Shown here: piece after piece, positions 1-64,000 of the stretch
How positions within the stretch are numbered: position 1 is the stretch's first letter
How the letters are laid out: each line of letters starts with the position of its first letter
Assembly: GCF_016889705.1 (NCBI RefSeq)
Contig: NZ_CP069526.1
Location: 7,203,001-7,267,000, forward strand
Source of the DNA: Amycolatopsis sp. FDAARGOS 1241
Lineage (GTDB): Bacteria > Actinomycetota > Actinomycetes > Mycobacteriales > Pseudonocardiaceae
Direction of reading: 5' to 3'
Length of the DNA: 64,000 nt
Notes under the pieces: model-generated
Seen by the model: only the letters and a program-made list of their open reading frames with translations
Told to the model about the DNA's origin: nothing
The model's database searches: none
Translations under genes and position numbers: made by a program

Positions 1-270
1 CAGATGGACATCCTCGACCTGTGCGCGCAGCTGCACGCCGAGCAAGGCCGCACGCTCGTCGCGGTCCTGCACGACCTCAACCACGCCGCCCGCTACGCCA
101 CCCACATGATCGCCATGCGCGCCGGCCGCGTGCTCGCGACCGGCGCACCCGGCGAGGTCGTGACGGCGGAGAACGTGGAGAAGATCTTCGAGCTGCCCTG
201 CCGGGTGATGCCGTGCCCGGAGACGGGGACGCCGCTGGTGATCCCGAAGGCGGACCGCCGGGCTGCGTAG
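1..270 (+). CDS. ABC transporter ATP-binding protein, C-terminal end (partial)
   Basis: The 3' end of a gene that begins before the window; the frame is open from base 1. The residues include the switch-histidine segment (VLHDLNHAARYATHMIAM), followed by RAGRVLATGAP and a tail of the kind seen in FecE/FepC-like ATPases of iron-siderophore and cobalamin importers. Walker A, the signature motif and Walker B lie outside the window. As an ATPase it would act on the cytoplasmic face of an importer. The substrate cannot be decided from this piece; siderophore uptake is inferred from the HDLN-AARYA pattern. Confidence 0.85.
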   Translation, partial: QMDILDLCAQLHAEQGRTLVAVLHDLNHAARYATHMIAMRAGRVLATGAPGEVVTAENVEKIFELPCRVMPCPETGTPLVIPKADRRAA

Positions 271-289
271 ATTCGGCAGTGGAGGTGCC

Positions 290-946
290 ATGAACCGCGA
301 ACTCTGGACCGCAGTCGACGACTACCTCGGCGACGCACTGCTGCCCGCCGACCCGGTGCTCGACGCCGCCCTCGCCGACTCCGCGGCGGCCGGCCTGCCG
401 CCGATCGCCGTCTCGCCCACGCAGGGCCGTTTGCTCAACCTGCTGGCCCGCACGGCGGGCGCCCGCTCGATCCTCGAACTCGGCACCCTCGCCGGCTACA
501 GCACGATCTGGCTCGCCCGCGCCCTGCCCACCGGCGGCCGGATCGTGACGTGCGAGTACGACCCGAAGCACGCCGCCGTGGCCCGCAAGAACCTCGACCG
601 TGCCGGCTTCGGCCCGGACGTCGCCGAAATCCTCGTCGGCGCCGCCCTCGACACCCTACCGGGCCTGCGCGACCCGTTCGACTTCATCTTCATCGACGCC
701 GACAAGGCCAACCTCGCCGCCTACGTGGAGCACTCCCTGCGCCTCTCCCACCCCGGCACCACGATCGTCGTCGACAACGTCGTCCGCGACGGCGAAGTCA
801 TCAACGCGGACAACAGCGACCCAGCCGTCCAAGGCGTCCGCACCATGCTCACCGCGATACACACCGACGCCCGCCTCGACGCCACCGCCATCCAAACCGT
901 CGGCGACAAAGGCTACGACGGCTTCCTCCTCGCCCGCGTCCACTGA
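290..946 (+). CDS. class I SAM-dependent O-methyltransferase
   Basis: A 218-residue protein of the catechol/caffeoyl-CoA O-methyltransferase type. It has a glycine-rich SAM-binding motif (ELGTLAGYSTIWLA), an acidic loop (CEYDPKHA), and the metal/substrate segment FDFIFIDADKANLAAYVE followed by VVDNVVRDGEV. These are hallmarks of divalent-metal-dependent O-methyltransferases that act on phenolic or similar small molecules. Length is normal for the family. It starts 19 bases after the ABC ATPase gene and may be co-transcribed with it. The substrate is not predictable. Confidence 0.9.
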   Translation: MNRELWTAVDDYLGDALLPADPVLDAALADSAAAGLPPIAVSPTQGRLLNLLARTAGARSILELGTLAGYSTIWLARALPTGGRIVTCEYDPKHAAVARKNLDRAGFGPDVAEILVGAALDTLPGLRDPFDFIFIDADKANLAAYVEHSLRLSHPGTTIVVDNVVRDGEVINADNSDPAVQGVRTMLTAIHTDARLDATAIQTVGDKGYDGFLLARVH

Positions 947-1130
947 CAGCGCCACCCCGCCCACTGCGACGCAAAGCCACCGACACAACCGCCGCCAAAC
1001 CAAGCAAAGAGTCCCGCACCCAACCCCAACATCCCGAACCGCGACGCACTTCACCTACGCCACCGCCGCCTACCTACGCAAAAAGTGATGCGCCCAGCCC
1101 CTGCCCAGCACCTCGATCCGACGCCAAAAC

Positions 1131-1190
1131 ACGGCCGCCGACCCCGTGTCAAGGCACGCTTTCCCGTCTTGACACGGGGTCAGCGGCCGT
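1131..1190 (+). repeat. hairpin element copy A with conserved loop
   Basis: An inverted repeat. The inner arms of 13 bases (ACCCCGTGTCAAG with CTTGACACGGGGT) and outer arms of 8 bases (ACGGCCGC with GCGGCCGT) pair perfectly, separated by a 2-base mismatch (CG against CA). The 14-base loop is GCACGCTTTCCCGT. The hairpin is followed directly by AGTCACACTCG. A second copy at 5245-5304 has nearly the same loop and the same downstream flank but a different stem. There is no U-tract, so this is not a typical intrinsic terminator. Confidence 0.85.
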
Positions 1191-1222
1191 AGTCACACTC
1201 GCGCTTCGGGGTGCACACGCAC

Positions 1223-1340
1223 CGCAACACGCCCCGCGAGGGCCCGCATCACCCCACAACGCCTCGCAACCCGCCCCGCGCAGGCCCGCATCCCAACCAC
1301 AACACCCCGCAACCCGCCCCGCGAAGGACAACATCAGCAC
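1223..1340 (+). repeat. three imperfect direct repeats, period about 43 bp
   Basis: The sequence CGCAACMCGCCCCGCG, followed by a short purine-rich stretch and (in two copies) CCCGCATC, occurs at about 1223, 1265 and 1309. A similar word (CCCGCAACGCGCCCCG) appears near 4900 in the next gene-poor stretch. The DNA is C-rich on this strand. It overlaps the ragged 3' end of the decayed penicillin-binding protein gene. No coding or known regulatory role is visible. Confidence 0.5.
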
Positions 1341-3229
1341 CGAAGACCAGCCGCACCGACCCAGACCCTTCCCCCTCCACCGGAATCCCCCGAGAAGCCT
1401 CCACCATGAACTCCCTCCCAACATCCGCCGGCACCGAAGCCCCCACCACCTTCTTCCCCTCCGCATCGAACAGCCGCCGCTCATCATCCGACCCGGCCCA
1501 CACGGCCGTAGCCAGCTGAGGCGTATACCCCACCGCCCGAGCATCCTGATCATCAGCGGAATTCCCGTGCTGGAACTCCCCCGTCCGCAATGCCGCGGGC
1601 CTCCCATCCGGCAAGAACGTCTGCAGCACATTGGTCACCCCCGCAGCCACCTTCGCACTCGCCCCCTCGTCCTCGGAAACGCCGGCTGCGGATCGGAATC
1701 GTGCTCCCACACGACATTCCCCTCCCGATCCAGCACCTTGTCCACCAGATGCGGCGCCACCTTCACCTCGTGGTCGGCGAAGGTCGCATACGCACCCACG
1801 ACGTCCAACGGCCGCGACGGATATCGCCCCACCGCGATCCCGGACCCGATCAGGTAGCCGTCCTTCTCCCGCAACGTCGGCGTCCCGTCGACGTCGGCCG
1901 GAATCCCCGCGTCCCGCGCCGCCGCACTCACCGCGTCGGGCCCGAGCCGCTTCGCCAGCCCGAGGTACGGCGTGTCCGCGCCGACGTCATGGCCGTCCGC
2001 AGCGTGCACCTCGACGGGCATCGAGCCGGGTACGAGAAGTCCTCGCCCAGGAAGTCGATCTGCGCCGGCGCCGGCACCGGCTGGTCCGGCGACACCCCGG
2101 CCTGGATCCCACCCGCGAGCGTCAACGGGTAGAACGCCGACCCGAGCGTGGCCGGTCCCGGCGTAATCGCGCACGCCGTTCTCGCCGCCGTCGTACGCGC
2201 GCACCGCGCCCGGCGCCGGGTTCACGGACACGAGCGCGCCGCGGAACTCCTTCGGCTCGCTCTTGAGCCGGCCGACCAGCGCCGAGCGCGCGGCGGACTG
2301 GGCGGCCCGGTCCAAAGTGGTCAATACGACGAGGTTTCCCTGCTGCAGCCGGGAAAGCGGGAACCCGTCCTGTTCGAGCTCGCTGAGCACCTGCTGCTTC
2401 ACGTGGTACTCGCCGTACGTCACGCTCGCGCGCGTTCGGACGGCGGCAGGATCTCCTTGCCGGGATAGGACATCGCGGCAGCGTCGGCGCCCTTCACGTA
2501 GCCGCGTTCCACGAGCTTGTCGTGCACGTACCGCCAGCGCTTGGCCGCGTGCGCGTCGCCCGACACGGCCGGGTCGTGCACCGACGGCGACTGGATCATG
2601 CCGGCCAGGAACGCGGCTTCGCTCCAGGTCATGCTGTTGTCGAGCGGGCGGCCGAAGAACGCGTTCATCACGGCGGCCGGGCCGAACGTGCCGCGGCCGA
2701 ACGAGATGATGTTCACGTAGCTGGTGTAGATCTGCTCCTTGCTCTGCTGCTGCGTGATCTTCGTGGCCAGCACGAGTTCCTGGAGCTTGCGGGTGATCGT
2801 GGCGTCGTCGTCGCTGGTCGACTTCTTGATGTACTGCTGCGTGATCCCCGAACCACCGCCGACACCGGTGAGCAGCGCGCGGCCGATACCGGTGGGATCG
2901 AAGCCCGCGTTGTCCCAGAGCGTCGGGCCTTCGGTGCCGATGATCGCATCGCGCAGCTTCGCGGGCACCTTGTCGTAGGGCACGAACGAGCGATCACCGT
3001 CGGCGCGCAGCACCTTCAGGAGCTCACTGCCGTCGGAGTAGTTCAGCACCACGGTATTGTCGAGGGAGGCGAGCACGTCCTGCGGGCTGCGGACATCGAG
3101 CAGCAGGTAGGCGATCCAGAACGCGATCAGCGGCAGCCCGACGAAGACGCCGACGCGGGTGGCGTCGAGCGGCTCGGGCGTGGCACTGGCTGGGACTCCA
3201 TCCGGGTCGGCGTCCGTATCGGGTTGCAC
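1249..3229 (-). pseudogene. class A penicillin-binding protein (transglycosylase/transpeptidase), multiply frameshifted
   Basis: Starts at a GTG at 3229 with a short cytoplasmic N-terminus and one membrane segment (VFVGLPLIAFWIAYLLL). A glycosyltransferase-51 domain follows (GGSGITQQYIKKS, SFGRGTFGPAAVMNAFFGR, AFLAGMIQSPS). The reading frame then breaks at about 2420, 2130, 2030 and 1680; joining the pieces recovers most of a transpeptidase domain, with recognisable homology ending near 1380. The active-site motifs are also lost: SxxK reads SAFY, KTG(T) reads RTGE, and the ED pair of the transglycosylase motif reads EG. Intact homologues polymerise and cross-link peptidoglycan at the membrane. 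Because substitutions accompany the frameshifts, true decay is more likely than sequencing error alone. Confidence 0.8.
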
Positions 3230-3293
3230 GAATGGTCGACGACCGGACGGGTGGAAAGGTTGGAGGTCGGGTCAGAAATTCACGGAGCGCAGT

Positions 3294-4037
3294 TCAGGCC
3301 AGGAACGCACGGAGCAGCGACGCGGTGCCTTCGATGTGCTCGGCCATCGCCTGGCGCGCCGCGGCGGGGTCGCCCGCCAGGATGGCGTCGACGATGGCCG
3401 CGTGCTGGGCGTTGGAGTGCTCCAGGTTGGGCTCGAGCAGGGGGATGCGGTCGAGCAGCTGGTTCACGCGCGTACGGGCGTCGGCCATGGCCGTGGTGAG
3501 CGAACCCGACGCCGTGACTTCGGCGATCGCGAGGTGCAGGCGCGAGTCCTTGCGACGGTAGTCGGTGAGGCCGGCGGCCGCGGCCTCGGCGAGCGTGCTC
3601 GTGAGGTGGCGGCGGTCGGCGGGGCTGAGCGTGCGCGCGGCGGCGGCCTCGGCCGCGCCCGTCTCCAGCACGTAGCGCAGGCAGAGCGCGTCTTCGAACG
3701 CGGCGGCGTCGACATCGCCGGTGGCGCGTTCGCCCGGCTCGGGGAGTCGCTCGTTCACGAACGTGCCGCCGTAGCGGCCACGGCGCGACTCGACGTACCC
3801 GGCGTCTGCCAGCGCGCGGATGGCCTCCCGCAACGTCACGCGGCTGACCCCGAGGCGCTCGGCCAGCTCCCGCTCGGACGGCAGCCGCTCCCCCGCACCG
3901 ACGACCCCGAGGCGGATGGCCTGCAGCAGCCGTTCGACGGTCTCCTCGAAGGCGTTGCCGGCGCGCACCGGCCGGAACAGCGCCTGGTTCGCGCTCACCA
4001 CCGAGGTTTCCACGGGACCGAGTCTAGGCCTCTCCAT
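3294..4037 (-). CDS. GntR family regulator, FadR subfamily
   Basis: 247 residues. The N-terminal winged helix (about residues 25-85) contains LPSERELAERLGVSRVTLRE and a wing (SRRGRYGGTFV). The C-terminal all-helical FCD ligand domain carries metal-site histidines (HLAIAEVT, EHSNAQHAAIVDAI, MAEHIEGT). Such proteins usually repress catabolic genes and are released by small organic acids. The chosen ATG lies just beyond a 30-bp imperfect palindrome (4039-4068) that probably is its own operator. It is divergent from the ArsR-type gene at 4085. The target pathway is unknown. Confidence 0.88.
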   Translation of the reverse strand: MERPRLGPVETSVVSANQALFRPVRAGNAFEETVERLLQAIRLGVVGAGERLPSERELAERLGVSRVTLREAIRALADAGYVESRRGRYGGTFVNERLPEPGERATGDVDAAAFEDALCLRYVLETGAAEAAAARTLSPADRRHLTSTLAEAAAAGLTDYRRKDSRLHLAIAEVTASGSLTTAMADARTRVNQLLDRIPLLEPNLEHSNAQHAAIVDAILAGDPAAARQAMAEHIEGTASLLRAFLA

Positions 4038-4038
4038 T

Positions 4039-4068
4039 GCAGAGAACCCTTTGCAAAGAATCCTCTGC
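4039..4068. promoter_or_regulatory. 30-bp imperfect palindrome between divergent regulators
   Basis: The left half GCAGAGAACCCTTTG and the right half CAAAGAATCCTCTGC match in 12 of 15 positions when one is reverse-complemented; the centre is TTTGCAAA. It lies immediately upstream of the FadR-type start codon (4037) and 17 bases before the divergent start at 4085, so a dimeric regulator bound here would cover both promoters. Autoregulation by the FadR-type protein is inferred. Confidence 0.6.
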
Positions 4069-4084
4069 GGTCTACAGTGGTGGC

Positions 4085-4693
4085 ATGAGGCCTCAGGGAC
4101 GCACCGAACGGATCCTCGACGCACGGACCCTGCGCGCGCTCGCCCACCCGCTCCGGATGCGCCTGCTGGACCTCCTCGAACGCGACGGCCCCGCGACGGC
4201 CACTGGCTTGGGCAAGCGCGTCGGCGAGAGCTCCGGCACGACGTCCTGGCACCTGCGCCAACTGGCCGACGCCGGCCTCGTCGCGGAAGACCCCGGTCGG
4301 GGCTCAAAACGCGAGCGCTGGTGGAAAGCCGCGCAGGACTCGACAACCATGCGCGCCGGTGACTTCACGGGTGACCCGGAACTGGCCGGGCACCTGGCTT
4401 CGTTCCTGCACCAGCTCGTGGTGCAGCGCTACGAGGAGGAGGCGCGGTTCGTCGCCGAGCTCCCGCGGTGGCAGGACCGTTGGGAACAGAACGCCTCGAT
4501 GGCCAGCAACCAGCTCTCCCTCACGCCCGAAGAGGCCCGGCGGATGTCCGACGACATCCTCGCCGTGGTCGACCGCTACCGTCGCCCCGCCCGCCCGGGC
4601 GACGACGCGGTGGTCACCCACTGGGCCGCGTTCCCGCGCACCGCCCACCCGGAACCCGCACCCGACTCCACCGAAGAACTGGGGACCCCATGA
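4085..4693 (+). CDS. ArsR-type winged-helix transcriptional regulator
   Basis: 202 residues. The N-terminal HTH_20/ArsR-like domain (about residues 10-85) reads LRALAHPLRMRLLDLL with recognition region SSGTTSWHLRQLADAGLV and wing GRGSKRERWWKA. The C-terminal part is helical (HLASFLHQLVVQRYEEEARF) with no metal-binding cysteines, so it is probably not a metal sensor. The next gene starts inside its stop codon (ATGA), which indicates translational coupling. It is divergent from the FadR-type regulator. Confidence 0.88.
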   Translation: MRPQGRTERILDARTLRALAHPLRMRLLDLLERDGPATATGLGKRVGESSGTTSWHLRQLADAGLVAEDPGRGSKRERWWKAAQDSTTMRAGDFTGDPELAGHLASFLHQLVVQRYEEEARFVAELPRWQDRWEQNASMASNQLSLTPEEARRMSDDILAVVDRYRRPARPGDDAVVTHWAAFPRTAHPEPAPDSTEELGTP

Positions 4694-4881
4694 CTCCGCA
4701 CGACTTCACCGAACACTTCGTCCACGCCCGCCAAGCCGAGCTCCGCGCCGCCGCCTCCCGCCGCCGACGGCCCCGCAGCCTGCACACGCCCCGCCAACGC
4801 CTCGGCTGGCTCCTGGTCCACACCGGCCTCCGCCTGGTGACCGACCGGAAAGATCGCACGCCGATCACCCTGCCCGCCTGA
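4690..4881 (+). CDS. small basic protein of unknown function
   Basis: 63 residues, ATG overlapping the stop of the preceding regulator (ATGA). It is rich in arginine and histidine (RRRRPRSLHTPRQRLGWLL). No transmembrane segment or cysteine motif is seen. Small genes of this kind follow ArsR-like regulators in many actinomycetes; the coupling suggests a related role, perhaps as a partner of the regulator. Function unknown. Confidence 0.7.
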   Translation: MTPHDFTEHFVHARQAELRAAASRRRRPRSLHTPRQRLGWLLVHTGLRLVTDRKDRTPITLPA

Positions 4882-4930
4882 CACGGCAACGAAACCGCAA
4901 CCCCGCAACGCGCCCCGACGGCACCACCCA

Positions 4931-5061
4931 CCCCCTCGGCACCTCACCAATCACCGGCCGACAAGCCACCACATCGGACCCCCAGGCCCCTCGGCACCCC
5001 ACCAACCGCCAGCCGGCAACGCACGAGGCGGGACCACCCAGCCCCCTCGGCACCTCACCAA
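4931..5061 (+). repeat. three direct repeats of about 19 bp, period about 56 bp
   Basis: CCCCTCGGCACCTCACCAA occurs at about 4932, 4987 (one mismatch) and 5043. The spacers are unrelated except for a general CCGGCC character. There are only three copies with unequal context, and no role is apparent. Confidence 0.55.
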
Positions 5062-5244
5062 CCCGCCGGCCAACAACTCACCACGCGGGACAGCCAGCCC
5101 CCTCCTGAAACGCCGCCCGCAACCCACCACGAGGATCAACCCCCACACCGGCGAGCCCTCCGCCCCACCCAAAACCGCCGGCCAACTACGGATCACGGGG
5201 GACCGCCCAGCCCCCTCCCTGCGGCCCCGATCCGCAGCCGGCAC

Positions 5245-5304
5245 ACGTTTTGGGGCCGTTCGTCAAGGTACGCTTTCCCGCCTTGACGAACGGCCCCAAA
5301 ACGT
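5245..5304 (+). repeat. hairpin element copy B with conserved loop
   Basis: A perfect 23-base inverted repeat (arms 5245-5267 and 5282-5304) around the 14-base loop GTACGCTTTCCCGC. The arms end in TCAAG and CTTGA at the loop, as in copy A, but the remaining stem sequence differs completely (it contains GGGGCCGTTCG). The downstream flank AGTCACACTCG is shared with copy A. The two copies lie in the same orientation, about 4.1 kb apart. Confidence 0.85.
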
Positions 5305-5524
5305 AGTCACACTCGGCTGTCGGGGTGCCGTCCCACACCCACCCGAAACCACACGGCCACCGCCGGCCGAACACCACCCACTCACCGCCGCCAAACCCCC
5401 CACAGCCAGGCGACACCCCACCAGCCACCGCCAGGCCAACCGGCCAACGACCACCGCGACCCGAACCCCACGATCACCGCCGGACCGAACGCCCACGATC
5501 ACCGCAACGGCAACCGCAACACCC

Positions 5525-6895
5525 TCAACACTCGATCACATTCACCGCAAGCCCACCCCTCGCAGTCTCCTTGTACTTCACCGACATATCAGCGCCGGTC
5601 TCCCGCATCGTCTTGATCGCCTTGTCCAGCGTCACCACATGGCTACCGTCGCCACGCATCGCCATCCGCGCCGCGTGAATCGCCTTCGAAGCCCCGACCG
5701 CGTTCCGTTCGATACAGGGAATCTGCACCAACCCACCCACGGGATCACACGTCAGCCCGAGGTGGTGCTCAACTCCGATCTCGGCGGCGTTCTCCACCTG
5801 AGCCGGCGAGCCGCCCAGCACCTCCGTCAACCCGGCCGCCGCCATCGCCGAAGCGGAGCCGACTTCACCCTGGCAGCCGACTTCGGCGCCCGAGATCGAC
5901 CCGGTCTGCTTGAGGATCGAGCCGATCGCGCCGGCCGTGAGCAGGAATGTGACGATGCCGGCGTCCGACGCACCGCGGATGAAGCGCTGGTAGTAGTGCA
6001 GCACGGCCGGGATGATCCCTGCGGCGCCGTTCGTCGGGGCCGTGACCACGCGACCGCCCGCGGCGTTCTCCTCGTTGACCGCCAGTGCATACAGGCTGAC
6101 CCAGTCCATGGCGTACAACGGGTCGTCCGCGCCGTCCTCGGCGATCAGCTTGTCGTGCAACGCCTTCGCGCGCCGCGGGACCTTCAGGCCGCCCGGGAGC
6201 ACCCCCTCGTGGTGGATGCCGGCCTCGACGCACGAAGCCATCACGGCCCAGATCTCCAGGAGACCCGCACGCACCTCGGACTCGGAGCGCCACGACAGTT
6301 CGTTCGCCAGCATGATCTCGCTGACCGACAGCTCCGTCGACGCGCAGTGCGCCAGCAGGTCCGCGCCCGTCCGGAACGGGTACGGCACCGGCGTCGCGTC
6401 CTCGACGAACACCGCGTCCGTCTCGTACGACTCGTCCCGCACGAACCCGCCGCCGACGGAGTAGTACGTCCGCGAACGCACCTCCGCCGCGCCCGCGAAT
6501 GCCCGGAACACCATCCCGTTCGGGTGTGCCGGCAGCGATGTGCGCCGGTGCATCGTCAGGTCGGTGTCCTCGTCGAACGCGATCTCCCGCGCTCCGCCGA
6601 GCAGCAGGCGGCCCGACGTCCGGATCTCGGAAACCCGGGCGGGCACGGTGTCGGTGTCCACCGACTCCGGACGCTCACCCGAAAGCCCCAGCAGCACGGC
6701 CTTGTCGCTGCCGTGGCCGAAGCCGGTGGCGCCGAGCGAGCCGAACAGCTCCGCCTGCACTCGCGTCACGCGGTCCAGGACGCCGTCGTCGGCGAGACCG
6801 TCCACAAAGGTCCGCGCAGCCCGCATCGGGCCGACGGTGTGCGAGCTCGACGGCCCGATGCCGATGGAGAACAGGTCGAAGACGCTGATCGCCAT
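5525..6895 (-). CDS. sdaA: L-serine ammonia-lyase, iron-sulfur dependent
   Basis: 456 residues, the usual length of single-chain L-serine dehydratase. It converts L-serine to pyruvate and ammonia in the cytoplasm with a [4Fe-4S] cluster. N-terminal beta domain starts [20 protein letters not shown]; the alpha domain has the SIGAxGxxxK-type region and the cysteine motif around [33 protein letters not shown]. It is the last gene of the glycine operon, 17 bases after lipA. In this setting it drains serine made from glycine into central metabolism. Confidence 0.96.
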
Positions 6896-6912
6896 TGATC
6901 CGCCCCTTCTCT

Positions 6913-7913
6913 CTAGTGTCTGGCCAGCAGGGAGCTGGCTTCCTGCGCGGCCGGGCCCTGGTCCGCGAGGTGGCGGAGGTTTTCCGGCAGTTCTTCGCCG
7001 CGGTGGGCCTTGGTCTGGGCGTACAGGCGGCCGGCGCGGTAGGACGAGCGCACGAGCGGTCCCGCCATCACACCGGGGAAGCCGAGCGCCTCGGCCGCCT
7101 TCGCATGCTCCACGAACTCCTCGGGCTTGACCCACCGGTCCACCGGATGATGCCGCGACGACGGCCGCAGGTACTGCGTGATCGTCAGAATCTCGCAGCC
7201 CGCGTTATACAGATCGCGCATCGCCGGCCCGACCTCCTCCGGGGTCTCGCCCATCCCGAGGATCAGATTCGACTTCGTCACCAGACCGGCCTCACGGGCC
7301 CGCGCAATCACCTCGAGCGACCGCGCATAGCGGAACCCGGGCCGGATGCGCTTGAAAATCCGCGGCACCGTCTCCACGTTGTGCGCCAACACCTCCGGCC
7401 GCGCACCGAACACCTCGGCCAACCGAACCGGATCCGCATTGAAATCCGGGATCAACAGCTCCACACCCGTCCCCGGGTTCAGCGCGTGAATCTGCCGCAC
7501 CGTTTCCGCATACAGCCACGCGCCCCCGTCCTCGAGGTCATCACGCGCCACCCCCGTGACCGTCGAATAGCGCAACCCCATGGCCTGCACCGATTCCGCG
7601 ACCTTCCGCGGCTCCACGCGATCCAGCGCAGCCGGCTTCCCCGTGTCGATCTGACAAAAATCACACCGCCGCGTGCACTGATCACCACCGATCAGGAACG
7701 TCGCCTCCCGATCCTCCCAACACTCATAGATGTTGGGACAGCCCGCCTCCTCACACACGGTGTGCAGACCCTCGCGCCGCACCAGACCCTTGAGCTCCGT
7801 GAACTCCGGCCCCATCCGCACCCGCGTCCTGATCCACGACGGCTTCTTCTCGATGGGCGTCTCACTGTTGCGGACCTCCAGCCGCAGCAGCTTCCGGCCC
7901 TCTGGCGTCACGC

Positions 7914-7917
<4 letters not shown>
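6913..7917 (-). CDS. lipA: lipoyl synthase
   Basis: 334 residues. A radical-SAM enzyme that inserts two sulfur atoms into octanoyl groups on carrier proteins. The auxiliary cluster motif [12 protein letters not shown] (CX4CX5C), the radical-SAM motif CTRRCDFC (CX3CX2C) and the C-terminal RSSYRA serine ligand are all present. The ATG overlaps the glyA stop (ATGA), so translation is coupled. Its place inside the glycine cleavage operon fits the need of GcvH for a lipoyl group. Confidence 0.97.
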
Positions 7918-9187
<1,270 letters not shown>

Positions 9188-9188
<1 letters not shown>

Positions 9189-9565
9189 CAGTTCTCCTGG
9201 GTGAGCGCGGCGTACGCGGAGGCGTCGAGCAGCTCCGGGACGTCGCCCGTGAGCCGCACCTTCAGGAGCCATCCTTCGGTGTACGGGTCGGAGTTGATGA
9301 CCTCGGGGGTCTCCGATGTGGCCTCGTTCACCTCCACGACCTCGCCGCTCACCGGCGAGTACAGCTCGCTCACCGACTTCGTCGACTCGACCTCGCCGAA
9401 CACCTCACCCGCGGTGACCGTGCCGCCGACGGCCGGCAGCTGCACGAACACGATGTCACCGAGCGATTCGGCGGCGAAAGCGGTGATGCCCACGGTCGCC
9501 ACGCCGTCGGTGACCGACAGCCACTCGTGTTCCTTGGTGTAGGACAGGTTCTGGGGAATGCTCAC
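9188..9565 (-). CDS. gcvH: glycine cleavage system H protein
   Basis: 125 residues. The lipoyl carrier that shuttles the aminomethyl group between GcvP, GcvT and the L protein. The lipoyl lysine is in [20 protein letters not shown]. Starts [16 protein letters not shown], standard for the family. Lies 65 bases after gcvT and one base overlaps glyA. No L-protein gene is present nearby, as is usual because it is shared with other complexes. Confidence 0.97.
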
Positions 9566-9630
9566 TTGCCGGAATCCTTTCAGTGCGGCGCAGCCGCTCC
9601 GTTGCGGGTGGTGGGGCGGCGGCCGGGCTC

Positions 9631-10722
9631 TCAGGCCCGGGAGTAGAAGGGCAGGTCGACGACCTCGACGGGCTCGATCCTGCCCCGGATGTCGACGGAA
9701 AGCTTCGTACCGGGCTCGGCGTACGCCCGATCGACGTACGCCATGGCGATCGGGTAACCCAGCGTCGGCGAGAGGGCACCGCTCGTCACCTCGCCCAGGG
9801 TGGTCTCGCCGGACAGCACGCGGTAGCCGTGCCGCGGGGCCCGCCGCCCGGCGCCGCGCAAGCCGACCCGCACGCGCGGGACGTCGGCCTCCGCCAGCTC
9901 CTGAAGCGCGGCCCGGCCGACGAAATCACCGGGCTTGTCGAACTTCACCACGCGGCCCAGCCCCGCGGCGAACGGGTTCAGCTCACGCGTGAGCTCGTTG
10001 CCGTACAACGGCATCCCGGCTTCGAGCCGCAGCGTGTCGCGGCACGCGAGACCACACGGGACGAGCCCGTGCGGCTCACCGGCCTCGGTCAGGATCCGCC
10101 ACAACGCGGGCGCCTCGGCCGTGGGCACGAACAGCTCGAAACCATCCTCGCCCGTGTAGCCGGTGCGGGCCAGGAGCACGTCGTGCCCCTTCACCGCGGC
10201 GGGCACGCTCGCGTAGTACTTGAGCGCGCCCAGGTCAGCGTCGGTCACGGCGGCCAGCACGTCGACCGCGCGCGGGCCCTGCACGGCGATCAGGGCGGTG
10301 TCCGCGGACCGGTTCTCCACGACGGCGTCGAACCCCGCCACGCGCTCGGCCAGCGCGCCGGCGACGACCTCGGCGTTGCCCGCGTTGGCGACGACCAGGT
10401 ACTCCTCGTCGGCCAGGCGGTAGACGACCAGGTCGTCGAGCACGCCGCCGTCGGTGTCGCAGATCATCGTGTACCGCGCGCGGCCCGGCTTCACTCCGGT
10501 GAGGTTGCCGACGAGCGCGAAGTCGAGCACGTCCGCGGCCTGCGCGCCGCGGACGTGGATCTCGGCCATGTGCGACAGGTCGAACAGCCCGGCCGCCTCG
10601 CGCACGGCCTTGTGCTCGGCCAGCTCACTGGCGTAGCGGACCGGCATCGACCAGCCCGCGAAGTCGGTGAACAGCGCACCCAGTCCCTTGTGGACGGCGT
10701 GCAGGGAAGTCTCCTTGGACAC
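9631..10722 (-). CDS. gcvT: glycine cleavage system T protein (aminomethyltransferase)
   Basis: 363 residues. Transfers the methylene group from lipoyl-bound aminomethyl to tetrahydrofolate and releases ammonia. It has the N-terminal folate-binding region (FTDFAGWSMPVRY, DLSHMAEI) and a C-terminal barrel domain ending YSRA. Six bases separate it from the stop of gcvP, so both are surely in one transcript controlled by the glycine riboswitch. Confidence 0.97.
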   Translation of the reverse strand: MSKETSLHAVHKGLGALFTDFAGWSMPVRYASELAEHKAVREAAGLFDLSHMAEIHVRGAQAADVLDFALVGNLTGVKPGRARYTMICDTDGGVLDDLVVYRLADEEYLVVANAGNAEVVAGALAERVAGFDAVVENRSADTALIAVQGPRAVDVLAAVTDADLGALKYYASVPAAVKGHDVLLARTGYTGEDGFELFVPTAEAPALWRILTEAGEPHGLVPCGLACRDTLRLEAGMPLYGNELTRELNPFAAGLGRVVKFDKPGDFVGRAALQELAEADVPRVRVGLRGAGRRAPRHGYRVLSGETTLGEVTSGALSPTLGYPIAMAYVDRAYAEPGTKLSVDIRGRIEPVEVVDLPFYSRA

Positions 10723-10728
10723 GAGTTC

Positions 10729-13560
10729 TCAGCCTTCGTACGCGTTGAGGGGCGGGCAGGAGCAGACGAGGTTGCGGTCGCCGCGCGCCCCGTCGATCCG
10801 CCGCACCGGCGGCCAGTACTTGTTCTTGCGCGACACGCCCGCCGGGTACACCGCGAGCTCGCGGTCGTAGTCGGCGGTCCACTCGCCGACCAGCGACTCC
10901 GCCGTGTGCGGGGCACCGCGCAGCGGGCTCGTCTCCGCGGTCCAGCGGCCCGCCGCGACCTCGTCGATCTCGTGGCGGATGGCGATCATCGCCGCGCAAA
11001 AGCGGTCGATCTCGCCGAGGTCCTCGCTCTCGGTGGGCTCCACCATGAGCGTGCCCGCGACTGGGAACGACATCGTCGGTGCGTGGAAGCCGTAGTCGAT
11101 GAGCCGCTTCGCGACGTCGTCGACCGTCACGCCGGTGTCCTTGGTGATGCCGCGCAGGTCGAGGATGCACTCGTGCGCGACCAGGCCGTCCTGCCCGGTG
11201 TAGAGCACCGGGTAGTGCGGCGAGAGCCGGGCTGCGACGTAGTTCGCGGCGAGCACCGCGACCTTCGTGGCCGCAGTGAGGCCGGGCCCGCCCATCATGC
11301 GCACGTACGCCCACGAGATCGGCAGGATCGAGGCCGAACCGTACGGCGCGCCGCTGATCGGGCCGACGCCGGTGGCGGGGCCGGCCTGCTCCAGCAGCGG
11401 GTGGTTCGGCAGGTACGGCGCGAGGTGCGCGCGCACCGCGACCGGGCCGACGCCGGGGCCGCCACCGCCGTGCGGGATGCAGAACGTCTTGTGCAGGTTC
11501 AGGTGCGACACGTCGCCGCCGAACTCGCCCGGCTTCGCCAGGCCGAGCAGCGCGTTGAGGTTCGCGCCGTCGACGTACACCTGGCCGCCGCCATCGTGCA
11601 CGATCTTCGCGAGGCGCTCGATGCCGTGTTCGTACACGCCGTGCGTGGACGGGTAGGTGACCATGATCGCCGCGAGCGTGTTGCGGTGGGTGTCGACTTT
11701 GGCCTGCAGGTCTTCGAGGTCGACGTTGCCCTCGTCGGTGCACTTCACCACGACCACGCGCATGCCCGCGAGCACGGCGGACGCGGCGTTGGTGCCGTGG
11801 GCCGACGAGGGGATCAGGCACACGTCGCGCTCGGGCTGACCGTTCGCGTGGTGGTACCCGCGGATCGCGAGCAGGCCCGCCAGCTCACCCTGGCTGCCCG
11901 CGTTGGGCTGCAGCGACACCTCGTCGTAGCCGGTGACCTCGGCGAGCCAGCCCGAAAGCTGCTCGACGAGCCGGTGGTAACCCTCGGCGTCCTCGGCCGG
12001 CGCGAACGGGTGCAGGCCCGCGAACTCGCGCCAGCTGATCGGTTCCATCTCCGTGGTGGCGTTGAGCTTCATCGTGCACGAGCCGAGCGGGATCATGCCG
12101 CGGTCGAGCGCGTAGTCCTGGTCGGCGAGCTTGCGCAGGTAGCGCAGCATGGCCGTTTCGGAGCGGTGCGTGCTGAACACCTCGTGGGCCATGAACCCGC
12201 TCTCGCGGACAACCCCGGCAGGCAGCGCGGTGGCCGCGGACCAGTCGGTGTCCACTCCGAACACGCGCAGCACCTTCGCGAGGATGTCGGCGCGGGTGAC
12301 TTCGTCACAGGCCACGCGCACGTGGTCGGCGTCGACGTGACCCAGGTTGATGCCCGCGTCGCGCGCGGCCGCGTGGATCTCGGCGGCGCGGCCTGGGACG
12401 TGCGCCACGACCGTGTCGAAGAAGGACTCGTGCACGACCTCCACGCCACCGGCGCGCAGGGCCGCGGCGAAGCCCGCCGCCAGTTCGTGCACGCGGGTCG
12501 CGATCGCCTTGAGCCCGTCCGGGCCGTGGTAGACGGCGTACATCGCGGCCAGCACGGCCGGCAGCACCTGCGCGGTGCAGATGTTCGACGTCGCCTTCTC
12601 ACGGCGGATGTGCTGCTCCCGCGTCTGCAGCGCCAGGCGGTACGCCAGGTTCCCGTCGGCGTCTACGGAGACGCCCACGAGCCGGCCGGGGAGCGAACGC
12701 TCGAGACCGGCGCGCACCGCCAGGTAGCCGGCGTGCGGGCCGCCGTAGCCCAGCGGCACGCCGAAGCGCTGCGTCGAACCCGCGGCGACGTCGGCGCCGA
12801 ACTCGCCCGGCGACGTGATCATCGTGAGCGCCAGCAGGTCCGCGGCCACGGTGTAGAGCGCGCCCGCGGTCTTCGCGGCCTCGGAGATCGCGTGGTAGAA
12901 ACCGCGCCCGCGCAGCACGCCCGAGGCGCCCGGGTACTGCACGACGACGCCGAAGAACTCCTCCGGCAGGCCGGTGAGCAGGTCGCGCACCTGCACCTCG
13001 ATGCCCAGGGCCGCGGCGCGCGTGCGCACGACCGCGATGGTCTGCGGCAGGCACTCGGCGTCGAGGACGAGCACGTTCGACTTCGACTTGGACGAGCGGC
13101 GCATCAGCGTCATGGCCTCGGCGACGGCGGTCGACTCGTCGAGCAGCGACGCGTTGGCGGTGGCCAGGCCGGTGAGGTCGGCGACCATCGTCTGGAAGTT
13201 CAGCAGCGCCTCGAGTCGACCCTGAGAGATCTCCGGCTGGTACGGCGTGTAAGCGGTGTACCACGCGGGGTTCTCGAGCACGTTGCGGCGGATCACGCCC
13301 GGCGTGACGGTGTCGGAGTAGCCGAGCCCGATCATCTGCGTCATCGGCCGGTTGAGCGCGGCGAGCGCACGCAGCTCGGCGGTGGCGGCCTCCTCAGACG
13401 CGGCCGCGGGCAGGTCCAGGTCACGGGTGGCGCGGATCGCGGACGGGACGGCCGCCTCCACGAGGGCGTCCAGGCTTCCGTAACCGCATTCGGCGAGCAT
13501 CTTCGCCCGTTCGGCCACGGCGGGGCCGATGTGGCGGGCTTCGAACGGTGTGGAGGTGAT
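10729..13560 (-). CDS. gcvP: glycine dehydrogenase (decarboxylating), P protein
   Basis: About 943 residues from the start proposed here. A fused two-subunit PLP enzyme that decarboxylates glycine and passes the aminomethyl group to GcvH. The N-terminal half has FEARHIG and [14 protein letters not shown]; the C-terminal half has the PLP lysine in [16 protein letters not shown]. The only in-frame ATG upstream (13620) lies inside the second riboswitch aptamer. A Shine-Dalgarno GAGGAG sits five bases before an ATC codon at 13560, followed by the normal family N-terminus, so a rare ATC start (or a base error from GTG/ATG) is likely. Confidence 0.95.
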
Positions 13561-13605
13561 GGGAGCTCCTCGGGCCGGGCACCGGGCGCAGCGGTGCGCA
13601 GGGAA

Positions 13606-13783
13606 CTCCCCCTCTGTCATGGGCACCTGAGAGTTTCACCGCGCAACGCGGCTTTCACCTTGGGTGAGGCGCGGGTGCGCCTGCTTTCCAGAGTGGCCTC
13701 GCACGAAGCGGTAGTGGGTACCTGAGAGATTCCGGGGAGTTTGCTCCTTCGGTGCCCCACTGGTCACATGGGGCTCTCCCGCT
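13606..13783 (-). promoter_or_regulatory. tandem glycine riboswitch (gcvT motif)
   Basis: On the minus strand, aptamer 1 shows GCGGGAGAGCCCC, then CACCGAAGGAGCAAAC and AATCTCTCAGGTACC, all signature words of the gcvT RNA. Aptamer 2 has CTCTGGAAAG, ACCCAAGGTGAAAG, AAACTCTCAGGTGCC and closes with ACAGAGGGGGAG, its P1 stem formed by CTCTG with CAGAG. The two aptamers follow one another just before gcvP. In this class glycine binding usually turns expression on. The expression platform is probably at translation initiation, as no terminator is obvious. Confidence 0.92.
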
Positions 13784-13863
13784 CCTGCTCGAACGGCCCG
13801 GTATGCAGTTGGGTGTGCGGCCACGGTACCTGCCGCTTCACTCGGCAGTCTACCTCGGACGGT

Positions 13864-14310
13864 TCACGCCACACCCGCCGAGCCGCTGGTGACAACGCGC
13901 TGCTGGCGGGCCTGCTCAGGCAGCGGGACGGGCACTCCCGTGATCTTCGCGGGCCCGGCAAGCAGGGCGCACCCGTCGGCGCAGCGGGTGAGCAGCGCGG
14001 CGACGTCGCGGATCTCCTCGTCGCCGCTCGCGAGGCACGCCTGCGCGCACAGCGAAAGCAACCTCGCGGCCTCGGCGCACATCGCTTTCACCGACATCCG
14101 CACCACCGCCGTGTCGGCAGCCGGACCCGAACAGCTGTCCAGCGTGTCGGCGCACAAGCGCGACATCGACACGGCGGCCGGCATCACCGGCCCCATCCGC
14201 ACGAGTTCAGGATCCGTCCGGCGCGCGAACACTCGCCCGCACCGGACCCGGCACAGCTCGCACAGGTCGGCGATCTCCTGCAGCATGGGAGACCTTCGGC
14301 GGATCGGCAT
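13864..14310 (-). CDS. cysteine-rich helical protein, possibly metal-binding
   Basis: 148 residues with ten cysteines spaced along predicted helices: DLCELCRVRC near the N-terminus, LCADTLDSC, MCAEAARLLSLCAQAC, and TRCADGC. The pattern of cysteines facing one side of a four-helix bundle resembles DUF326/copper-storage-like proteins, but the histidine-rich variant motifs are absent. No signal peptide is seen. It stands alone upstream of the glycine riboswitch on the same strand. Copper or other soft-metal storage is an inference from pattern only. Confidence 0.72.
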   Translation of the reverse strand: MPIRRRSPMLQEIADLCELCRVRCGRVFARRTDPELVRMGPVMPAAVSMSRLCADTLDSCSGPAADTAVVRMSVKAMCAEAARLLSLCAQACLASGDEEIRDVAALLTRCADGCALLAGPAKITGVPVPLPEQARQQRVVTSGSAGVA

Positions 14311-14451
14311 GACACCCTCCCGGATCGGGCGGCCGGACCGGCCGCCGACCGTTCCGGTCTACCCACGCCCGAACCGCGTGCGGGAGTTCGCCACCGGAAC
14401 AGGCGGAAGATCAACCCGTCGCGGTGACGTCCTCGTCCTGCTGCAGCCCGG

Positions 14452-15219
14452 CTACAGAGGAGTGACGTAGGCGCCCGAGATGCCACCGTCCACGAGGAAC
14501 TGCGACGCCGTGATGAAGCTGGCATCGTCGCTGGCCAGGAACGCGACCGCGGCCGCGATCTCCTCCGGTTCGGCGAAGCGGCCGAGCGGCACGTGGACGA
14601 GCCGCCGCGCCGCGCGTTCCGGATCCTTCGCGAAGAGCTCCTTGAGCAGCGGCGTGTTGACCGGTCCCGGGCACAGCGCGTTGACGCGGATGTTCTCCCG
14701 CGCGAACTGCACCCCCAGCTCGCGGCTCATCGCGAGCACACCGCCCTTCGACGCGGTGTAGGAGATCTGCGACGTCGCCGCGCCCATGACCGCGACGAAC
14801 GACGCGGTGTTGATGATCGAGCCGCGGCCCTGGCGCCGCATGTGTGGCAGCGCGGCCTTGCAGCACAGGTACACCGAGGTCAGGTTCACGCGCTGGACGC
14901 GGTCCCACGCCTCGAAGTCAGTGGTGAGGATCGAATCGTCCTCGGGCGGCGAGATGCCGGCGTTGTTGAACGCGACGTCGACCGAACCGTAGGTGTCCAC
15001 GGCCGTCCGGAACAGCGCCTCCACCTGCTCCGGGTCGGTCACGTCGGCCGGCACGAACAAGCCGCCGACCTCGTCGGCCGCTGCCTTCCCGGCGTCGGGC
15101 GAGACGTCGCCGATCACGATCTTCGCGCCCTCGCTCGCCAGCCGGCGCGCCGACGCGAGGCCGATGCCGCTGGCCCCGCCCGTGATCACCGCGACGCGGC
15201 CCTCGAAACGCTGCACCAT
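14452..15219 (-). CDS. SDR family oxidoreductase
   Basis: About 255 residues. Classical short-chain dehydrogenase: TGGASGIGLASARRL (NAD(P) binding, TGxxxGxG), NNAG, serine in NTASF, and the YxxxK pair in YTASKGG, ending DGGISGAYVTPL. A preceding ATG at 15228 overlaps the aldehyde dehydrogenase stop, but GGAGG is better placed for the ATG at 15219. Last gene of the polyamine operon. The D after the second strand (IGDVSPD) suggests NAD preference. The exact substrate is unknown. Confidence 0.92.
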   Translation of the reverse strand: MVQRFEGRVAVITGGASGIGLASARRLASEGAKIVIGDVSPDAGKAAADEVGGLFVPADVTDPEQVEALFRTAVDTYGSVDVAFNNAGISPPEDDSILTTDFEAWDRVQRVNLTSVYLCCKAALPHMRRQGRGSIINTASFVAVMGAATSQISYTASKGGVLAMSRELGVQFARENIRVNALCPGPVNTPLLKELFAKDPERAARRLVHVPLGRFAEPEEIAAAVAFLASDDASFITASQFLVDGGISGAYVTPL

Positions 15220-15224
15220 GGGTC

Positions 15225-16649
15225 TCATTCCTCCGTGCTCAGGAATACGTTCTTGGTCTCGGTGAAGGCCGCCGGCGCGTCGGGGCCGAGCTCACGGCCG
15301 AGGCCGGACTGCTTGAACCCGCCGAACGGCGTCCAATAGCGCACCGAGGAGTGCGAGTTGATCGAGAGGTTGCCGGCCTCGACACCGCGCGCGACGCGGA
15401 ACGCCCGCCCGGCGTCGCGGGTCCAGATCGACCCGGAGAGGCCGTAGTCGGTGTGGTTGGCCATGCGGATCGCGTCGGCCTCGTCGGTGAACGGGACGAC
15501 GGCCACGACCGGGCCGAAGATCTCGTCGGTGGCCAGGGGATCGGCCAGGCTCGCCGGCGTCACGACGGTGGGCGCGAACCAGTAGCCGGGCCCGTCGGGC
15601 GCGCTGCCGCGGAACGCGACGGGGGTGTCCTTCGTGACGTACGACGAGACCTTCGCGTGGTGCGCCGCGGAGATGAGCGGACCCATTTCGGTGGTTTCGG
15701 CGCCGGGATCGCCGACCACCACGCCCTTCACGGCGGGTTCCAGCAGCTCCATGAACCGCTCGTGCACGCTCTGCTGCACGAGGATCAGCGAACGGGCACA
15801 GCAGTCCTGGCCGGCGTTGTCGAACACGCCGTAGGGCGCGGTCGCGGCGGCCTTCTCCAGGTCGGCATCGGCGAACACGATGTTGGCGTTCTTGCCGCCG
15901 AGCTCCAGCGTCACGCGCTTCACCTGTGCCGCGCAGCCGGCCATGATCCGTTTGCCGACCTCGGTCGAGCCGGTGAACACGATCTTGCGCACCAACGGGT
16001 GGTCCACGAACCGCTGCCCGACGACCCCGCCCTTGCCGGGCAGGACCTGGAACACGTCCTCGGGGATCCCCGCTTCCCGCGCCAGCTCGGCGAGCCGCAG
16101 CGCCGTGAGCGGCGTCAGCTCGGCGGGCTTGAGGACCACGGTGTTGCCGGCCGCCAGCGCCGGCGCGAACCCCCAGCCGGCGATCGGCATCGGGAAGTTC
16201 CACGGCACGATCACGCCCACCACGCCCAGCGGCTCGTGGAACGTCACGTTCAGCCCGCCCGGCACGGGGATCTGCCGGCCGATGAGGCGTTCCGGCGTCG
16301 CGGAGTAGTAGTCCAGGACGTCGCGGACGTTGCCTGCTTCCCAGCGCGCGTTGCCGATGGTGTGGCCGGAGTTGGTGACCTCGAGCCGGGCGAGGTGCTC
16401 GAGGTCCGCCTCGACAGTGTCGGCGAAGCGGCGCAGCAGCCGCGCGCGGTCGCCGGGCGCCACCGCGCGCCACGCTCCGAACGCCGCGTGCGCGCGCGCG
16501 ATCGCCGCGTGCGCGCGCGCGATCGCCGCGTCGGTCTCTTCGGCACTCGTGAGCTCGACCGTCCGCACCAGCTGCTCGGTGGCGGGGTTGAGCACGTCGA
16601 AGACCGCCGGCGTACTCCCTCCCGCGGCGGCGTCGAAATCAGTGGTCAT
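15225..16649 (-). CDS. aldehyde dehydrogenase, probably for gamma-glutamyl-aminoaldehydes
   Basis: 474 residues. NAD(P)-dependent aldehyde oxidation in the cytoplasm. It shows the glutamate of VTLELGGKNANIVF, the catalytic cysteine in NAGQDCCARS, and the GSTEVGK nucleotide loop. The neighbours (glutamine-synthetase-like ligase and PuuD-like hydrolase) point to oxidation of gamma-glutamyl-aminobutyraldehyde as in PuuC. Its ATG overlaps the puuD-like stop by four bases. The N-terminal helix contains an exact 7-residue duplication (AIARAHA twice) from a 21-bp tandem repeat. Confidence 0.93.
   Translation of the reverse strand: MTTDFDAAAGGSTPAVFDVLNPATEQLVRTVELTSAEETDAAIARAHAAIARAHAAFGAWRAVAPGDRARLLRRFADTVEADLEHLARLEVTNSGHTIGNARWEAGNVRDVLDYYSATPERLIGRQIPVPGGLNVTFHEPLGVVGVIVPWNFPMPIAGWGFAPALAAGNTVVLKPAELTPLTALRLAELAREAGIPEDVFQVLPGKGGVVGQRFVDHPLVRKIVFTGSTEVGKRIMAGCAAQVKRVTLELGGKNANIVFADADLEKAAATAPYGVFDNAGQDCCARSLILVQQSVHERFMELLEPAVKGVVVGDPGAETTEMGPLISAAHHAKVSSYVTKDTPVAFRGSAPDGPGYWFAPTVVTPASLADPLATDEIFGPVVAVVPFTDEADAIRMANHTDYGLSGSIWTRDAGRAFRVARGVEAGNLSINSHSSVRYWTPFGGFKQSGLGRELGPDAPAAFTETKNVFLSTEE
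16482..16523. repeat. 21-bp tandem duplication inside the aldehyde dehydrogenase gene
   Basis: The unit CGCCGCGTGCGCGCGCGCGA plus T is present twice in direct succession, with a partial third copy. It keeps the reading frame and adds one extra AIARAHA in the N-terminal helix. Probably replication slippage on alternating GC. Confidence 0.8.
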
Positions 16650-17386
16650 GCCTCCCTCTCAGCGTTTTCGCCGGCTGCGCGGACCAGTGCCGCGAACAGC
16701 CGCACGTCGTCGGTGTCCTGTTCGGGGTGCCACTGCACGCCGAGCACGAACTCGGCGCCGGGCAGCTCCGCGGCCTCGACAGTGCCGTCGGGCGCGTGCC
16801 CGGAAGCGATGAGGCCGGCGCCGAGGCGCTCGATCGCCTGGTGGTGGTAGCACTGGCCCTTCGTCTCGGGCCCGAGCAGCGCCGCCGCGCGCGTGCCGCC
16901 GACGAGCTTGATACTGCTGGTGCCGAACGTCGCGGGCGCCGGCTGGTGCGCCGTGTCGCCGAGCGCATCGGGCAGGTGCTGAGTGAGCGTGCCGCCGAGG
17001 GCCACGCTGATCACCTGCAGCCCGCGGCACACGCCGAGCACCGGTTTGTCGGCCGCGCGGGCCGCTTCGAACAGACCGAACTCGAAGGCGTCGCGGTCCG
17101 GGCGCATGTACGTGGCGGCGTGCGGCTCGGCGCCGTACCGGTGCGGCTCGACATCGGCGCCACCGGTGAGCACGAGCCCGTCGACGCGGTCGACGAGGCT
17201 CGCGTACGCGTCGGTGACCGGCGGCAGCAGCACCGGGATCCCGCCGGCGGCGACCACGCAGTCGGCGTACACGCGCTGCAGCAGCGTCGCCTGCGTGTCC
17301 CAGGCCAGGAACTTCGCCTGCTCGACGTAGGTGCTCAGCCCGATGACGGGCCGGCTGCCGGATGACTCAGAGGCGTTCGAAGCCAC
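16646..17386 (-). CDS. puuD: gamma-glutamyl-gamma-aminobutyrate hydrolase family protein
   Basis: 246 residues. Class I glutamine-amidotransferase fold with nucleophile cysteine in GVCRGLQVISVALGG and the His-Glu pair in GVQWHPEQD; also LTGGADVEP, the oxyanion region. PuuD-type enzymes release GABA from gamma-glutamyl-GABA. The first 20 bases overlap the end of the ligase gene and its stop overlaps the aldehyde dehydrogenase start, so expression is tightly linked. Symbol by analogy to E. coli. Confidence 0.9.
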   Translation of the reverse strand: MASNASESSGSRPVIGLSTYVEQAKFLAWDTQATLLQRVYADCVVAAGGIPVLLPPVTDAYASLVDRVDGLVLTGGADVEPHRYGAEPHAATYMRPDRDAFEFGLFEAARAADKPVLGVCRGLQVISVALGGTLTQHLPDALGDTAHQPAPATFGTSSIKLVGGTRAAALLGPETKGQCYHHQAIERLGAGLIASGHAPDGTVEAAELPGAEFVLGVQWHPEQDTDDVRLFAALVRAAGENAEREA

Positions 17387-18734
17387 GGATCAGCTCCCAG
17401 TCGGTCACGGCCTTCTCGAACGCGTCCCGCTCCACGCGGGCCGCGTTCAGGTAGTGGTCGACCACCTCGTCGCCGAACGCCGCGCGCGCGATGCGGCTCC
17501 CCGAGAGCACGTCGGCGGCTTCACCCAAAGTGGTGGGCACGGTCGGTTTGTCGGAGCCGTACGCGTTGCCCGTGAACTCCGGCTCCAGCGGCAGCTCGTT
17601 CTCGACGCCGTGCAGGCCGGCGGCGATCAGCGCGGCGACGGCGAGGTACGGGTTCACGTCGCCGCCCGGCACGCGGTTCTCCACGCGCAGCGAGTCGTCG
17701 TGGCCGACCACGCGCAGCGCGCAGGTGCGGTTGTCCGTGCCCCACGCGACGGCGGTGGGCGCGAAGCTGCCGCGCACGAACCGCTTGTAGGAGTTGATGT
17801 TCGGGGCGAAGAAGTAGGTCAGCTCGCGCAGCGCGGCCAGCTGCCCGGCGAGGAAGTGCTGCATCAGCTTCGAGAAGCCGTGGTCTCCGTCGCCGGGGAA
17901 CACGGTCTTGCCGTCCGTCGTGCGCAGGCTGAGGTGGATGTGGCAGGAGTTGCCTTCGCGTTCGTTGTACTTCGCCATGAACGTGAGGCTCTTGCCCTCC
18001 TGCGCCGCGATCTCCTTGGCGCCGTTCTTGTAGACGCTGTGGTTGTCGCACGTGGTGAGCGCCTCGGCGTAGCGGAAGGCGATCTCCTGCTGGCCGGGGT
18101 TGCACTCACCCTTGGCCGACTCGGGGTAGAGGCCGGCGCCCGCCATCTCGTTGCGGATGCGGCGCAGCAGCGGCTCGATGCGGGCGGTGCCGAGCATCGA
18201 GTAGTCGACGTTGTACTGGTTCGCGGGCTTGAGGTCCTGGTAACGCTTGTCCCACGCGGCTTCGTAGCTGTCGTCGAACACGATGAACTCGAGTTCGGTG
18301 CCGACGAACGCCTCGAGGTCGCGTTCGGCGAGCCGCTCGAGCTGGCGGCGCAGGATCTGCCGCGGCGACACCGTGACGGGGCCGCCGCCGTCCACGCGCT
18401 CGACGTCGGCGAGCACCAGCGCCGTGCCTTCGTGCCACGGCAGCCGGCGCAGGGTCCTGAGGTCGGGGCGCAACACGAAGTCGCCGTAGCCGGCCTCCCA
18501 CGAGGAGATCGCGTAGCCGTCCACGGTGTTCATGTCGACGTCGACGGCGAGCAGGTAGTTGCATGCCTCGGTGGCGTGCCCGGCCACCTGTTCGAGGAAG
18601 TACTCGGCCGAGCAGCGTTTGCCCTGCAACCGGCCCTGCATGTCGGTGATCGCGACGAGCACCGTGTCGATCGAACCCGCCGCGACCTGCTCCCGGAGCG
18701 CATCGAGCGTCAGCAACCCTCGCCTGCCTGCCAT
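17367..18734 (-). CDS. glutamine-synthetase-like gamma-glutamylpolyamine ligase
   Basis: 455 residues from the ATG at 18734. It has the GS beta-grasp and catalytic domains: GTELEFIVFDD, the metal/glutamate segment KGECNPGQQEIAFRYAEAL, NSCHIHLSL, and NPYLAVAALIAAGL. It lacks the adenylylation-type Tyr loop and is shorter than GlnA. With PuuD and aldehyde dehydrogenase genes downstream it fits the PuuA/GlnA3 group, which gamma-glutamylates putrescine and other polyamines with ATP. A TTG four codons upstream is a weaker start and lies in an inverted repeat. Confidence 0.92.
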   Translation of the reverse strand: MAGRRGLLTLDALREQVAAGSIDTVLVAITDMQGRLQGKRCSAEYFLEQVAGHATEACNYLLAVDVDMNTVDGYAISSWEAGYGDFVLRPDLRTLRRLPWHEGTALVLADVERVDGGGPVTVSPRQILRRQLERLAERDLEAFVGTELEFIVFDDSYEAAWDKRYQDLKPANQYNVDYSMLGTARIEPLLRRIRNEMAGAGLYPESAKGECNPGQQEIAFRYAEALTTCDNHSVYKNGAKEIAAQEGKSLTFMAKYNEREGNSCHIHLSLRTTDGKTVFPGDGDHGFSKLMQHFLAGQLAALRELTYFFAPNINSYKRFVRGSFAPTAVAWGTDNRTCALRVVGHDDSLRVENRVPGGDVNPYLAVAALIAAGLHGVENELPLEPEFTGNAYGSDKPTVPTTLGEAADVLSGSRIARAAFGDEVVDHYLNAARVERDAFEKAVTDWELIRGFERL

Positions 18735-18743
18735 CGCACCGCC

Positions 18744-18767
18744 CAAAGGTTTGGATGGGATCCTTTG
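18744..18767. promoter_or_regulatory. inverted repeat CAAAGG-N12-CCTTTG, site 1
   Basis: A perfect 6-base inverted repeat with a 12-base spacer, ten bases upstream of the ligase ATG. The same arms and the same spacer recur 67 bp away (18811-18834). The pair is probably the operator of the polyamine operon; the binding protein is unknown. Confidence 0.6.
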
Positions 18768-18810
18768 AGGGTTCTTCCTACCTGCACCGGGCTCGCGCGG
18801 TCAATCTGGC

Positions 18811-18834
18811 CAAAGGTAGTTTTTTGGTCCTTTG
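18811..18834. promoter_or_regulatory. inverted repeat CAAAGG-N12-CCTTTG, site 2
   Basis: Second copy of the same inverted repeat with an unrelated 12-base spacer that includes TTTTTT. It lies between the divergent polyamine operon and the general-stress-like gene, so it may affect either or both. Confidence 0.6.
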
Positions 18835-18946
18835 CGTTAACGTCGCGTATGTCCGGGTTGCCCGGCTGAGAAGAATCTGTGAATCGTGGGGTTGCGGGAC
18901 CAAACCGGCCACGGGGAACGTTGAACGGGCAAGAGAGGTGAGAGGG

Positions 18947-19468
18947 ATGACAGAAGCATTCACGCAGACCAGGTTCAGCCAGCAGCAGGCGCGGCCGCAG
19001 TTCCCGACCCCGCCCACGGGCTGGCCGATCGGCTCCTACGATTCCTACGAGAAGGCCCAGGCCGCGGTCGACCACCTCGCGAGCACCGACTTCCCCATCG
19101 CCGACGTCACCATCGTCGGCGTCCAGCCGATGCTCGTGGAGCGCATCGCGGGCCGCATGAGCTGGGGCAAGATGCTCTCCAGCGCCGCCATGTCGGGCGC
19201 TGTGTTCGGCCTGTTCCTCGGCTTGGTGCTCAGCCTGCTCAACCCCGGCGCCGGCCTGCTGTCGATCGTGATCGGCCTCGTCGCCGGTGTCGCCTTCAAC
19301 CTGCTGTTCGGCGCCCTGGGCTACGCGGCCAATCGCAACAAGCGCGGTTTCGTCTCGCAGAGCCAGCTCGTCGCCCAGCGCTACGACGTGCTCTCGCAGC
19401 CCCGCAACGCGGAAAAGGGCCGCGCCCTCCTCGCCGACCTGGCCGCACGCTCGGCGTTCGGCCACTGA
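18947..19468 (+). CDS. YflT/general-stress-type membrane protein
   Basis: 173 residues. A glycine/proline-rich start (TPPTGWPIGSYDSYEKAQAAVDHLA) leads into the short alpha/beta YflT domain, then two membrane segments (SAAMSGAVFGLFLGLVLSLL and a second AGLLSIVIGLVAGVAFNLLF) and a cytoplasmic tail (QSQLVAQRYDVL). Family members are induced by stress, but their job is unknown. The ATG follows the SD GAGAGG. A strong terminator follows at 19498. Confidence 0.85.
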   Translation: MTEAFTQTRFSQQQARPQFPTPPTGWPIGSYDSYEKAQAAVDHLASTDFPIADVTIVGVQPMLVERIAGRMSWGKMLSSAAMSGAVFGLFLGLVLSLLNPGAGLLSIVIGLVAGVAFNLLFGALGYAANRNKRGFVSQSQLVAQRYDVLSQPRNAEKGRALLADLAARSAFGH

Positions 19469-19497
19469 CCGAGCACCCGTCGACGTAGTTCCCGAAG

Positions 19498-19539
19498 CTC
19501 GGGCGCCCGGATCTCCGATCCGGGCGCCCGAGTTCTTTT
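19498..19539 (+). terminator. intrinsic terminator after the stress-protein gene
   Basis: Perfect 16-base arms CTCGGGCGCCCGGATC and GATCCGGGCGCCCGAG around a 3-base loop (TCC), followed by TTCTTTT. A textbook Rho-independent terminator 29 bases after the stop codon. Confidence 0.92.
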
Positions 19540-19540
19540 G

Positions 19541-20082
19541 TGGCCACCCGGTCCGTCGGGGACCACTCAGGACGCGGGTCGCGCGCCTCGCCGGCGGGCT
19601 CCCGCCTGCCGCCTCTTACTCCCCATTCCGGCTCGCCGGGCCTCGGGCGCCCCGGGCACGCCGCTCCACCGCGGCACCCAGGGGTACTCCGCACCGGCGC
19701 CCACCGTGCGGTTCGCCAGATCATCCAGAGTTGCACGGCTACGGCCAGATCCGCCGGCGAGGACGGCGATCCTCGAAATCGCACAGATCGCCTGCTTGGC
19801 CGCGCCGAGGAACCACGAGAAGCAGACCTTGATACGGACCGCTCCGGTTGCCTGGCACCACCGTTGGGGGTGCAGGTGGAACCGTGGGTGGCGGATCAGC
19901 CGGCGCCGACGAGCTCGGTGATCTCTCCGCCTCCTGGCATGAGCTAGTGCCACCTCGCGGCGATGAGCCGTTGTCCCCGGAATCTTCTCGGGCGCCGGCG
20001 ACATCGCGCCGCCAGTGAACCATCCTGCGCGGAGAAGACGGGGAAGCAGCCTCGACCTCTGCTCCCCCGCCCCCGCGCGGCT
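19541..20082. other. gene-poor stretch, possible gene remnant
   Basis: About 540 bases with no convincing intact gene. On the minus strand near 19700-19860 there is a short hydrophobic coding-like piece (VRIKVCFSWFLGAAKQ, then ISRIAVLAGG and LDDLANRTVGAG) that could be a relic of a membrane protein, but it has no proper start and no extended similarity that can be judged by eye. No hairpins of note. Confidence 0.35.
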
Positions 20083-21339
20083 CTACCTCGTGGGCGGAGC
20101 GGGACTCGACGTCGAGGTCGGCTTCGCGGCGGAGCTGGCGGGCGCAGCGGACGAGGGCGGGGTAGCCGACGACGTCGGCGTCGGGATGGCCGCTGCGAAG
20201 GGGACGCCGGTTTCTTCGTGGCAGTAGGGGCGGTAGCCGTTGTAGCCGTCGCGGTTGCCGCGGTCGTCCTGCGTGCCCTGGACGAGCCGCGGGCGCGGGA
20301 AGCGGTTGTCCTCGCCGAGCTTGGACTGCGCACCGGTGCCGGCTTCGCAGCCGTAGCGCGTGACGGTGAGCGGGCGGCCCTGGTCGTCGTACAGGTAGAC
20401 GTCGGCGAGCGGCTTGCCCGACGCGTCGAACGCGTACACGTTCTGCAGTTCCTCGTCGCCGTAGCGCAGCTGCTGGTTGCCGTAGGTGTCGATCGTCGGC
20501 GAGGAGTACGACGTGGTGTCCGGGTAGTACGACCGGTGCGCGATCAGGTCGATCGCCGCGCCGAAGCCGCCGAACGCGCCGCCGATCACGAACGCCGACA
20601 CCGGCACCGCGAGCCACAGCAGCCGCCGGTCGGTGCGCGCCTTCGGGCCGGCCCAGACCACCGCGGCCGCCGCCGCGATGAGGAACGGCAGCAGCAGTGC
20701 CGCGTACGTGTGCCGCACCATCAGCAGCAAGCCGAACGCGAGCAGCACCACCGCGCACACGATCCACCACGCCGGCTTGAGTGAACGCAGGTACGCCATC
20801 GCCTTGTCGTCCTCGCGCTCGGCGCGCCACGACCGCACCGACTCGCGTGCCCGCACCACCTCGGGCAGCTCCAGCACGGCGGAAACGCCGCGGCGGAACA
20901 GGAACACGAGGCTCAGCGCCAACACCGGCACCAGGATCAGCAGTCCCAGCAACGCATCCGGGTCGAGCTGCACCGCCGCCGTGAACGCGAACAGCGCGAG
21001 CCCCAGCGCGCAGAACACCAAGCCCCACAAGGCGAACCGCGCGCCGAACAACCCCGGTGTCTTCCCCGGCGCCAGCACGACCGTCGCCGCCTCCCCCGAC
21101 GAAGGCGGCGACGGGTAACCCCCGGACGCCCGCAGCTCGGCCGCGTAGCTCTCCGGCGTGCCGAGCCGTTCGATCAGCGCCTCGACCCGCGCGTCGGCCC
21201 CCAGCTCGGACTCCATTTCGGCCAGGTGCGGCCGGACGTCCTCCAGGATCTCCTCGATCTCGCCCGCGGGCAGATCGGCGAGCGCGGTGCGGACCCTCGC
21301 CAGGTACACCCGCACGGCGGTGGGCTTCTCCGTACTCAT
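20083..21339 (-). CDS. HAAS-domain membrane protein
   Basis: 418 residues. The N-terminal HAAS/DUF1700-like helical domain (about residues 5-65: VRVYLARVRTALADLP, EEILEDVRPHLAEMESELG, LIERLGTPESYAAEL) is followed by about six membrane segments and an extracytoplasmic proline/serine/threonine-rich tail with two cysteines (YGCEAG, YRPYCHEE). HAAS proteins pair with PadR regulators; the ATG overlaps the stop of the PadR gene (ATGA). A membrane sensor or effector of the PadR protein is the likely role. Confidence 0.87.
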   Translation of the reverse strand: MSTEKPTAVRVYLARVRTALADLPAGEIEEILEDVRPHLAEMESELGADARVEALIERLGTPESYAAELRASGGYPSPPSSGEAATVVLAPGKTPGLFGARFALWGLVFCALGLALFAFTAAVQLDPDALLGLLILVPVLALSLVFLFRRGVSAVLELPEVVRARESVRSWRAEREDDKAMAYLRSLKPAWWIVCAVVLLAFGLLLMVRHTYAALLLPFLIAAAAAVVWAGPKARTDRRLLWLAVPVSAFVIGGAFGGFGAAIDLIAHRSYYPDTTSYSSPTIDTYGNQQLRYGDEELQNVYAFDASGKPLADVYLYDDQGRPLTVTRYGCEAGTGAQSKLGEDNRFPRPRLVQGTQDDRGNRDGYNGYRPYCHEETGVPFAAAIPTPTSSATPPSSAAPASSAAKPTSTSSPAPPTR

Positions 21340-21659
21340 GCTGCCTCTCCCAGTAAGACGTTCATCGTCGACGCGAAGCTGTGCCACGTCTTCCCCGACT
21401 CGGCGAGCCGCGCCCGCCCCGGCTCGTTCAGGCTGTAGTACTTGCGGTGCGGTCCCTCTTCGCTGGGCACCACGTACGACGTCAGAAGGCCGGCTTTGAA
21501 CAGCCGCCGCAACGTGCCGTACACGGAGGCGTCCCCCACTTCCTCCAGGCCCGCGACGCGAAGTCTTCGGAGCACGTCGTAGCCATACCCGTCCTCTTCA
21601 CGCAGCACGGCCAGCACCGCCAGGTCCAGCACTCCCTTGAGCAGCTGACTGATCTCCAC
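21336..21659 (-). CDS. PadR family transcriptional regulator
   Basis: 107 residues from a GTG at 21659 preceded by GGAGGG; the sequence then begins EISQLLKGVLDLAVLAVL, the normal PadR N-terminus. Winged helix with YGYDVLRRL, ASVYGTLRRLFKAGLL and EEGPHRKYYSL. Short PadR proteins of this type dimerise by a C-terminal helix and repress their own operon with a HAAS membrane protein. Longer starts upstream exist but lack a ribosome site. Confidence 0.92.
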   Translation of the reverse strand: MEISQLLKGVLDLAVLAVLREEDGYGYDVLRRLRVAGLEEVGDASVYGTLRRLFKAGLLTSYVVPSEEGPHRKYYSLNEPGRARLAESGKTWHSFASTMNVLLGEAA

Positions 21660-21896
21660 GGCACCCTCCAGTCTTGCGCTCGAAACAGTACCACGCATTG
21701 CGCAGTAGTGTGCACGGCGGACGGCCATTCGGTGCATCCGTGTTACTCGAACAGGACGAAGATCAGGCGAGGAACGACGGGGTACAGCCGTCCGCTCGGC
21801 TGCCTGATCGCCGACACCGCCGCCAAGCCGGTGCCGCGCGATCGTGAAGCGCCGGCCGTCGACACCGCGCGTCCATCGCGGCGAAAGCCTGATCCG

Positions 21897-23093
21897 TCAG
21901 GCGAACACGTCCGGCTCGCCCCGGGTTGCGCGGCGCACGGCGGCGACCACGGCCGAGTGCCGCCACGCCCGCGTGACTTCGACGAGCCACTCGGCTTCCG
22001 CGCGAACGTCCGCGGGAACCGCCCCGCCGGACGGCGCGTCGGCGTCGTCGGGCTGGTAGCGGTGGCCCGCTTCCCGCGCGACGAGTGCCGCGGCGAGGGT
22101 GGCGGCGTCGACGGTTGCGGCGACCGACCGGGCGGGGACGCCGGCGAGCCGCGCGCGGTCCACGACGCGCTCGGGCAGGTCCGGGTCGAAGTACGGCCGC
22201 AGGGCGAGGTGCCCGTCGCGGATTTCGATGACACGGCGGTAGAGCGCGAATTCCGCGCCGCCCGCGAGGCCGCGCGCCGGGTCGAGCGCGATGCCCGGCA
22301 CCGCCTCGTGCAGGACCGTCCACAGTGGCTCGATCCGGCGGTAGGCCCGGTATGCCCGCAGCCATCGCAAGGGCGCGGCCAGCGACGGTCCCCACACCGA
22401 CAACGTCGAGCCCGCCACCGCGAGCACGACGCACGCGGCGCCGAGCGCCGCGGCCGGCAGGTCCTCCGCCGCCTCGACCCCGCCGGTGGACAGGAGCGAC
22501 GCGACGTCGTCGAGGTCCCACAGCGTCCACGCGACCGCGGCCACGACACCCGCGAAGATCAGCCACAGCCCGGCGCGCAGCGAACCCGAGCGGGCGCGCG
22601 CGGCGAACCGCGCGAAGAACACCGCGACCAGCACGAGACTCAGCACGCCGTAGGTGATGAACACCAGCTCGTACGCCACGAAGAACGACCGCCCCGCCGC
22701 CGGCACCACCGTGTCCTCCCCGGACCGGCGCGGACCGGCGAGCACGAACAGCACGACCTCGGTGGTGATCACGCACCACGACAGCACCGCGTGCCGGCCC
22801 AGCCGCGCGGCCGCGCCGAAGCGCATCGAGCGCGTGAACGCGACCGTGAAGCCGATCGCGCCGAACTTGGCGAGGTCACCGGCCAGCGGCGAGTAGTCCG
22901 CGTACCAGCGCTCATCACCGGCGAGCGCGTCCAGGGCCGGCATGCCCTCGGCGATGCCGAACGCGATGCAGATGCCGAACCCGGCGAGGTACCAGAGCGT
23001 CCGCGCCGGCTGGTGGCGTCCGGCCTCCAGCAGCTTCACCCCGAAGCCGGCGAACCCCAGCACGCAGGCCAAGTACGCCAGCGTCTCGATCAC
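21897..23093 (-). CDS. multi-pass membrane protein of the MAB_1171c/DUF6545 type
   Basis: 398 residues from a GTG that overlaps the stop of the ImmA gene (GTGA). About seven membrane segments fill residues 1-245 (IETLAYLACVLGFAGFG, TLWYLAGFGICIAFGIA, SFFVAYELVFITYGVLSLVL, AALGAACVVLAVAGSTLSVW). They are followed by a soluble domain with LWTVLHEAVPGI and EFALYRRVIEIRDGHLALRP, both typical of this family, which is called a putative transporter but has no proven function. It is the third gene of the XRE-ImmA-membrane set. Confidence 0.85.
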   Translation of the reverse strand: MIETLAYLACVLGFAGFGVKLLEAGRHQPARTLWYLAGFGICIAFGIAEGMPALDALAGDERWYADYSPLAGDLAKFGAIGFTVAFTRSMRFGAAARLGRHAVLSWCVITTEVVLFVLAGPRRSGEDTVVPAAGRSFFVAYELVFITYGVLSLVLVAVFFARFAARARSGSLRAGLWLIFAGVVAAVAWTLWDLDDVASLLSTGGVEAAEDLPAAALGAACVVLAVAGSTLSVWGPSLAAPLRWLRAYRAYRRIEPLWTVLHEAVPGIALDPARGLAGGAEFALYRRVIEIRDGHLALRPYFDPDLPERVVDRARLAGVPARSVAATVDAATLAAALVAREAGHRYQPDDADAPSGGAVPADVRAEAEWLVEVTRAWRHSAVVAAVRRATRGEPDVFA

Positions 23094-23635
23094 GGGGCCC
23101 GGCGGCGCGAGCGGCCGCCGAACATGCCGTCCATGCGAGCCATGCCGCGGTCGGGCTCGGCGGGCCGCGGCGCCTGCGCCCGCGCCACGCGCTGCGCGAT
23201 CAGCGACGCGACGAGCTCGGCTTCCTGCTCCTCCACCGCGCTGTACGTGGTGCGCCCGAGCACCCGGCGGACGAGCTCCGGCGAGAGGTTCGGCATGAGC
23301 ACCCGGCTCACGGCGGCGTCGATGGCCGCGCCGTCGGCACCGGCGTCGGAGCCGACGTGCCCGCACAGCAGGTGCCCCACCTCGTGCAGCAGGATGTGGC
23401 GCCGGTGCAGGGCCGTGGTGTTCGTGGGGTACAGGATGTAGTCGGCTCGCGCGGTGCTCATCAGCAGGCCGCACGGCCCGCCGGACGGCGCGTTCACCGG
23501 CATCAGCTCGATGGGCCGGCCGCGATCGGCGGCGATGCCCGCCACGAACTCCCCGGCGTCGAACGGCTCGGGCACGACTGGTGTCCCGGCCAGCCGGCGG
23601 CACCGCCGCCAGAGCTCGCGCCGCCGGTCCGCCAC
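23090..23635 (-). CDS. ImmA/IrrE family metallo-endopeptidase
   Basis: 181 residues, GTG start. The zinc motif is ILLHEVGHLLCGH (HExxH), with the probable third ligand in EEQEAELVASLIAQRV. Members cleave partner transcription factors, as ImmA does to ImmR or IrrE to DdrO. An XRE regulator gene lies three bases upstream, which supports a protease-substrate pair. The N-terminus (LWRRCRRLAGTPVVPEPFD) lacks a DNA-binding domain, so this is the stand-alone form. Cytoplasmic. Confidence 0.9.
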   Translation of the reverse strand: MADRRRELWRRCRRLAGTPVVPEPFDAGEFVAGIAADRGRPIELMPVNAPSGGPCGLLMSTARADYILYPTNTTALHRRHILLHEVGHLLCGHVGSDAGADGAAIDAAVSRVLMPNLSPELVRRVLGRTTYSAVEEQEAELVASLIAQRVARAQAPRPAEPDRGMARMDGMFGGRSRRRAP

Positions 23636-23638
23636 GGG

Positions 23639-24070
23639 TCAGTCCTCCTTCTTCGTGCCGCTCTTGGCCGCCTCCCTCCGCGCGATCGCGTCGATCATGT
23701 CGCTGATCGTGTCGAGCCCGTCGGGCGAGAGCGTGACCGCCCGCAGCGCCACGTCGCGGACGCCCGCGTCGCGCAGCGCACCCAGCAGGGCCAGCTCTTC
23801 GGCGATCTTCGCGCTCTGCCCGTCGTCGAAGAAGTATGCCGGAGGAACGCCGAAAAACTGCGCGAGCGCTTCGAGATGACGCTTCGTGGGATTGTCGCGA
23901 CGGCCAGTGCGCAGCTGCCAGAGGTACGTCGTGGAGAAACTCTCGCCCGTGGCCTCACGGCACGCGCGGGCGACCTCCTCGTGGCTGTACTGCTCGCGGT
24001 CGGGCCGCCGCACCACGTGGAACAACTGGTCGATCTTGTCGGCGAGCGACGACTTGCCCGGCTCCGTCAT
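23639..24070 (-). CDS. EspR-like XRE family transcriptional regulator
   Basis: 143 residues. The helix-turn-helix (about residues 28-75: YSHEEVARACREATG, STTYLWQLRTGRRDNPT, LEALAQFFGVPPAYFFDD) and the C-terminal helical dimerisation part (LALLGALRDAGVRDVALRA, TISDMIDAIARRE) follow the layout of mycobacterial EspR. First gene of a tight operon with the ImmA protease and the membrane protein; it is the probable protease target. What it regulates is unknown. Confidence 0.9.
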   Translation of the reverse strand: MTEPGKSSLADKIDQLFHVVRRPDREQYSHEEVARACREATGESFSTTYLWQLRTGRRDNPTKRHLEALAQFFGVPPAYFFDDGQSAKIAEELALLGALRDAGVRDVALRAVTLSPDGLDTISDMIDAIARREAAKSGTKKED

Positions 24071-24121
24071 GCGACTCCTCTTCCGCCGCGTTCATCCTAG
24101 TTGATCGCCTCTGGAGAAGCA

Positions 24122-24985
24122 TCAACGCGAGCTGCGGGGCCGGGGCTGGCACTTCGGGCACGAGTAGGACGAGCGGTTCATGAACGGTTCCCGCCGGATC
24201 GCGGTCCCGCACCGGCGGCAGGGTAGTCCCTCCTGGCCGTACGCGTCGAGGGATCGGGAAAAGTACCCGGATTGGCCGTTCACGTTGACGTACAACGCGT
24301 CGAACGACGTGCCGCCCACCGCGAGCGCGGCGGTCATGACGTCGCCGGCCGCGGCCAGCAGCGCCCGGCCCTGCGCGGCGGTGAGCTTCTCGGTGAGCCG
24401 CGTGCCGTGCAACTTGGTGCGCCACAAGGCTTCGTCGGCGTAGATGTTGCCGACGCCGGACACGAGGGTCTGGTCGAGCAGCGCGCGCTTCACCTCGGTC
24501 CGGCGCGACCGCAGCGCCTTCACGGCGGCGTCGGGGTCGAACCTCGCGTCCATCGGATCGCGGGCGATGTGCGCGATGGTGCCGGGCAACAGATCGCCTT
24601 CGACGTCGAGCAGGTCGTCGAGTGAGAGGCCGCCGAACGTACGCTGGTCGACGAACCGCAACTCTGGCCCGTCGTCGTCGAAGCGCACGCGAACACGCAA
24701 GTGCTTCTCGTCCGGCGCACCTTCGGGCTGCACCAGCATCTGGCCGCTCATGCCGAGGTGCGCGAGCACGGCCTCACCGTGCGAGAGCTCGAGCCACAGG
24801 TACTTGCCGCGCCGGCGCGCCCCGGCGATCTCGACGCCGGCGAGCCGGCCGGTGAAGTCCTCGGCGCCGAGGGCGTGCCTGCGGATCGCGCGCGGGTGCA
24901 GGACCTCGACCTTGCTGACGGTGCGACCGGCGACGTGCGCCTCGAGACCGGCGCGGACGACCTCGACCTCGGGAAGTTCGGGCAT
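24122..24985 (-). CDS. mutM: formamidopyrimidine-DNA glycosylase
   Basis: 287 residues. Removes 8-oxoguanine and other oxidised purines and nicks the abasic site. MPELPEVE gives the catalytic proline and glutamate; [10 protein letters not shown] carries the conserved lysine; [18 protein letters not shown] and the C-terminal zinc finger ([13 protein letters not shown] and CPKC) are intact. 49 bases downstream of rnc, an order shared with mycobacteria (rnc-fpg). Confidence 0.96.
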
Positions 24986-25034
24986 GCCGTCCATTCTGCC
25001 CGCGCGGTACGACAGTCTCGGACCGCGGCGGGCG

Positions 25035-25796
25035 TCAGCCTTCGGACTTGGCTTCGCCCGATCCGCCGGAGCCGTCTCCCAGCTCTTCGGACAGGGCGCG
25101 CCACGCCGTCTCGGCGGCCTTCTGCTCGGCTTCCTTCTTCGTGGTGCCGGAGCCGCGGCCCAGATCCCGTCCCGCGACGAGCACCGTGGCGGTGAACTCC
25201 TTGCGATGGTCCGGACCGGTGTCCTCCACGCGGTACTCGGGCACGCCGAGGCCCGCGGAGGCGGTGAGCTCCTGCAGGCTGGTCTTCCAGTCGAGGCCCG
25301 CACCCCGCAGGGGCGCCTCGGCCAGCAGGCCGTCGAAGAGGTGGTGCACGAGCTTGCGCGCGACCTCGATGCCGTGGGCGAGGTAGGTCGCACCGATCAC
25401 GGCCTCGAGACCATCGGCGAGGATGCTCGCCTTGTCCCGGCCGCCGGTGAGCTCTTCGCCCTTGCCCAGCAGCAGGTGCGCCCCGAGCCCGCCTTCGCCG
25501 AGCCCGCGGGCGACGCCGGCCAGCGCGTGCATGTTCACGACGCTGGCGCGCAGCTTCGCGAGCTGGCCCTCCGGCAGATCGGGGTGCGTGGTGTACAGGT
25601 GGTCCGTGACGACCAGGCCGAGCACTGCGTCGCCGAGGAACTCCAGCCTCTCGTTGGGCGGGAGCCCACCGTTCTCGTACGCGTACGAGCGGTGGGTCAG
25701 CGAAAGCCGAAGGAGCTCGGGGTCGAACTCGACCCCGAGCGCCTCGAGCAGTTCTGTGGGATCGGCCGCGGGTCCCCCGGCGGACTTACCCCCCAT
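25035..25796 (-). CDS. rnc: ribonuclease III
   Basis: 253 residues. Cuts double-stranded RNA, including rRNA precursors. The N-terminal endonuclease domain has [14 protein letters not shown] and the [12 protein letters not shown] metal site; the C-terminal dsRNA-binding domain includes [14 protein letters not shown] and [17 protein letters not shown]. Starts 14 bases after the rpmF stop. The tail is short and Gly/Ser-rich. Confidence 0.97.
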
Positions 25797-25810
25797 GGTC
25801 GGCTGCCCGA

Positions 25811-25993
25811 TCAGGCGGGCTCGACGACCTGGCGGCCGTTGTGCTGGCCGCACGTCGGGCACGCAACGTGCTGGAGCTTCGGCTGGCGGCAGGCGCGGTT
25901 GGAGCAGGGCACCAGCTGAACCGGAGCCGCCTTCCACTGGCTGCGGCGGGCGCGCGTGTTGGATCGCGACATCTTCCGCTTCGGGACGGCCAC
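25811..25993 (-). CDS. rpmF: 50S ribosomal protein L32
   Basis: 60 residues. [20 protein letters not shown] is the canonical start. It keeps four cysteines (PCSNRAC and ACPTCG), so it is the zinc-binding form. Lies between the DUF177 gene and rnc, a standard bacterial order. Confidence 0.97.
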
Positions 25994-26068
25994 GAGTAGA
26001 TCTCCTTCAAACTGTCTGCTCGCGGTCGCGAGCCGAACTGACTTCTCCCGGATCGAGCTGGACGCTCG

Positions 26069-26686
26069 TCAGGCTTGCTCTCCGGAGCCGTGCGCAGGCT
26101 TTTCGCCCGCGTTCTCGTCGAATCGCTCGACCAGCGCGGCCCACCGAGGGTCTATCTTCTCATGCCCGTGTCCGGGCTCGAGATCGGCCCACTTGACACC
26201 GCATTCGGTGCACAGTCCGGCGCAGTCCTCCTGGCACAGCGGCACCAGCGGGAGGGCCAGTACCACGGCGTCGCGGACGACCGGCTCGAGGTCGATGCGA
26301 TCGTCGACGAGTCGCGGGATCTCGTCCTCGTCCGTGGTCTCCTCGGTGGCGGAGCCGGGGTAGGCGAACAGCTCGGTGAGCTCGACCTCGACGTGCTCGG
26401 TCAGCGGGTCGAGGCAGCGCGAGCACGTGCCGGTGGCCGTGGCGCTCGCGGTGCCGCTGACCAGCACGCCTTCGACCACGGATTCGAGGAGCAGGTCGAG
26501 CTCGATCGTGGAGCCGGCCTCGATGGAGATGACGTCGGGCACACCGAGCGCGGCTTCGAGCGGCACGCTGCGGCGCACCTCGCGGCTCAGGCCGGCGTGC
26601 CGGCCGAGCTCGCGCGTGTCGACGACCCACGGGCTCTTGTCGTCGAGCTGCGCGGGGCGGGTGTTCGGGGCGGGGTTCTCGGACAT
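26069..26686 (-). CDS. YceD/DUF177 family protein
   Basis: 205 residues. Contains the paired-cysteine region GTCSRCLDPL and CQEDCAGLCTECG with an acidic stretch between (AYPGSATEETTDEDEIPR). Family members lie upstream of rpmF and are linked to 23S rRNA or ribosome assembly in plants and bacteria; the exact role is not settled. Distance to rpmF is 75 bases, so they are probably co-transcribed. Confidence 0.93.
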   Translation of the reverse strand: MSENPAPNTRPAQLDDKSPWVVDTRELGRHAGLSREVRRSVPLEAALGVPDVISIEAGSTIELDLLLESVVEGVLVSGTASATATGTCSRCLDPLTEHVEVELTELFAYPGSATEETTDEDEIPRLVDDRIDLEPVVRDAVVLALPLVPLCQEDCAGLCTECGVKWADLEPGHGHEKIDPRWAALVERFDENAGEKPAHGSGEQA

Positions 26687-26799
26687 CGCTCACCAGGGTA
26701 CGCAGGGTGCGCCACCTCTTTCGAGCTGGTGCCGAGCGTCACGCCGCCTGCTGGTCCCCCACCGGGCCCCGACCACCGCCGTGGCCGGGAACCCCCAGG

Positions 26800-27531
26800 T
26801 CAGACCTGGTAGTCGTACAGCGTCGAGCGCCCGCCACCGCTGCCGCCGAGGTTCATCGGGGACCGGAGGTGGTTGCGGCCGGAGTCGACGGTGCGCAGGG
26901 TCGTCGCCAGCAGCTCCGAGAACTCGGCCAGCTTGCCGTCCACGTACGCGTCGCATTCGGCGCGCTGGCGGTCGGCCTCGGTGTGGGCCTCGTCGACGAT
27001 GCGCGCGGACTCGGCGTGCGCGGCCTGGACGACCTCGGTCTGCGAGACGAGCCGGGCCTGCTCGGCGCGGGCGTCCTCGATGGCGCGGTCGTAGGCGTCG
27101 CGGCCGGCCTGGATCATGCGCTCGGACTCGGCGCGCGAACGCTCGGTGAGGTTCTGGTACTCGGCCTGCCCGGCGGCGACCATGCGCTCGGCTTCGTCGT
27201 GGGCGTCGCCCATCATCTGCTCGGCGCGGGCCCGCGCGTCAGCGAGGATCCGCTCGGCCTCCGACGTCGCGTCGGACACCGTGCGCTCGGCCTCCTCGTT
27301 GGCGGCGGCGACGGCCTCGCCGGCTTCCTTGCGGGCAGCGTGCAGCAGGTCGTCGCGCTTGTCGAGCACGTCCTGGGCGTCGTCGACCTCGCCGGGCAGC
27401 GCGTCGCGGACGTCGTCGAGCAACTCGAGGACGTCGCCGCGCGGGACGACGCAACTGGACGTCATCGGCACCCCGCGGGCCTCTTCGACGATCGTGACGA
27501 GCTCGTCGAGCGCCTCGAAAACCCGGTACAC
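26800..27531 (-). CDS. sepIVA: DivIVA-like septation protein SepIVA
   Basis: 243 residues from a GTG at 27531 with SD GAGGGAG; this start gives MYRVFEALDELVTIVEEARG, the conserved N-terminus of mycobacterial SepIVA. After it comes VPMTSSCVVPRGDVLELLDD and a long coiled coil of ala/glu-rich heptads (about residues 70-205), then a glycine-rich tail. In mycobacteria the protein is essential for division and sits at the septum and subpolar membrane. Order sepIVA-DUF177-rnc-mutM matches mycobacteria. Confidence 0.93.
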   Translation of the reverse strand: MYRVFEALDELVTIVEEARGVPMTSSCVVPRGDVLELLDDVRDALPGEVDDAQDVLDKRDDLLHAARKEAGEAVAAANEEAERTVSDATSEAERILADARARAEQMMGDAHDEAERMVAAGQAEYQNLTERSRAESERMIQAGRDAYDRAIEDARAEQARLVSQTEVVQAAHAESARIVDEAHTEADRQRAECDAYVDGKLAEFSELLATTLRTVDSGRNHLRSPMNLGGSGGGRSTLYDYQV

Positions 27532-27650
27532 GGCCACTCCCTCAAGCATTGATCCCCGTTCCCTACCGATCAGTCTGCCCGCTCCGCAGCCTGAACCGGT
27601 GAACGCGCGCCGGACTGGGCGTGTCCTCTCGAGAACGCCTCATGACGCAG

Positions 27651-27685
27651 CGTGCCGCCCCACCCGGACGGGGTGGAGCGGCACG
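27651..27685 (-). terminator. GC-rich hairpin after the ribonuclease gene
   Basis: Arms CGTGCCGCCCCACCC and GGGTGGAGCGGCACG pair over 15 bases (with a G-U type mismatch) around a 5-base loop. It lies 16 bases beyond the ribonuclease stop on the minus strand. There is little U-tract, so termination efficiency is uncertain. Confidence 0.6.
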
Positions 27686-27701
27686 GAAACGGCCGGCGGG
27701 G

Positions 27702-28412
27702 TCAGGCGTTCAGGTCGATCGCCTTGAAGGTGACGTAGCGATCCGGCGTGTAGGCCAGCTCGCCGCCCTTGCCCTTGATCACGCGGTCGTCGGTGCCCAC
27801 CGGGAACAGCTGGTAGTAGCCCGTGGAGCAGGCCGGGAGCACGCCCTCGCGGTTCTCGTAGGTCTGGCCCGTCGCGCCGTTTCGCACCTGGTTCACGACC
27901 GACTTCGCGGCGGAGGACAGAGTCGAGTAGCCGATCTTGGCCAGGCCGGAGAGGTTGCCGCAGGAGCTGGTGCCGGCACCGCCGCCGTTGACGTCGATGA
28001 CCTTGAACGTGGCGTAGTGGTCGCCGGTGTAGAAGTACTCGCCGCCCTGACCGGTGATGATCCGGCGGGTGCCGCGGTTGCTCGCACCGGGCGTGGGCAC
28101 CGTGTACTCGTGGTAGTAGCCGGAGGAGCAGGACGGCAGGATGCCTTCCCGGTTGTCGAAGACGACGCCGTCGTTCTGCGGGTACGGGAAGGGCCCGCCC
28201 TTCTGGATGAGGTTGTAGGTCGTGGTGGCTTCGGCGGGCAACGCGGACAGCGTCGTGTGCGAGAAGCCGGATAGGTTGCCGCAGGAGTTCTGCAGCACAG
28301 AAGCCCCAGTGGCCGGGACAGCGGGTGCCGCGACCGCGGCGGTGCCGAACCCGAGGAAACCGACCAGCAGGGCGAACAGGACCGCAGTCAAGCGCGAACG
28401 GTGGTTGGCCAT
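27702..28412 (-). CDS. secreted guanyl-specific ribonuclease (RNase Sa type) with a degenerate second domain
   Basis: 236 residues. The signal peptide (about 1-29, LTAVLFALLVGFLGFGTAAV then AAP) directs export. Domain 1 (about 44-141) matches streptomycete RNase Sa with catalytic Glu102 (YYHEYTV), Arg113 and Arg117 (RGTRRIITG) and His132 (GDHYATF). Domain 2 (about 151-235) repeats the fold words (CGNLSG, YENREGVLPACSTGYY, GKGGELAYT, YVTFKAID) but has Leu202 and Arg225 where Glu and His should be, so it is probably inactive. No barstar-like inhibitor gene is adjacent. It interrupts the coaD-sepIVA backbone. Confidence 0.93.
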   Translation of the reverse strand: MANHRSRLTAVLFALLVGFLGFGTAAVAAPAVPATGASVLQNSCGNLSGFSHTTLSALPAEATTTYNLIQKGGPFPYPQNDGVVFDNREGILPSCSSGYYHEYTVPTPGASNRGTRRIITGQGGEYFYTGDHYATFKVIDVNGGGAGTSSCGNLSGLAKIGYSTLSSAAKSVVNQVRNGATGQTYENREGVLPACSTGYYQLFPVGTDDRVIKGKGGELAYTPDRYVTFKAIDLNA

Positions 28413-28545
28413 TTTCGGACCGTAACCCGATGGGGTGGTCGTCAGGCTGCCGTCAAGTGAACAGCTTTCAGCTTGCACCGAAGTCCCGACGATGGTCGCC
28501 ACCCGATCGGGGGAAAACGTCCCGTGAACGCGCGAAACCCCGGAG

Positions 28546-29028
28546 TCAGGCCTGCTTCGGGAACACCTTGCTGAGCCGTTCGAACACGACCGGCGGCACG
28601 AGGCGCTCCACGTCGCCGCCCAGCGCCGCGACCTCCTTCACGAGCGAGCTGGAGACGAAGCCGTAGGCCGGGTTGTTGGCCATCAGCAGCGTTTCAAGCC
28701 CCGTGAGCTCGCGGTTCATCTGCGCCATCTGCAGCTCGTAGTCGAAGTCGCTCACCGACCGCAGTCCCTTGGCGACCGCCGCGATGTCGTTGTCCCGGCA
28801 GTAGTCCACGAGCAGGCCCTGCCACGAGTCGACGCGCACGTTCGGCAGCTTCGCGGTGATCTCGCGCAGCATCTCCAGCCGTTCCTCGACGCTGAACAGG
28901 CCCTTCTTGTTCTTGTTCACCCCCACTGCGACCACGACTTCGTCGAAGAGGAGGGACGCCCGCTCGATGATGTCGAGGTGCCCGTTGGTGGCCGGATCGT
29001 AGGAACCGGGACAGACCGCACGCCGCAT
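28546..29028 (-). CDS. coaD: phosphopantetheine adenylyltransferase
   Basis: 160 residues. The fourth step of coenzyme A synthesis (4'-phosphopantetheine plus ATP to dephospho-CoA). Nucleotidyltransferase motif GSYDPATNGHLDII (TxGH type), KGLRSVSDFDYELQMA, and SSSLVKEVAALGGD. 52 bases after rsmD, the common bacterial rsmD-coaD pair. Confidence 0.97.
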   Translation of the reverse strand: MRRAVCPGSYDPATNGHLDIIERASLLFDEVVVAVGVNKNKKGLFSVEERLEMLREITAKLPNVRVDSWQGLLVDYCRDNDIAAVAKGLRSVSDFDYELQMAQMNRELTGLETLLMANNPAYGFVSSSLVKEVAALGGDVERLVPPVVFERLSKVFPKQA

Positions 29029-29080
29029 GCGCGGACGCTACCAAGCCGCGACAGCTCGCGCGCGCTTCGTGATGACTGCG

Positions 29081-29647
29081 TCACACCTGTGCTCGACGGG
29101 TGTACTCGGCCCAGTGCAGCGCGGTGTCGCCGTACTTCTTGTCCCGGGTCGGGGTGAAGGCGGCCGGCCAGTCCGGCGCACCGTCACGAGCGGCCCGTTC
29201 GATCACCACGAGGGCACCGTCGGTGAGCCAGCCGCCCTCGTCGAGCGCGGCCAGCACCTTGCCGAGTGCGGCGGCGTCGACGGCGTACGGCGGATCGGCC
29301 AGCACGAGGTCGAACTCGGCGGCCGCGGGCGCGGCCACCACGGCCTCGACAGGCGCGGCGCGCACGGTGCCACCCAGGCCCAGCGCTCCGACGTTGCCGC
29401 GCAGCACATCTGCGGCCCTGCGGTCGGCTTCGACGAACCACGCGTCGGCGGCGCCGCGGGAGAGGGCTTCGAGGCCGAGCGCGCCGGAGCCGGCGTAGAG
29501 GTCGAGCACGCGCACGCCCTCGAGCTCCCCCGCCACGTCGAGGGCGTTGAACAGGGCTTCGCGCACCCGCTCCGACGTGGGCCGGGTGCCCTTCGGCGGC
29601 ACTTTCAGCCGACGGCCGCCCGCCTTCCCCGCCACGATCCTCGTCAT
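29081..29647 (-). CDS. rsmD: 16S rRNA (guanine(966)-N(2))-methyltransferase
   Basis: 188 residues. MTRIVAGKAGGRRLKVP start, RPTSERVREALFNAL, SAM motif VLDLYAGSGALGLEALSRG, and the catalytic LADPPY. Methylates G966 of 16S rRNA in the small subunit. First of an rsmD-coaD pair. Confidence 0.96.
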   Translation of the reverse strand: MTRIVAGKAGGRRLKVPPKGTRPTSERVREALFNALDVAGELEGVRVLDLYAGSGALGLEALSRGAADAWFVEADRRAADVLRGNVGALGLGGTVRAAPVEAVVAAPAAAEFDLVLADPPYAVDAAALGKVLAALDEGGWLTDGALVVIERAARDGAPDWPAAFTPTRDKKYGDTALHWAEYTRRAQV

Positions 29648-29770
29648 CCCGTCATCTTCGCGGACGTCCACGATGTGGTGTTGGACAGGACTTGCTGAAT
29701 CCGCCGCGCGCGGGCGCGTAGAGTCGTTCTTCGCCCTCCAGAGGCGGTCGAGCTGTTTAGGGAGAGTTTG

Positions 29771-31894
29771 GTGTCGGAACCCCGGGTGCGACGAGCGGAG
29801 ATCGCCGTCGAACAGGCCCACGTGGATCGGGTCTACACCCGGCTCGCCGAGCTGCGCCAACAGGCCGAGGCGATGCGCACGAAGGGCTACGAGATCGGTC
29901 AGGGCGCGCAGCGCGAGGCCATCTTCGAGCAGGCGTCGATGCTGTTCGAGCGCGACATGATGGTCTACCACGCGAACCAGACCCTGCAGACGCTCGACGC
30001 CGAGTACGAGGGCCTGGTCTTCGGCCGGCTCGACCACCTCGACCGCGAGCACATCTACGTCGGGCGCCTCGGCATCCGCGACAACGAGTTCGACAACCTC
30101 GTCACCGACTGGCGCGCCCCGGCGGCCGCGGCGTTCTACCAGGCCACGGCGGAAGAGCCGATGGACGTGGTGCGCCGTCGCGTGATCCGCTGCTCCGGCC
30201 AGACCGTGCTCGACGTCGACGACGACGTGCTGATCCCCGACGCCGTGCCGGAGGACATGCAGGTCGTCGGCGAGGGTGCGCTCATGGCCGCGCTGGGCCG
30301 CTCGCGCGGCGAGAAGATGCGCGACATCGTCGCCACGATCCAGAAAGAGCAGGACGAGGTCATCCGCGCGCCGTGGCGCGGGGTCACCGAGATCACCGGC
30401 GGGCCGGGCACCGGGAAGACGGCCGTCGCCCTGCACCGCGCGGCGTACCTGCTCTACCGCCACCGCCGTCAGCTCGGCGGTGCGGGCGTGCTCGTGATCG
30501 GCCCGTCGGGTGTGTTCACCTCGTACATCTCGCGCGTGCTGCCGTCGATGGGCGAGACGAACGTGGAGCTGCGCGCGCTGGGCGAGGTGCTCGACGGGCT
30601 CGCGGCGACCCGCCAGGACAACTCCGAGCTGGCCGCGATCAAGGGTTCGCTGCGGATGCGCAAGGTGCTGCTGCGCGCGCTGCGTGACACGCCGCCCGAG
30701 GCGCCGCAGGAGTTGCGGATGGTCTACCGCGGCGAAGTGCTGAAGCTCTCGGCGCGTGAACTGGAGAAGGTGCGCCGCAAGGCCCACACGCAGGGTGCGC
30801 CGCCGAACCGGGCGCGCGTACGCACCGCCGAGCTGCTGCTGGCGGCGCTGGCCGACAAGGCCGAGGAGTACGCGAAGGCGGACGGCAAGGAGATCGATCG
30901 CGCGGAGCTGATCAACGACCTCGGCGAGCGCATCGACTTCCACCGCTTCCTGGTGGTGTGGTGGCCGATCCTTTACCCCGCGCAGATCCTCAAGTGGCTC
31001 GGCGACGAGAAGCGCCTCGCCGCCGCGTCGAAGGGCGTGCTCAACCGCCACGAGATCACCGTGCTCGCCGCCGACTTCGCCGACCGCTCGCGCGGCTGGA
31101 CCGTCGCCGACGTCGCCCTGCTGGACGAGCTGCGCGTGCTCGTGGGCCCGGAGCCCAAGCGGCGCCGGCGCCAGCAGGTGATCGAGGCCGCCCCGGAGCG
31201 CGGCAGCACGGGCGCCGCCCCGCACCGGCCCGAGCACTACGACGAGTACTCCCACGTGGTCGTCGACGAATCGCAGGACCTCTCCCCCATGCAGTGGCGC
31301 ATGGTCGGCCGCCGCGGCAAGTACGCGAGCTGGACCGTCGTCGGCGACCCGGTGCAGAGCTCGTGGCCGGACCCCGAGGAGGCCGCCGCCGCGCGCGACC
31401 AGGCCTTCGGCGTGAAGACGGCCAAACGCCGCTACACGCTGCGTACCAACTACCGCAACTCGGCGGAGATCTTCGACCTCGCCGCGAAGGTCGTGGCCGG
31501 TCACGCCGAGCCCGGCGAGCTGCCAAAGGCGGTCCGGACCACCGGCATCGAGCCCGAGGTGCGGCCCGTCGAAGCGGCTGCGCTGGAAGGTGCGACGCAG
31601 GCCGCGGTGAAGGAGCTGCTCGGCGCCGTGGAGGGCACCGTGGGCGTGATCACGGCCATGGACCGCGTCCCGGAGATCGCGGGCTGGTTCGCCGACCAGA
31701 CCGACGAACGCCTCAAGATCGTCGGCAGCCTCGACTCCAAGGGCCTCGAGTACGACGCCGTCGTGCTGGTCGAGCCCATGGACCTCGTCACGGAGTCCTC
31801 CACCGGCAGGCGGGTCCTGTACGTCGCCCTGACCCGGGCGACGCAGCAGCTGATCGTGCTCGCATCCGACCCGGACTGGCTGCCGCAGAGCTGA
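29771..31894 (+). CDS. HelD-type superfamily 1 helicase (HelR-like RNA polymerase recycling factor)
   Basis: 707 residues from a GTG with SD GGAGAG. The N-terminal coiled-coil arm ([19 protein letters not shown], about 1-70) is followed by a UvrD-like core: Walker [24 protein letters not shown]-like [27 protein letters not shown] and [11 protein letters not shown]. HelD proteins pull RNA polymerase off DNA; the actinobacterial HelR group also displaces rifampicin and gives tolerance. No palindrome resembling the rifamycin-associated element is seen in the upstream 80 bases, so membership of the inducible HelR group is uncertain. Confidence 0.92.
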
Positions 31895-31973
31895 CGCCGC
31901 TGACACCGCTGACACCCCCGACATCTCTGACGCGCCGGGAAGGGAACAGCGGGCCTGTGCGTTACTGCTGATC

Positions 31974-32969
31974 GTGAGTTCCCTGTCTGACGTGCCGCTG
32001 TCCGTGCTCGACCTCGCGCCCATCTCGGAGGGCCAGGGGGTCGGCGACGCCCTGCGCAACACCATCGACCTGGCCCGCCACGCGGAGCGGCTGGGGTACC
32101 GCCGCTACTGGCTCGCCGAGCACCACAACATGCCGGGCATCGCCAGCTCGGCGACGGTCGTGCTGATCGGTTCGGTGGCCGGCGCCACGGAGTCCATTCG
32201 CGTCGGCTCCGGCGGGATCATGCTGCCCAACCACGCGCCGCTCGTGGTGGCCGAGCAGTTCGGCACCCTGGAGGCGCTGCACCCCGGCCGCATCGACCTC
32301 GGCATCGGGCGCGCGCCCGGCACCGACCAGCGCACGGCGCTCGCGCTGCGCGGACCCGGCGGACTCACCGCCGAGAACTTCCCGGAGCAGCTGATGGAGC
32401 TGCTCGAGTACTTCGAGCGCGATCCCGCGCGCGGCGTCAACGCCGTGACCGCCGAGGGCAACAAACCGCCGCTGTGGCTGCTGGGGTCCTCCGGTTTCAG
32501 CGCGCAGCTCGCCGGACGGCTCGGGGTGCCGTTCTCGTTCGCGCACCACTTCGCGTCGGAGAACACGTTGCCGGCCGTGCAGCTGTACCGCGAGAACTTC
32601 CGCCCGTCGGAGGTCCTGCAGGAGCCGTACGTGATGCTCGGCGTCGCCGTCGTGGCGGCCGAGACCGACGAGCGCGCGCAGTTCCTCGCCGGGCCGAGCG
32701 GGCTGTCGTTCCTCAGCCTCCGCCGCGGCCGCCCGGTCGCCTTGCCGACGCCAGAGGAAGCCGCCGAGTACCCGTACACGGAGGCGGACCGCGCATTCCT
32801 CGCCGACCGCTTCGGTTCGAGCGTGATCGGCTCGCCGGAGACCGTCCGCAAGGGACTCGAGCAGCTGCTCGCCGACAGCGGCGCGGACGAGCTGATGATC
32901 ACCACCCAGGTCCACGGGCACGAGGACCGCGTGCGCTCCTACGAACTCGTGGCGAGCCTCAAGGATTGA
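31974..32969 (+). CDS. LLM class flavin-dependent oxidoreductase (MsnO8-like)
   Basis: 331 residues, GTG start. Luciferase-like barrel: [55 protein letters not shown], and [13 protein letters not shown]. Uses FMNH2 or F420 for oxidation of an unknown substrate. Lies 79 bases after the helicase gene; they may be co-transcribed. A terminator follows. Confidence 0.92.
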
Positions 32970-32986
32970 CGTCGAGCGGAAGAGAG

Positions 32987-33018
32987 ATCCCGGTCCACGT
33001 GGCCGGGATTTTTCTTTC
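32987..33018 (+). terminator. intrinsic terminator after the LLM oxidoreductase gene
   Basis: ATCCCGG and CCGGGAT arms around TCCACGTGG (itself able to extend the stem), then TTTTTCTTT. It also lies just past the end of the convergent PucR gene. Confidence 0.88.
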
Positions 33019-33032
33019 CACTGTCGCGTTGC

Positions 33033-34319
33033 TCAGCGCTGCGTTGTCCACTGAGGACTCCGGCGTGGCGACGGCAGCACCTCAGTCGGCGGGAATGGCC
33101 CGGGCCAGGGGCCGGCTGTCGAGCGGCGCGGGGCGGTCGCGCGCAGGACCAGCGCCATTTCGAAGCGAGCGGCGGGATCGCGCAGCCGGTGGCCGAAGGT
33201 GGCCTGGAGCTGGCGCATGCGGTAGCGGACGGTCTGCGGGTGGATCTGCAGGAGTTCGGCGATTTCGACGACGTTGCCCTGGCTGTCGAGCCACGCGCGC
33301 AGCGTCTCGAGGAGCCGTTCCTGCTGTTTGTCCGTCATCCCGGCCAGCGGCGCGAAGAGGCGGGCACGCAGCACGTCGACCAGCGCGGCGTCGGAGTTCA
33401 CCAGCAAGTCGCCGAGGTGGTCCTCGGCGCGGTGCACGCGGCGGTGCGCGATGCGTCCGCGATCAGCGAGCCTCAGGGCGGCGCGAGCCCACCGCAGCGA
33501 GTCGGCGAGGCAGCCGAGCGGCACACACGGCCCGACCGACAGCCGGTGGTCCGGCAACGCAGCCTGCAGCGTCGCGAGGCGCGCGCTGTCGACGGCTCCG
33601 GGCACCACGATGCGCGGCTGCGCGCCCTCCAGTTCGAAGAGCAGGTCGGAGTCGAGCGTGACGTGCCGGCGAAGGCGCGTGATGGTCATCGGCTGCAGAG
33701 CGATCGGCGACGCCACCTCGGGTACCGCCCAGCCGGTGAGCTGCGCGAGATCGCAGATCGTCTTCGCGGGTGCGGCCGGATGTTGCAGCAGCAGGTCGAG
33801 CAGCCGGTGCCGCCACATCTCGAGCGCGCCTGCCGTCCGGGCCTTGGCTTCGAGGTACCCATCGAGCGCGACGGACGCCAGTTCGTCCATGAACGCCAGC
33901 ATCGCGTCGGCGAGCTGCGACACGACCGCCGACGACAACCCGCTCCGCCGCCCGACGTCCATGATCCGCCGCCACGACACCCGCGCGCCGACGCGGTACG
34001 CCGACTGCAGCGTGTCCAAGCTGCGCCCCTCGCGCATCTCGTTCTGCCCCAGCCGGTGGTGCACCTCGTGCGACTGCTCTTTCGACACCGCCGGGTCCGC
34101 GATCTGCTCGACGAACAGCTTGATGGCGTACTCCACTCCCGCCCGGATCGGTTTCCCGCACTGTCCGTCCAGCAGCCGCGCATACACCGGAATCGTCACC
34201 CTGATCTCGTCGACGATTTCCGTCGCCAGGCTGGCGAGCTCGGGGCGCAGGATTTCGGCCAGCCTCCGCGGCATCTCCGCCGACGGCACAGCGCGCTCGA
34301 GTCCCCGCTCCACCGTCAT
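33033..34319 (-). CDS. PucR/CdaR family transcriptional regulator
   Basis: 428 residues. The N-terminal RsbRD-like helical domain (about 10-170: LAEILRPELASLATEIVDEI, LQSAYRVGARVSWRRIMD) is followed by a GGDEF-like middle part and a C-terminal HTH_30 (WLDSQGNVVEIAELL, IHPQTVRYRMRQLQATFG). A long Pro/Arg tail ends the protein. Such regulators often activate genes for amines, purines or proline, but no target is evident here. Upstream lies a perfect palindrome (34456-34475). Confidence 0.9.
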   Translation of the reverse strand: MTVERGLERAVPSAEMPRRLAEILRPELASLATEIVDEIRVTIPVYARLLDGQCGKPIRAGVEYAIKLFVEQIADPAVSKEQSHEVHHRLGQNEMREGRSLDTLQSAYRVGARVSWRRIMDVGRRSGLSSAVVSQLADAMLAFMDELASVALDGYLEAKARTAGALEMWRHRLLDLLLQHPAAPAKTICDLAQLTGWAVPEVASPIALQPMTITRLRRHVTLDSDLLFELEGAQPRIVVPGAVDSARLATLQAALPDHRLSVGPCVPLGCLADSLRWARAALRLADRGRIAHRRVHRAEDHLGDLLVNSDAALVDVLRARLFAPLAGMTDKQQERLLETLRAWLDSQGNVVEIAELLQIHPQTVRYRMRQLQATFGHRLRDPAARFEMALVLRATAPRRSTAGPWPGPFPPTEVLPSPRRSPQWTTQR

Positions 34320-34455
34320 CGCAGCTCCTTTGCCCCGCTCCGGTTCCCGGCCATCGGCACCCCATCGGCAGCCCCCTCGGCAGCCGATGGGGTGACACAG
34401 GACACATCGAAAAACTCACGCCGAATGTGTCACCTTTCGCCGGACAAACAGATTT

Positions 34456-34475
34456 CTTGTCACCGGCGTGACAAG
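34456..34475. promoter_or_regulatory. 20-bp palindrome upstream of the PucR-type gene
   Basis: CTTGTCACCGGCGTGACAAG: perfect 8-base arms with a 4-base spacer. Half-sites TGTCACC and GTGACA also occur at about 34390-34435, so a regulator may bind several times. It lies in the 455-base gap between the PucR gene and the divergent membrane protein gene; the rest of that gap (34320-34736) shows nothing else clear. Confidence 0.55.
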
Positions 34476-34736
34476 TTCGCGCGGTCCCACTGACAAAGTC
34501 CGAGAACGTACCGCCGACCGCGCCGGAAAAGGCGTACGAACGGACGAACACGCCACCCCCTTCCGATCGCCCCAGGCCCACCGCGCCAGCGCACGGACTC
34601 CACCGCCGTGCAGCGGGTCCACCCGCGACACAACCACCCTGCAGAGATCGCGATCCCTCGCAGTTCCCACCCGGGGCCGGCTCCTCCGCCTGCCAACCAG
34701 CGCGTTGCGCATCGATCTGCGCGGCACTCATCCGTC

Positions 34737-34758
34737 TTGTACCATGTGCTTGATACAA
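34737..34758. promoter_or_regulatory. operator-like inverted repeat overlapping a -10 box
   Basis: TTGTACCA-N6-TGATACAA, 8-base arms with one mismatch. The TTGTA...TACAA form is typical of YtrA-type GntR operators. TACAAT at its right end would serve as a -10 box, so a bound repressor would block initiation. The YtrA-like gene is the second gene downstream, which fits autoregulation. Confidence 0.65.
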
Positions 34759-34774
34759 TATGGGAGTGCTTGCG

Positions 34775-35497
34775 ATGGACCTCGGCTCAGCGCTCGGTGC
34801 CGCTCTGGTTTGCGGCTTGTTCGGCCTGGCGATCCTGATCGTCTTGTGGCCGGGACAACGGCAGGGCGCGCACCTGCTCGCCAAGTGGGGCCTGCCGCGC
34901 GCGACGCCCGAGCAGGTGGGCGTCGCGGTGCGCTACCTGCGGCGCCGGCGGTTCTGGTATCCGTGGCTGTTCGTCGGGCTCCCCCTGATTCCGGGCGCGT
35001 CGCGTCTGGCGGACTCGTCCGGCCTCGGCACGATCGTGGCCGTGCTGCTCCTGGGCGGGCTCATCGCCGAGGTGCTGGCCCAGCGTCCGACCCCGGGCTC
35101 GCGGCGCGAAGCCGTGCTCGCACCCCGCGGCGTCCTCGACTTCGCTCCCCTGTGGGCGATCATCGCCACCGGGCTGCCCGCGGTCGCCGCCGCGGTGCAC
35201 CTGGCGGTGCTCGGCGAGTGGGTGCGGTTCGCCGTGACGCTCGCGTCCGCCGCCGTCGCGTGCGGCGTGGTGCTGCTCGCCGTGCGGCGCCCGGCCACCG
35301 GTGATCCCGACGTCGACCTCGCCCTACGCTGCCGCAGCGCCCACGTCGCCCTCGGGCTCGCCACGGCGACGTGCGCCGTCACCGCCCGGCCCGGCGCCAC
35401 GTTGCCGTCGTTCCTGGCGTTCGTGGGGACGCTCGCCGCGTTCCTCGCCATCGCCTCGCCGCCGCGGAAGCTGCCGGCGACGGCGGCGGCGAAGTAG
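34775..35497 (+). CDS. membrane protein partner of a YtrA-type regulator
   Basis: 240 residues from an ATG with SD GGGAG eight bases upstream (an ATG at 34760 has none). About six membrane segments (GAALVCGLFGLAILIVLW, WYPWLFVGLPLIPG, GTIVAVLLLGGLIAEVL, LWAIIATGLPAVAAAVHL, and two more). Charged loops include RYLRRRRFW. It precedes a GntR gene with no gap. This pairing is common in actinomycetes, but the function is unknown; no ABC ATPase gene is adjacent. Confidence 0.85.
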   Translation: MDLGSALGAALVCGLFGLAILIVLWPGQRQGAHLLAKWGLPRATPEQVGVAVRYLRRRRFWYPWLFVGLPLIPGASRLADSSGLGTIVAVLLLGGLIAEVLAQRPTPGSRREAVLAPRGVLDFAPLWAIIATGLPAVAAAVHLAVLGEWVRFAVTLASAAVACGVVLLAVRRPATGDPDVDLALRCRSAHVALGLATATCAVTARPGATLPSFLAFVGTLAAFLAIASPPRKLPATAAAK

Positions 35498-35875
35498 ATG
35501 CCACTGCGAGTGGTCGTCGACACCGACAACGGAGTCGCCCCGTGGCGCCAGGTCCACGACCAGATCGTCCACGCGATCAGCACCGGTGCCGTGCCCGTCG
35601 ACGCTCGGCTCCCGCCCATCCGCCAGCTCGCCCGCGACCTCGGGCTGGCCGCGGGCACAGTCGCCCGCGTCTACCGCGAACTCGAAGCCGCCGGCTGGGT
35701 CACCACCGCTCGCGCCCGCGGAACCGTCGTCACCGGCGCCGCCGAGCCGCCCGACCGCGCGGCCCTGCTCCGCACCGCGGCCGACGACTACGCCCGGCGC
35801 GTCCGGGAGCTGAACGTCGACGTGGCTGAAGCCGTCGAGGCCGTGCGTGCGGCACTCGCCGAGAGCCGGCCCTGA
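35498..35875 (+). CDS. GntR family regulator, YtrA subfamily
   Basis: 125 residues. Winged helix: APWRQVHDQIVHAISTGAV, LPPIRQLARDLGLAAGTVARVYRELE, GWVTTARARGTVV, then a short C-terminal dimer helix pair. Short C-terminal domains define the YtrA group, which usually controls an adjacent membrane transporter gene. Its ATG directly follows the stop of the membrane protein gene. The palindrome at 34737-34758 is the probable operator. Confidence 0.93.
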   Translation: MPLRVVVDTDNGVAPWRQVHDQIVHAISTGAVPVDARLPPIRQLARDLGLAAGTVARVYRELEAAGWVTTARARGTVVTGAAEPPDRAALLRTAADDYARRVRELNVDVAEAVEAVRAALAESRP

Positions 35876-35914
35876 GCCGCGCTCACCCGGTGCGCCACAA
35901 GGCCTGGCAGGGGT

Positions 35915-36712
35915 TCAGCCTCGCATGAGCACCCTCCCCACCGCGGTGATCACGGGCTCCAGCGCCTCGAGCTGGGTGCCCACGCACTCCGTGATCCCCG
36001 CGCCGACGACGTCTACTTCGGACAATCCGGCGATCGCCTCGACGAGCTCGAAGATCTTCAGCCCACCGGGTTCGGGGAAGTTCACGCCGCCGAACTCCCC
36101 CGGATCCAGCACATCGAGATCGACGTGCAGGTACACCGACTCCGCACCGGCCCGCCGCAGCGCACCGGCGACGTCCTCTGTCTGCACCGCCAGCCCGCGC
36201 CGAACGGCTTGCTCCTCCGCGACATCGAAGACCCGGGTGCCGAACAGCGCCACCCGCCCCGGCTCGATCGCGGGGCTCGCCGCGAACTCCTCGTCCCCTT
36301 CGCCCAGCAACGACCGCAGCACCATCCCGTGGAACGCGCCCGAGGGAGACGACTCGGCCGTGTTCAGATCCGGATGCGCGTCGAACCACGCGACACCCAG
36401 CCCGGCGCCGTGGCGGTACCGCGCCACACCGACCGGCACCAGCTCCACGCCGCAGTCGCCGCCGATCGTCAGGACCGGACCGCCGGGTGCTTCGAGCGCG
36501 GCGAGCTGCGCCGCTCGGTTGGCACCCGTCAGCACCGCGCGGTTGGCGACGCCCGCACTCACCTCACTGGTGGCCGGTTCCTGGTGGATGTGGTGCACCG
36601 GCCGGCCCAGGACGTGCCCGGCCAGCTCGGACAGCGCGAGGCAGCCCTCCATCAGCCCCCGGGCCTGGGGACCGACCGCGCCCTGCCACTGCGGCACCGC
36701 GTTGATCAGCAT
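35915..36712 (-). CDS. arginase/agmatinase-fold protein with an altered metal site
   Basis: 265 residues. Ureohydrolase fold with WFDAHPDLNT (metal ligands D111, H113, D115), SGAFHGM and HVDLDVLDP. The first metal motif, GGDHS in arginases, reads GGDCG (Cys87 instead of His). Either the metal content or the activity differs from arginase; formiminoglutamase- or agmatinase-like substrates are possible. Stands alone; 120 bases separate it from the end of pyc, with a strong hairpin between. Confidence 0.87.
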   Translation of the reverse strand: MLINAVPQWQGAVGPQARGLMEGCLALSELAGHVLGRPVHHIHQEPATSEVSAGVANRAVLTGANRAAQLAALEAPGGPVLTIGGDCGVELVPVGVARYRHGAGLGVAWFDAHPDLNTAESSPSGAFHGMVLRSLLGEGDEEFAASPAIEPGRVALFGTRVFDVAEEQAVRRGLAVQTEDVAGALRRAGAESVYLHVDLDVLDPGEFGGVNFPEPGGLKIFELVEAIAGLSEVDVVGAGITECVGTQLEALEPVITAVGRVLMRG

Positions 36713-36761
36713 GCGCCCGACGGTAGCGCGGCCACCCCCGCCGAGACGAGCCCGAAGCGGC

Positions 36762-36806
36762 GCGAACGGCCCACTCGCGCCGAAATGGCGCGAGTGGGCC
36801 GTTCGC
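36762..36806. repeat. perfect hairpin made of two inverted GCGCGAGTGG-type units
   Basis: Arms GCGAACGGCCCACTCGCGCC and its exact reverse complement flank a 5-base loop (GAAAT). The word GCGCGAGTGGGCCGTTCGC is the same family as the units of the array at 55.7-56.5 kb. It lies between the pyc stop (36834) and the arginase-like start and has no U-tract, so it is not a classical terminator. Confidence 0.85.
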
Positions 36807-36833
36807 TACACCGAAAACTGGCGCACTGCCGCG

Positions 36834-39800
36834 CTACTCGAGCACGATGAGGAGGTCCCCGCCCTCGACCTGCTGAACGGAGGTGATCGCCAACCGCCCG
36901 ACCTTGCCCGCCGCCGAAGCGGTGATCGACGCTTCCATCTTCATGGCCTCGATCGTCGCCACGGTCGCGCCGGCCTCGACCTGGTCGCCTTCCGCCACCT
37001 GCAGCGTCACCACACCGGCGAACGGCGCCGCGATCTGCTTCGGGTTGCCCTTCTCGGCCTTTTCGGTCACGGGGACGTCCGAAGCGATCGAGCGGTCGCG
37101 GATCTGGATCGGCCGGAGCTGGCCGTTGAGCGTCGACATCACAGTGCGCACGCCGCGCTCGTCGGCCTCGCCGATCGCTTCCAGTTCGATGAGCAGCCGG
37201 ACACCGGGCTCCAGGTCGACCGCGTACTCCTCACCCGGGCGCAAACCGTAGAAGAAGTCCTTGCTCGACAGCACACTCGTGTCACCGTAGGCCTCGCGAC
37301 GGGCTTCGAACTCCTTCGTCGGCCCTGGGAACAGCAGCCGGTTCAGGGTGCCGCGCCGGTTGTCGGTGAGTTCCTTGCGGTCCTCTTCGGACAGTTCCAC
37401 CACGGGCTTGGCCGCCGACCGGCCTTCGAGAGCCTTGGTGCGGAACGGTTCCGGCCAGCCACCCGGCGGGTCGCCGAGCTCGCCGCGGAGGAAGCCGATC
37501 ACGGAGTCCGGGATGTCGAACTTGTTGGGCTCCGCCTCGAAGTCCGCGGGGGAGACGCCCGCGCCGACGAGGTGCAGCGCGAGGTCACCGACCACCTTGG
37601 ACGAAGGCGTGACCTTCACGAGGTGGCCGAGGATCTTGTCGGCCGCGGCGTACATGGCCTCGATGTCCTCGAAGCGGTCGCCGAGCCCCAGCGCGATGGC
37701 CTGCGTGCGCAGGTTGGAGAGCTGGCCGCCCGGGATCTCGTGGTGGTACACGCGGCCGGTGGGCGAGGCGAGGCCGGCTTCGAAGGGAGCGTAGATCTTG
37801 CGCACGCTCTCCCAGTAGGGCTCGAGGTCGCCGATCGCCTGCAGGTCCAGGCCCGTGGTGCGGTCCGAGTGGTCGGTCGCCGCGACGATCGACCCGAGCG
37901 ACGGCTGCGACGTGGTGCCGGCCATGGACGACACCGCGCCGTCGACGGCGTCCGCACCCGCCTGGATGGCGGCGAGGTAGGTGGCCAGCTGGCCGCCCGC
38001 GGTGTCGTGCGTGTGGATGTGCACCGGGAGGTCGAACTCCTTGCGCAGCGCCGTCACGAGCTTCGCGGCGGCCGGTGCGCGGAGCAGGCCCGCCATGTCC
38101 TTGATCGCGAGGATGTGCGCACCCGCTCCGACGATCTGCTCGGCGAGCTTCAGGTAGTAGTCGAGCGTGTAGAGCTTTTCCCCGGGATCGGAGAGATCGG
38201 AGGTGTAGCAAAGAGCGACTTCGGCGACGGCAGTGCCGGTTTCGCGGACCGCGTCGATGGCCGGGCGCATCTGCTCGACGTCGTTGAGCGCGTCGAAGAT
38301 GCGGAAGATGTCGATGCCGGTGGCGGCCGCTTCTTCGACGAAGGCGTGCGTGACCTCGGTGGGGTACGGCGTGTAGCCCACGGTGTTGCGGCCGCGCAGC
38401 AGCATCTGCAGGCAGATGTTCGGCACGGCCTTGCGCAGCTGCTCGAGGCGCTCCCACGGGTCCTCGGCCAGAAAGCGCAGCGCGACGTCGTAGGTGGCGC
38501 CACCCCAGCACTCGAGGGAAAGCAGCTGCGGCACGGTCGCGGCGACGACCGGGGCGACGGCCAGGAGGTCCTTCGTGCGCACGCGCGTGGCGAGCAAGGA
38601 CTGGTGGGCATCGCGGAACGTGGTGTCGGTGACGCCGAGCAGCGGCGACTCCCGCAGCCAGCGGGCGAAGCCGGCCGGGCCCAGCTCGGTGAGCTTCTGC
38701 TTGGAGCCGTCCGGCGGCACGAGGTCGGCGGGCAGCTTCGGCAGCTTCGTCGTGGCGTCGGGCGTGCGCGGGCGTTCACCGTGCGGGCGGTTCACCGTCT
38801 GGTCGGCCAGGTAGGTGAGCAGGCGCGTGCCGCGGTCCGCCGAACTACGAGCGGTGAGCAGGTGCGGGCGCTCCTCGATGAACGACGTCGTGACGCGGCC
38901 TTCGCGGAAGTCCGGGTCGTCGAGCACCGCCTGGAGGAACGGGATGTTCGTGGCGACACCGCGGATGCGGAACTCCGCGACGGCACGACGGGCCCGGCCC
39001 ACGGCGGTCTTGAAGTCGCGGCCGCGGCAGGTGAGCTTCACGAGCAGCGAGTCGAAGTGGGCGCTGATCTCCGTGCCGGAGAACGCGGTGCCGCCGTCGA
39101 GGCGGATGCCCGAGCCGCCGGGCGAGCGGTAGGCACTGATCATGCCGGTGTCGGGGCGGAAGCCGTTGGCGGGGTCTTCCGTCGTGATGCGGCACTGCAG
39201 CGCGGCGCCGCGCAGGTAGATCTTGTCCTGCGCGAGCCCGAGGTCGGCGAGCGTCTCACCGGAGGCGATGCGCATCTGCGACTGCACGAGGTCGACGTCG
39301 GTGACCTCCTCGGTCACCGTGTGCTCGACCTGGATCCGCGGGTTCATCTCGATGAACACGTGGTTGCCGTCGCGATCGAGGAGGAACTCGACGGTGCCGG
39401 CGTTGCGGTAGCCGATCTGGCGCGCGAACTTCACGGCGTCGGCGCAGATGCGGTCGCGCAGCTGCGGGTCGAGGTTCGGCGCGGGGGCCAGCTCCACCAC
39501 CTTCTGGTGGCGGCGCTGAACGGAGCAGTCGCGCTCGAAGAGGTGGATGACGTTGCCCTCGCTGTCGGCGAGGATCTGCACCTCGATGTGCCGCGGCTCG
39601 ACCACGGCCTTCTCGATGAACACCGTCGGGTCACCGAACGCGGATTCGGCCTCGCGTGCGGCGGCCTCGATGGACTCGCGCAGGTGGGCCGGGTCCTCGA
39701 CACGCCGCATGCCGCGGCCACCACCGCCGGCGACGGCCTTGACGAACACCGGGAACCCGAGCTCCTCGGCCGCGGCGACCAGCGCGTCGATGTCGCTGGA

Positions 39801-40211
39801 GGGCTCCGACGAGCCGAGCACCGGCACGCCGGCGTCGCGCGCGGCCTTGACGGCGCGTGCCTTGTTGCCGGTGAGCTCCAGGATCTCGGCGCTCGGTCCG
39901 ACGAACGTGATCCCGGCCTCCTCGCACGCGCGCGCGAGATCGGGGTTCTCGGACAGGAAGCCGTAACCCGGGTAGACCGCGTCGGCGTCCGCCTTCTTGG
40001 CGGCCTTGACGATCTCCTCGACGGAGAGGTACGCGCGCACCGGGTGACCGGGTTCGCCGATCTCGTAGGCTTCGTCGGCCTTCAGCCGGTGGAGCGAGTT
40101 GCGGTCTTCGTGCGGGAACACGGCAACCGTGCCCGCCCCCAGTTCGTAGCCTGCGCGGAACGCTCGGATCGCGATCTCACCGCGGTTGGCCACCAGCACC
40201 TTGCGGAACAT
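36834..40211 (-). CDS. pyc: pyruvate carboxylase
   Basis: 1125 residues, full length. Makes oxaloacetate from pyruvate and bicarbonate with ATP and biotin. Order of domains: biotin carboxylase (MFRKVLVANRGEIAIRAF, GGGGRGMRRV, EMNPRIQVEHTVTEE), carboxyltransferase (DTTFRDAHQSLLATRVR, ECWGGATYDVALRF, with HIHTHDTAGG), and biotinyl domain with lysine in TIEAMKMEAS. A single chain of this kind is normal in mycobacteria and relatives, where the gene also lies beside rsmD and coaD. Confidence 0.97.
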   Translation of the reverse strand: MFRKVLVANRGEIAIRAFRAGYELGAGTVAVFPHEDRNSLHRLKADEAYEIGEPGHPVRAYLSVEEIVKAAKKADADAVYPGYGFLSENPDLARACEEAGITFVGPSAEILELTGNKARAVKAARDAGVPVLGSSEPSSDIDALVAAAEELGFPVFVKAVAGGGGRGMRRVEDPAHLRESIEAAAREAESAFGDPTVFIEKAVVEPRHIEVQILADSEGNVIHLFERDCSVQRRHQKVVELAPAPNLDPQLRDRICADAVKFARQIGYRNAGTVEFLLDRDGNHVFIEMNPRIQVEHTVTEEVTDVDLVQSQMRIASGETLADLGLAQDKIYLRGAALQCRITTEDPANGFRPDTGMISAYRSPGGSGIRLDGGTAFSGTEISAHFDSLLVKLTCRGRDFKTAVGRARRAVAEFRIRGVATNIPFLQAVLDDPDFREGRVTTSFIEERPHLLTARSSADRGTRLLTYLADQTVNRPHGERPRTPDATTKLPKLPADLVPPDGSKQKLTELGPAGFARWLRESPLLGVTDTTFRDAHQSLLATRVRTKDLLAVAPVVAATVPQLLSLECWGGATYDVALRFLAEDPWERLEQLRKAVPNICLQMLLRGRNTVGYTPYPTEVTHAFVEEAAATGIDIFRIFDALNDVEQMRPAIDAVRETGTAVAEVALCYTSDLSDPGEKLYTLDYYLKLAEQIVGAGAHILAIKDMAGLLRAPAAAKLVTALRKEFDLPVHIHTHDTAGGQLATYLAAIQAGADAVDGAVSSMAGTTSQPSLGSIVAATDHSDRTTGLDLQAIGDLEPYWESVRKIYAPFEAGLASPTGRVYHHEIPGGQLSNLRTQAIALGLGDRFEDIEAMYAAADKILGHLVKVTPSSKVVGDLALHLVGAGVSPADFEAEPNKFDIPDSVIGFLRGELGDPPGGWPEPFRTKALEGRSAAKPVVELSEEDRKELTDNRRGTLNRLLFPGPTKEFEARREAYGDTSVLSSKDFFYGLRPGEEYAVDLEPGVRLLIELEAIGEADERGVRTVMSTLNGQLRPIQIRDRSIASDVPVTEKAEKGNPKQIAAPFAGVVTLQVAEGDQVEAGATVATIEAMKMEASITASAAGKVGRLAITSVQQVEGGDLLIVLE

Positions 40212-40353
40212 GCCCGGTCCTTCCCGTTTCGGATCGGTAGTGAAGGCACGTTACCCGGTTTATCTCGCTCTCCGGGAGACAGATTCCACGTGATGGACAT
40301 CATTCGCGCCGACCTGCGTGCATGATGCGGGCAACTCGGGCTTCCCGCAACAG

Positions 40354-41280
40354 TCAGAAGGCCTGAGCGGGCAGGGTGCAAAGCAATCGGTTGGCTGTGC
40401 CCGAAGGCACGTTTTTCAGCGCGTTTGGTGTCGCTGCCTGCACCAACGCCTTGTCGACGTCCGCGGGCGCGGCATCCGGGTGCCGCGAGCGGTAGACGGC
40501 GGCGGCGCCCGCCGCCACGGCCGCGGCCATCGAGGTGCCCGATAGCGTGCCGGCGTTCGACGAGCCCGCGAGCGGCGCCGGGATGTCGACGCCCGGCGCG
40601 TAGAGGTCGACCGGCGTCCCGAAATCCGAGAAAGTCGCGATCTGGTCTTGCACGTCGCTCGCCGCCACGGTCAGCGCGGCGGGGACCCGCGCGGGCGAAA
40701 CCTGGCTGTCGTCTTCGCCGCCTTCGCCCGCTGGGACGACGACGGGCATCACCGCGGCGAGCGCGGCCACCGCGTCGTCGAGCTGCTGGTTGGCGACGCC
40801 CCCGATGCCGAGGTACGCGACGGCCGGCTGGCGCGCGTTCTGTGCGACCCAGTCGAGGCCCGCGAGGATGTTGTCGGTGCTGCCGCCGCCGTCCTTGTCG
40901 AGCACGCGGACCGGGAAGATCTGCGCGCCCTTGGCAACGCCGTAGCTGCGACCGGCGACGATGCCGGCGACGCGCGTGCCGTGCCCGTTGGTGTCGGACG
41001 TGTCGGCGCCGCCGGTGAGGAAGTCCTTGCCCGGCTGCACGCGACCCTGGAAGTCGGGGTGCTTCGCGTCGACGCCGCTGTCGATCACGTACACGGTGAC
41101 GTCCGAGGCATCGCTTTCGTAGCGGTACTTCTGGTCGAGGCCGCTCCGCTGGTCGATCCGGTCGAGCGCCCAGCTCGGCGGATTGTCCTGCGTGCCGCCG
41201 CCGGCCGCGAGTGCGGGCGAATTCGCCGTCGCCACCAGGAGGATGGTCACTGTCACCGGAAGAAGCCCACGGATCCGCAT
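40354..41280 (-). CDS. secreted subtilisin-like (S8) protease with altered oxyanion residue
   Basis: 308 residues. A signal peptide (about 1-26) precedes the catalytic domain: Asp67 (YVIDSGVDAKHPDF), His100 (NGHGTRVAG) and Ser250 (GTLSGTSMAAAVAAG). The asparagine of the oxyanion hole, normally in AAGN, is replaced by Glu186 (VVPAGEGGEDD), and the substrate strand reads YLGIGG rather than NxSLG. Activity may be weak or pH-shifted. Cysteines and a membrane anchor are lacking, so it is unlike the ESX mycosins and nearer to secreted proteinase-K-like enzymes. Confidence 0.9.
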   Translation of the reverse strand: MRIRGLLPVTVTILLVATANSPALAAGGGTQDNPPSWALDRIDQRSGLDQKYRYESDASDVTVYVIDSGVDAKHPDFQGRVQPGKDFLTGGADTSDTNGHGTRVAGIVAGRSYGVAKGAQIFPVRVLDKDGGGSTDNILAGLDWVAQNARQPAVAYLGIGGVANQQLDDAVAALAAVMPVVVPAGEGGEDDSQVSPARVPAALTVAASDVQDQIATFSDFGTPVDLYAPGVDIPAPLAGSSNAGTLSGTSMAAAVAAGAAAVYRSRHPDAAPADVDKALVQAATPNALKNVPSGTANRLLCTLPAQAF

Positions 41281-41417
41281 TCCTGCGTGGTATCCCGGCC
41301 GGGTGCCCTCGGCAACTCGACGTCACCCGATGGGCTGGTCCCTGTTTCGGCGGGAAACCTTCTTGCCCCCACCCGGCCTCTTCAAGACAGTGATCAAGAA
41401 CCGGACCAGGAGGAATG

Positions 41418-41741
41418 ATGAGTGAGAAACCGTACGTCGCCGTAATCCTCTACGAGGCGACCAGTGATTCACCCGCGTACGACCCGCTGTATCGCGAAGA
41501 CTTCGTCCTCGTGCACGCGGCGAGCGAAGGCGAAGCGCGCGAAGCCGTCCGCCGGCGGGCGGAAGCCGAGTCGGGCAGCCACCGCAACGAGTGCGGTGAG
41601 CTGATCACGTGGCGGTGCAAACACGTGGTCGACGTCGCGCAGGCCCTCGACGAGGACCTCGCGCGCGACGCCGACCTGTACGCCCGCCACTTCCGCGACT
41701 ACGGCTCCTACCGGCGGTTCGAGCCGTTGCTGTCGGGGTGA
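41418..41741 (+). CDS. DUF4288-type small protein
   Basis: 107 residues; the SD AGGAGG is four bases before ATG 41418 (an ATG at 41415 is too close). Compact alpha/beta protein: PYVAVILYEATSDS, REDFVLVHAASEGEAREAVRRR, TWRCKHVVDVAQALD, YARHFRDYGSYRRFEPLL. The central WRCKHVVDV and YARHF words fit the DUF4288 family, which has no known function. It is convergent with the esterase-like gene; the two stops are two bases apart. Confidence 0.8.
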   Translation: MSEKPYVAVILYEATSDSPAYDPLYREDFVLVHAASEGEAREAVRRRAEAESGSHRNECGELITWRCKHVVDVAQALDEDLARDADLYARHFRDYGSYRRFEPLLSG

Positions 41742-41743
41742 GC

Positions 41744-42961
41744 TCAGTCCGCCGGGACGTGGTCGCTGACCGACATCGTCGGCAGGTACACGAGCGCGTC
41801 GAAGGCCTGCACGACGTCGACGGACGTGAACAGGTGCGCGTGCCGCATACTCGTCGGCCCGGCCACACCCTTCGCGCGGTTGGCGCGCAGGTCGACCAGG
41901 CACGGCCCGGAGTCGGCGAGCGAGGCTTCGACGCTGCCGTCCGCGACCGGCGGCAGTTCGTCCGCGTGGACGCGGAACCCGAGGCGCGCGGCCTCGTCCG
42001 GTGTGAGACCCGTGGTGGTGCCGGTGCCGGCCGTGACGCCGAGGGTGAAGTAGTCGTCGCCGAACTCGGCGGCCAGGTGCGTGCCGGCCGAGGGGAAGAC
42101 CATGCCCGGCGCGGGCACGAACGGCACGCGCTGCAGGTGTCCGTTGTGGACCATCACGACGATCTTCGCGCCCTCGCCGTGCAGCCGGCGAAGCAGCTTC
42201 ACGGTCGACGCCAGGTACGTGTCGCGCGAGGAGCTCTGCATCGACGGCGCGACGCCCGCCATCATCGCCGCCAGCTCACGCTGGTAGGCATCAAGGCGGA
42301 GCGCACCGAGCGCGTGGTGTTCGGCGATGGCGTGAGCGCTCGGGTCGCCACGCTGCTCGTACACGGGCGCCAGGGCACGCAAGTGTGCGAGGAGGGTGCT
42401 GAACGCGGCGGTTGCCGCGTCGCGCGCGGGCGCGGCCATCGTCGCGTAGCGGCCGGGCGCGATGGCGCTGCTGACCGACGCGTACGGCTCCGAAGCGGCG
42501 AGCCCGGCGTCGACCAGAGGAACGACCTCGGGGTCCACGTCTTCGAGGTAGCGTCGCACGGCTTGTAGCGCTGGGACGGGTGAGCCGCCGGAGCTGGGGA
42601 CGTCGAGGCCGGCACAGCGAACGCCGCCGTGGTCGCGCAGCCAGGTGAGCATCTCGTGCACCTCGGGTGAGTCGCCGAGGGAGAAGGTGAAGCCGTCGCG
42701 GCCGATGTCGGCGACGTCGCCGGGTGCGCCGCGGAGCCAGCTGTCGACGAGCTCTCCTTCGGCGAACCCCGATTCGAAGCCGAGCACGGTGAAACCACGC
42801 TCATCGACGAGGTGGCGCAGCAGCCGGTTGCGCAGCAGGCCGAACTCGCGGATGTGGTGGTTGTTCTCCCCGATCGCGACGATGCGCGCGTCGCCGATCA
42901 GGTCCGCGATCGGCGTGACGTCGTCGGGCGAGAAGGGCGTTCGGAAGTCGAGGTCTGGCAT
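41744..42961 (-). CDS. erythromycin-esterase family protein
   Basis: 405 residues. The EreA/EreB-type catalytic layout is visible: AIGENNHHIREF, LGFESGFAEGELV, and MVHNGHLQRVPF with its histidines. True Ere enzymes open macrolide lactones, but many homologues in actinomycetes (succinoglycan-biosynthesis-like proteins) act on unknown substrates. A TetR gene lies 31 bases away, divergent, and may control it. Resistance cannot be claimed from sequence. Confidence 0.9.
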   Translation of the reverse strand: MPDLDFRTPFSPDDVTPIADLIGDARIVAIGENNHHIREFGLLRNRLLRHLVDERGFTVLGFESGFAEGELVDSWLRGAPGDVADIGRDGFTFSLGDSPEVHEMLTWLRDHGGVRCAGLDVPSSGGSPVPALQAVRRYLEDVDPEVVPLVDAGLAASEPYASVSSAIAPGRYATMAAPARDAATAAFSTLLAHLRALAPVYEQRGDPSAHAIAEHHALGALRLDAYQRELAAMMAGVAPSMQSSSRDTYLASTVKLLRRLHGEGAKIVVMVHNGHLQRVPFVPAPGMVFPSAGTHLAAEFGDDYFTLGVTAGTGTTTGLTPDEAARLGFRVHADELPPVADGSVEASLADSGPCLVDLRANRAKGVAGPTSMRHAHLFTSVDVVQAFDALVYLPTMSVSDHVPAD

Positions 42962-42992
42962 ACTGGGCACACTAACGCAACAGGAGTAGCAC

Positions 42993-43601
42993 TTGCTAAG
43001 TGAATCGGCCGGAACCCGCCGACCGGGTGGGCGAACCGAACGCACGCGCATCGCCGTGCTGCAGGCGACGCTGGACCTGCTCGCCGAGCGCGGCTTCACG
43101 AACCTGACGGTCGAGGCGGTCGCCGACCGCTCGGGTGTCCACAAGACCACGATCTACCGCCGCTGGGCCTCGACGGACGGCCTCGTCGCCGCAGCCCTGC
43201 GCATGGGCACGGAGCAGCCCTGGACGCCGCGCGACACCGGCTCACTGGCGGGCGATCTGAAGGAGGTGCTGCTGGAACTGATCCGCTACTTCACCGAACC
43301 CGGCCTGCGAGAACTCCCGACGGCGTCGGTGCTGGCCGCCTTCCACTCGGATTCCGCGGCGGAGGCGCTGCACGCGTTCTATCAAGACCGGCACGCCCGT
43401 TCGTCGGTACTCGTGACCCGTGCCGTGGCGCGCGGCGAAGTACCGGCCGGCACGGACTCCGACGAGGTGATCCGCGTGGCGAGCGGCCCCGTCTTCTACC
43501 GCCTGTTCATCTCGCGCGAACCCCTCACCCCCACGGACGCCCGCACGGCGGCCGACGCCGCGGCGGCGGCGGCGAAGGCGGGGGTGTTCGTCCGGAAATG
43601 A
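42993..43601 (+). CDS. TetR family transcriptional regulator
   Basis: 202 residues. TTG start with SD AGGAG six bases upstream. N-terminal HTH: RTRIAVLQATLDLLAERG, LTVEAVADRSGVHKTTIYRRW, then a TetR_C_11-like ligand domain (LLELIRYFTEPGLRELP, PVFYRLFISREPLTP). Opposite the erythromycin-esterase-like gene with overlapping promoters; the short palindrome CACTTGCTAAGTG covers the start codon region and could be part of its operator. Confidence 0.92.
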   Translation: MLSESAGTRRPGGRTERTRIAVLQATLDLLAERGFTNLTVEAVADRSGVHKTTIYRRWASTDGLVAAALRMGTEQPWTPRDTGSLAGDLKEVLLELIRYFTEPGLRELPTASVLAAFHSDSAAEALHAFYQDRHARSSVLVTRAVARGEVPAGTDSDEVIRVASGPVFYRLFISREPLTPTDARTAADAAAAAAKAGVFVRK

Positions 43602-43763
43602 GGGAGTGACGACGAACTCAGGGGCTGCCGCGGCCTCGCGCCCCAAGGGCCAGAAGCCTGCCGCCGCCGCGAGCCGGTACTGAAGTACTTCCGACACCAC
43701 AGCGCCATCAGCGACCCACGCCAGCGCCACCCATGCAGCAGGACCCGACCGAGCCCCGGCGCC

Positions 43764-44300
43764 TCAGCGGAGGGCGAGCCGGTACCGGACCTCTTCCAGC
43801 GTCACCGCGCCGTCGGCCACGGTTTCGACTTTGGTGCGGCCGTCGAGGATCCAGCCGGCGTGTTCGTAGAAGGTGCGGGCACGCGTGTTGGTCGCGAGGA
43901 CCCACAGGATCGCGGTCGAGAACTCGGCGGTCAGTGCGGCGACCGCGGCCGCGTGGAGGAGGCGGCCGACACCGCGGCTCCAGTGCGAGGGGAGCAGGTA
44001 AAGGGAGGCGAGTTCACCCGTCTCGGTCGTGGCGTCCTCGTCGCGGCTGGAGTTGGCCGCGGCGAAGCCGGCGAGGGAACCGTCAGGCGTCACTGCGACC
44101 AGGATCGTCTGGTGCACGGGCGGATCCGCGAGGTTCCGTGCCCAGAAGCGCTCGCGGGCGCCGGCCGAAAGACCCGACAGGAACTCGGCGGGCAACAGTC
44201 CGTCGTACGCGGCTTGCCAGGAAGCGACGTGGACGTGGGCGATCGCCGGAGCATCGGAGACGACCGCGGGCCGGACGGAGGCGGGGGCGGCAGCCGTCAA
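43764..44300 (-). CDS. GNAT family N-acetyltransferase
   Basis: 178 residues; TTG start overlapping the recG stop. GNAT core: VRPAVVSDAPAIAHVHVASW, YDGLLPAEFL, ELASLYLLPSHWSRGVGRLL (acetyl-CoA loop) and NTRARTFYEHAGWILDG. The substrate is unknown. Translational coupling to recG seems incidental. Confidence 0.92.
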   Translation of the reverse strand: MTAAAPASVRPAVVSDAPAIAHVHVASWQAAYDGLLPAEFLSGLSAGARERFWARNLADPPVHQTILVAVTPDGSLAGFAAANSSRDEDATTETGELASLYLLPSHWSRGVGRLLHAAAVAALTAEFSTAILWVLATNTRARTFYEHAGWILDGRTKVETVADGAVTLEEVRYRLALR

Positions 44301-46450
44301 CTCTTCTCCAAGTACTCCGCGCGTTCCATGTCCACGACGTCGGACACCATCTGGGCGAGGCCAGGGTAGGACGCCAGCGACGGGTCGCGCACCACGATTT
44401 CCTGGGCCTGCGCACGAGCCTCGGTGATCACGTCCTCATCGCGCAGCAGGGACAGCAGCTTGAGCCCCGAGCGCTTGCCGGACTGCGCGGCGCCGAGGAT
44501 GTCGCCCTCGCGGCGGAGTTCGAGGTCCAAACGGGACAGTTCGAAGCCGTCGGTGGTGGACTCGACGGCCGCGAGGCGTTCGCGGGTCGAGGTGCCGTCG
44601 AGGGTTTCGGTCACCAGCAGGCACAACCCCGGCACGCTGCCGCGGCCGACGCGGCCGCGCAGCTGGTGCAGCTGGCTCACGCCGAACCGGTCGGCGTCGA
44701 GGATGACCATCGCGGTGGCGTTGGGGACGTTCACGCCGACCTCGACGACGGTCGTCGCCACCAGGACTTGGATCTGGCCGGCGCCGAAGGCACGCATCAC
44801 CGCGTCCTTCTCGTCGGGCGGCATGCGGCCGTGCAGCGCGGCGACCCGCAGCCCCTTCAACGCCCCGCCCGCCAGGTCCGGCGCCACATCCAGCACCGCC
44901 AGCGGCGGACGTTTGTCGCTCTTGTCCGACGGGGGTTCGTCGCCGATGCGCGGGCACACGACGTACGCCTGGTGCCCCTTGGCGACCTCCTCGTTCACCC
45001 GCTCCCAGACGCGGTCGAACCACGCGGGTTTTTCCGCCACCGGCACCACGGTCGTCTTGATCGGCGACCGGCCCACCGGCATCTCGCGCAGTGCGGACGT
45101 CTCCAGGTCGCCGTACACGGTCATCGCGACCGTGCGGGGGATCGGCGTCGCCGTCATCACCAGCACGTGCGGCGAAGTGTCGTCCGCCCCACGCGAGCGC
45201 AACGCGTCCCGCTGCTCCACGCCGAACCGGTGCTGCTCGTCCACGACCGCGAGCCCGAGGTCGGCGAACTGCACGTGGTCCTGGATCAGGGCGTGCGTGC
45301 CGACGACGATCCCGGCCTCGCCGCTCGCCGCTTCCAGCAGGGCCTTCTTGCGCTCCTTCGCACCCAGCGAGCCGGTGAGCAGTGTCACGCGCGTGGCGTT
45401 CTCCGCCGCCCCCAGCTCCCCCGCCATCCCGAGCTCGCCGAGCATCTCGCGCAGCGAACGCGCGTGCTGCGCGGCCAGTACCTCGGTCGGGGCGAGCATC
45501 GCCGTCTGCCGGCCGGAGTCGACGACCTGCAGCATCGCCCGCAGCGCGACGACGGTCTTACCCGAACCCACCTCGCCCTGCAGCAGGCGGTTCATCGGGT
45601 GCTCACTGGACAGATCCGCGGCGATCTCGTCGCCGATCGCGCGCTGGCCGCCCGTGAGGTCGAACGGCAGGCGCTTGTCGAACGCGTCGAGCAGGCCGCC
45701 GTCGGTGTGCGGGCTGGCCTTCGCCGGCCGCGACACCGCGGAATGGCGCCGCTGCGCGAAGATCAGCTGCACGGCCATGGCCTCGTCCCACTTGAGGCGG
45801 TGGCGCGAGGTCTCCAGGTGCGCCCAGTCCTCGGGCCGGTGGATGCCGCGCAGCGCGCGCTCCAAGCCCGGCAGGCCGTGGCGCTTCAGCAGCTCCTCCG
45901 GCATCGGATCGGCCGGCACTTCAAGCACGTCCAGCACCTGCCGCACGCACTTCGCGATCGACCACGTCGGCATGCCCTGCGCCGCCGGGTACACCGGGAT
46001 GATCTCGGCCAGGAAGCTGTCGACGGCCTCGGCTTCGCGCTCGGCGTCGAGCAGCTCGTACTCGGGGTTGGCCAGCTGCAGCGTGTCGCGGAATGCCGTC
46101 ACCTTGCCCGCGAACAGGCCCGTCTTGCCGGGCACGAGTTCCTTCTCGCGCCACGCCTGGTTGAAGAACGCGCAGGCCAGCCGCCGTTTCCCGTCGGTGA
46201 TGACCATGTCGAGGATCGTGCCGTTGCGCGATTTCATGCGGCGCTTGCTGATCTTCTCGATCCGCGCCAGCACGGTCGCGTGCTCGCCCAGCTCCAGGCC
46301 GGCGATGTCGGTGAGCTCACCGCGCTCGGCGTACCGGCGCGGGTAGTGGCGCAGCAGGTCGGAGACGGTCTCGATGCCGAGGGAACCTGACAGCGCCTTC
46401 GCCGTCTTCGCCCCCAGCAGCAGCGGCAGCTTGTCGCGCAGCCCGGCCAT
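44297..46450 (-). CDS. recG: ATP-dependent DNA helicase RecG
   Basis: 717 residues. Remodels stalled forks and branched DNA. Wedge/OB domain at about 50-180 (RIEKISKRRMKSRNGT), Walker A GEVGSGKTVVALRAM, DEQH box VVDEQHRFG, TATPIPRTVAMT, and QLRGRVGRG with the C-terminal SGLKLLSLLRDEDV. Starts two bases after the DAK2 stop, the same order as in mycobacteria (DAK2-recG). Confidence 0.97.
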   Translation of the reverse strand: MAGLRDKLPLLLGAKTAKALSGSLGIETVSDLLRHYPRRYAERGELTDIAGLELGEHATVLARIEKISKRRMKSRNGTILDMVITDGKRRLACAFFNQAWREKELVPGKTGLFAGKVTAFRDTLQLANPEYELLDAEREAEAVDSFLAEIIPVYPAAQGMPTWSIAKCVRQVLDVLEVPADPMPEELLKRHGLPGLERALRGIHRPEDWAHLETSRHRLKWDEAMAVQLIFAQRRHSAVSRPAKASPHTDGGLLDAFDKRLPFDLTGGQRAIGDEIAADLSSEHPMNRLLQGEVGSGKTVVALRAMLQVVDSGRQTAMLAPTEVLAAQHARSLREMLGELGMAGELGAAENATRVTLLTGSLGAKERKKALLEAASGEAGIVVGTHALIQDHVQFADLGLAVVDEQHRFGVEQRDALRSRGADDTSPHVLVMTATPIPRTVAMTVYGDLETSALREMPVGRSPIKTTVVPVAEKPAWFDRVWERVNEEVAKGHQAYVVCPRIGDEPPSDKSDKRPPLAVLDVAPDLAGGALKGLRVAALHGRMPPDEKDAVMRAFGAGQIQVLVATTVVEVGVNVPNATAMVILDADRFGVSQLHQLRGRVGRGSVPGLCLLVTETLDGTSTRERLAAVESTTDGFELSRLDLELRREGDILGAAQSGKRSGLKLLSLLRDEDVITEARAQAQEIVVRDPSLASYPGLAQMVSDVVDMERAEYLEKS

Positions 46451-46452
46451 GT

Positions 46453-48045
46453 CTATTCGACTCCCATCAGCAGCACGGCTCCCGCCTGGCCACTGGCATA
46501 ACTCGTCAACTCCACTTCGGGGTGCTCGTGCCGCAGCTGGTCGGCCAGTTCGCCAGTCACGCCCGGCGGCGCAGCCTCCCCGCTCAGCACGGTGACCAGC
46601 TCACCACCGAGCGCCAGCATGCGGTTGAGCACGCTCATCGCGGCCGCGACGAGGCTCGTTTCCGAGGCCGGTGCCGGCTCGATCAGCACCACCTCGTCGT
46701 CGACCAGGCCGATCACGTCACCGGACTGGGCCCGGCCCACCCAGGTTAGCGACTCCTCGGTCGAGATCCGCAGCTCGCCACGCCTGGTGGCCGCGGCGGC
46801 TTCGGCCATGGCCACGACGTCGTCGTTCACACGGCGGCCCTCGTCGTGCACGGCGAGCGCGGCCAGCACCTGCACCGGCGACGCGCACGGGATCACCACG
46901 ACGTCCCGGTCGCCGGCCATCGGGTGCCCGGCCGCGGTGTCGGCGGCGGCCGTGAGGTCCAAGCCGCCCGGCAGCACCGTCACGTGCCGGCCCGCAGCCT
47001 CGTTGAACAGCCCGATCATGTCCTCGACGCCGGGCGTCTCGTCGTCCGGCACGGCCAGCACGGCGACGCCCTCGGCCCGCAGCAGCTCGGCGAGCGCCCC
47101 GCCGTGGACGACGGCCACCACCGACCGGTCCAGCCCGCCTCCCGGCTCGATCGGCGTCGGCGTGATCAGCGGCTCGACGCGGATCCGCCGCGGCCGCCCC
47201 AGCTCCAGCCCTGCTTCGATCGCCGCGCCGATGTCGGCGCAATGGACGTGCACGGCGTGGCTGCCCGAACCGTCGCCGGCCACCGTGACGCTGTCGCCGA
47301 AGCCGCTCAGCTCCTTGCGCAACGCCGGCAGCCGCGCTTCGTCGACACCGTCCAGCAAGTACATGACCTCCCACGCGTACGGCGCGGGGTCAGCGGCCGA
47401 CAGCTCGATCGCGAACGACAGCTCGTGGTCGCGCTCCGGTGCGGTGTCCGTGACGACGCCGGCCAGCGCGTCGAGCACCGCGACGAGCCCTCGTCCCCCG
47501 GCGTCGACGACCCCCGCCTTGGCCAGCGCGGGCAGCTGCTTGGGCGTCTCCTCCAGCGCGGACGCGGCGGCCGCGGCGGCCGTGGCGGCGACTTCACCCA
47601 GCGATCGCGTGTCGCCCTGAACGGCGGCGGCCACGACGTGCAGGACGGTCAGCATCGTCCCCGCGACGGGCCGGCTCACCGCTCCGGTGGCGACGCGGTC
47701 GGCATGTCCGAGAGCTCCCGCGAGCCCCGCGCCGTCGAGTTCGGCGCCGTCGGCCGCCCAGTCGGCGATGCCCCGCACGACCTGGGAGATGATCACGCCC
47801 GAATTTCCCCGCGCGGCGGCCACGGCACCCCGGGCCAGCACGGCCAGCGCGTCCGCCGCGTCGCTCGGTTGCGCGGCCGCCAGGGAATCGCGCGCGCCGG
47901 TCATCGTGTGCAGCAGGTTCGAGCCCGTGTCGGAGTCGGCGACGGGGTAGACGTTGATGCCGTTGATCGCCGGCCGGAGCACCGCCAAGCTGTGCACGCA
48001 CGCCGCCGACCAGGCCGACACCGCCGCCACGTCCAGCACCCGCAC
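46453..48045 (-). CDS. DAK2 domain-containing protein (FakA-like)
   Basis: 530 residues from a GTG with SD AGGAGG. The N-terminal DhaL/DAK2 domain has the ATP-metal motif INVYPVADSDTGSNLLHT and RGNSGVIISQVVRG; the middle contains VDAGGRGLVAVLDAL and the C-terminal part is DAK1-like DegV-interacting type (VTVLSGEAAPPGVTGELAD). FakA phosphorylates fatty acids bound to FakB; the actinobacterial role is less clear. Always found just before recG. Confidence 0.93.
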   Translation of the reverse strand: MRVLDVAAVSAWSAACVHSLAVLRPAINGINVYPVADSDTGSNLLHTMTGARDSLAAAQPSDAADALAVLARGAVAAARGNSGVIISQVVRGIADWAADGAELDGAGLAGALGHADRVATGAVSRPVAGTMLTVLHVVAAAVQGDTRSLGEVAATAAAAAASALEETPKQLPALAKAGVVDAGGRGLVAVLDALAGVVTDTAPERDHELSFAIELSAADPAPYAWEVMYLLDGVDEARLPALRKELSGFGDSVTVAGDGSGSHAVHVHCADIGAAIEAGLELGRPRRIRVEPLITPTPIEPGGGLDRSVVAVVHGGALAELLRAEGVAVLAVPDDETPGVEDMIGLFNEAAGRHVTVLPGGLDLTAAADTAAGHPMAGDRDVVVIPCASPVQVLAALAVHDEGRRVNDDVVAMAEAAAATRRGELRISTEESLTWVGRAQSGDVIGLVDDEVVLIEPAPASETSLVAAAMSVLNRMLALGGELVTVLSGEAAPPGVTGELADQLRHEHPEVELTSYASGQAGAVLLMGVE

Positions 48046-48112
48046 CCCGTAACCTCCTCGCCGGTTCCCGCGAGCGTATCGACCCCACGACGAACCACCC
48101 GGAGCCACTCGT

Positions 48113-48118
48113 TACTAT
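48113..48118 (+). promoter_or_regulatory. rpmB: possible -10 box of rpmB
   Basis: TACTAT lies 61 bases before the rpmB start, in the gap between the divergent DAK2 gene and rpmB. It fits a vegetative -10, but the matching -35 is poor, so this is a weak call. Confidence 0.35.
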
Positions 48119-48178
48119 GGTCGAGTTGCCCAGCGAGTCTGGGCGCCATTCTTTGTCCCAGATCCAGAGGAGTTCGAC

Positions 48179-48370
48179 GTGGCTGCCGTGTGCGACGTCT
48201 GTGGCAAGGGACCCGGCTTCGGCAAGTCGGTCTCGCACTCCCACCGGCGTACCAACCGCCGGTGGAACCCGAACATCCAGACTGTGCACGCCAAGGTCGG
48301 CGTGTCCCAGCGCAAGCGCCTCAACGTGTGCACCTCGTGCATCAAGGCTGGCAAGGTCGTGCGCGGCTGA
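48179..48370 (+). CDS. rpmB: 50S ribosomal protein L28
   Basis: 63 residues, GTG start. Has two CxxC pairs ([19 protein letters not shown] and [13 protein letters not shown]), so it is the zinc-binding form, with [11 protein letters not shown] between. Divergent from the DAK2-recG genes as in mycobacteria. Confidence 0.97.
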
Positions 48371-48417
48371 CGCAGTTGAGGTTGCCGGGTGCTCCGTGAG
48401 GGCACCCGAAACCGCCG

Positions 48418-48450
48418 AATGGCGAGTGCTCACCGAGCACTCGCCATTTT
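48418..48450. terminator. bidirectional terminator between rpmB and the hydrolase gene
   Basis: Perfect 14-base arms AATGGCGAGTGCTC and GAGCACTCGCCATT with a 3-base loop; T-rich on the right and A-rich on the left. It serves rpmB (plus) and the alpha/beta hydrolase gene (minus), whose stop is at 48452. Confidence 0.9.
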
Positions 48451-48451
48451 G

Positions 48452-49240
48452 TCACTTCAGGAAGTCCGTCAGCACGGAACGCAGCGACTCGGGTGCGTTG
48501 AGCACACCGTGGTCTTGTCCGGGGATCACTTCGTACCGGGCGTGCGGCACGGTCTCGGCGACAGCCCGGGCCGAAGCACCCATCCAGGCCTCCCCCGCCC
48601 CACCCGACAGCACGAGCACGGGCACGGTGATGGCGGCCAGCCGAGCTGCGGGCAGCCGGCCGCCGGGGCCGGTGACGGTGATGTCGTAGGGCAGCGTGTG
48701 CGCGTAGCCCACGAACCAGTCCCACACGGGCTGTCCCTTCATGGCGGCCACCCCCTCGGCCGGCACGGAAACACCCTCGGTCAGGAACAACTCCACGGCG
48801 CCTTCACGGTTGCCGTCGGCAAGCAGGGCGCTGAGGCGCTCGGCGAGGTCGTCGGCGGGTCGCGGGCGACCGCTGACGATGAACGGTGGCTCGTACGCGG
48901 CCACCTTGTTCACCGGCAGGCCGCGGGCCGCCGCTTCCAGCACCAGGATGGCGCCCGACGAGTGACCGAACAGCGCGGCCGAACCGCCGATGGCCTCGAT
49001 CACGGCCATGAGGTCGTCCAGCTCGCGCTCGACGCTGTAGACCGGCGCGTCCCCGCTCTCACCGCGGCCCCGCCGGTCGACGGCGATGGCCTGGAAGCCC
49101 GCGTCGGCCAGCACGACGGCGAGCGCCGCCACGGTCGTCCGGTCGTTCACGGCGCCGCCGACGAGCAGCACGGGTGCGCCCGCGCCGTAGATGTCGAACG
49201 CGATGGGCGTGCCGTCGGCGGAAGTGACGGTGGTGGTCAT
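48452..49240 (-). CDS. alpha/beta hydrolase
   Basis: 262 residues. Nucleophile elbow GHSSG, oxyanion region VGGAVNDRTT, acid Asp in PVLVLSGGAG, and His in PGQDHGVL. The small fold and DRRGRGESGD fit the epoxide-hydrolase/esterase group of non-haem-peroxidase-like proteins. No signal peptide. Substrate unknown. Confidence 0.92.
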   Translation of the reverse strand: MTTTVTSADGTPIAFDIYGAGAPVLLVGGAVNDRTTVAALAVVLADAGFQAIAVDRRGRGESGDAPVYSVERELDDLMAVIEAIGGSAALFGHSSGAILVLEAAARGLPVNKVAAYEPPFIVSGRPRPADDLAERLSALLADGNREGAVELFLTEGVSVPAEGVAAMKGQPVWDWFVGYAHTLPYDITVTGPGGRLPAARLAAITVPVLVLSGGAGEAWMGASARAVAETVPHARYEVIPGQDHGVLNAPESLRSVLTDFLK

Positions 49241-49322
49241 GGGTTTCCTCCCAGGGTCGGGTTCATCCTCACCCGGGAGTCGGAGCCGGACCACCCTGAC
49301 CGGACACCGCGACGGCGGAAGC

Positions 49323-50000
49323 TCAGGGCAGTTTCCAGTCCACCGGCGCCGCGCCCTGGTCGGCCAGTAGCTGGTTGGCCCGGCTGAACGGACGCGAGCC
49401 GAAGAAGCCGTTGTGCGCGGAAAGCGGGCTCGGGTGCGCCGATTCGATGCACGGGATGGCACCGAGCATCGGGCGCAGGTTGCGGGCGTTGCGGCCCCAC
49501 AGGATCGCCACCATCGGCTCGTCGCGCGCGGCGAGCGCCTTGATCGCCTGCTCCGTCACCTGCTCCCAGCCCTTGCCCTGGTGGGAGTTCGGCTTGCTGG
49601 GCTGCACCGTGAGCGCGCGGTTGAGCAGCAGGATGCCCTGGTCGGCCCACGGGGTGAGGTCGCCATTGGCGGGCAACGGGTAGCCGAGGTCCTCGGCGTA
49701 CTCCTTGTAGATGTTGACCAGGCTCTTCGGCAGCGGCCGCACGTCCGGCGCGACCGAGAAGCTCAGGCCGACCGCGTGCCCCGGCGTCGGGTACGGGTCC
49801 TGGCCGACGATCAGCACCCGCACGTCGTGGAACGGCTGCTTGAACGCGCGCAGCACGTGCTCGCCGGCCGGGAGGTACTTGCGGCCCGCCGCGATCTCCG
49901 CGCGGAGGAACTCCCCCATCGCGGCGACCTGCGGCGCCACGGGCTCGAGGGCCTGCGCCCAGCCTGCTTCGACGATCTCGTGCAGCGGTCGTGCGGTCAC
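49323..50000 (-). CDS. ung: uracil-DNA glycosylase, family 1
   Basis: 225 residues, GTG start. [18 protein letters not shown] (catalytic water Asp), LLLNRALTV, and [13 protein letters not shown]. Removes uracil from DNA. Mycobacterial homologue also lies between thiL and the DAK2/recG genes. Confidence 0.97.
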
Positions 50001-50031
50001 GGCCCGCGAGCCTAGCGCGGCGTGGGCGACG

Positions 50032-50562
50032 TCACCGGGGCGGGTCGAGGCGCCGCAGCTGTTCGCGGAACCGTGCGCCGCGGCGCACGTAGGAGTCGAC
50101 CACCATCGCGATCTGCTCGGCGGAGAACGACTTGTTCGGCCGCACCTTCGCCGGCACGCCCAGCGCGATCTCGCCGGGACCCACATGCGAGTTGTACGAA
50201 AGCACCGCGCCCGCGCCGACCATCCCGCCGTCCTCGATCACGGTTCCGTTGAGCACCACCGAACCCGAGGCGATGAGGCAGCCGGTGCCGATCGTCGCGC
50301 CCTCGACGTGCACGGCGTGACCGATGGCCGAAGACGGCCCGAGGACCGTCGGGTGCTTGGAGGTGCAGTGCAGCACGCAGCCGTCCTGGACGTTGGACCG
50401 TTCGCCGATCTCGATGTACCCGTGGTCGCCGCGCAGCACCGTCTGCGGCCACACCGACGCGCGCGGGCCGATCCGCACGTCGCCGATCACGGTCGCGTCG
50501 GGGTGGACGTAGGCGTCCGGGTGGATCGAGGGGACGAGGTCGCCGAGCGCGTAGATCGCCAA
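50032..50562 (-). CDS. gamma-carbonic-anhydrase-like hexapeptide-repeat protein
   Basis: 176 residues, TTG start. Left-handed beta helix of hexapeptide turns ([34 protein letters not shown]). Histidines for metal are present ([11 protein letters not shown] and IGHAVHVEG), as in PaaY/YrdA-type proteins. Either carbonic anhydrase or thioesterase activity is known in this family; which applies is not clear. Confidence 0.9.
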
Positions 50563-50578
50563 AACCGTCTCCCGTTCG

Positions 50579-51052
50579 TCACACGAGGTTCTTGCCGAAG
50601 TACCGGCTCTCGGGCTCGTCCTTGTACATGCCGAAACCCGGGATCGCGGTGTAGCCCGACGAACCGTAGAGGGCGATCGCCTCGGGCTGTTCGGTGCCCG
50701 TCTCCAGAACCGCTCGCCGGCGCCCTGCCGCGCGGGCCGTGCGCTCCAGCTCCGCGAGCATCGCGCGCGCGAAACCGTTGCCCCGCGCGGATTCCACGAC
50801 GTACATCCGCTTCAGCTCGACGTCGCCGGGCCGGAACGCGGGCGCCGGACCGTCGTGCGCACGCCACGCCCCGGACGCGACGGGCGCGCCGTCGAGGTAG
50901 CCGACGAGGAACAGCCCGCGCGGCGGCGCGAACTGCGCGGCTTCCATGGGGGTCGAGTCCTCGCTGCCGTAGCGGCGCACGTATTCGAGCTGGACCTCGG
51001 CCATCAGCTTGGTCGCGTCGGGGTGGTCGTAGGCGACCGGTCTGATCTCCAC
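50579..51052 (-). CDS. GNAT family N-acetyltransferase
   Basis: 157 residues, GTG start. GNAT core VELKRMYVVESARGNGFARAM (acetyl-CoA loop), AIALYGSSGYTAIPGFG, with FKNLV-like end. Similar proteins often take small amines. 10 bases after thiL; in the thiL-ung neighbourhood they are probably co-transcribed. Confidence 0.92.
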   Translation of the reverse strand: MEIRPVAYDHPDATKLMAEVQLEYVRRYGSEDSTPMEAAQFAPPRGLFLVGYLDGAPVASGAWRAHDGPAPAFRPGDVELKRMYVVESARGNGFARAMLAELERTARAAGRRRAVLETGTEQPEAIALYGSSGYTAIPGFGMYKDEPESRYFGKNLV

Positions 51053-51062
51053 GGGCCACAGC

Positions 51063-52025
51063 CTAGTGCTGCCGCCAGTGCTCCCAGCCGCCTTCGTGGC
51101 CGTACTCCTTGCCGTCCACGGTCACGCCCGAGCCGGGCATCGTCACGGCTCCGATCCTGCGCCAGCCCTCGGGCAGTTCGCCGAACGGCGGGAACGTCGC
51201 CGCGAGCGCGTGGTCCTCGCCGCCCGTGAGGACCCAGCGCAGCGGATCGGCGCCGAGCGCGGTGCCGACTTCCTGCAGCCGCTTGGAGATCTCTAGGTCG
51301 GCGGTGTGCACGTCGAGCCCGACGTCCGACGCCGCGGCGATGTGGCCGAGGTCGGCGAGCAGACCGTCGGAGACGTCGACCATCGCCGTCGCGCCGGCGA
51401 GCGCGGCCTGCGGGCCCGCGGGGTACGGCGGTTCGGGCGCGCGCTGCGCGTTCACGACTCCAACCGGCGAGCGGAACCCGCGCCGCAGCACGGCCAGCCC
51501 CGCCGCGGCCCAGCCGAGCCGGCCGCACACCGCGAGCACGTCGCCGGGCCGGGCGCCGGAGCGCGTCACCGGTTCCCGGTCTTCCAGGTCCCCCAGCGCG
51601 GTGACACTGATCACGATCTGATCGGCGCTCACCATGTCGCCGCCGGAGACGCCGATCCCGGCGCGCGCCGCCTCCGCCCACATGCCGTTCATGATCTCGG
51701 TCACGACCTCGGTGCGCGTATCCGGCGGGCACGCGAACCCCACGAGGACCGTGGTCGGTTTCGCGCCCATGGCCGCGACGTCCGACAGGTTCACGGCCAC
51801 GGCCTTGCGCCCCACCTGTTCGGGGCTCGACCAGTCGAGGCGGAAGTGCACGCCCTGGACCAGCACGTCCGTGGTCGCGACCACGCGGCCGTCGGGTGCG
51901 GCCACCACGGCCGCGTCGTCGCCTGGACCGAGCAGGGTCGACGCCGGCTGGCGACGCCCGTGGGTGACCGCGTGGATCAGCGCGAACTCGCCCGTCCCGG
52001 CCACCGAGCCGTCGTCCGGTGACAC
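51063..52025 (-). CDS. thiL: thiamine-monophosphate kinase
   Basis: 320 residues, GTG start with SD AGGAGG. Final step of thiamine diphosphate synthesis. LGPGDDAAVV, TTDVLVQGVHFRLDW, NLSDVAAMGAKP, GGDMVSAD and DVSDGLLADLGHIA are diagnostic. Standard length. Same neighbourhood as in mycobacteria. Confidence 0.96.
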   Translation of the reverse strand: MSPDDGSVAGTGEFALIHAVTHGRRQPASTLLGPGDDAAVVAAPDGRVVATTDVLVQGVHFRLDWSSPEQVGRKAVAVNLSDVAAMGAKPTTVLVGFACPPDTRTEVVTEIMNGMWAEAARAGIGVSGGDMVSADQIVISVTALGDLEDREPVTRSGARPGDVLAVCGRLGWAAAGLAVLRRGFRSPVGVVNAQRAPEPPYPAGPQAALAGATAMVDVSDGLLADLGHIAAASDVGLDVHTADLEISKRLQEVGTALGADPLRWVLTGGEDHALAATFPPFGELPEGWRRIGAVTMPGSGVTVDGKEYGHEGGWEHWRQH

Positions 52026-52163
52026 CGGTCACCTCCTGTTTCTCTCCGTGTGCGAAGCCTCGGCCACCGACAGTCGGATCCCCTAGGTTTTTCCCGGGGC
52101 TGGCGATACCTTGCCTACACCGTTCCTACCTCGACTCCATCGCTACCGACGAAAGGGCACGCC

Positions 52164-52397
52164 GTGGTCCACGCATACATCCTCATCCAGACCGAGGTCG
52201 GCAAGGCGGCCGCGGTGGCGGCGGAGATCGCCGGTGTGCCGGGCGTGACCAGCTCGGAGGACGTGACCGGCCCCTACGACGTGATCGTGCGCGCCACCGC
52301 CGAGACCGTCGACCAGCTGGGGCAGCTCGTGGTCGCGAAGGTGCAGAACGTGGAGGGGATCACGCGGACGCTGACCTGCCCGGTGGTCCACCTCTGA
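52164..52397 (+). CDS. Lrp/AsnC-type ligand-binding domain protein (no HTH)
   Basis: 77 residues, GTG start. A lone RAM domain: VHAYILIQTEVGKAAAVAAE, GPYDVIVRATAETVDQLGQL, VQNVEGITRTLTCPVV. No DNA-binding part is encoded upstream. Such stand-alone domains bind amino acids and can modulate full-length Lrp proteins. Common in actinobacteria at this position near thiL and ddl. Confidence 0.93.
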   Translation: MVHAYILIQTEVGKAAAVAAEIAGVPGVTSSEDVTGPYDVIVRATAETVDQLGQLVVAKVQNVEGITRTLTCPVVHL

Positions 52398-52416
52398 CGC
52401 GTGGTGCACTTGCAGG

Positions 52417-52962
52417 GTGGCAGATACCGAGACCGGCGCGCCGCCCCGGGTGGTGCTCGTGGTCGCGGCCGTGCTCGTGGTCGCGCTGGCGGCGGTGGTC
52501 GCCGTCTTCGCGCTGACGAAGAACCAGGCCCCGCCGGACGAGAGCGTTGCGAACGGACCGCTCCCGCTCGTGGCCGTGCCCGCTCCGCAGGCGGGCACCC
52601 CGGCTTGCACGGCGGTCGTCGGCGCGATGCCGGCGACGCTGACGTCGAACGGCAGGCAGCTCGCCCGCCGCACGCTCGCGCAGCCCGCACCGCAGGCCAC
52701 CGTCGCCTGGGGTGACGGCGACGCGATCGTGCTGCGCTGCGGCCTCGACCGGCCGCCGGAGCTCACGCAGACCGCCGAACTGCGCCTGATCAACGGCGTG
52801 CAGTGGCTGCAGGTCACGGAAGACGAGGCGGCCACGTGGTACGTGGTCGATCGCGATGTCTACCTCGCGCTGACCGTGCCGGACTCGGCCGGGACCGGTC
52901 CACTGCAGACCGTTTCGGACACCGTCGCCGCGAAGCTCCCGGACAAGCCTTTGAAGTTCTGA
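52417..52962 (+). CDS. DUF3515 membrane-anchored protein
   Basis: 181 residues, GTG start 19 bases after the RAM gene. One N-terminal membrane segment (VVLVVAAVLVVALAAVVAVF) followed by an extracellular domain with two cysteines (PACTAVVGAMPATL and VLRCGLDRP) and WYVVDRDVYLALTVP. Homologue of Rv2980, which lies beside ddlA in M. tuberculosis. Function unknown. Confidence 0.93.
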   Translation: MADTETGAPPRVVLVVAAVLVVALAAVVAVFALTKNQAPPDESVANGPLPLVAVPAPQAGTPACTAVVGAMPATLTSNGRQLARRTLAQPAPQATVAWGDGDAIVLRCGLDRPPELTQTAELRLINGVQWLQVTEDEAATWYVVDRDVYLALTVPDSAGTGPLQTVSDTVAAKLPDKPLKF

Positions 52963-52966
52963 CGGT

Positions 52967-53545
52967 CCGGGCGGCGATCGCCTCCAGGCAGTCGCCCGTG
53001 GTGCGCGGGCCGAGCACGGCGACGTCGACGCTCAGCACCACCATCGCGGCCGCCCCGACGGCGAACGTCGTGGCGGTCCCGTCGGCTGCAGCATCGGCAG
53101 CGGAATGAACGGCATCGCGGCCGTGGCGAGTGCGCAAGCCGAACCGGCGGCCGTCCCGCGCAGCGAAGTCGGGAACAGCTCGCCCTCGTAGGTGTGGAAA
53201 GCGTTGGAGAACACGTTGCTCGCGGCGGTGTAGCAGACGCCCAGCGCCGCGATCGCCGCGAGCCGAAGGCCTGCAGCGGTTGGAAGACGTGGAGCAGTGC
53301 GGTGCGGCCGAGCCACGGTTTGCGCGGCGACGCTTTGAATCGCATGGGTTGCGGCAAGGTTCCGATTTCGGCGAGCTGCCGCGGCACGGCGGCTTCGAGT
53401 TGCCTGCATCCGTGCTCACGCCGAACTCGTGCGTGAGCACGGTGCTGATCGTGGCGGTGAGGAACAGGGGTCGCAGAACGTCGTCAGTCCCACGACGGCG
53501 ACGAGATACCGGTGCCGGCGATTCCGCGCGGGCTGCCCCTGCCCG
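52967..53545 (-). pseudogene. MFS transporter remnant, C-terminal part with several frameshifts
   Basis: Pieces in three frames align to the second half of a sugar-porter-like MFS protein: VAVVGLTTFCD, PLFLTATISTVLTHEFG, LRLAAIAALGVCYTAASNVF, NAFHTYEGELFPTSLRGTAA, ATTFAVGAAAMVVLSVDV and VLGPRTTGDCLEAIA. The N-terminal six segments are gone and no frame is open throughout. It ends next to the DUF3515 stop in opposite orientation. Confidence 0.8.
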
Positions 53546-53937
53546 GGTGTCACCCGATGACCACACGGGCGGCCGGGGCGGCGTTCACCTCCCCGAAACG
53601 CCGGAAACACCAAGTTGTTCTCGAGGACATCATCGCGAAATGACCCGGCTGTGAAATTCCCGGCAAGGTAGGTCCGGAATGTCGGGAGGATTTTTCGCAC
53701 GGCCGGAACGGTGGATCGAAAACCGGCCGGAACAGTGGTGCGCTGCCGCCCGGCCGAGCCCGGCTCGGGGCGGCAGCACACGGTTGTCGTTGTGCCCGTT
53801 GACCATTCGACCGGTGGTGCGTGCCGAGTGGAGTCGCTTGCACCGCCGGACGAGCACGCGGGACCGCGACTTCGCCAGATTACCACTCTGGCCGGAGCAG
53901 GTGGTTCCGCGAATTCCATTGCCGAAAGGAATCGTCA
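53546..53937. other. gap between the MFS remnant and the AmiS-like gene
   Basis: About 390 bases. Nothing gene-like is visible; GC is slightly lower than the surroundings (for example GGAGGATTTTTCGC near 53690). It probably holds the promoter of the AmiS-like gene and debris of the MFS gene. Confidence 0.45.
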
Positions 53938-54462
53938 GTGCCACCCATCACCGTGATCTTCGTCGTCTCCGGGCTCGCCGCCTGGCTGAACGGATTGGCG
54001 TTTCTCGGAATCGGCGCGAAACCCGCCGAAGACGGCCCGAACCCGCTGACCGCGGTCGGCTGGGTGACGGCGCTCGCCGGCGTCGTCGACCTCGTGCAGG
54101 CCGCCGTGATCATCGCGACCGCACCACCGGCGACGGGCGTTCCGCTCGCCGGGATCGTCACGTTCTACGGGACGTTCTTCACCGCCCTGGGCGTGGTGCT
54201 CGTCAAGGGGCTCGACCTGCGGCCGATCGGCAACCTGGCCGTGGTGGTGGCCGTCGTGCCGCTGCTGTGGTGGAAGTTCTTCGGCGGCAGCTGGCTGCTG
54301 CAGTCGATCCTCGTCGTGTGGCTGGTCGCGTTCCTCGCGGTGGCGGCCACGACCTACGGCAAGCTCCCCGGCAAGGTGCTGGGTGGGATCCTCACCGTCA
54401 CCTCGCTGTACACGTTCCTGACGCCGGCCGCGCTGCTGGCGCTGGGCAAGTCGATCCCCTGA
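53938..54462 (+). CDS. AmiS/UreI family channel protein
   Basis: 174 residues, GTG start with SD AAAGGA. Six membrane segments (ITVIFVVSGLAAWLNGLAFL, AVGWVTALAGVVDLVQAAVI, IVTFYGTFFTALGVVLVKGL, AVVVAVVPLLWWKFFG, SILVVWLVAFLAVAATTYG, ILTVTSLYTFLTPAALLALG). Family members are urea or short amide channels. No urease or amidase gene is adjacent, so the permeant is unknown. Confidence 0.92.
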   Translation: MPPITVIFVVSGLAAWLNGLAFLGIGAKPAEDGPNPLTAVGWVTALAGVVDLVQAAVIIATAPPATGVPLAGIVTFYGTFFTALGVVLVKGLDLRPIGNLAVVVAVVPLLWWKFFGGSWLLQSILVVWLVAFLAVAATTYGKLPGKVLGGILTVTSLYTFLTPAALLALGKSIP

Positions 54463-54465
54463 GCC

Positions 54466-54509
54466 GAGCGAGCGGGACCGTCCAGTTCGGGCGGTCCCGC
54501 CGTTCGCTC
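54466..54509. terminator. shared hairpin between the AmiS-like gene and ddl
   Basis: GCGGGACCG with CGGTCCCGC and an outer GAGCGA with TCGCTC form a long GC stem starting a few bases after the AmiS-like stop; its right arm reaches into the ddl stop codon. No U-tract is present. Confidence 0.65.
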
Positions 54510-55605
54510 AGCGCAGGCCGGTGCCGCGCGCGAGGGCCGTGTCGATGAGGGTGGTCAGCAGCGTCTTGTAGTCGACGCCGGTGACCTCCCACATCTTCGG
54601 GTACGCGGACTTCGTGGTGAAGCCGGGCATGGTGTTGACCTCGTTGATCACGAGATCGCCGCTTTCGGTGACGAAGAAGTCGACGCGGGCCAAGCCCTGG
54701 CAGTCGAGCGCGCGGAACGCCTCGACGGCCATCGCGCGCACGCGCTCGGTGACCACGTCGTCGAGCTTGGCGGGGATGTCCAGTTCGGCGTCTTCGCCCA
54801 GGTACTTGGTCTCGAAGTCGTACCACGCGTCGTCGCCCTTGGCGAGCACACGGATCTCCGCCGGCAGCGACGCCTCGACGCGGCCGTCGGGGAACTCCAG
54901 CACCCCGCACTCGACCTCCCGGCCGACGACAGCGGCCTCCACGAGCACCTTCGGGTCCGTCCGGCGCGCCAGCTCGATGGCGGCGTCCACATCGGACCAC
55001 TTCGTGACTCGCGAGATGCCGACGGACGAACCCGCGCGCGAGGGCTTCACGAAAACGGGCAGGCCGAGGCGTTCCCGGTCCTCTTGGGACACTGTGGACT
55101 GTCCACGGCGGAGCGCCGAGTAGGTGCCCACCGGCAGCCCCTCCGCGGCGAGCAGCTTCTTCGCGTACTCCTTGTCCATGGCGGCCGCACTGGCGAGCAC
55201 CCCGGGGCCGACGTAAGGGAGATCGGCCATCTCCAGGAGGCCCTGGATGGTGCCGTCCTCGCCGAACGCGCCGTGCAGCACGGGGAAGACCACGTCGACG
55301 GCGCTGAGCACCTCGGTCGCCTCGCCGGGGTCGACGATGCGCAGCTCGCGGCTGGTCGGGTCGCCCGCCAGCACGAGCGCGCGGCCGGACTCCACGGTCG
55401 GCAGCTCGCGGCCCTGGATGCTCAGCTCCTTCGGGTCGCCGGTGCCGAGCACCCAGCCGCCCCGGGGCGTGATGCCCACCGGGAGCACCTCGTAGCGCTC
55501 CGGATCCAGGTTCGCGATCACACTGCCGGCCGACAGGCACGAGATGGTGTGCTCGCTGCTGCGCCCGCCGAACACGACCGCCACGCGGATCTTCTCAGCA
55601 CTCAT
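54508..55605 (-). CDS. ddl: D-alanine--D-alanine ligase
   Basis: 365 residues. Joins two D-alanines for peptidoglycan precursors. N-terminal [23 protein letters not shown]-grasp segments [18 protein letters not shown] and YDFETKYLG, and metal site [20 protein letters not shown]. Phe/Tyr at the YDFETKY position marks D-Ala-D-Ala, not D-Ala-D-Lac, activity (inference from known variants). Isolated minus-strand gene as in mycobacteria. Confidence 0.97.
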
Positions 55606-55733
55606 GGTGGCTCACCGTACCGGGTGACCACGGCGAATGGTGCGGGCCCGGTGCGTGGCCCGTTCACCTGTGCACGAAGTGACCACTCGGAACGGTCGCT
55701 GTGACGGTGGTGGTGTTGGGTGGAGGGGCCGTT

Positions 55734-56460
55734 CGCGCTTTTACGTGGGTGCGATGAGACCGTTCGCGGCCGCTGACGCGCGTGCGAACGGGCTGGCCAC
55801 GCAGGTCGGGGAGCGGTTCGCGGCGCGAAGGGACTGCTCGCGCCCCTCACGGGGGAGCGAATGGACTGTTCGCGCCCGGATGCGGACACCGCGGGACCAG
55901 TCGAGCCCGCGATGGCGGCGTCGTGGTGAATCGAGCGCCGGACCGCGGTGAGCCGTTCGTGGCGCGAAAGGTCCAACCGCGCCGTCGCCGCCGGCGCGGC
56001 GGGACCGTTCGCGGCCCACGCCCGCGTTAAGGGGTCACTCGCGCCGACCGCCGTGAGGATTTACAGCGCGAAGGGACCGCTCGCACTCCTCCCCTTGCGC
56101 GACCGGACCGTTCGCCAGGCGAAGGGGCAGGTCGAACCACTCACGGCGGCCGATTCATGGCGCGAGTGGACCCTTCGCGCCGTCGGGTCGGCGCGAGTGG
56201 ACCCTTCGCGCCCGCCGGTAAGCGCGACGGGACCGTTCGCGCGTCGGTCGGCGCGAGTGGACCCTTCGCGCCCGCCGGTAACAGCGATGGGACCCTTCGC
56301 GCCCGCCGGTAAGCGCGATGGGACCGTTCGCCCGTCGGGTCGGCGCGACTGGACCCTTCGCGCCCGCCGGAAAGCGCGATGGGACCCTTCGCGCTTTCCG
56401 GCGGTAATCGCGACGGGACCGTTCGCGCCCGTCGGTCGGTGAGGTGGGACCGTTCGCAAC
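55734..56460 (+). repeat. array of short near-palindromes, GCGCGANNGGACCNTTCGCGC type
   Basis: Ragged units from 55734, then a regular array from 56159 to 56460. About ten units start near 56160, 56191, 56223, 56251, 56283, 56316, 56343, 56374, 56408 and 56441, spaced 25-34 bases (mean about 31). Each has arms GCGCGA and TCGCGC around a core GTGGACCCT or TGGGACCGT; the spacers CGCCGGTAA and CGTCGGTC recur. The whole 950-base gap between ddl and the MocR gene (55606-56557) has no conserved gene. Near the end a shorter repeat (GTCAGCG) occurs at 56530-56560. Confidence 0.8.
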
Positions 56461-56557
56461 GCGAGAGAGGCGCGAGGGGGCAGTCGCGCAGAGCGAAAAG
56501 CCGGGAGAGCCGAACGCCGCAGGCGGCCGTCAACGAGTCAGTCAGCGGGTCAGCGAG

Positions 56558-57928
56558 TCAGCGGAGCAAGCTCACCAGAGCGGGCAAGGCACTCACCAAC
56601 GCTTCCCGCGAACAGCCGGCATACCCCAGCGCCACCCCGTGCACCGTGGGTGTGCCGGCGAAGTGCCGGGCCAGTCCGTCGAGCCGGATGCCGTGGCGTT
56701 CGGCGGCGGCGATGCGGTCGGCCTCGTCCGCGGCGGAGGCGAAGGGCACCACGAGGTGCGCGCCGGCGTCGTCGCCGAGTACCGGTACCGAGGCGGCCGA
56801 CAGGGCGGCCGACAGGAGCGAGCGGCGTTCGGCCAGTTCGCGGCGCAGTTTCCGCAGGTGGCGGCCCAGATCACCGTGCCGGGCGAGTTCCACGAGGACC
56901 CGCTGCCCGGCCGGTGAAGGCCGAGTGCCGGTGAGGTCCCGGTAGGCCAGCACGACCTCCGCGACTGAAGCCGGAGCCACGAGCCACCCGGCGCCCAGGG
57001 TCGGGGTGAGGATCTTGCTCGTGGTCCCGAGGTGGACGACGACGTCAGGCGCGAGGGCGGCCAGCAGGGGCAGCGGGGCGACGTCGAAGCGGAGCTCGCC
57101 GTCGTAGTCGTCCTCGATGACCAGCATGCCGTCGGCGCGGGCCCGTTCCACGAGTTCCACGCGGCGAGCCGCGCTCATGCGGCTGCCCATCGGGTACTGG
57201 TGCGCCGGCGAGCAGTAGACGGCCCGGGCTCCGGGCGGAATGGCGTCCGGGCGCAAACCCTCCTCGTCCACGGGGACGCCCACGACCGTGAGCCCCGCGG
57301 ACCGGAACGCCTGCACGGCCCGCTGGTACCCCGGCTCCTCGAACGCCACGACCGCGCCCCGCCGCAACACTGCCGCGGCGAGCTCCACGACGGCGGCCGT
57401 CGTGCCGCCCGTCGCGAGCACGGAGCCGGCGGCCAGACCGCGGTGGCGCAGCAGGTGCTCGGACACCGCCGCGCGGTACTCGGGCAGCCCGGCGCGGTGT
57501 GCGCGGACCAACGGGTCCGGGTCCGCCGCCGCCCGCCACGCGCGGCGCCACGCCGCGCGGTCCAGACCCGCGGCCCACGGCGTACCCGGCGTCAGATCCA
57601 GGAACGGCGCCGCCTCGGTCTCCGCGACCAGCGAGCCGGCGGGCGACACCGATGCGGCCGCGCGAGTCGGCGGCGTCGTCACGTACGTTCCCGAGCCGTG
57701 GCGGCCGGCGATCCAGCCCTCGGCGTGCAACTGCTCGTACGCCGCCGACGTCACCGTCCGCGACACGCCGAGCCGCTCGGCGAGGGCACGTGTCGACGGC
57801 AGCCGGTCACCACCACGCAGGTGGCCGCCCGCCGCGGCCTCGCGCAGGGCGTCGGCGAGCTGGACGGCCAGCGGTGTGCTCGCCTCGCGGTCGAGGCGCA
57901 CCGGCAGCGCGGTGTCGGTGTAGGACAC
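56558..57928 (-). CDS. MocR/PdxR-type regulator (GntR HTH fused to aminotransferase fold)
   Basis: 456 residues. Winged helix at about 15-80 (TPLAVQLADALREAAAGGHL, LPSTRALAERLGVSRT, AEGWIAGRHGSGTYV), linker, then a fold-type I aminotransferase domain: GGTTAAVVELAAAVLRRG, FEEPGYQRAVQAF, VYCSPAHQYPMGSRM, EDDYDGELRF, and PLP lysine in GTTSKILTPTLGAGWL. PdxR members sense PLP and control vitamin B6 genes. It is divergent from a PNPOx-family gene with direct repeats between them. Confidence 0.93.
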   Translation of the reverse strand: MSYTDTALPVRLDREASTPLAVQLADALREAAAGGHLRGGDRLPSTRALAERLGVSRTVTSAAYEQLHAEGWIAGRHGSGTYVTTPPTRAAASVSPAGSLVAETEAAPFLDLTPGTPWAAGLDRAAWRRAWRAAADPDPLVRAHRAGLPEYRAAVSEHLLRHRGLAAGSVLATGGTTAAVVELAAAVLRRGAVVAFEEPGYQRAVQAFRSAGLTVVGVPVDEEGLRPDAIPPGARAVYCSPAHQYPMGSRMSAARRVELVERARADGMLVIEDDYDGELRFDVAPLPLLAALAPDVVVHLGTTSKILTPTLGAGWLVAPASVAEVVLAYRDLTGTRPSPAGQRVLVELARHGDLGRHLRKLRRELAERRSLLSAALSAASVPVLGDDAGAHLVVPFASAADEADRIAAAERHGIRLDGLARHFAGTPTVHGVALGYAGCSREALVSALPALVSLLR

Positions 57929-57945
57929 GAAAACTCCCGAACGAG

Positions 57946-57978
57946 GAGAAGTGGACTTTCCAAGTGTACGAGAAGTGG
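57946..57978. promoter_or_regulatory. direct repeats GAGAAGTGG, 24 bp apart
   Basis: GAGAAGTGG is present at 57946 and 57970 in the gap between the MocR/PdxR-type gene and the divergent PNPOx gene; CAAGTG lies between. MocR proteins typically bind direct repeats one or two turns apart, so this is a likely operator. Confidence 0.55.
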
Positions 57979-58017
57979 CCGTTTCAGGATGCCACTAATC
58001 CAAGCGAAACTGCGCAC

Positions 58018-58704
58018 ATGACCAGCCTCTCGCCGACCGCCCGCACCACCCTCGGCCGCAAGAAGAACCGCGCGGCCACCGACCGCGCGACGCTGCACGC
58101 CGTGCTCGACGAGGCCCTGATCTGCCACCTCGGCCTCATCCGCGACGGCACGCCGCTCGTACTCCCCACCGGCTACGGGCGCGACGGCGACACGCTCTAC
58201 CTGCATGGTTCCACGGGTGCCGCCAGTCTGCGCACCGCGGCGCAGGAACTCGACGTCTGCGTCACCGTCACGCTGCTCGACGGCATCGTCTACGCCCGCT
58301 CGCTGAACAACCACTCCATGAACTACCGCAGCGCCGTCGTGCTCGGCCGCGCCCGGCTCGTCACCGGCCGGGATGAGAAGCTCCACGGCCTGCGGGTGCT
58401 CACCGAACACCTCTCCCCCGGCTCGTGGGACCACGCGCGCGGCGTGAACGCCAAGGAATTCGCCTCCGTCACCGTCCTCGCGCTCGACCTGACCGAGGCC
58501 TCGGTGAAGCTGCGGGCCGAAGGTCCGGACGACGAGCCCGAAGATGTCGCCGCGAACGACGCCTGGGCCGGGGTCCTCCCGGTCCGGACGGTGTTCGGCG
58601 AGCCCGAACCGTCGGCCGACCTGCCGGCCGAGTGGTCCGTGCCGGAGCACGTGGCTCAGCGCGCCGACGGCTACCGCACGGTGAACACGGTCCGGCCCGG
58701 CTGA
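58018..58704 (+). CDS. pyridoxamine 5'-phosphate oxidase family protein
   Basis: 228 residues. Split-barrel flavin fold: ALICHLGLIRDGTPLVLPTG, TLYLHGSTGAASLR, VCVTVTLLDGIVYARSLNNH, YRSAVVLGRARLV. This matches the FMN-binding nitroreductase-like PNPOx group, not canonical PdxH. Sited opposite a PdxR-type regulator, it may act on B6 vitamers or be F420/FMN dependent. Its last 34 bases overlap the decayed sensor-kinase gene in opposite orientation. Confidence 0.9.
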   Translation: MTSLSPTARTTLGRKKNRAATDRATLHAVLDEALICHLGLIRDGTPLVLPTGYGRDGDTLYLHGSTGAASLRTAAQELDVCVTVTLLDGIVYARSLNNHSMNYRSAVVLGRARLVTGRDEKLHGLRVLTEHLSPGSWDHARGVNAKEFASVTVLALDLTEASVKLRAEGPDDEPEDVAANDAWAGVLPVRTVFGEPEPSADLPAEWSVPEHVAQRADGYRTVNTVRPG

Positions 58705-60007
58705 CTCTCGACGTCGACCGTGCCGCCGTGCTCCACCACCAGCGACTGGACCACGGACAACCCCAGCCCCGTGCCGCCGGCCGGCCGCGTGCGCGAATTG
58801 TCCGTGCGGAAGCACCGGTCGAAGATCCGCCGTGGTCCTCCGGCGCGATTTCGGGGCCGGTGTCGCGCACCCGGACCAAGGCTTGCCCGCCGGAGCCGTC
58901 GACGGACAGCCCGACCTGCGTCCCCGAAGGCGTGCATTCGCGAGCAGGCTGTCGAAGATCTGCCGCAGCCGCACGGGATCCGCATCGACGACCACCGGAC
59001 TTTCCGGCAGCTCCACCGAGAGCGGGTGTTCCGCGCGGCCCACGCGGAACGCGTCGGCGGCGGCCTCGGCGATCGGGACGACGTCGACGCGTTCCGGGCG
59101 CACCGGCGGTTCCGCGTCGTGCGCGTCGAGGCGGGCGAGCAGCAGCACGTCGTCGACGAGCACGCTCATCCATGCCGTCCCCTCGCGGATCTTCGCCGGC
59201 GGAAGAGGCCGACGTACTCGCGGATCGGCGTCAGCGGCGTCCGCAGCTCGTGCGACGCGTCGGCGACGAAGCGGCGCAGGCGTTCGTTGGCCGCGGTCCG
59301 CGCGGCGAGCGACGACTCGATGTGCGTGATCATCACGGTGAACGCGGTCCGCAGCTCATCGACCTCGGCACCGCCGCCCTCGCCCGTGGCCGCACCGGGA
59401 GGTCCGCCGTGACCGTGAGGTCGTGGGAGGCGATGTCGCACGCCATCCCGGCCAGGGCGGACAACGGCTGCAGCCCGCGGCGCAGCACGAGCCGCCCCGC
59501 GACGACGAGCACGGCCAGGGAGATGAGGAACGCGATCACCTCCAGCGGCACGAGCTGCCGCACCAAGCCGTCCAGATCGGCCCGCGGCGCCGCGCTCAGC
59601 AGCACCGCCCCCGTGCCGCCGGAGTCCGTCGCGACCGAGCACGCGTGCACGCGGTACGGGCCGTCGCCATGGAGGTACACGGTGCGGAACACGTCGCCGC
59701 GCGTCGCGTCGGCCGCGACGTCCGCCAAGGGTTTCACGTCGGACAGCAGGTCGGGCTGCGGCGTCGCGACGCCGCCGTCGACCTCGAACACCGCCGAGTA
59801 CCACGAGCAGACCACTTCCGGGTTCCCGTGCGAGTTGCGCAGGCCCGGCACCTGCGCGACCTGGCTCGTCTTGAGTTGCTCGTCGAGCCGGCGGTCGAGG
59901 TAACCGTGCATCAACTCGACCGCCACGGCCCCGACGATCGCGAACACCACCAGGGCCAGCCGCCGAGCCCGAACGCCAGGCGCGTGCCGAGCCACGACGC
60001 GCGCCAA
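58671..60007 (-). pseudogene. sensor histidine kinase, broken by several frameshifts
   Basis: An N-terminal frame from 60007 has two membrane segments (ALVVFAIVGAVAVELMHG, VIAFLISLAVLVVAGRLVL) and a periplasmic domain. It shifts near 59400 into HAMP/HisKA (FVADASHELRTPLTPIREY), near 59170 into the dimer end and N-box (LVDDVLLLARLDAHDAEP, RLRQIFDSLLANA), near 58940, and near 58840 into GTGLGLSVVQSLVVEHGG and the end. All kinase boxes are present but at least four shifts break the frame. It would have been a membrane kinase paired with the response regulator just upstream, also broken. Confidence 0.85.
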
Positions 60008-60092
60008 GCCGCCTACCAGCGCCGGCCCAGCGCCGCAGCCGGTTCACCGTCCCGCCCGGCGGATCACGGACCCGACGCCGCGGACGTGTGGA

Positions 60093-60560
60093 TCAGCGGT
60101 TCGGCCCGTCGTCGGGTTTCCGGCGCAGGAGTGAGATCATCAGCTCGACCACACTGGACCGCCCGCCGAAGTCGGACTCCCACACGTGGTCGAGGATCTG
60201 CGCCTTCGTGAGCACCGCCGGCGAACGGCGCACGAGCGAGCGCAGCAGCTCGTACTCCGTCGGTGTCAGCTCGGCCACGCGATCGCCGCGGCGGACCTCC
60301 AGCGTGTCCTCATCGAGCGTCAGATCCGCGACGCGCAGCGCGGCGGCTCGCGGTGCCTGCAGCCGCGGCCCGGCGCTTCGGCGCAGCACGGCCCGCAACC
60401 GGGCCATGCGTTCCTCGACGGAGAACGGCTTCACGAGTCGCGTCCTTCGCGGTGAGGAAGACCACAAGCACGAGGGTGCCGTCTTCGCGCAGGCGATCGA
60501 GCACGGTGAAGCCGTCGAGGTCGGGCAGCCGCACCGGGTTCGGCCTTTCCGCCGCACCAT
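60093..60560 (-). pseudogene. OmpR-type response regulator, truncated and frameshifted
   Basis: The C-terminal winged helix is intact (VADLTLDEDTLEVRRGDR, LTPTEYELLRSLVRRSPAVL, HVWESDFGGRSSVVELMIS). The receiver is ruined: the part before the phosphorylation site is missing (NPVRLPDLDGFTVLDRL instead of a full DD and DVMLP), and near 60437 about 15 residues are lost with a frameshift between LTAKDATR and LVKPFSVEE. No functional signalling is expected. Pairs with the broken kinase. Confidence 0.85.
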
Positions 60561-60759
60561 CCTCCGTGATCGCCGTGCGGACGCGCGAGCCTGGTATCGA
60601 CCTTCCCCGGCGACCCGGGCACGGTGTTGCCCGGTGCCGCGCCGCAAGCCGTTCTACACAGCACCGGCGGCCGACAGCGAGTCGACAGGTTCCACTCAGA
60701 TCCCCCACAGGTTTCGGGCCGACGCTGGTTTTCGTGACCCCCAGCCGAAGGGAACCCCA

Positions 60760-62116
60760 GTGAGCGTTCTGACCACGGCCGCCTCCCCGCCTCGCCCGGC
60801 GGTGGCGCCACGGGCCGCCGCGAAGGCGTGGATCTTCGCGTTCCTCGTGGCCAACGTCGTGCTGGCCACCGTGTTCTTCGCGCTCGGCGGGCTGTCGGAC
60901 GACCCGCTGATCAGCGCCGGGCGGCTCGCCGGCCTCTACGCCGCGCAGGCCGTGGCCGGGCAGCTGCTGCTGGTGGCACGCCTGCCGTGGCTCGAGCGCC
61001 GCCTCGGGATGGACCGGCTGACGTCGTGGCACCGCTGGACGGGCTTCACCCTCCTCTGGCTGCTGGTCGCGCACGTGGTGCTCGTGGTCGTCGGCTATCC
61101 CGGCATCGAGCGGACGAACCCGGCGAACGAGCTCGTGCACCTCGCCGACACGTTCGAGGGGATCCTGCGCGCGATCGTCGCGTTCGTGCTGATCCTCGTG
61201 GTCGGCGCCGCGTCCACTCGCTTCGCGCGCCGGCGCATGGCCTACGAGACGTGGCACTTCGTGCACCTCTACACCTACGCCGCGGTGGTCCTGGCGTTCA
61301 CGCACCAGATCGCCGTGGGGCAATCGTTCGCGAGCCATCCGGCAGCCCGCGTGTACTGCTGGACACTGTGGCTGGGCACCGGCCTGGCGGTGTTGTGCGG
61401 ACGCGTGCTCCCTGCCGCTGCTTCGCAACCTGCGGCACCGCTTGCGGGTGGTGGCCGTCGTGCCGGAGTCGCCGGACACTGTGTCGGTGTACATGACCGG
61501 CCGAGACCTCGACCAGCTGCCGGCCCGAGCGGGCCGGTCCTTCCTGTGGCGCTTCCTCACGCGCGACCGCTGGTGGCAGGCCAACCCGTTGTCGCTGTCA
61601 GCCGCGCCCGAGGGCCGCACGCTGCGGCTCACGGCCAAGGCCGTCGGCAGCTCCAGCGCGAGCCTGCGGTCGCTGCCCGTCGGCACGCGCGTGTTCGCCG
61701 AAGGCCCGTACGGCGCCTTCACCACGATCCACCAGCAACGGCCCGACGCGCTGCTGATCGCCGGTGACGTGGGCATCACGCCGATCCGCGCGCTGCTCGA
61801 AGACGTCGCCGGCCACGTCGAGCTGCTCTACCGCGTGCGCACGCCGGCCGACGCCGTGCTGCTGCCCGAACTGCACGCGCTGGCCAGGGCGCGCGCCGCC
61901 GTCGTGCACGTCCTCAGTGGACCGTCGGACTTGCGCGGGCCGCACGGCCCGATCCTCGGCCCCGCGGCGCTGCACGCGCTGGTGCCCGACATCGGCGAGC
62001 GCGACGCGTTCGTCTGCGGCCCGCCCGGGATGACGTCGGCGGTGCTGCGCAGCCTGCGGGAGCTGCGCGTGCCGGCGGGTCAGGTCCACGCCGAGCGGTT
62101 CAGCCTGGCCGCGTGA
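60760..62116 (+). pseudogene. ferric-reductase-like transmembrane flavoprotein with one frameshift
   Basis: GTG start at 60760. The N-terminal half has six membrane segments with haem-type histidines (SWHRWTGFTLLWLLVAHVVL, WHFVHLYTYAAVVLAFTHQ). At about 61410 a one-base shift moves the reading frame; the rest is the FAD/NAD(P)H oxidoreductase part (VVAVVPESPDTVSVYMTG, WQANPLSLSAAP, AEGPYGAF, LIAGDVGITPIRALLED, FVCGPPGMTSAV). Joined, it is a full ferredoxin-reductase-type NADPH-oxidase-like protein of about 450 residues. All motifs are good, so a sequencing error or a very recent mutation is possible. First gene of the flavin module. Confidence 0.85.
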
Positions 62117-62126
62117 GGGGTTCACG

Positions 62127-62522
62127 ATGAAGAAGACGATCTTCGTGGTCGCGCTGTCGATCGCCGGGTTCATCGCCGTGTGGCGGTTCGACCCGGCACC
62201 CGCGTCGACCGCCACGACACCACCGGCGAGCGCGGCACCATCCACTTCGGCCGGTTCCGGCGCGGTCACCACGCAGGGCACGGCCGAATCGACCGAGTTC
62301 GGCACCGTGCAGGTGCAGGTGGCCTTCGACGGCAGCCGGATCACCGACGTCACGCTCGTGCAACAGCCCGACAGCGGCCGCGGCGTCGACGCGATCCCGC
62401 TGCTGCGCGAGGAAGCCCTGCAGGCGCAGAGCGCGGACATCGGCACGGTCTCGGGCGCGACGCAGACCAGCGAGTCGTACATCAAGTCGCTGCAGGCGGC
62501 GCTCGACGCGCGGAGGTCGTGA
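62127..62522 (+). CDS. FMN-binding domain protein, membrane-anchored
   Basis: 131 residues. One N-terminal membrane segment (IFVVALSIAGFIAVWRF), an Ala/Thr/Ser-rich linker, and an FMN_bind domain (GTVQVQVAFDGSRITDVTLV, RGVDAIPLLREEALQAQSAD) ending in VSGATQTSESYIKSLQ. The threonine of SGAT is the place where ApbE attaches FMN. Its stop overlaps the apbE start. It would accept electrons from the ferric-reductase-like partner outside the membrane. Confidence 0.93.
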   Translation: MKKTIFVVALSIAGFIAVWRFDPAPASTATTPPASAAPSTSAGSGAVTTQGTAESTEFGTVQVQVAFDGSRITDVTLVQQPDSGRGVDAIPLLREEALQAQSADIGTVSGATQTSESYIKSLQAALDARRS

Positions 62523-63259
62523 TGACCACACTCGTGGAGCACGTGATGGGCCTGCCGGTGTCGCTCGACCTGCGCGGCGAAGGCGATTTCGCGGCCGCGG
62601 TGGCCGATGCGTTCGCCTGGCTGCACGACGTGGACGCCCGGTTCAGCCCGTTCCGCGCCGACAGCGAGGTGTGCCGCCTCGACCGCGGCGAGCTCGCCGC
62701 CCGCGAGCTCAGCGCCGACCTCGACGAAGTCCTCACCCTGTGCGCGTACTACGAAGACCTCTCCGGCGGCGCGTTCTCCGCACGGTTGCCCGGACGTGGT
62801 CTGGACCCCTCCGGCGTCGTCAAGGGCTGGGCCGTGCAGCGCGCGGCCGAGCGGCTCCACGCGGCGGGCGCGCGCCGGTTCTGCCTCAACGCGGGTGGCG
62901 ACGTCGTGACGGAGGGCGAGCCGGAGCCGGGACGGCCGTGGCGCGTCGGCGTCCGCCACCCCGAACGGACGGACGCCGTGTGCGCCGTGCTCGCCTCACG
63001 TGACGGCGCCGTCGCCACTTCCGCCGCGTACGAACGCGGCGCGCACGTACTCGACGGCCGCACCGGACTCCCGGCGACCGGCCTGCTGAGCGTGACGATC
63101 GTCGCCGAAAACCTCACGCACGCCGACGCGCTGGCCACCGCCGCCTTCGCGCTCGGCACCGACGGCATCGATTGGGCCGCCGGGCAACCCGGCTGCGACG
63201 TGCTGATCGTCGACGCGCAACGGCGCGTGCACCGCTCCCCCGGACTCGCGCTCGCCTGA
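62522..63259 (+). CDS. apbE: FAD:protein FMN transferase
   Basis: 245 residues; ATG overlaps the FMN-binding gene stop (TGATG). ApbE core: HVMGLPVSLDLRG, SPFRADSEVCRLDRGE, FSARLPGRGLDPSGVVKGWA, FCLNAGGDVV, VATSAAYERGAHVLDG, and LTHADALATAAFALG. Transfers FMN from FAD to a threonine of the FMN_bind partner. No signal peptide or lipobox is obvious, unlike many secreted ApbE proteins. Confidence 0.94.
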   Translation: MTTLVEHVMGLPVSLDLRGEGDFAAAVADAFAWLHDVDARFSPFRADSEVCRLDRGELAARELSADLDEVLTLCAYYEDLSGGAFSARLPGRGLDPSGVVKGWAVQRAAERLHAAGARRFCLNAGGDVVTEGEPEPGRPWRVGVRHPERTDAVCAVLASRDGAVATSAAYERGAHVLDGRTGLPATGLLSVTIVAENLTHADALATAAFALGTDGIDWAAGQPGCDVLIVDAQRRVHRSPGLALA

Positions 63260-63326
63260 AACCGCCTCGCGCGGGACCCGGTGATTCGGGCAGACTGCGG
63301 GCACATCGAGCACCCCGGGGGAATGC

Positions 63327-63707
63327 ATGCCGTCCGTCGTCGAGAACACCACCTTCGACTGCCGCGACGCCTACGCGCTGGCGCAGTTCTGGAGCGGTGT
63401 GCTCGGCCGCCCGATCGCCGACGGGGATTCCCCGGGCGACCCGGAGGTCGGCATCGAGCTCGGCCACGGCGGCACCCTGCTGTTCATCGAGGTCCCCGAG
63501 AGCAAGACGGTGAAAAACCGCGTGCACCTGTGCCTGAGGCCGGACGTCGCGCGCGACACCGAGGTCGGCCGCCTGCTCGCCGCCGGCGCAACCATGTTCG
63601 ACGACCGGCGCCGGCCCGACGGCACCGGCTGGGCCGTGCTGCTCGACCCCGAGGGCAACGAGTTCTGCGTGTTGCGCAGCAAAGCCGAGAAGGCGGCGAC
63701 GGCGTGA
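63327..63707 (+). CDS. VOC-fold glyoxalase-like protein
   Basis: 126 residues. Two beta-alpha-beta-beta-beta units: FDCRDAYALAQFWSGVLGRP, VHLCLRPDVARDTEVGRLL, GWAVLLDPEGNEFCVL. It fits the glyoxalase-like group common in actinomycetes, of unknown substrate. The next gene starts in its stop (GTGA). Confidence 0.92.
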   Translation: MPSVVENTTFDCRDAYALAQFWSGVLGRPIADGDSPGDPEVGIELGHGGTLLFIEVPESKTVKNRVHLCLRPDVARDTEVGRLLAAGATMFDDRRRPDGTGWAVLLDPEGNEFCVLRSKAEKAATA

Positions 63708-64000
63708 CCGACTCGTTCGCCGTCAACCGCGCCAATTGGGACGAACGCGCGGTGGTGCACGCGAAGTCGGAGTACTACGGCTTCGAGAAGTTCCGCACGG
63801 ATCCGGTGTACCTCTCCGACGTCGTGCGGTTCGACCTGCCGCGGCTCGGGGACGTCACGGGTCTGCGCGGCGTGCACCTGCAGTGCCACCTCGGGACCGA
63901 CACGCTGTCGCTGTCACGGCTGGGCGCGAAGATGTCCGGCCTCGACCTCTCGCCCCGGTCGCTGGCCGAGGCGCGCAACCTCGCGCAAAGCGTCGGCGCG
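63704..64000 (+). CDS. class I SAM-dependent methyltransferase (partial, N-terminal)
   Basis: GTG start overlapping the VOC gene stop (GTGA); open to the end of the window (99 codons). SFAVNRANWDERAVVHA, YLSDVVRFDLPRLGDV, and SAM motif GVHLQCHLGTDTLSLSRLGA with GLDLSPRSLAEARNLA. The C-terminal half is outside the window. Substrate unknown. Confidence 0.9.
   Translation, partial: MTDSFAVNRANWDERAVVHAKSEYYGFEKFRTDPVYLSDVVRFDLPRLGDVTGLRGVHLQCHLGTDTLSLSRLGAKMSGLDLSPRSLAEARNLAQSVGA

Follow-up and report, generated by a model that had tools for sequence, protein, structure and literature searches.

The window analysed here, a stretch of 64,000 nucleotides of Amycolatopsis sp. FDAARGOS 1241 (contig NZ_CP069526.1, positions 7,203,001 to 7,267,000), contains two hairpins on the plus strand, copy A at positions 1131–1190 and copy B at 5245–5304. 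As the initial annotation had noted, they share the same loop and the same right flank, TAGTCACACTCG. The long stem of copy A (left arm 1131–1153, right arm 1168–1190) consists of 8 + 14 bp flanking a single C·A mismatch (1139·1182) and encloses the conserved loop GCACGCTTTCCCGT (1154–1167). The arms of copy B (5245–5267 and 5282–5304) form 23 uninterrupted pairs around the loop GTACGCTTTCCCGC (5268–5281); the earlier description of both stems as fully paired is therefore correct for copy B and not for copy A. Folding of the plus strand as RNA gave z-scores of -6.7 (copy A) and -8.4 (copy B). The full element of about 109 bp is longer than the hairpin originally noted, and spans positions 1108–1216 in copy A (R1 match, genome 7204108–7204216, E = 1.4e-30) and 5221–5330 in copy B (genome 7208221–7208330, E = 2.2e-25). 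In copy A, an outer stem formed by GCACC (1108–1112) and GGTGC (1210–1214) lies beyond the long stem and an internal loop; this outer helix is 95.2% paired across 21 aligned family copies. The 3' strand of the internal loop, AGTCACACTCG (1191–1201 in copy A, 5305–5315 in copy B), is mostly conserved in alignment A2. The only Rfam match in the window was a glycine riboswitch.

Copies A and B are members of a repeat family that numbers at least 50 copies across the 9.8-Mb genome, and the 4.1-kb segment between them, which had been singled out initially, is not special. When two mismatches were allowed, a scan restricted to the window did not exceed chance expectation (2 matches vs 3.2 expected), but the genome-wide counts are decisive and show that the family is real. 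The 11-base loop core occurs 28 times in the genome vs 5 times for the reversed pattern, and 25 of the 28 occurrences were accepted by eye as family members (L008, L014 and L024 were excluded); a 24-base core with at most one mismatch occurs 38 times vs 0 for the reversed pattern. The family was found in 22 of 23 relatives of the same genus, where matches on the two strands together number up to 90 or more, and was absent from 395 other genomes sampled across the phylum. Carriage by viruses was rejected: the strict pattern had no match among the viral_contigs. The hairpin region of L067 had none among plasmids. Two Bacillota contigs, L111 and L118, carry the same 26-mer at one and three places, respectively, in different surroundings. 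Inverted pairs of copies occur, and a presence/absence difference was seen between related genomes. Among 28 copies classified with a crude gene finder, 17 lie between convergent genes, 10 between tandem genes and 1 between divergent genes, a convergent excess with a binomial p of 0.003 relative to an expectation of one third. Strand bias by chromosome half, as expected for lagging-strand insertion, was not convincing (16/9 and 11/14, with halves cut without a located replication origin). These copies support the initial view of a structured intergenic repeat that is REP-like and has a conserved loop: the loop word is not confined to two places, and the stems of the further copies also pair.

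The stems show strong covariation. In the Amycolatopsis alignment, 19 of 28 stem pairs had changed on both sides, as had 6 of 13 pairs in a second lineage; counted by alignment cells, 71 were changed on both sides vs 9 on one side in Amycolatopsis, and 16 vs 0 in the other lineage. G·T pairs are scarce (10 of 644 stem cells), and six of these occur at the outermost pair, which leaves four cells within the stem in 28 copies. They make up 10 of the 36 non-Watson-Crick cells vs about 20% expected, a slight excess that stems from the outermost pair. The rarity of G·T pairs points to, but falls short of proving, a hairpin that acts as DNA, and copying between DNA arms may therefore keep the stems matched. 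Selection for a structure, to which the pairing had been attributed initially, is one possible cause of the covariation and not the only one, since template switching between arms can also produce it (PMC8794818).

The connection to actinomycete integrative and conjugative elements (AICEs) emerged from genomes with few copies. In these, an integrated AICE encoding a RepSA replicase, an FtsK-like Tra protein and an integrase has the hairpin at one of its ends. Neighbouring domains include RepSA (PF20199, E = 1.5e-97), FtsK_SpoIIIE and Phage_integrase, and in L087, 134 bp separate the end of the hairpin from the tRNA-Gly attachment repeat that follows. In an 8.9-Mb genome (G027), the hairpin pattern occurs with other loops in four places, one for each of the four RepSA genes found and 6.3–11.3 kb upstream of them. 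Six further genomes have another loop (type-G) at 13 of 13 RepSA loci, 4.4–8.2 kb upstream of rep and always on the rep strand; 7 of 20 type-G loop matches were not beside any RepSA gene found. A hairpin built in the same way is found in plasmid pMR2, about 300 bp beyond the integrase gene, and in relatives of this plasmid. Orientation relative to rep was constant among the 15 Amycolatopsis loci where both features could be placed, and in all six N-type places beside a RepSA gene; the loop strand in G027 looks mixed, the four loops being divided two and two when read along the rep strand. Between lineages, the loops are too unlike for a single motif, and co-resident AICEs combine a common loop or stem top with differing stems (four in G643 and four in G027). 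Two pattern matches in G451 were dropped because they had no long stem.

The hairpin is not universal among RepSA loci. No recognisable hairpin was present at 8 of 18 Amycolatopsis RepSA loci examined, and lowering the threshold still revealed no family member at eight Amycolatopsis RepSA loci (L312, L313, L314, L320, L321, L322, L324 and L325). A separate set of 20 RepSA loci lacked a shared-loop hairpin at the main threshold, and three of them have a weak hairpin elsewhere. In the FDAARGOS 1241 genome, 1 of 50 copies is near a RepSA gene. The structured element with a conserved loop that was initially annotated stands, and its link to AICEs lay beyond what sequence alone could show. The link itself is observed directly: the hairpins form a repeat family with covarying stems and recur at a similar position, similarly oriented, within AICEs belonging to several families.

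We give about even weight to the explanation that both hairpins represent a cis-acting single-stranded DNA hairpin of AICEs, probably a single-strand origin (sso type), copies of which have dispersed in Amycolatopsis. AICEs replicate by a rolling-circle mechanism through RepSA (PMC3218068), ICEBs1 has a functional sso (PMC4595007), and the sso of pIJ101 is sti (PMC4170104). An AICE with the hairpin has one copy, towards the attachment site on the side opposite the integrase and on the rep-reading strand. After excision and the onset of rolling-circle replication, the displaced single strand would fold at the hairpin, and the exposed constant loop may recruit a primase or polymerase of the host, with which second-strand synthesis would begin. 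The stems would stay matched partly through template switching between the arms, and the approximately 50 chromosomal copies would be dispersed descendants of the AICE hairpin at the 3' ends of Amycolatopsis genes. Like known sso sites (sti of pIJ101, sso1 of ICEBs1 and ssoA of the pMV158 type), the hairpins are long non-coding palindromes, they travel with a rolling-circle initiator, although not every RepSA locus has one, and their orientation relative to rep is fixed in most lineages examined (two and two in G027). They differ from these sites in their constant loop with a freely varying stem, their chromosomal dispersal and the lack of a convincing CS-6 box. The box of ssoA is 5'-TAGCGt/a-3' (PMC10333310); the complement of the Amycolatopsis loop has AAGCGT (5 of 6), and the loops of other lineages were without the box by inspection. 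No loop resembling those of these hairpins was recognised by eye in pIJ101. As with the cis sites of the AICEs pSAM2, pMR2 and pMEA300, the hairpin is located within an att-tra-rep-xis-int element towards att, but the passages of PMC3218068 consulted describe no such hairpin.

Other explanations fit parts of the evidence. The convergent excess would suit bidirectional transcription terminators or 3'-end stabilisers that halt converging transcripts and insulate the AICE end from its neighbours, and in G044 other palindromes fill the same gaps. Intrinsic terminators are likewise GC-rich hairpins between convergent genes, but they require neither a constant loop nor a conserved internal-loop strand, both of which are conserved here; there is no T-run after the stem, which in copies A and B is followed by AGTCACACTCG. 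The orientation in AICEs is fixed at the Amycolatopsis and type-G loci examined, and a harmless insertion would also bias copies to 3' ends; we consider this role unlikely. A structured RNA, regulatory or small, with conserved loop and pairing would account for the strong covariation, the low folding energies and the slight G·T excess. However, no Rfam model matched the hairpins at the gathering score, and the scarcity of G·T pairs inside the stem and the dominance of two-sided changes are also adverse; the small RNA suggested initially was rejected because of the missing Rfam match and the few G·T pairs, and an RNA role of any kind is highly improbable.

It appears decidedly unlikely that the family is a mobile palindrome in its own right, similar to REP/BIME or MITE elements and moved by an unidentified enzyme, with its presence in AICEs being secondary. 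The dispersed copies here and in relatives, the presence/absence differences, the inverted pairs and the mosaic with other palindromes are in its favour, and the family resembles REP/BIME elements with RAYT in being intergenic, mainly 3' of genes and present in many copies. It differs from them in its longer, unrelated stems and its carriage by AICEs. REP/BIME hairpins carry a GTAG-type tetranucleotide at the 5' foot; many copies here have GTAG at the 3' foot (CTAC on the opposite strand). The TnpA-REP-type transposase for which a search had been suggested initially was not found, with no match to Pfam Y1_Tnp (PF01797) in the FDAARGOS 1241 genome vs matches in 5 of 14 control genomes, and an origin by RAYT/REP was rejected on this basis. 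No clean ends were seen, nor any target duplication in the one presence/absence pair, whose ends are obscured by other repeats interspersed with the copy, and in G027 the pattern occurs only near RepSA genes. It is very unlikely that the hairpin is a transfer or recognition site of AICEs, e.g., for the FtsK-like Tra or a regulator, with the variable stem distinguishing co-resident elements. The differing stems of co-resident AICEs would be explained, but divergence with arm-to-arm correction yields the same pattern without specificity. Tra sites are short direct repeats.

Beyond the sso-type origin, we tentatively suggest, with a little less than even confidence, that one kind of cis hairpin is common to rolling-circle AICEs from several actinomycete families, with a lineage-constant loop and a closely paired stem that differs between elements, including co-resident ones. 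The loop would be recognised, the stem would be rewritten by arm-to-arm template switching or serve as an identity tag, and the hairpin would have escaped to the chromosome in Amycolatopsis. Our literature search, judged by titles and the openings of abstracts, found no description of such a hairpin. To our knowledge, it has not been settled how AICEs convert their single-stranded form back to double strands. The hairpins provide concrete sites for studying second-strand synthesis of AICEs in several families, including the small plasmid pMR2, and their pattern of constant loop and variable stem is a natural test case for selection vs template switching between arms as the cause of matched stems. 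Dispersed copies of an AICE hairpin would also explain the origin of a large repeat family in Amycolatopsis.

We report a hairpin of actinomycete integrative and conjugative elements (AICEs) that combines a constant loop with a variable stem, and of which two copies lie in the window, at 1131-1190 (copy A) and 5245-5304 (copy B), each between convergent genes. The initial annotation had described one loop on two different, fully paired stems; the two constant-loop hairpins are confirmed, and full pairing holds for copy B (23 perfect pairs) and fails for copy A, in which a C.A mismatch splits the stem into 8 + 14 pairs. Relative to shuffled sequence, the predicted fold of each copy is much more stable (z -6.7 and -8.4). 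A scan of the window for the loop word that allowed 2 mismatches gave 2 matches versus 3.2 expected, and thus shows no excess; across the genome (G000, 9.8 Mb), there are 28 exact matches to the 11-base core versus 5 to a reversed control, and 25 of the 28 are family members by eye. Window 1249-3229 (minus strand) holds a penicillin-binding-protein-like gene (by eye) that is spread over several reading frames and probably decayed, in a region alignable with many genomes of the genus; a glycine riboswitch aptamer (Rfam RF00504, 53.6 bits) lies at 13699-13791, also on the minus strand.

The hairpin consists of an outer stem (GCACC/GGTGC and relatives), a conserved 3' internal strand (mostly AGTCACA), a long variable stem, a constant top (GTCAAG/CTTGAC) and the constant loop. 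A covariance model was built from 21 copies (25 minus L003, L010, L011 and L027). In these, 94.0% of cells are paired, a measure on which the structure, drawn up from the same 21 sequences, has an advantage over slid versions; 19 of 28 pairs are altered on both sides, with both-side changes in 71 cells versus one-side changes in 9, and none of 500 shuffles equals the family on any of five measures. A cleaner stem count, made on 28 of 34 copies (leaving out L054, L056 and L010 as missed, and L053, L058 and L005 with fewer than 18 pairs), gave 608 Watson-Crick, 10 G.T and 26 other cells out of 644. Twelve of the 26 mismatches share the position of the C.A in copy A, and six of the ten G.T cells belong to the outermost pair. 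G.T accounts for 28% of non-Watson-Crick cells versus 20% (15-24%) with partners dealt anew, a slight excess that stems from the outermost pair and is absent inside the stem. Template switching between arms is an alternative source of covariation (PMC8794818), and covariation in which wobble pairs are scarce agrees equally well with a DNA hairpin maintained by arm-to-arm template switching and with one maintained by selection. Four loci (L005, L009, L012, L028) and A. orientalis loci have a second small hairpin in the right flank (GTTGCGC-GCCA-GCGCAAC and covarying versions), and copies at L021/L022, L006, L010 and L020 are arranged as inverted pairs with a spacing of about 190-230 bp, in which the stem of the second member differs.

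At E < 1e-16, the model places at least 50 distinct elements in G000, a lower bound, since scoring covered 150 of 9588 first-look candidates and the count leaves aside weaker matches and opposite-strand palindrome echoes. The 2.2 Mb from 3331377 to 5537854 of the chromosome are devoid of these 50. Outside G000, 22 of 23 Amycolatopsis genomes gave matches at E <= 0.01 (all except G013), as did one of 16 genomes of other genera (G034, weak, E 0.003, within a coding region by eye). In a phylum-wide sample of 396 genomes, G000 alone had the 24-base core with at most 1 mismatch; a scan of genome contigs gave at least 119 stretches, and among the 80 listed, 78 were from Amycolatopsis and 2 from Bacillota bins. 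The bins share an identical 26-mer, GTCAAGGTACGCTTTCCAGCCTTGAC (L111, about 6110-6145; L118, about 300-335), within about 110 mutually similar bases unlike the Amycolatopsis element, and it occurs at 1 and 3 places per genome, respectively, with up to 3 mismatches.

In low-copy genomes, the hairpins have a common flank, and six of ten such regions fetched (L087-L092) contain an integrated element with RepSA, the rolling-circle replicase encoded by rep; no RepSA was seen in the other four (L093-L096). Example elements matched the Pfam families RepSA (PF20199, E 1.5e-97), FtsK_SpoIIIE and Phage_integrase, and at the one locus mapped (L087) the element is ended by an exact repeat, at least 40 bp, of a tRNA-Gly gene, 134 bp past the hairpin. 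As L087-L092 had been picked via the hairpin, a reverse search from RepSA was also made, which yielded 19 near-full-length Amycolatopsis loci, of which 18 were taken in (G002:C382 was left out). Among 15 fetched loci, seven had a model match 5.9-9.5 kb upstream of rep and eight had none; with three further loci (L090; G007, 8.2 kb; G012, 7.9 kb), the hairpin is present at 10 of 18, five of them (L323, L326, L090, G007, G012) known beforehand. Its orientation relative to rep is identical in all 15 Amycolatopsis loci having both (these ten plus L087, L088, L089, L091 and L092). In G000, one copy of 50 (1028227) is near a RepSA gene, which is broken (1035831-1037400).

RepSA at E <= 1e-60 was detected in at least 69 of 296 genomes of the class, with up to four candidates scored per genome, so that the RepSA counts are lower bounds. 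In G027, from another family of the order, each of four RepSA matches is preceded, at a distance of 6.3-11.3 kb, by a long hairpin with the top GGTCAA/TTGACC, a pattern found genome-wide at exactly these four places; as the rep strand reads TCGTGGGGTGTCGG in two hairpins and is pyrimidine-rich in the other two, their orientation may not be fixed. Forty further RepSA loci were fetched in two sets of 20 (L365 limited upstream of rep to some 340 bases, L367 cut short, L370 partly masked). The first set had no shared-loop hairpin at the main threshold; three loci (L350, L352, L355) carry a weak hairpin upstream of RepSA, at a distance of about 3.3 kb. These three belong to another AICE group, with a stem like GGGCCGGATC and the loop TCGTCGGGGG; L351 has a similar stem and a different loop. 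In the second set, 15 loci had one of two shared loops: type G (ACCGGGCGSCAGCCCGCAG; L371-L381, stems of 7-27 bp) or N type (GGAGCGCCCCACCGGACGAACG and close variants; L369, L382, L385, L386), the latter also in plasmid pMR2 and Nonomuraea and not seen in a third record, from Nocardia. In six genomes chosen partly for a loop already seen there, the type-G loop precedes rep by 4.4-8.2 kb, on the same strand, at 13 of 13 RepSA loci, and seven of 20 matches lie elsewhere, one within a CRISPR spacer. This spacer, in an array of 41 repeats in a 3-kb stretch (L392, G567:C1 near 1582022), includes the loop together with the start of an arm. Of 15 N-type matches in eight genomes, six precede a RepSA gene on the same strand by 5.0-10.4 kb, versus 20 RepSA matches in all; at L385, a seventh locus, the loop is shorter. 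Type-G stems covary (14 sequences; six of 13 pairs altered on both sides, with two-sided changes in 16 cells and one-sided changes in 0) and are Watson-Crick in 193 of 210 cells versus 129 (mean) and 170 (maximum) in shuffles; N-type stems are paired in 120 of 126, equal to the shuffled maximum with six sequences. The AICE hairpin is thus not universal among RepSA loci. A search of the open-access literature found no paper describing it, although such a paper may exist.

Among 30 flanked chromosomal copies, a crude gene finder classified 28 (17 convergent, 10 tandem, 1 divergent). G044 is 81-87% identical to the window in this region; by eye, its gap for copy A has a different inverted repeat and that for copy B (L217, equivalent to window 4881-5523) an array of other palindromes of the type GGGACCGTTCGCCCAGCGAAGGTCCC, and the model finds nothing in either. 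Over 400 kb aligned, G012 has two elements versus none in G042. One site measures 459 bp in G012 versus 75 bp in G042, and by eye the 459 bp are a mosaic of three palindromic repeats, the family hairpin among them, with no target duplication readable at this one site; the second element is beyond the aligned blocks. The 800 kb of these stretches (L268-L307) hold 43 hairpins scoring at least 17, including families with a TCAGA centre and with CCACATTGGG units. The proposal of a REP element with its transposase is not supported.

AICEs replicate as rolling circles through RepSA (PMC3218068), rolling-circle plasmids and ICEBs1 have an orientation-specific, folded single-strand origin (PMC4595007), and that of pIJ101 is sti (PMC4170104). 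The AICE hairpin is single, oriented and long, and it lies between the attachment site and the tra-rep genes; the ssoA box, TAGCGt/a (PMC10333310), was not found in it. A role as a putative single-strand origin fits the hairpin best. Because the G027 hairpins occur only by RepSA genes and the type-G hairpins mostly so, we infer that the chromosomal copies in Amycolatopsis may descend from the AICE hairpin.
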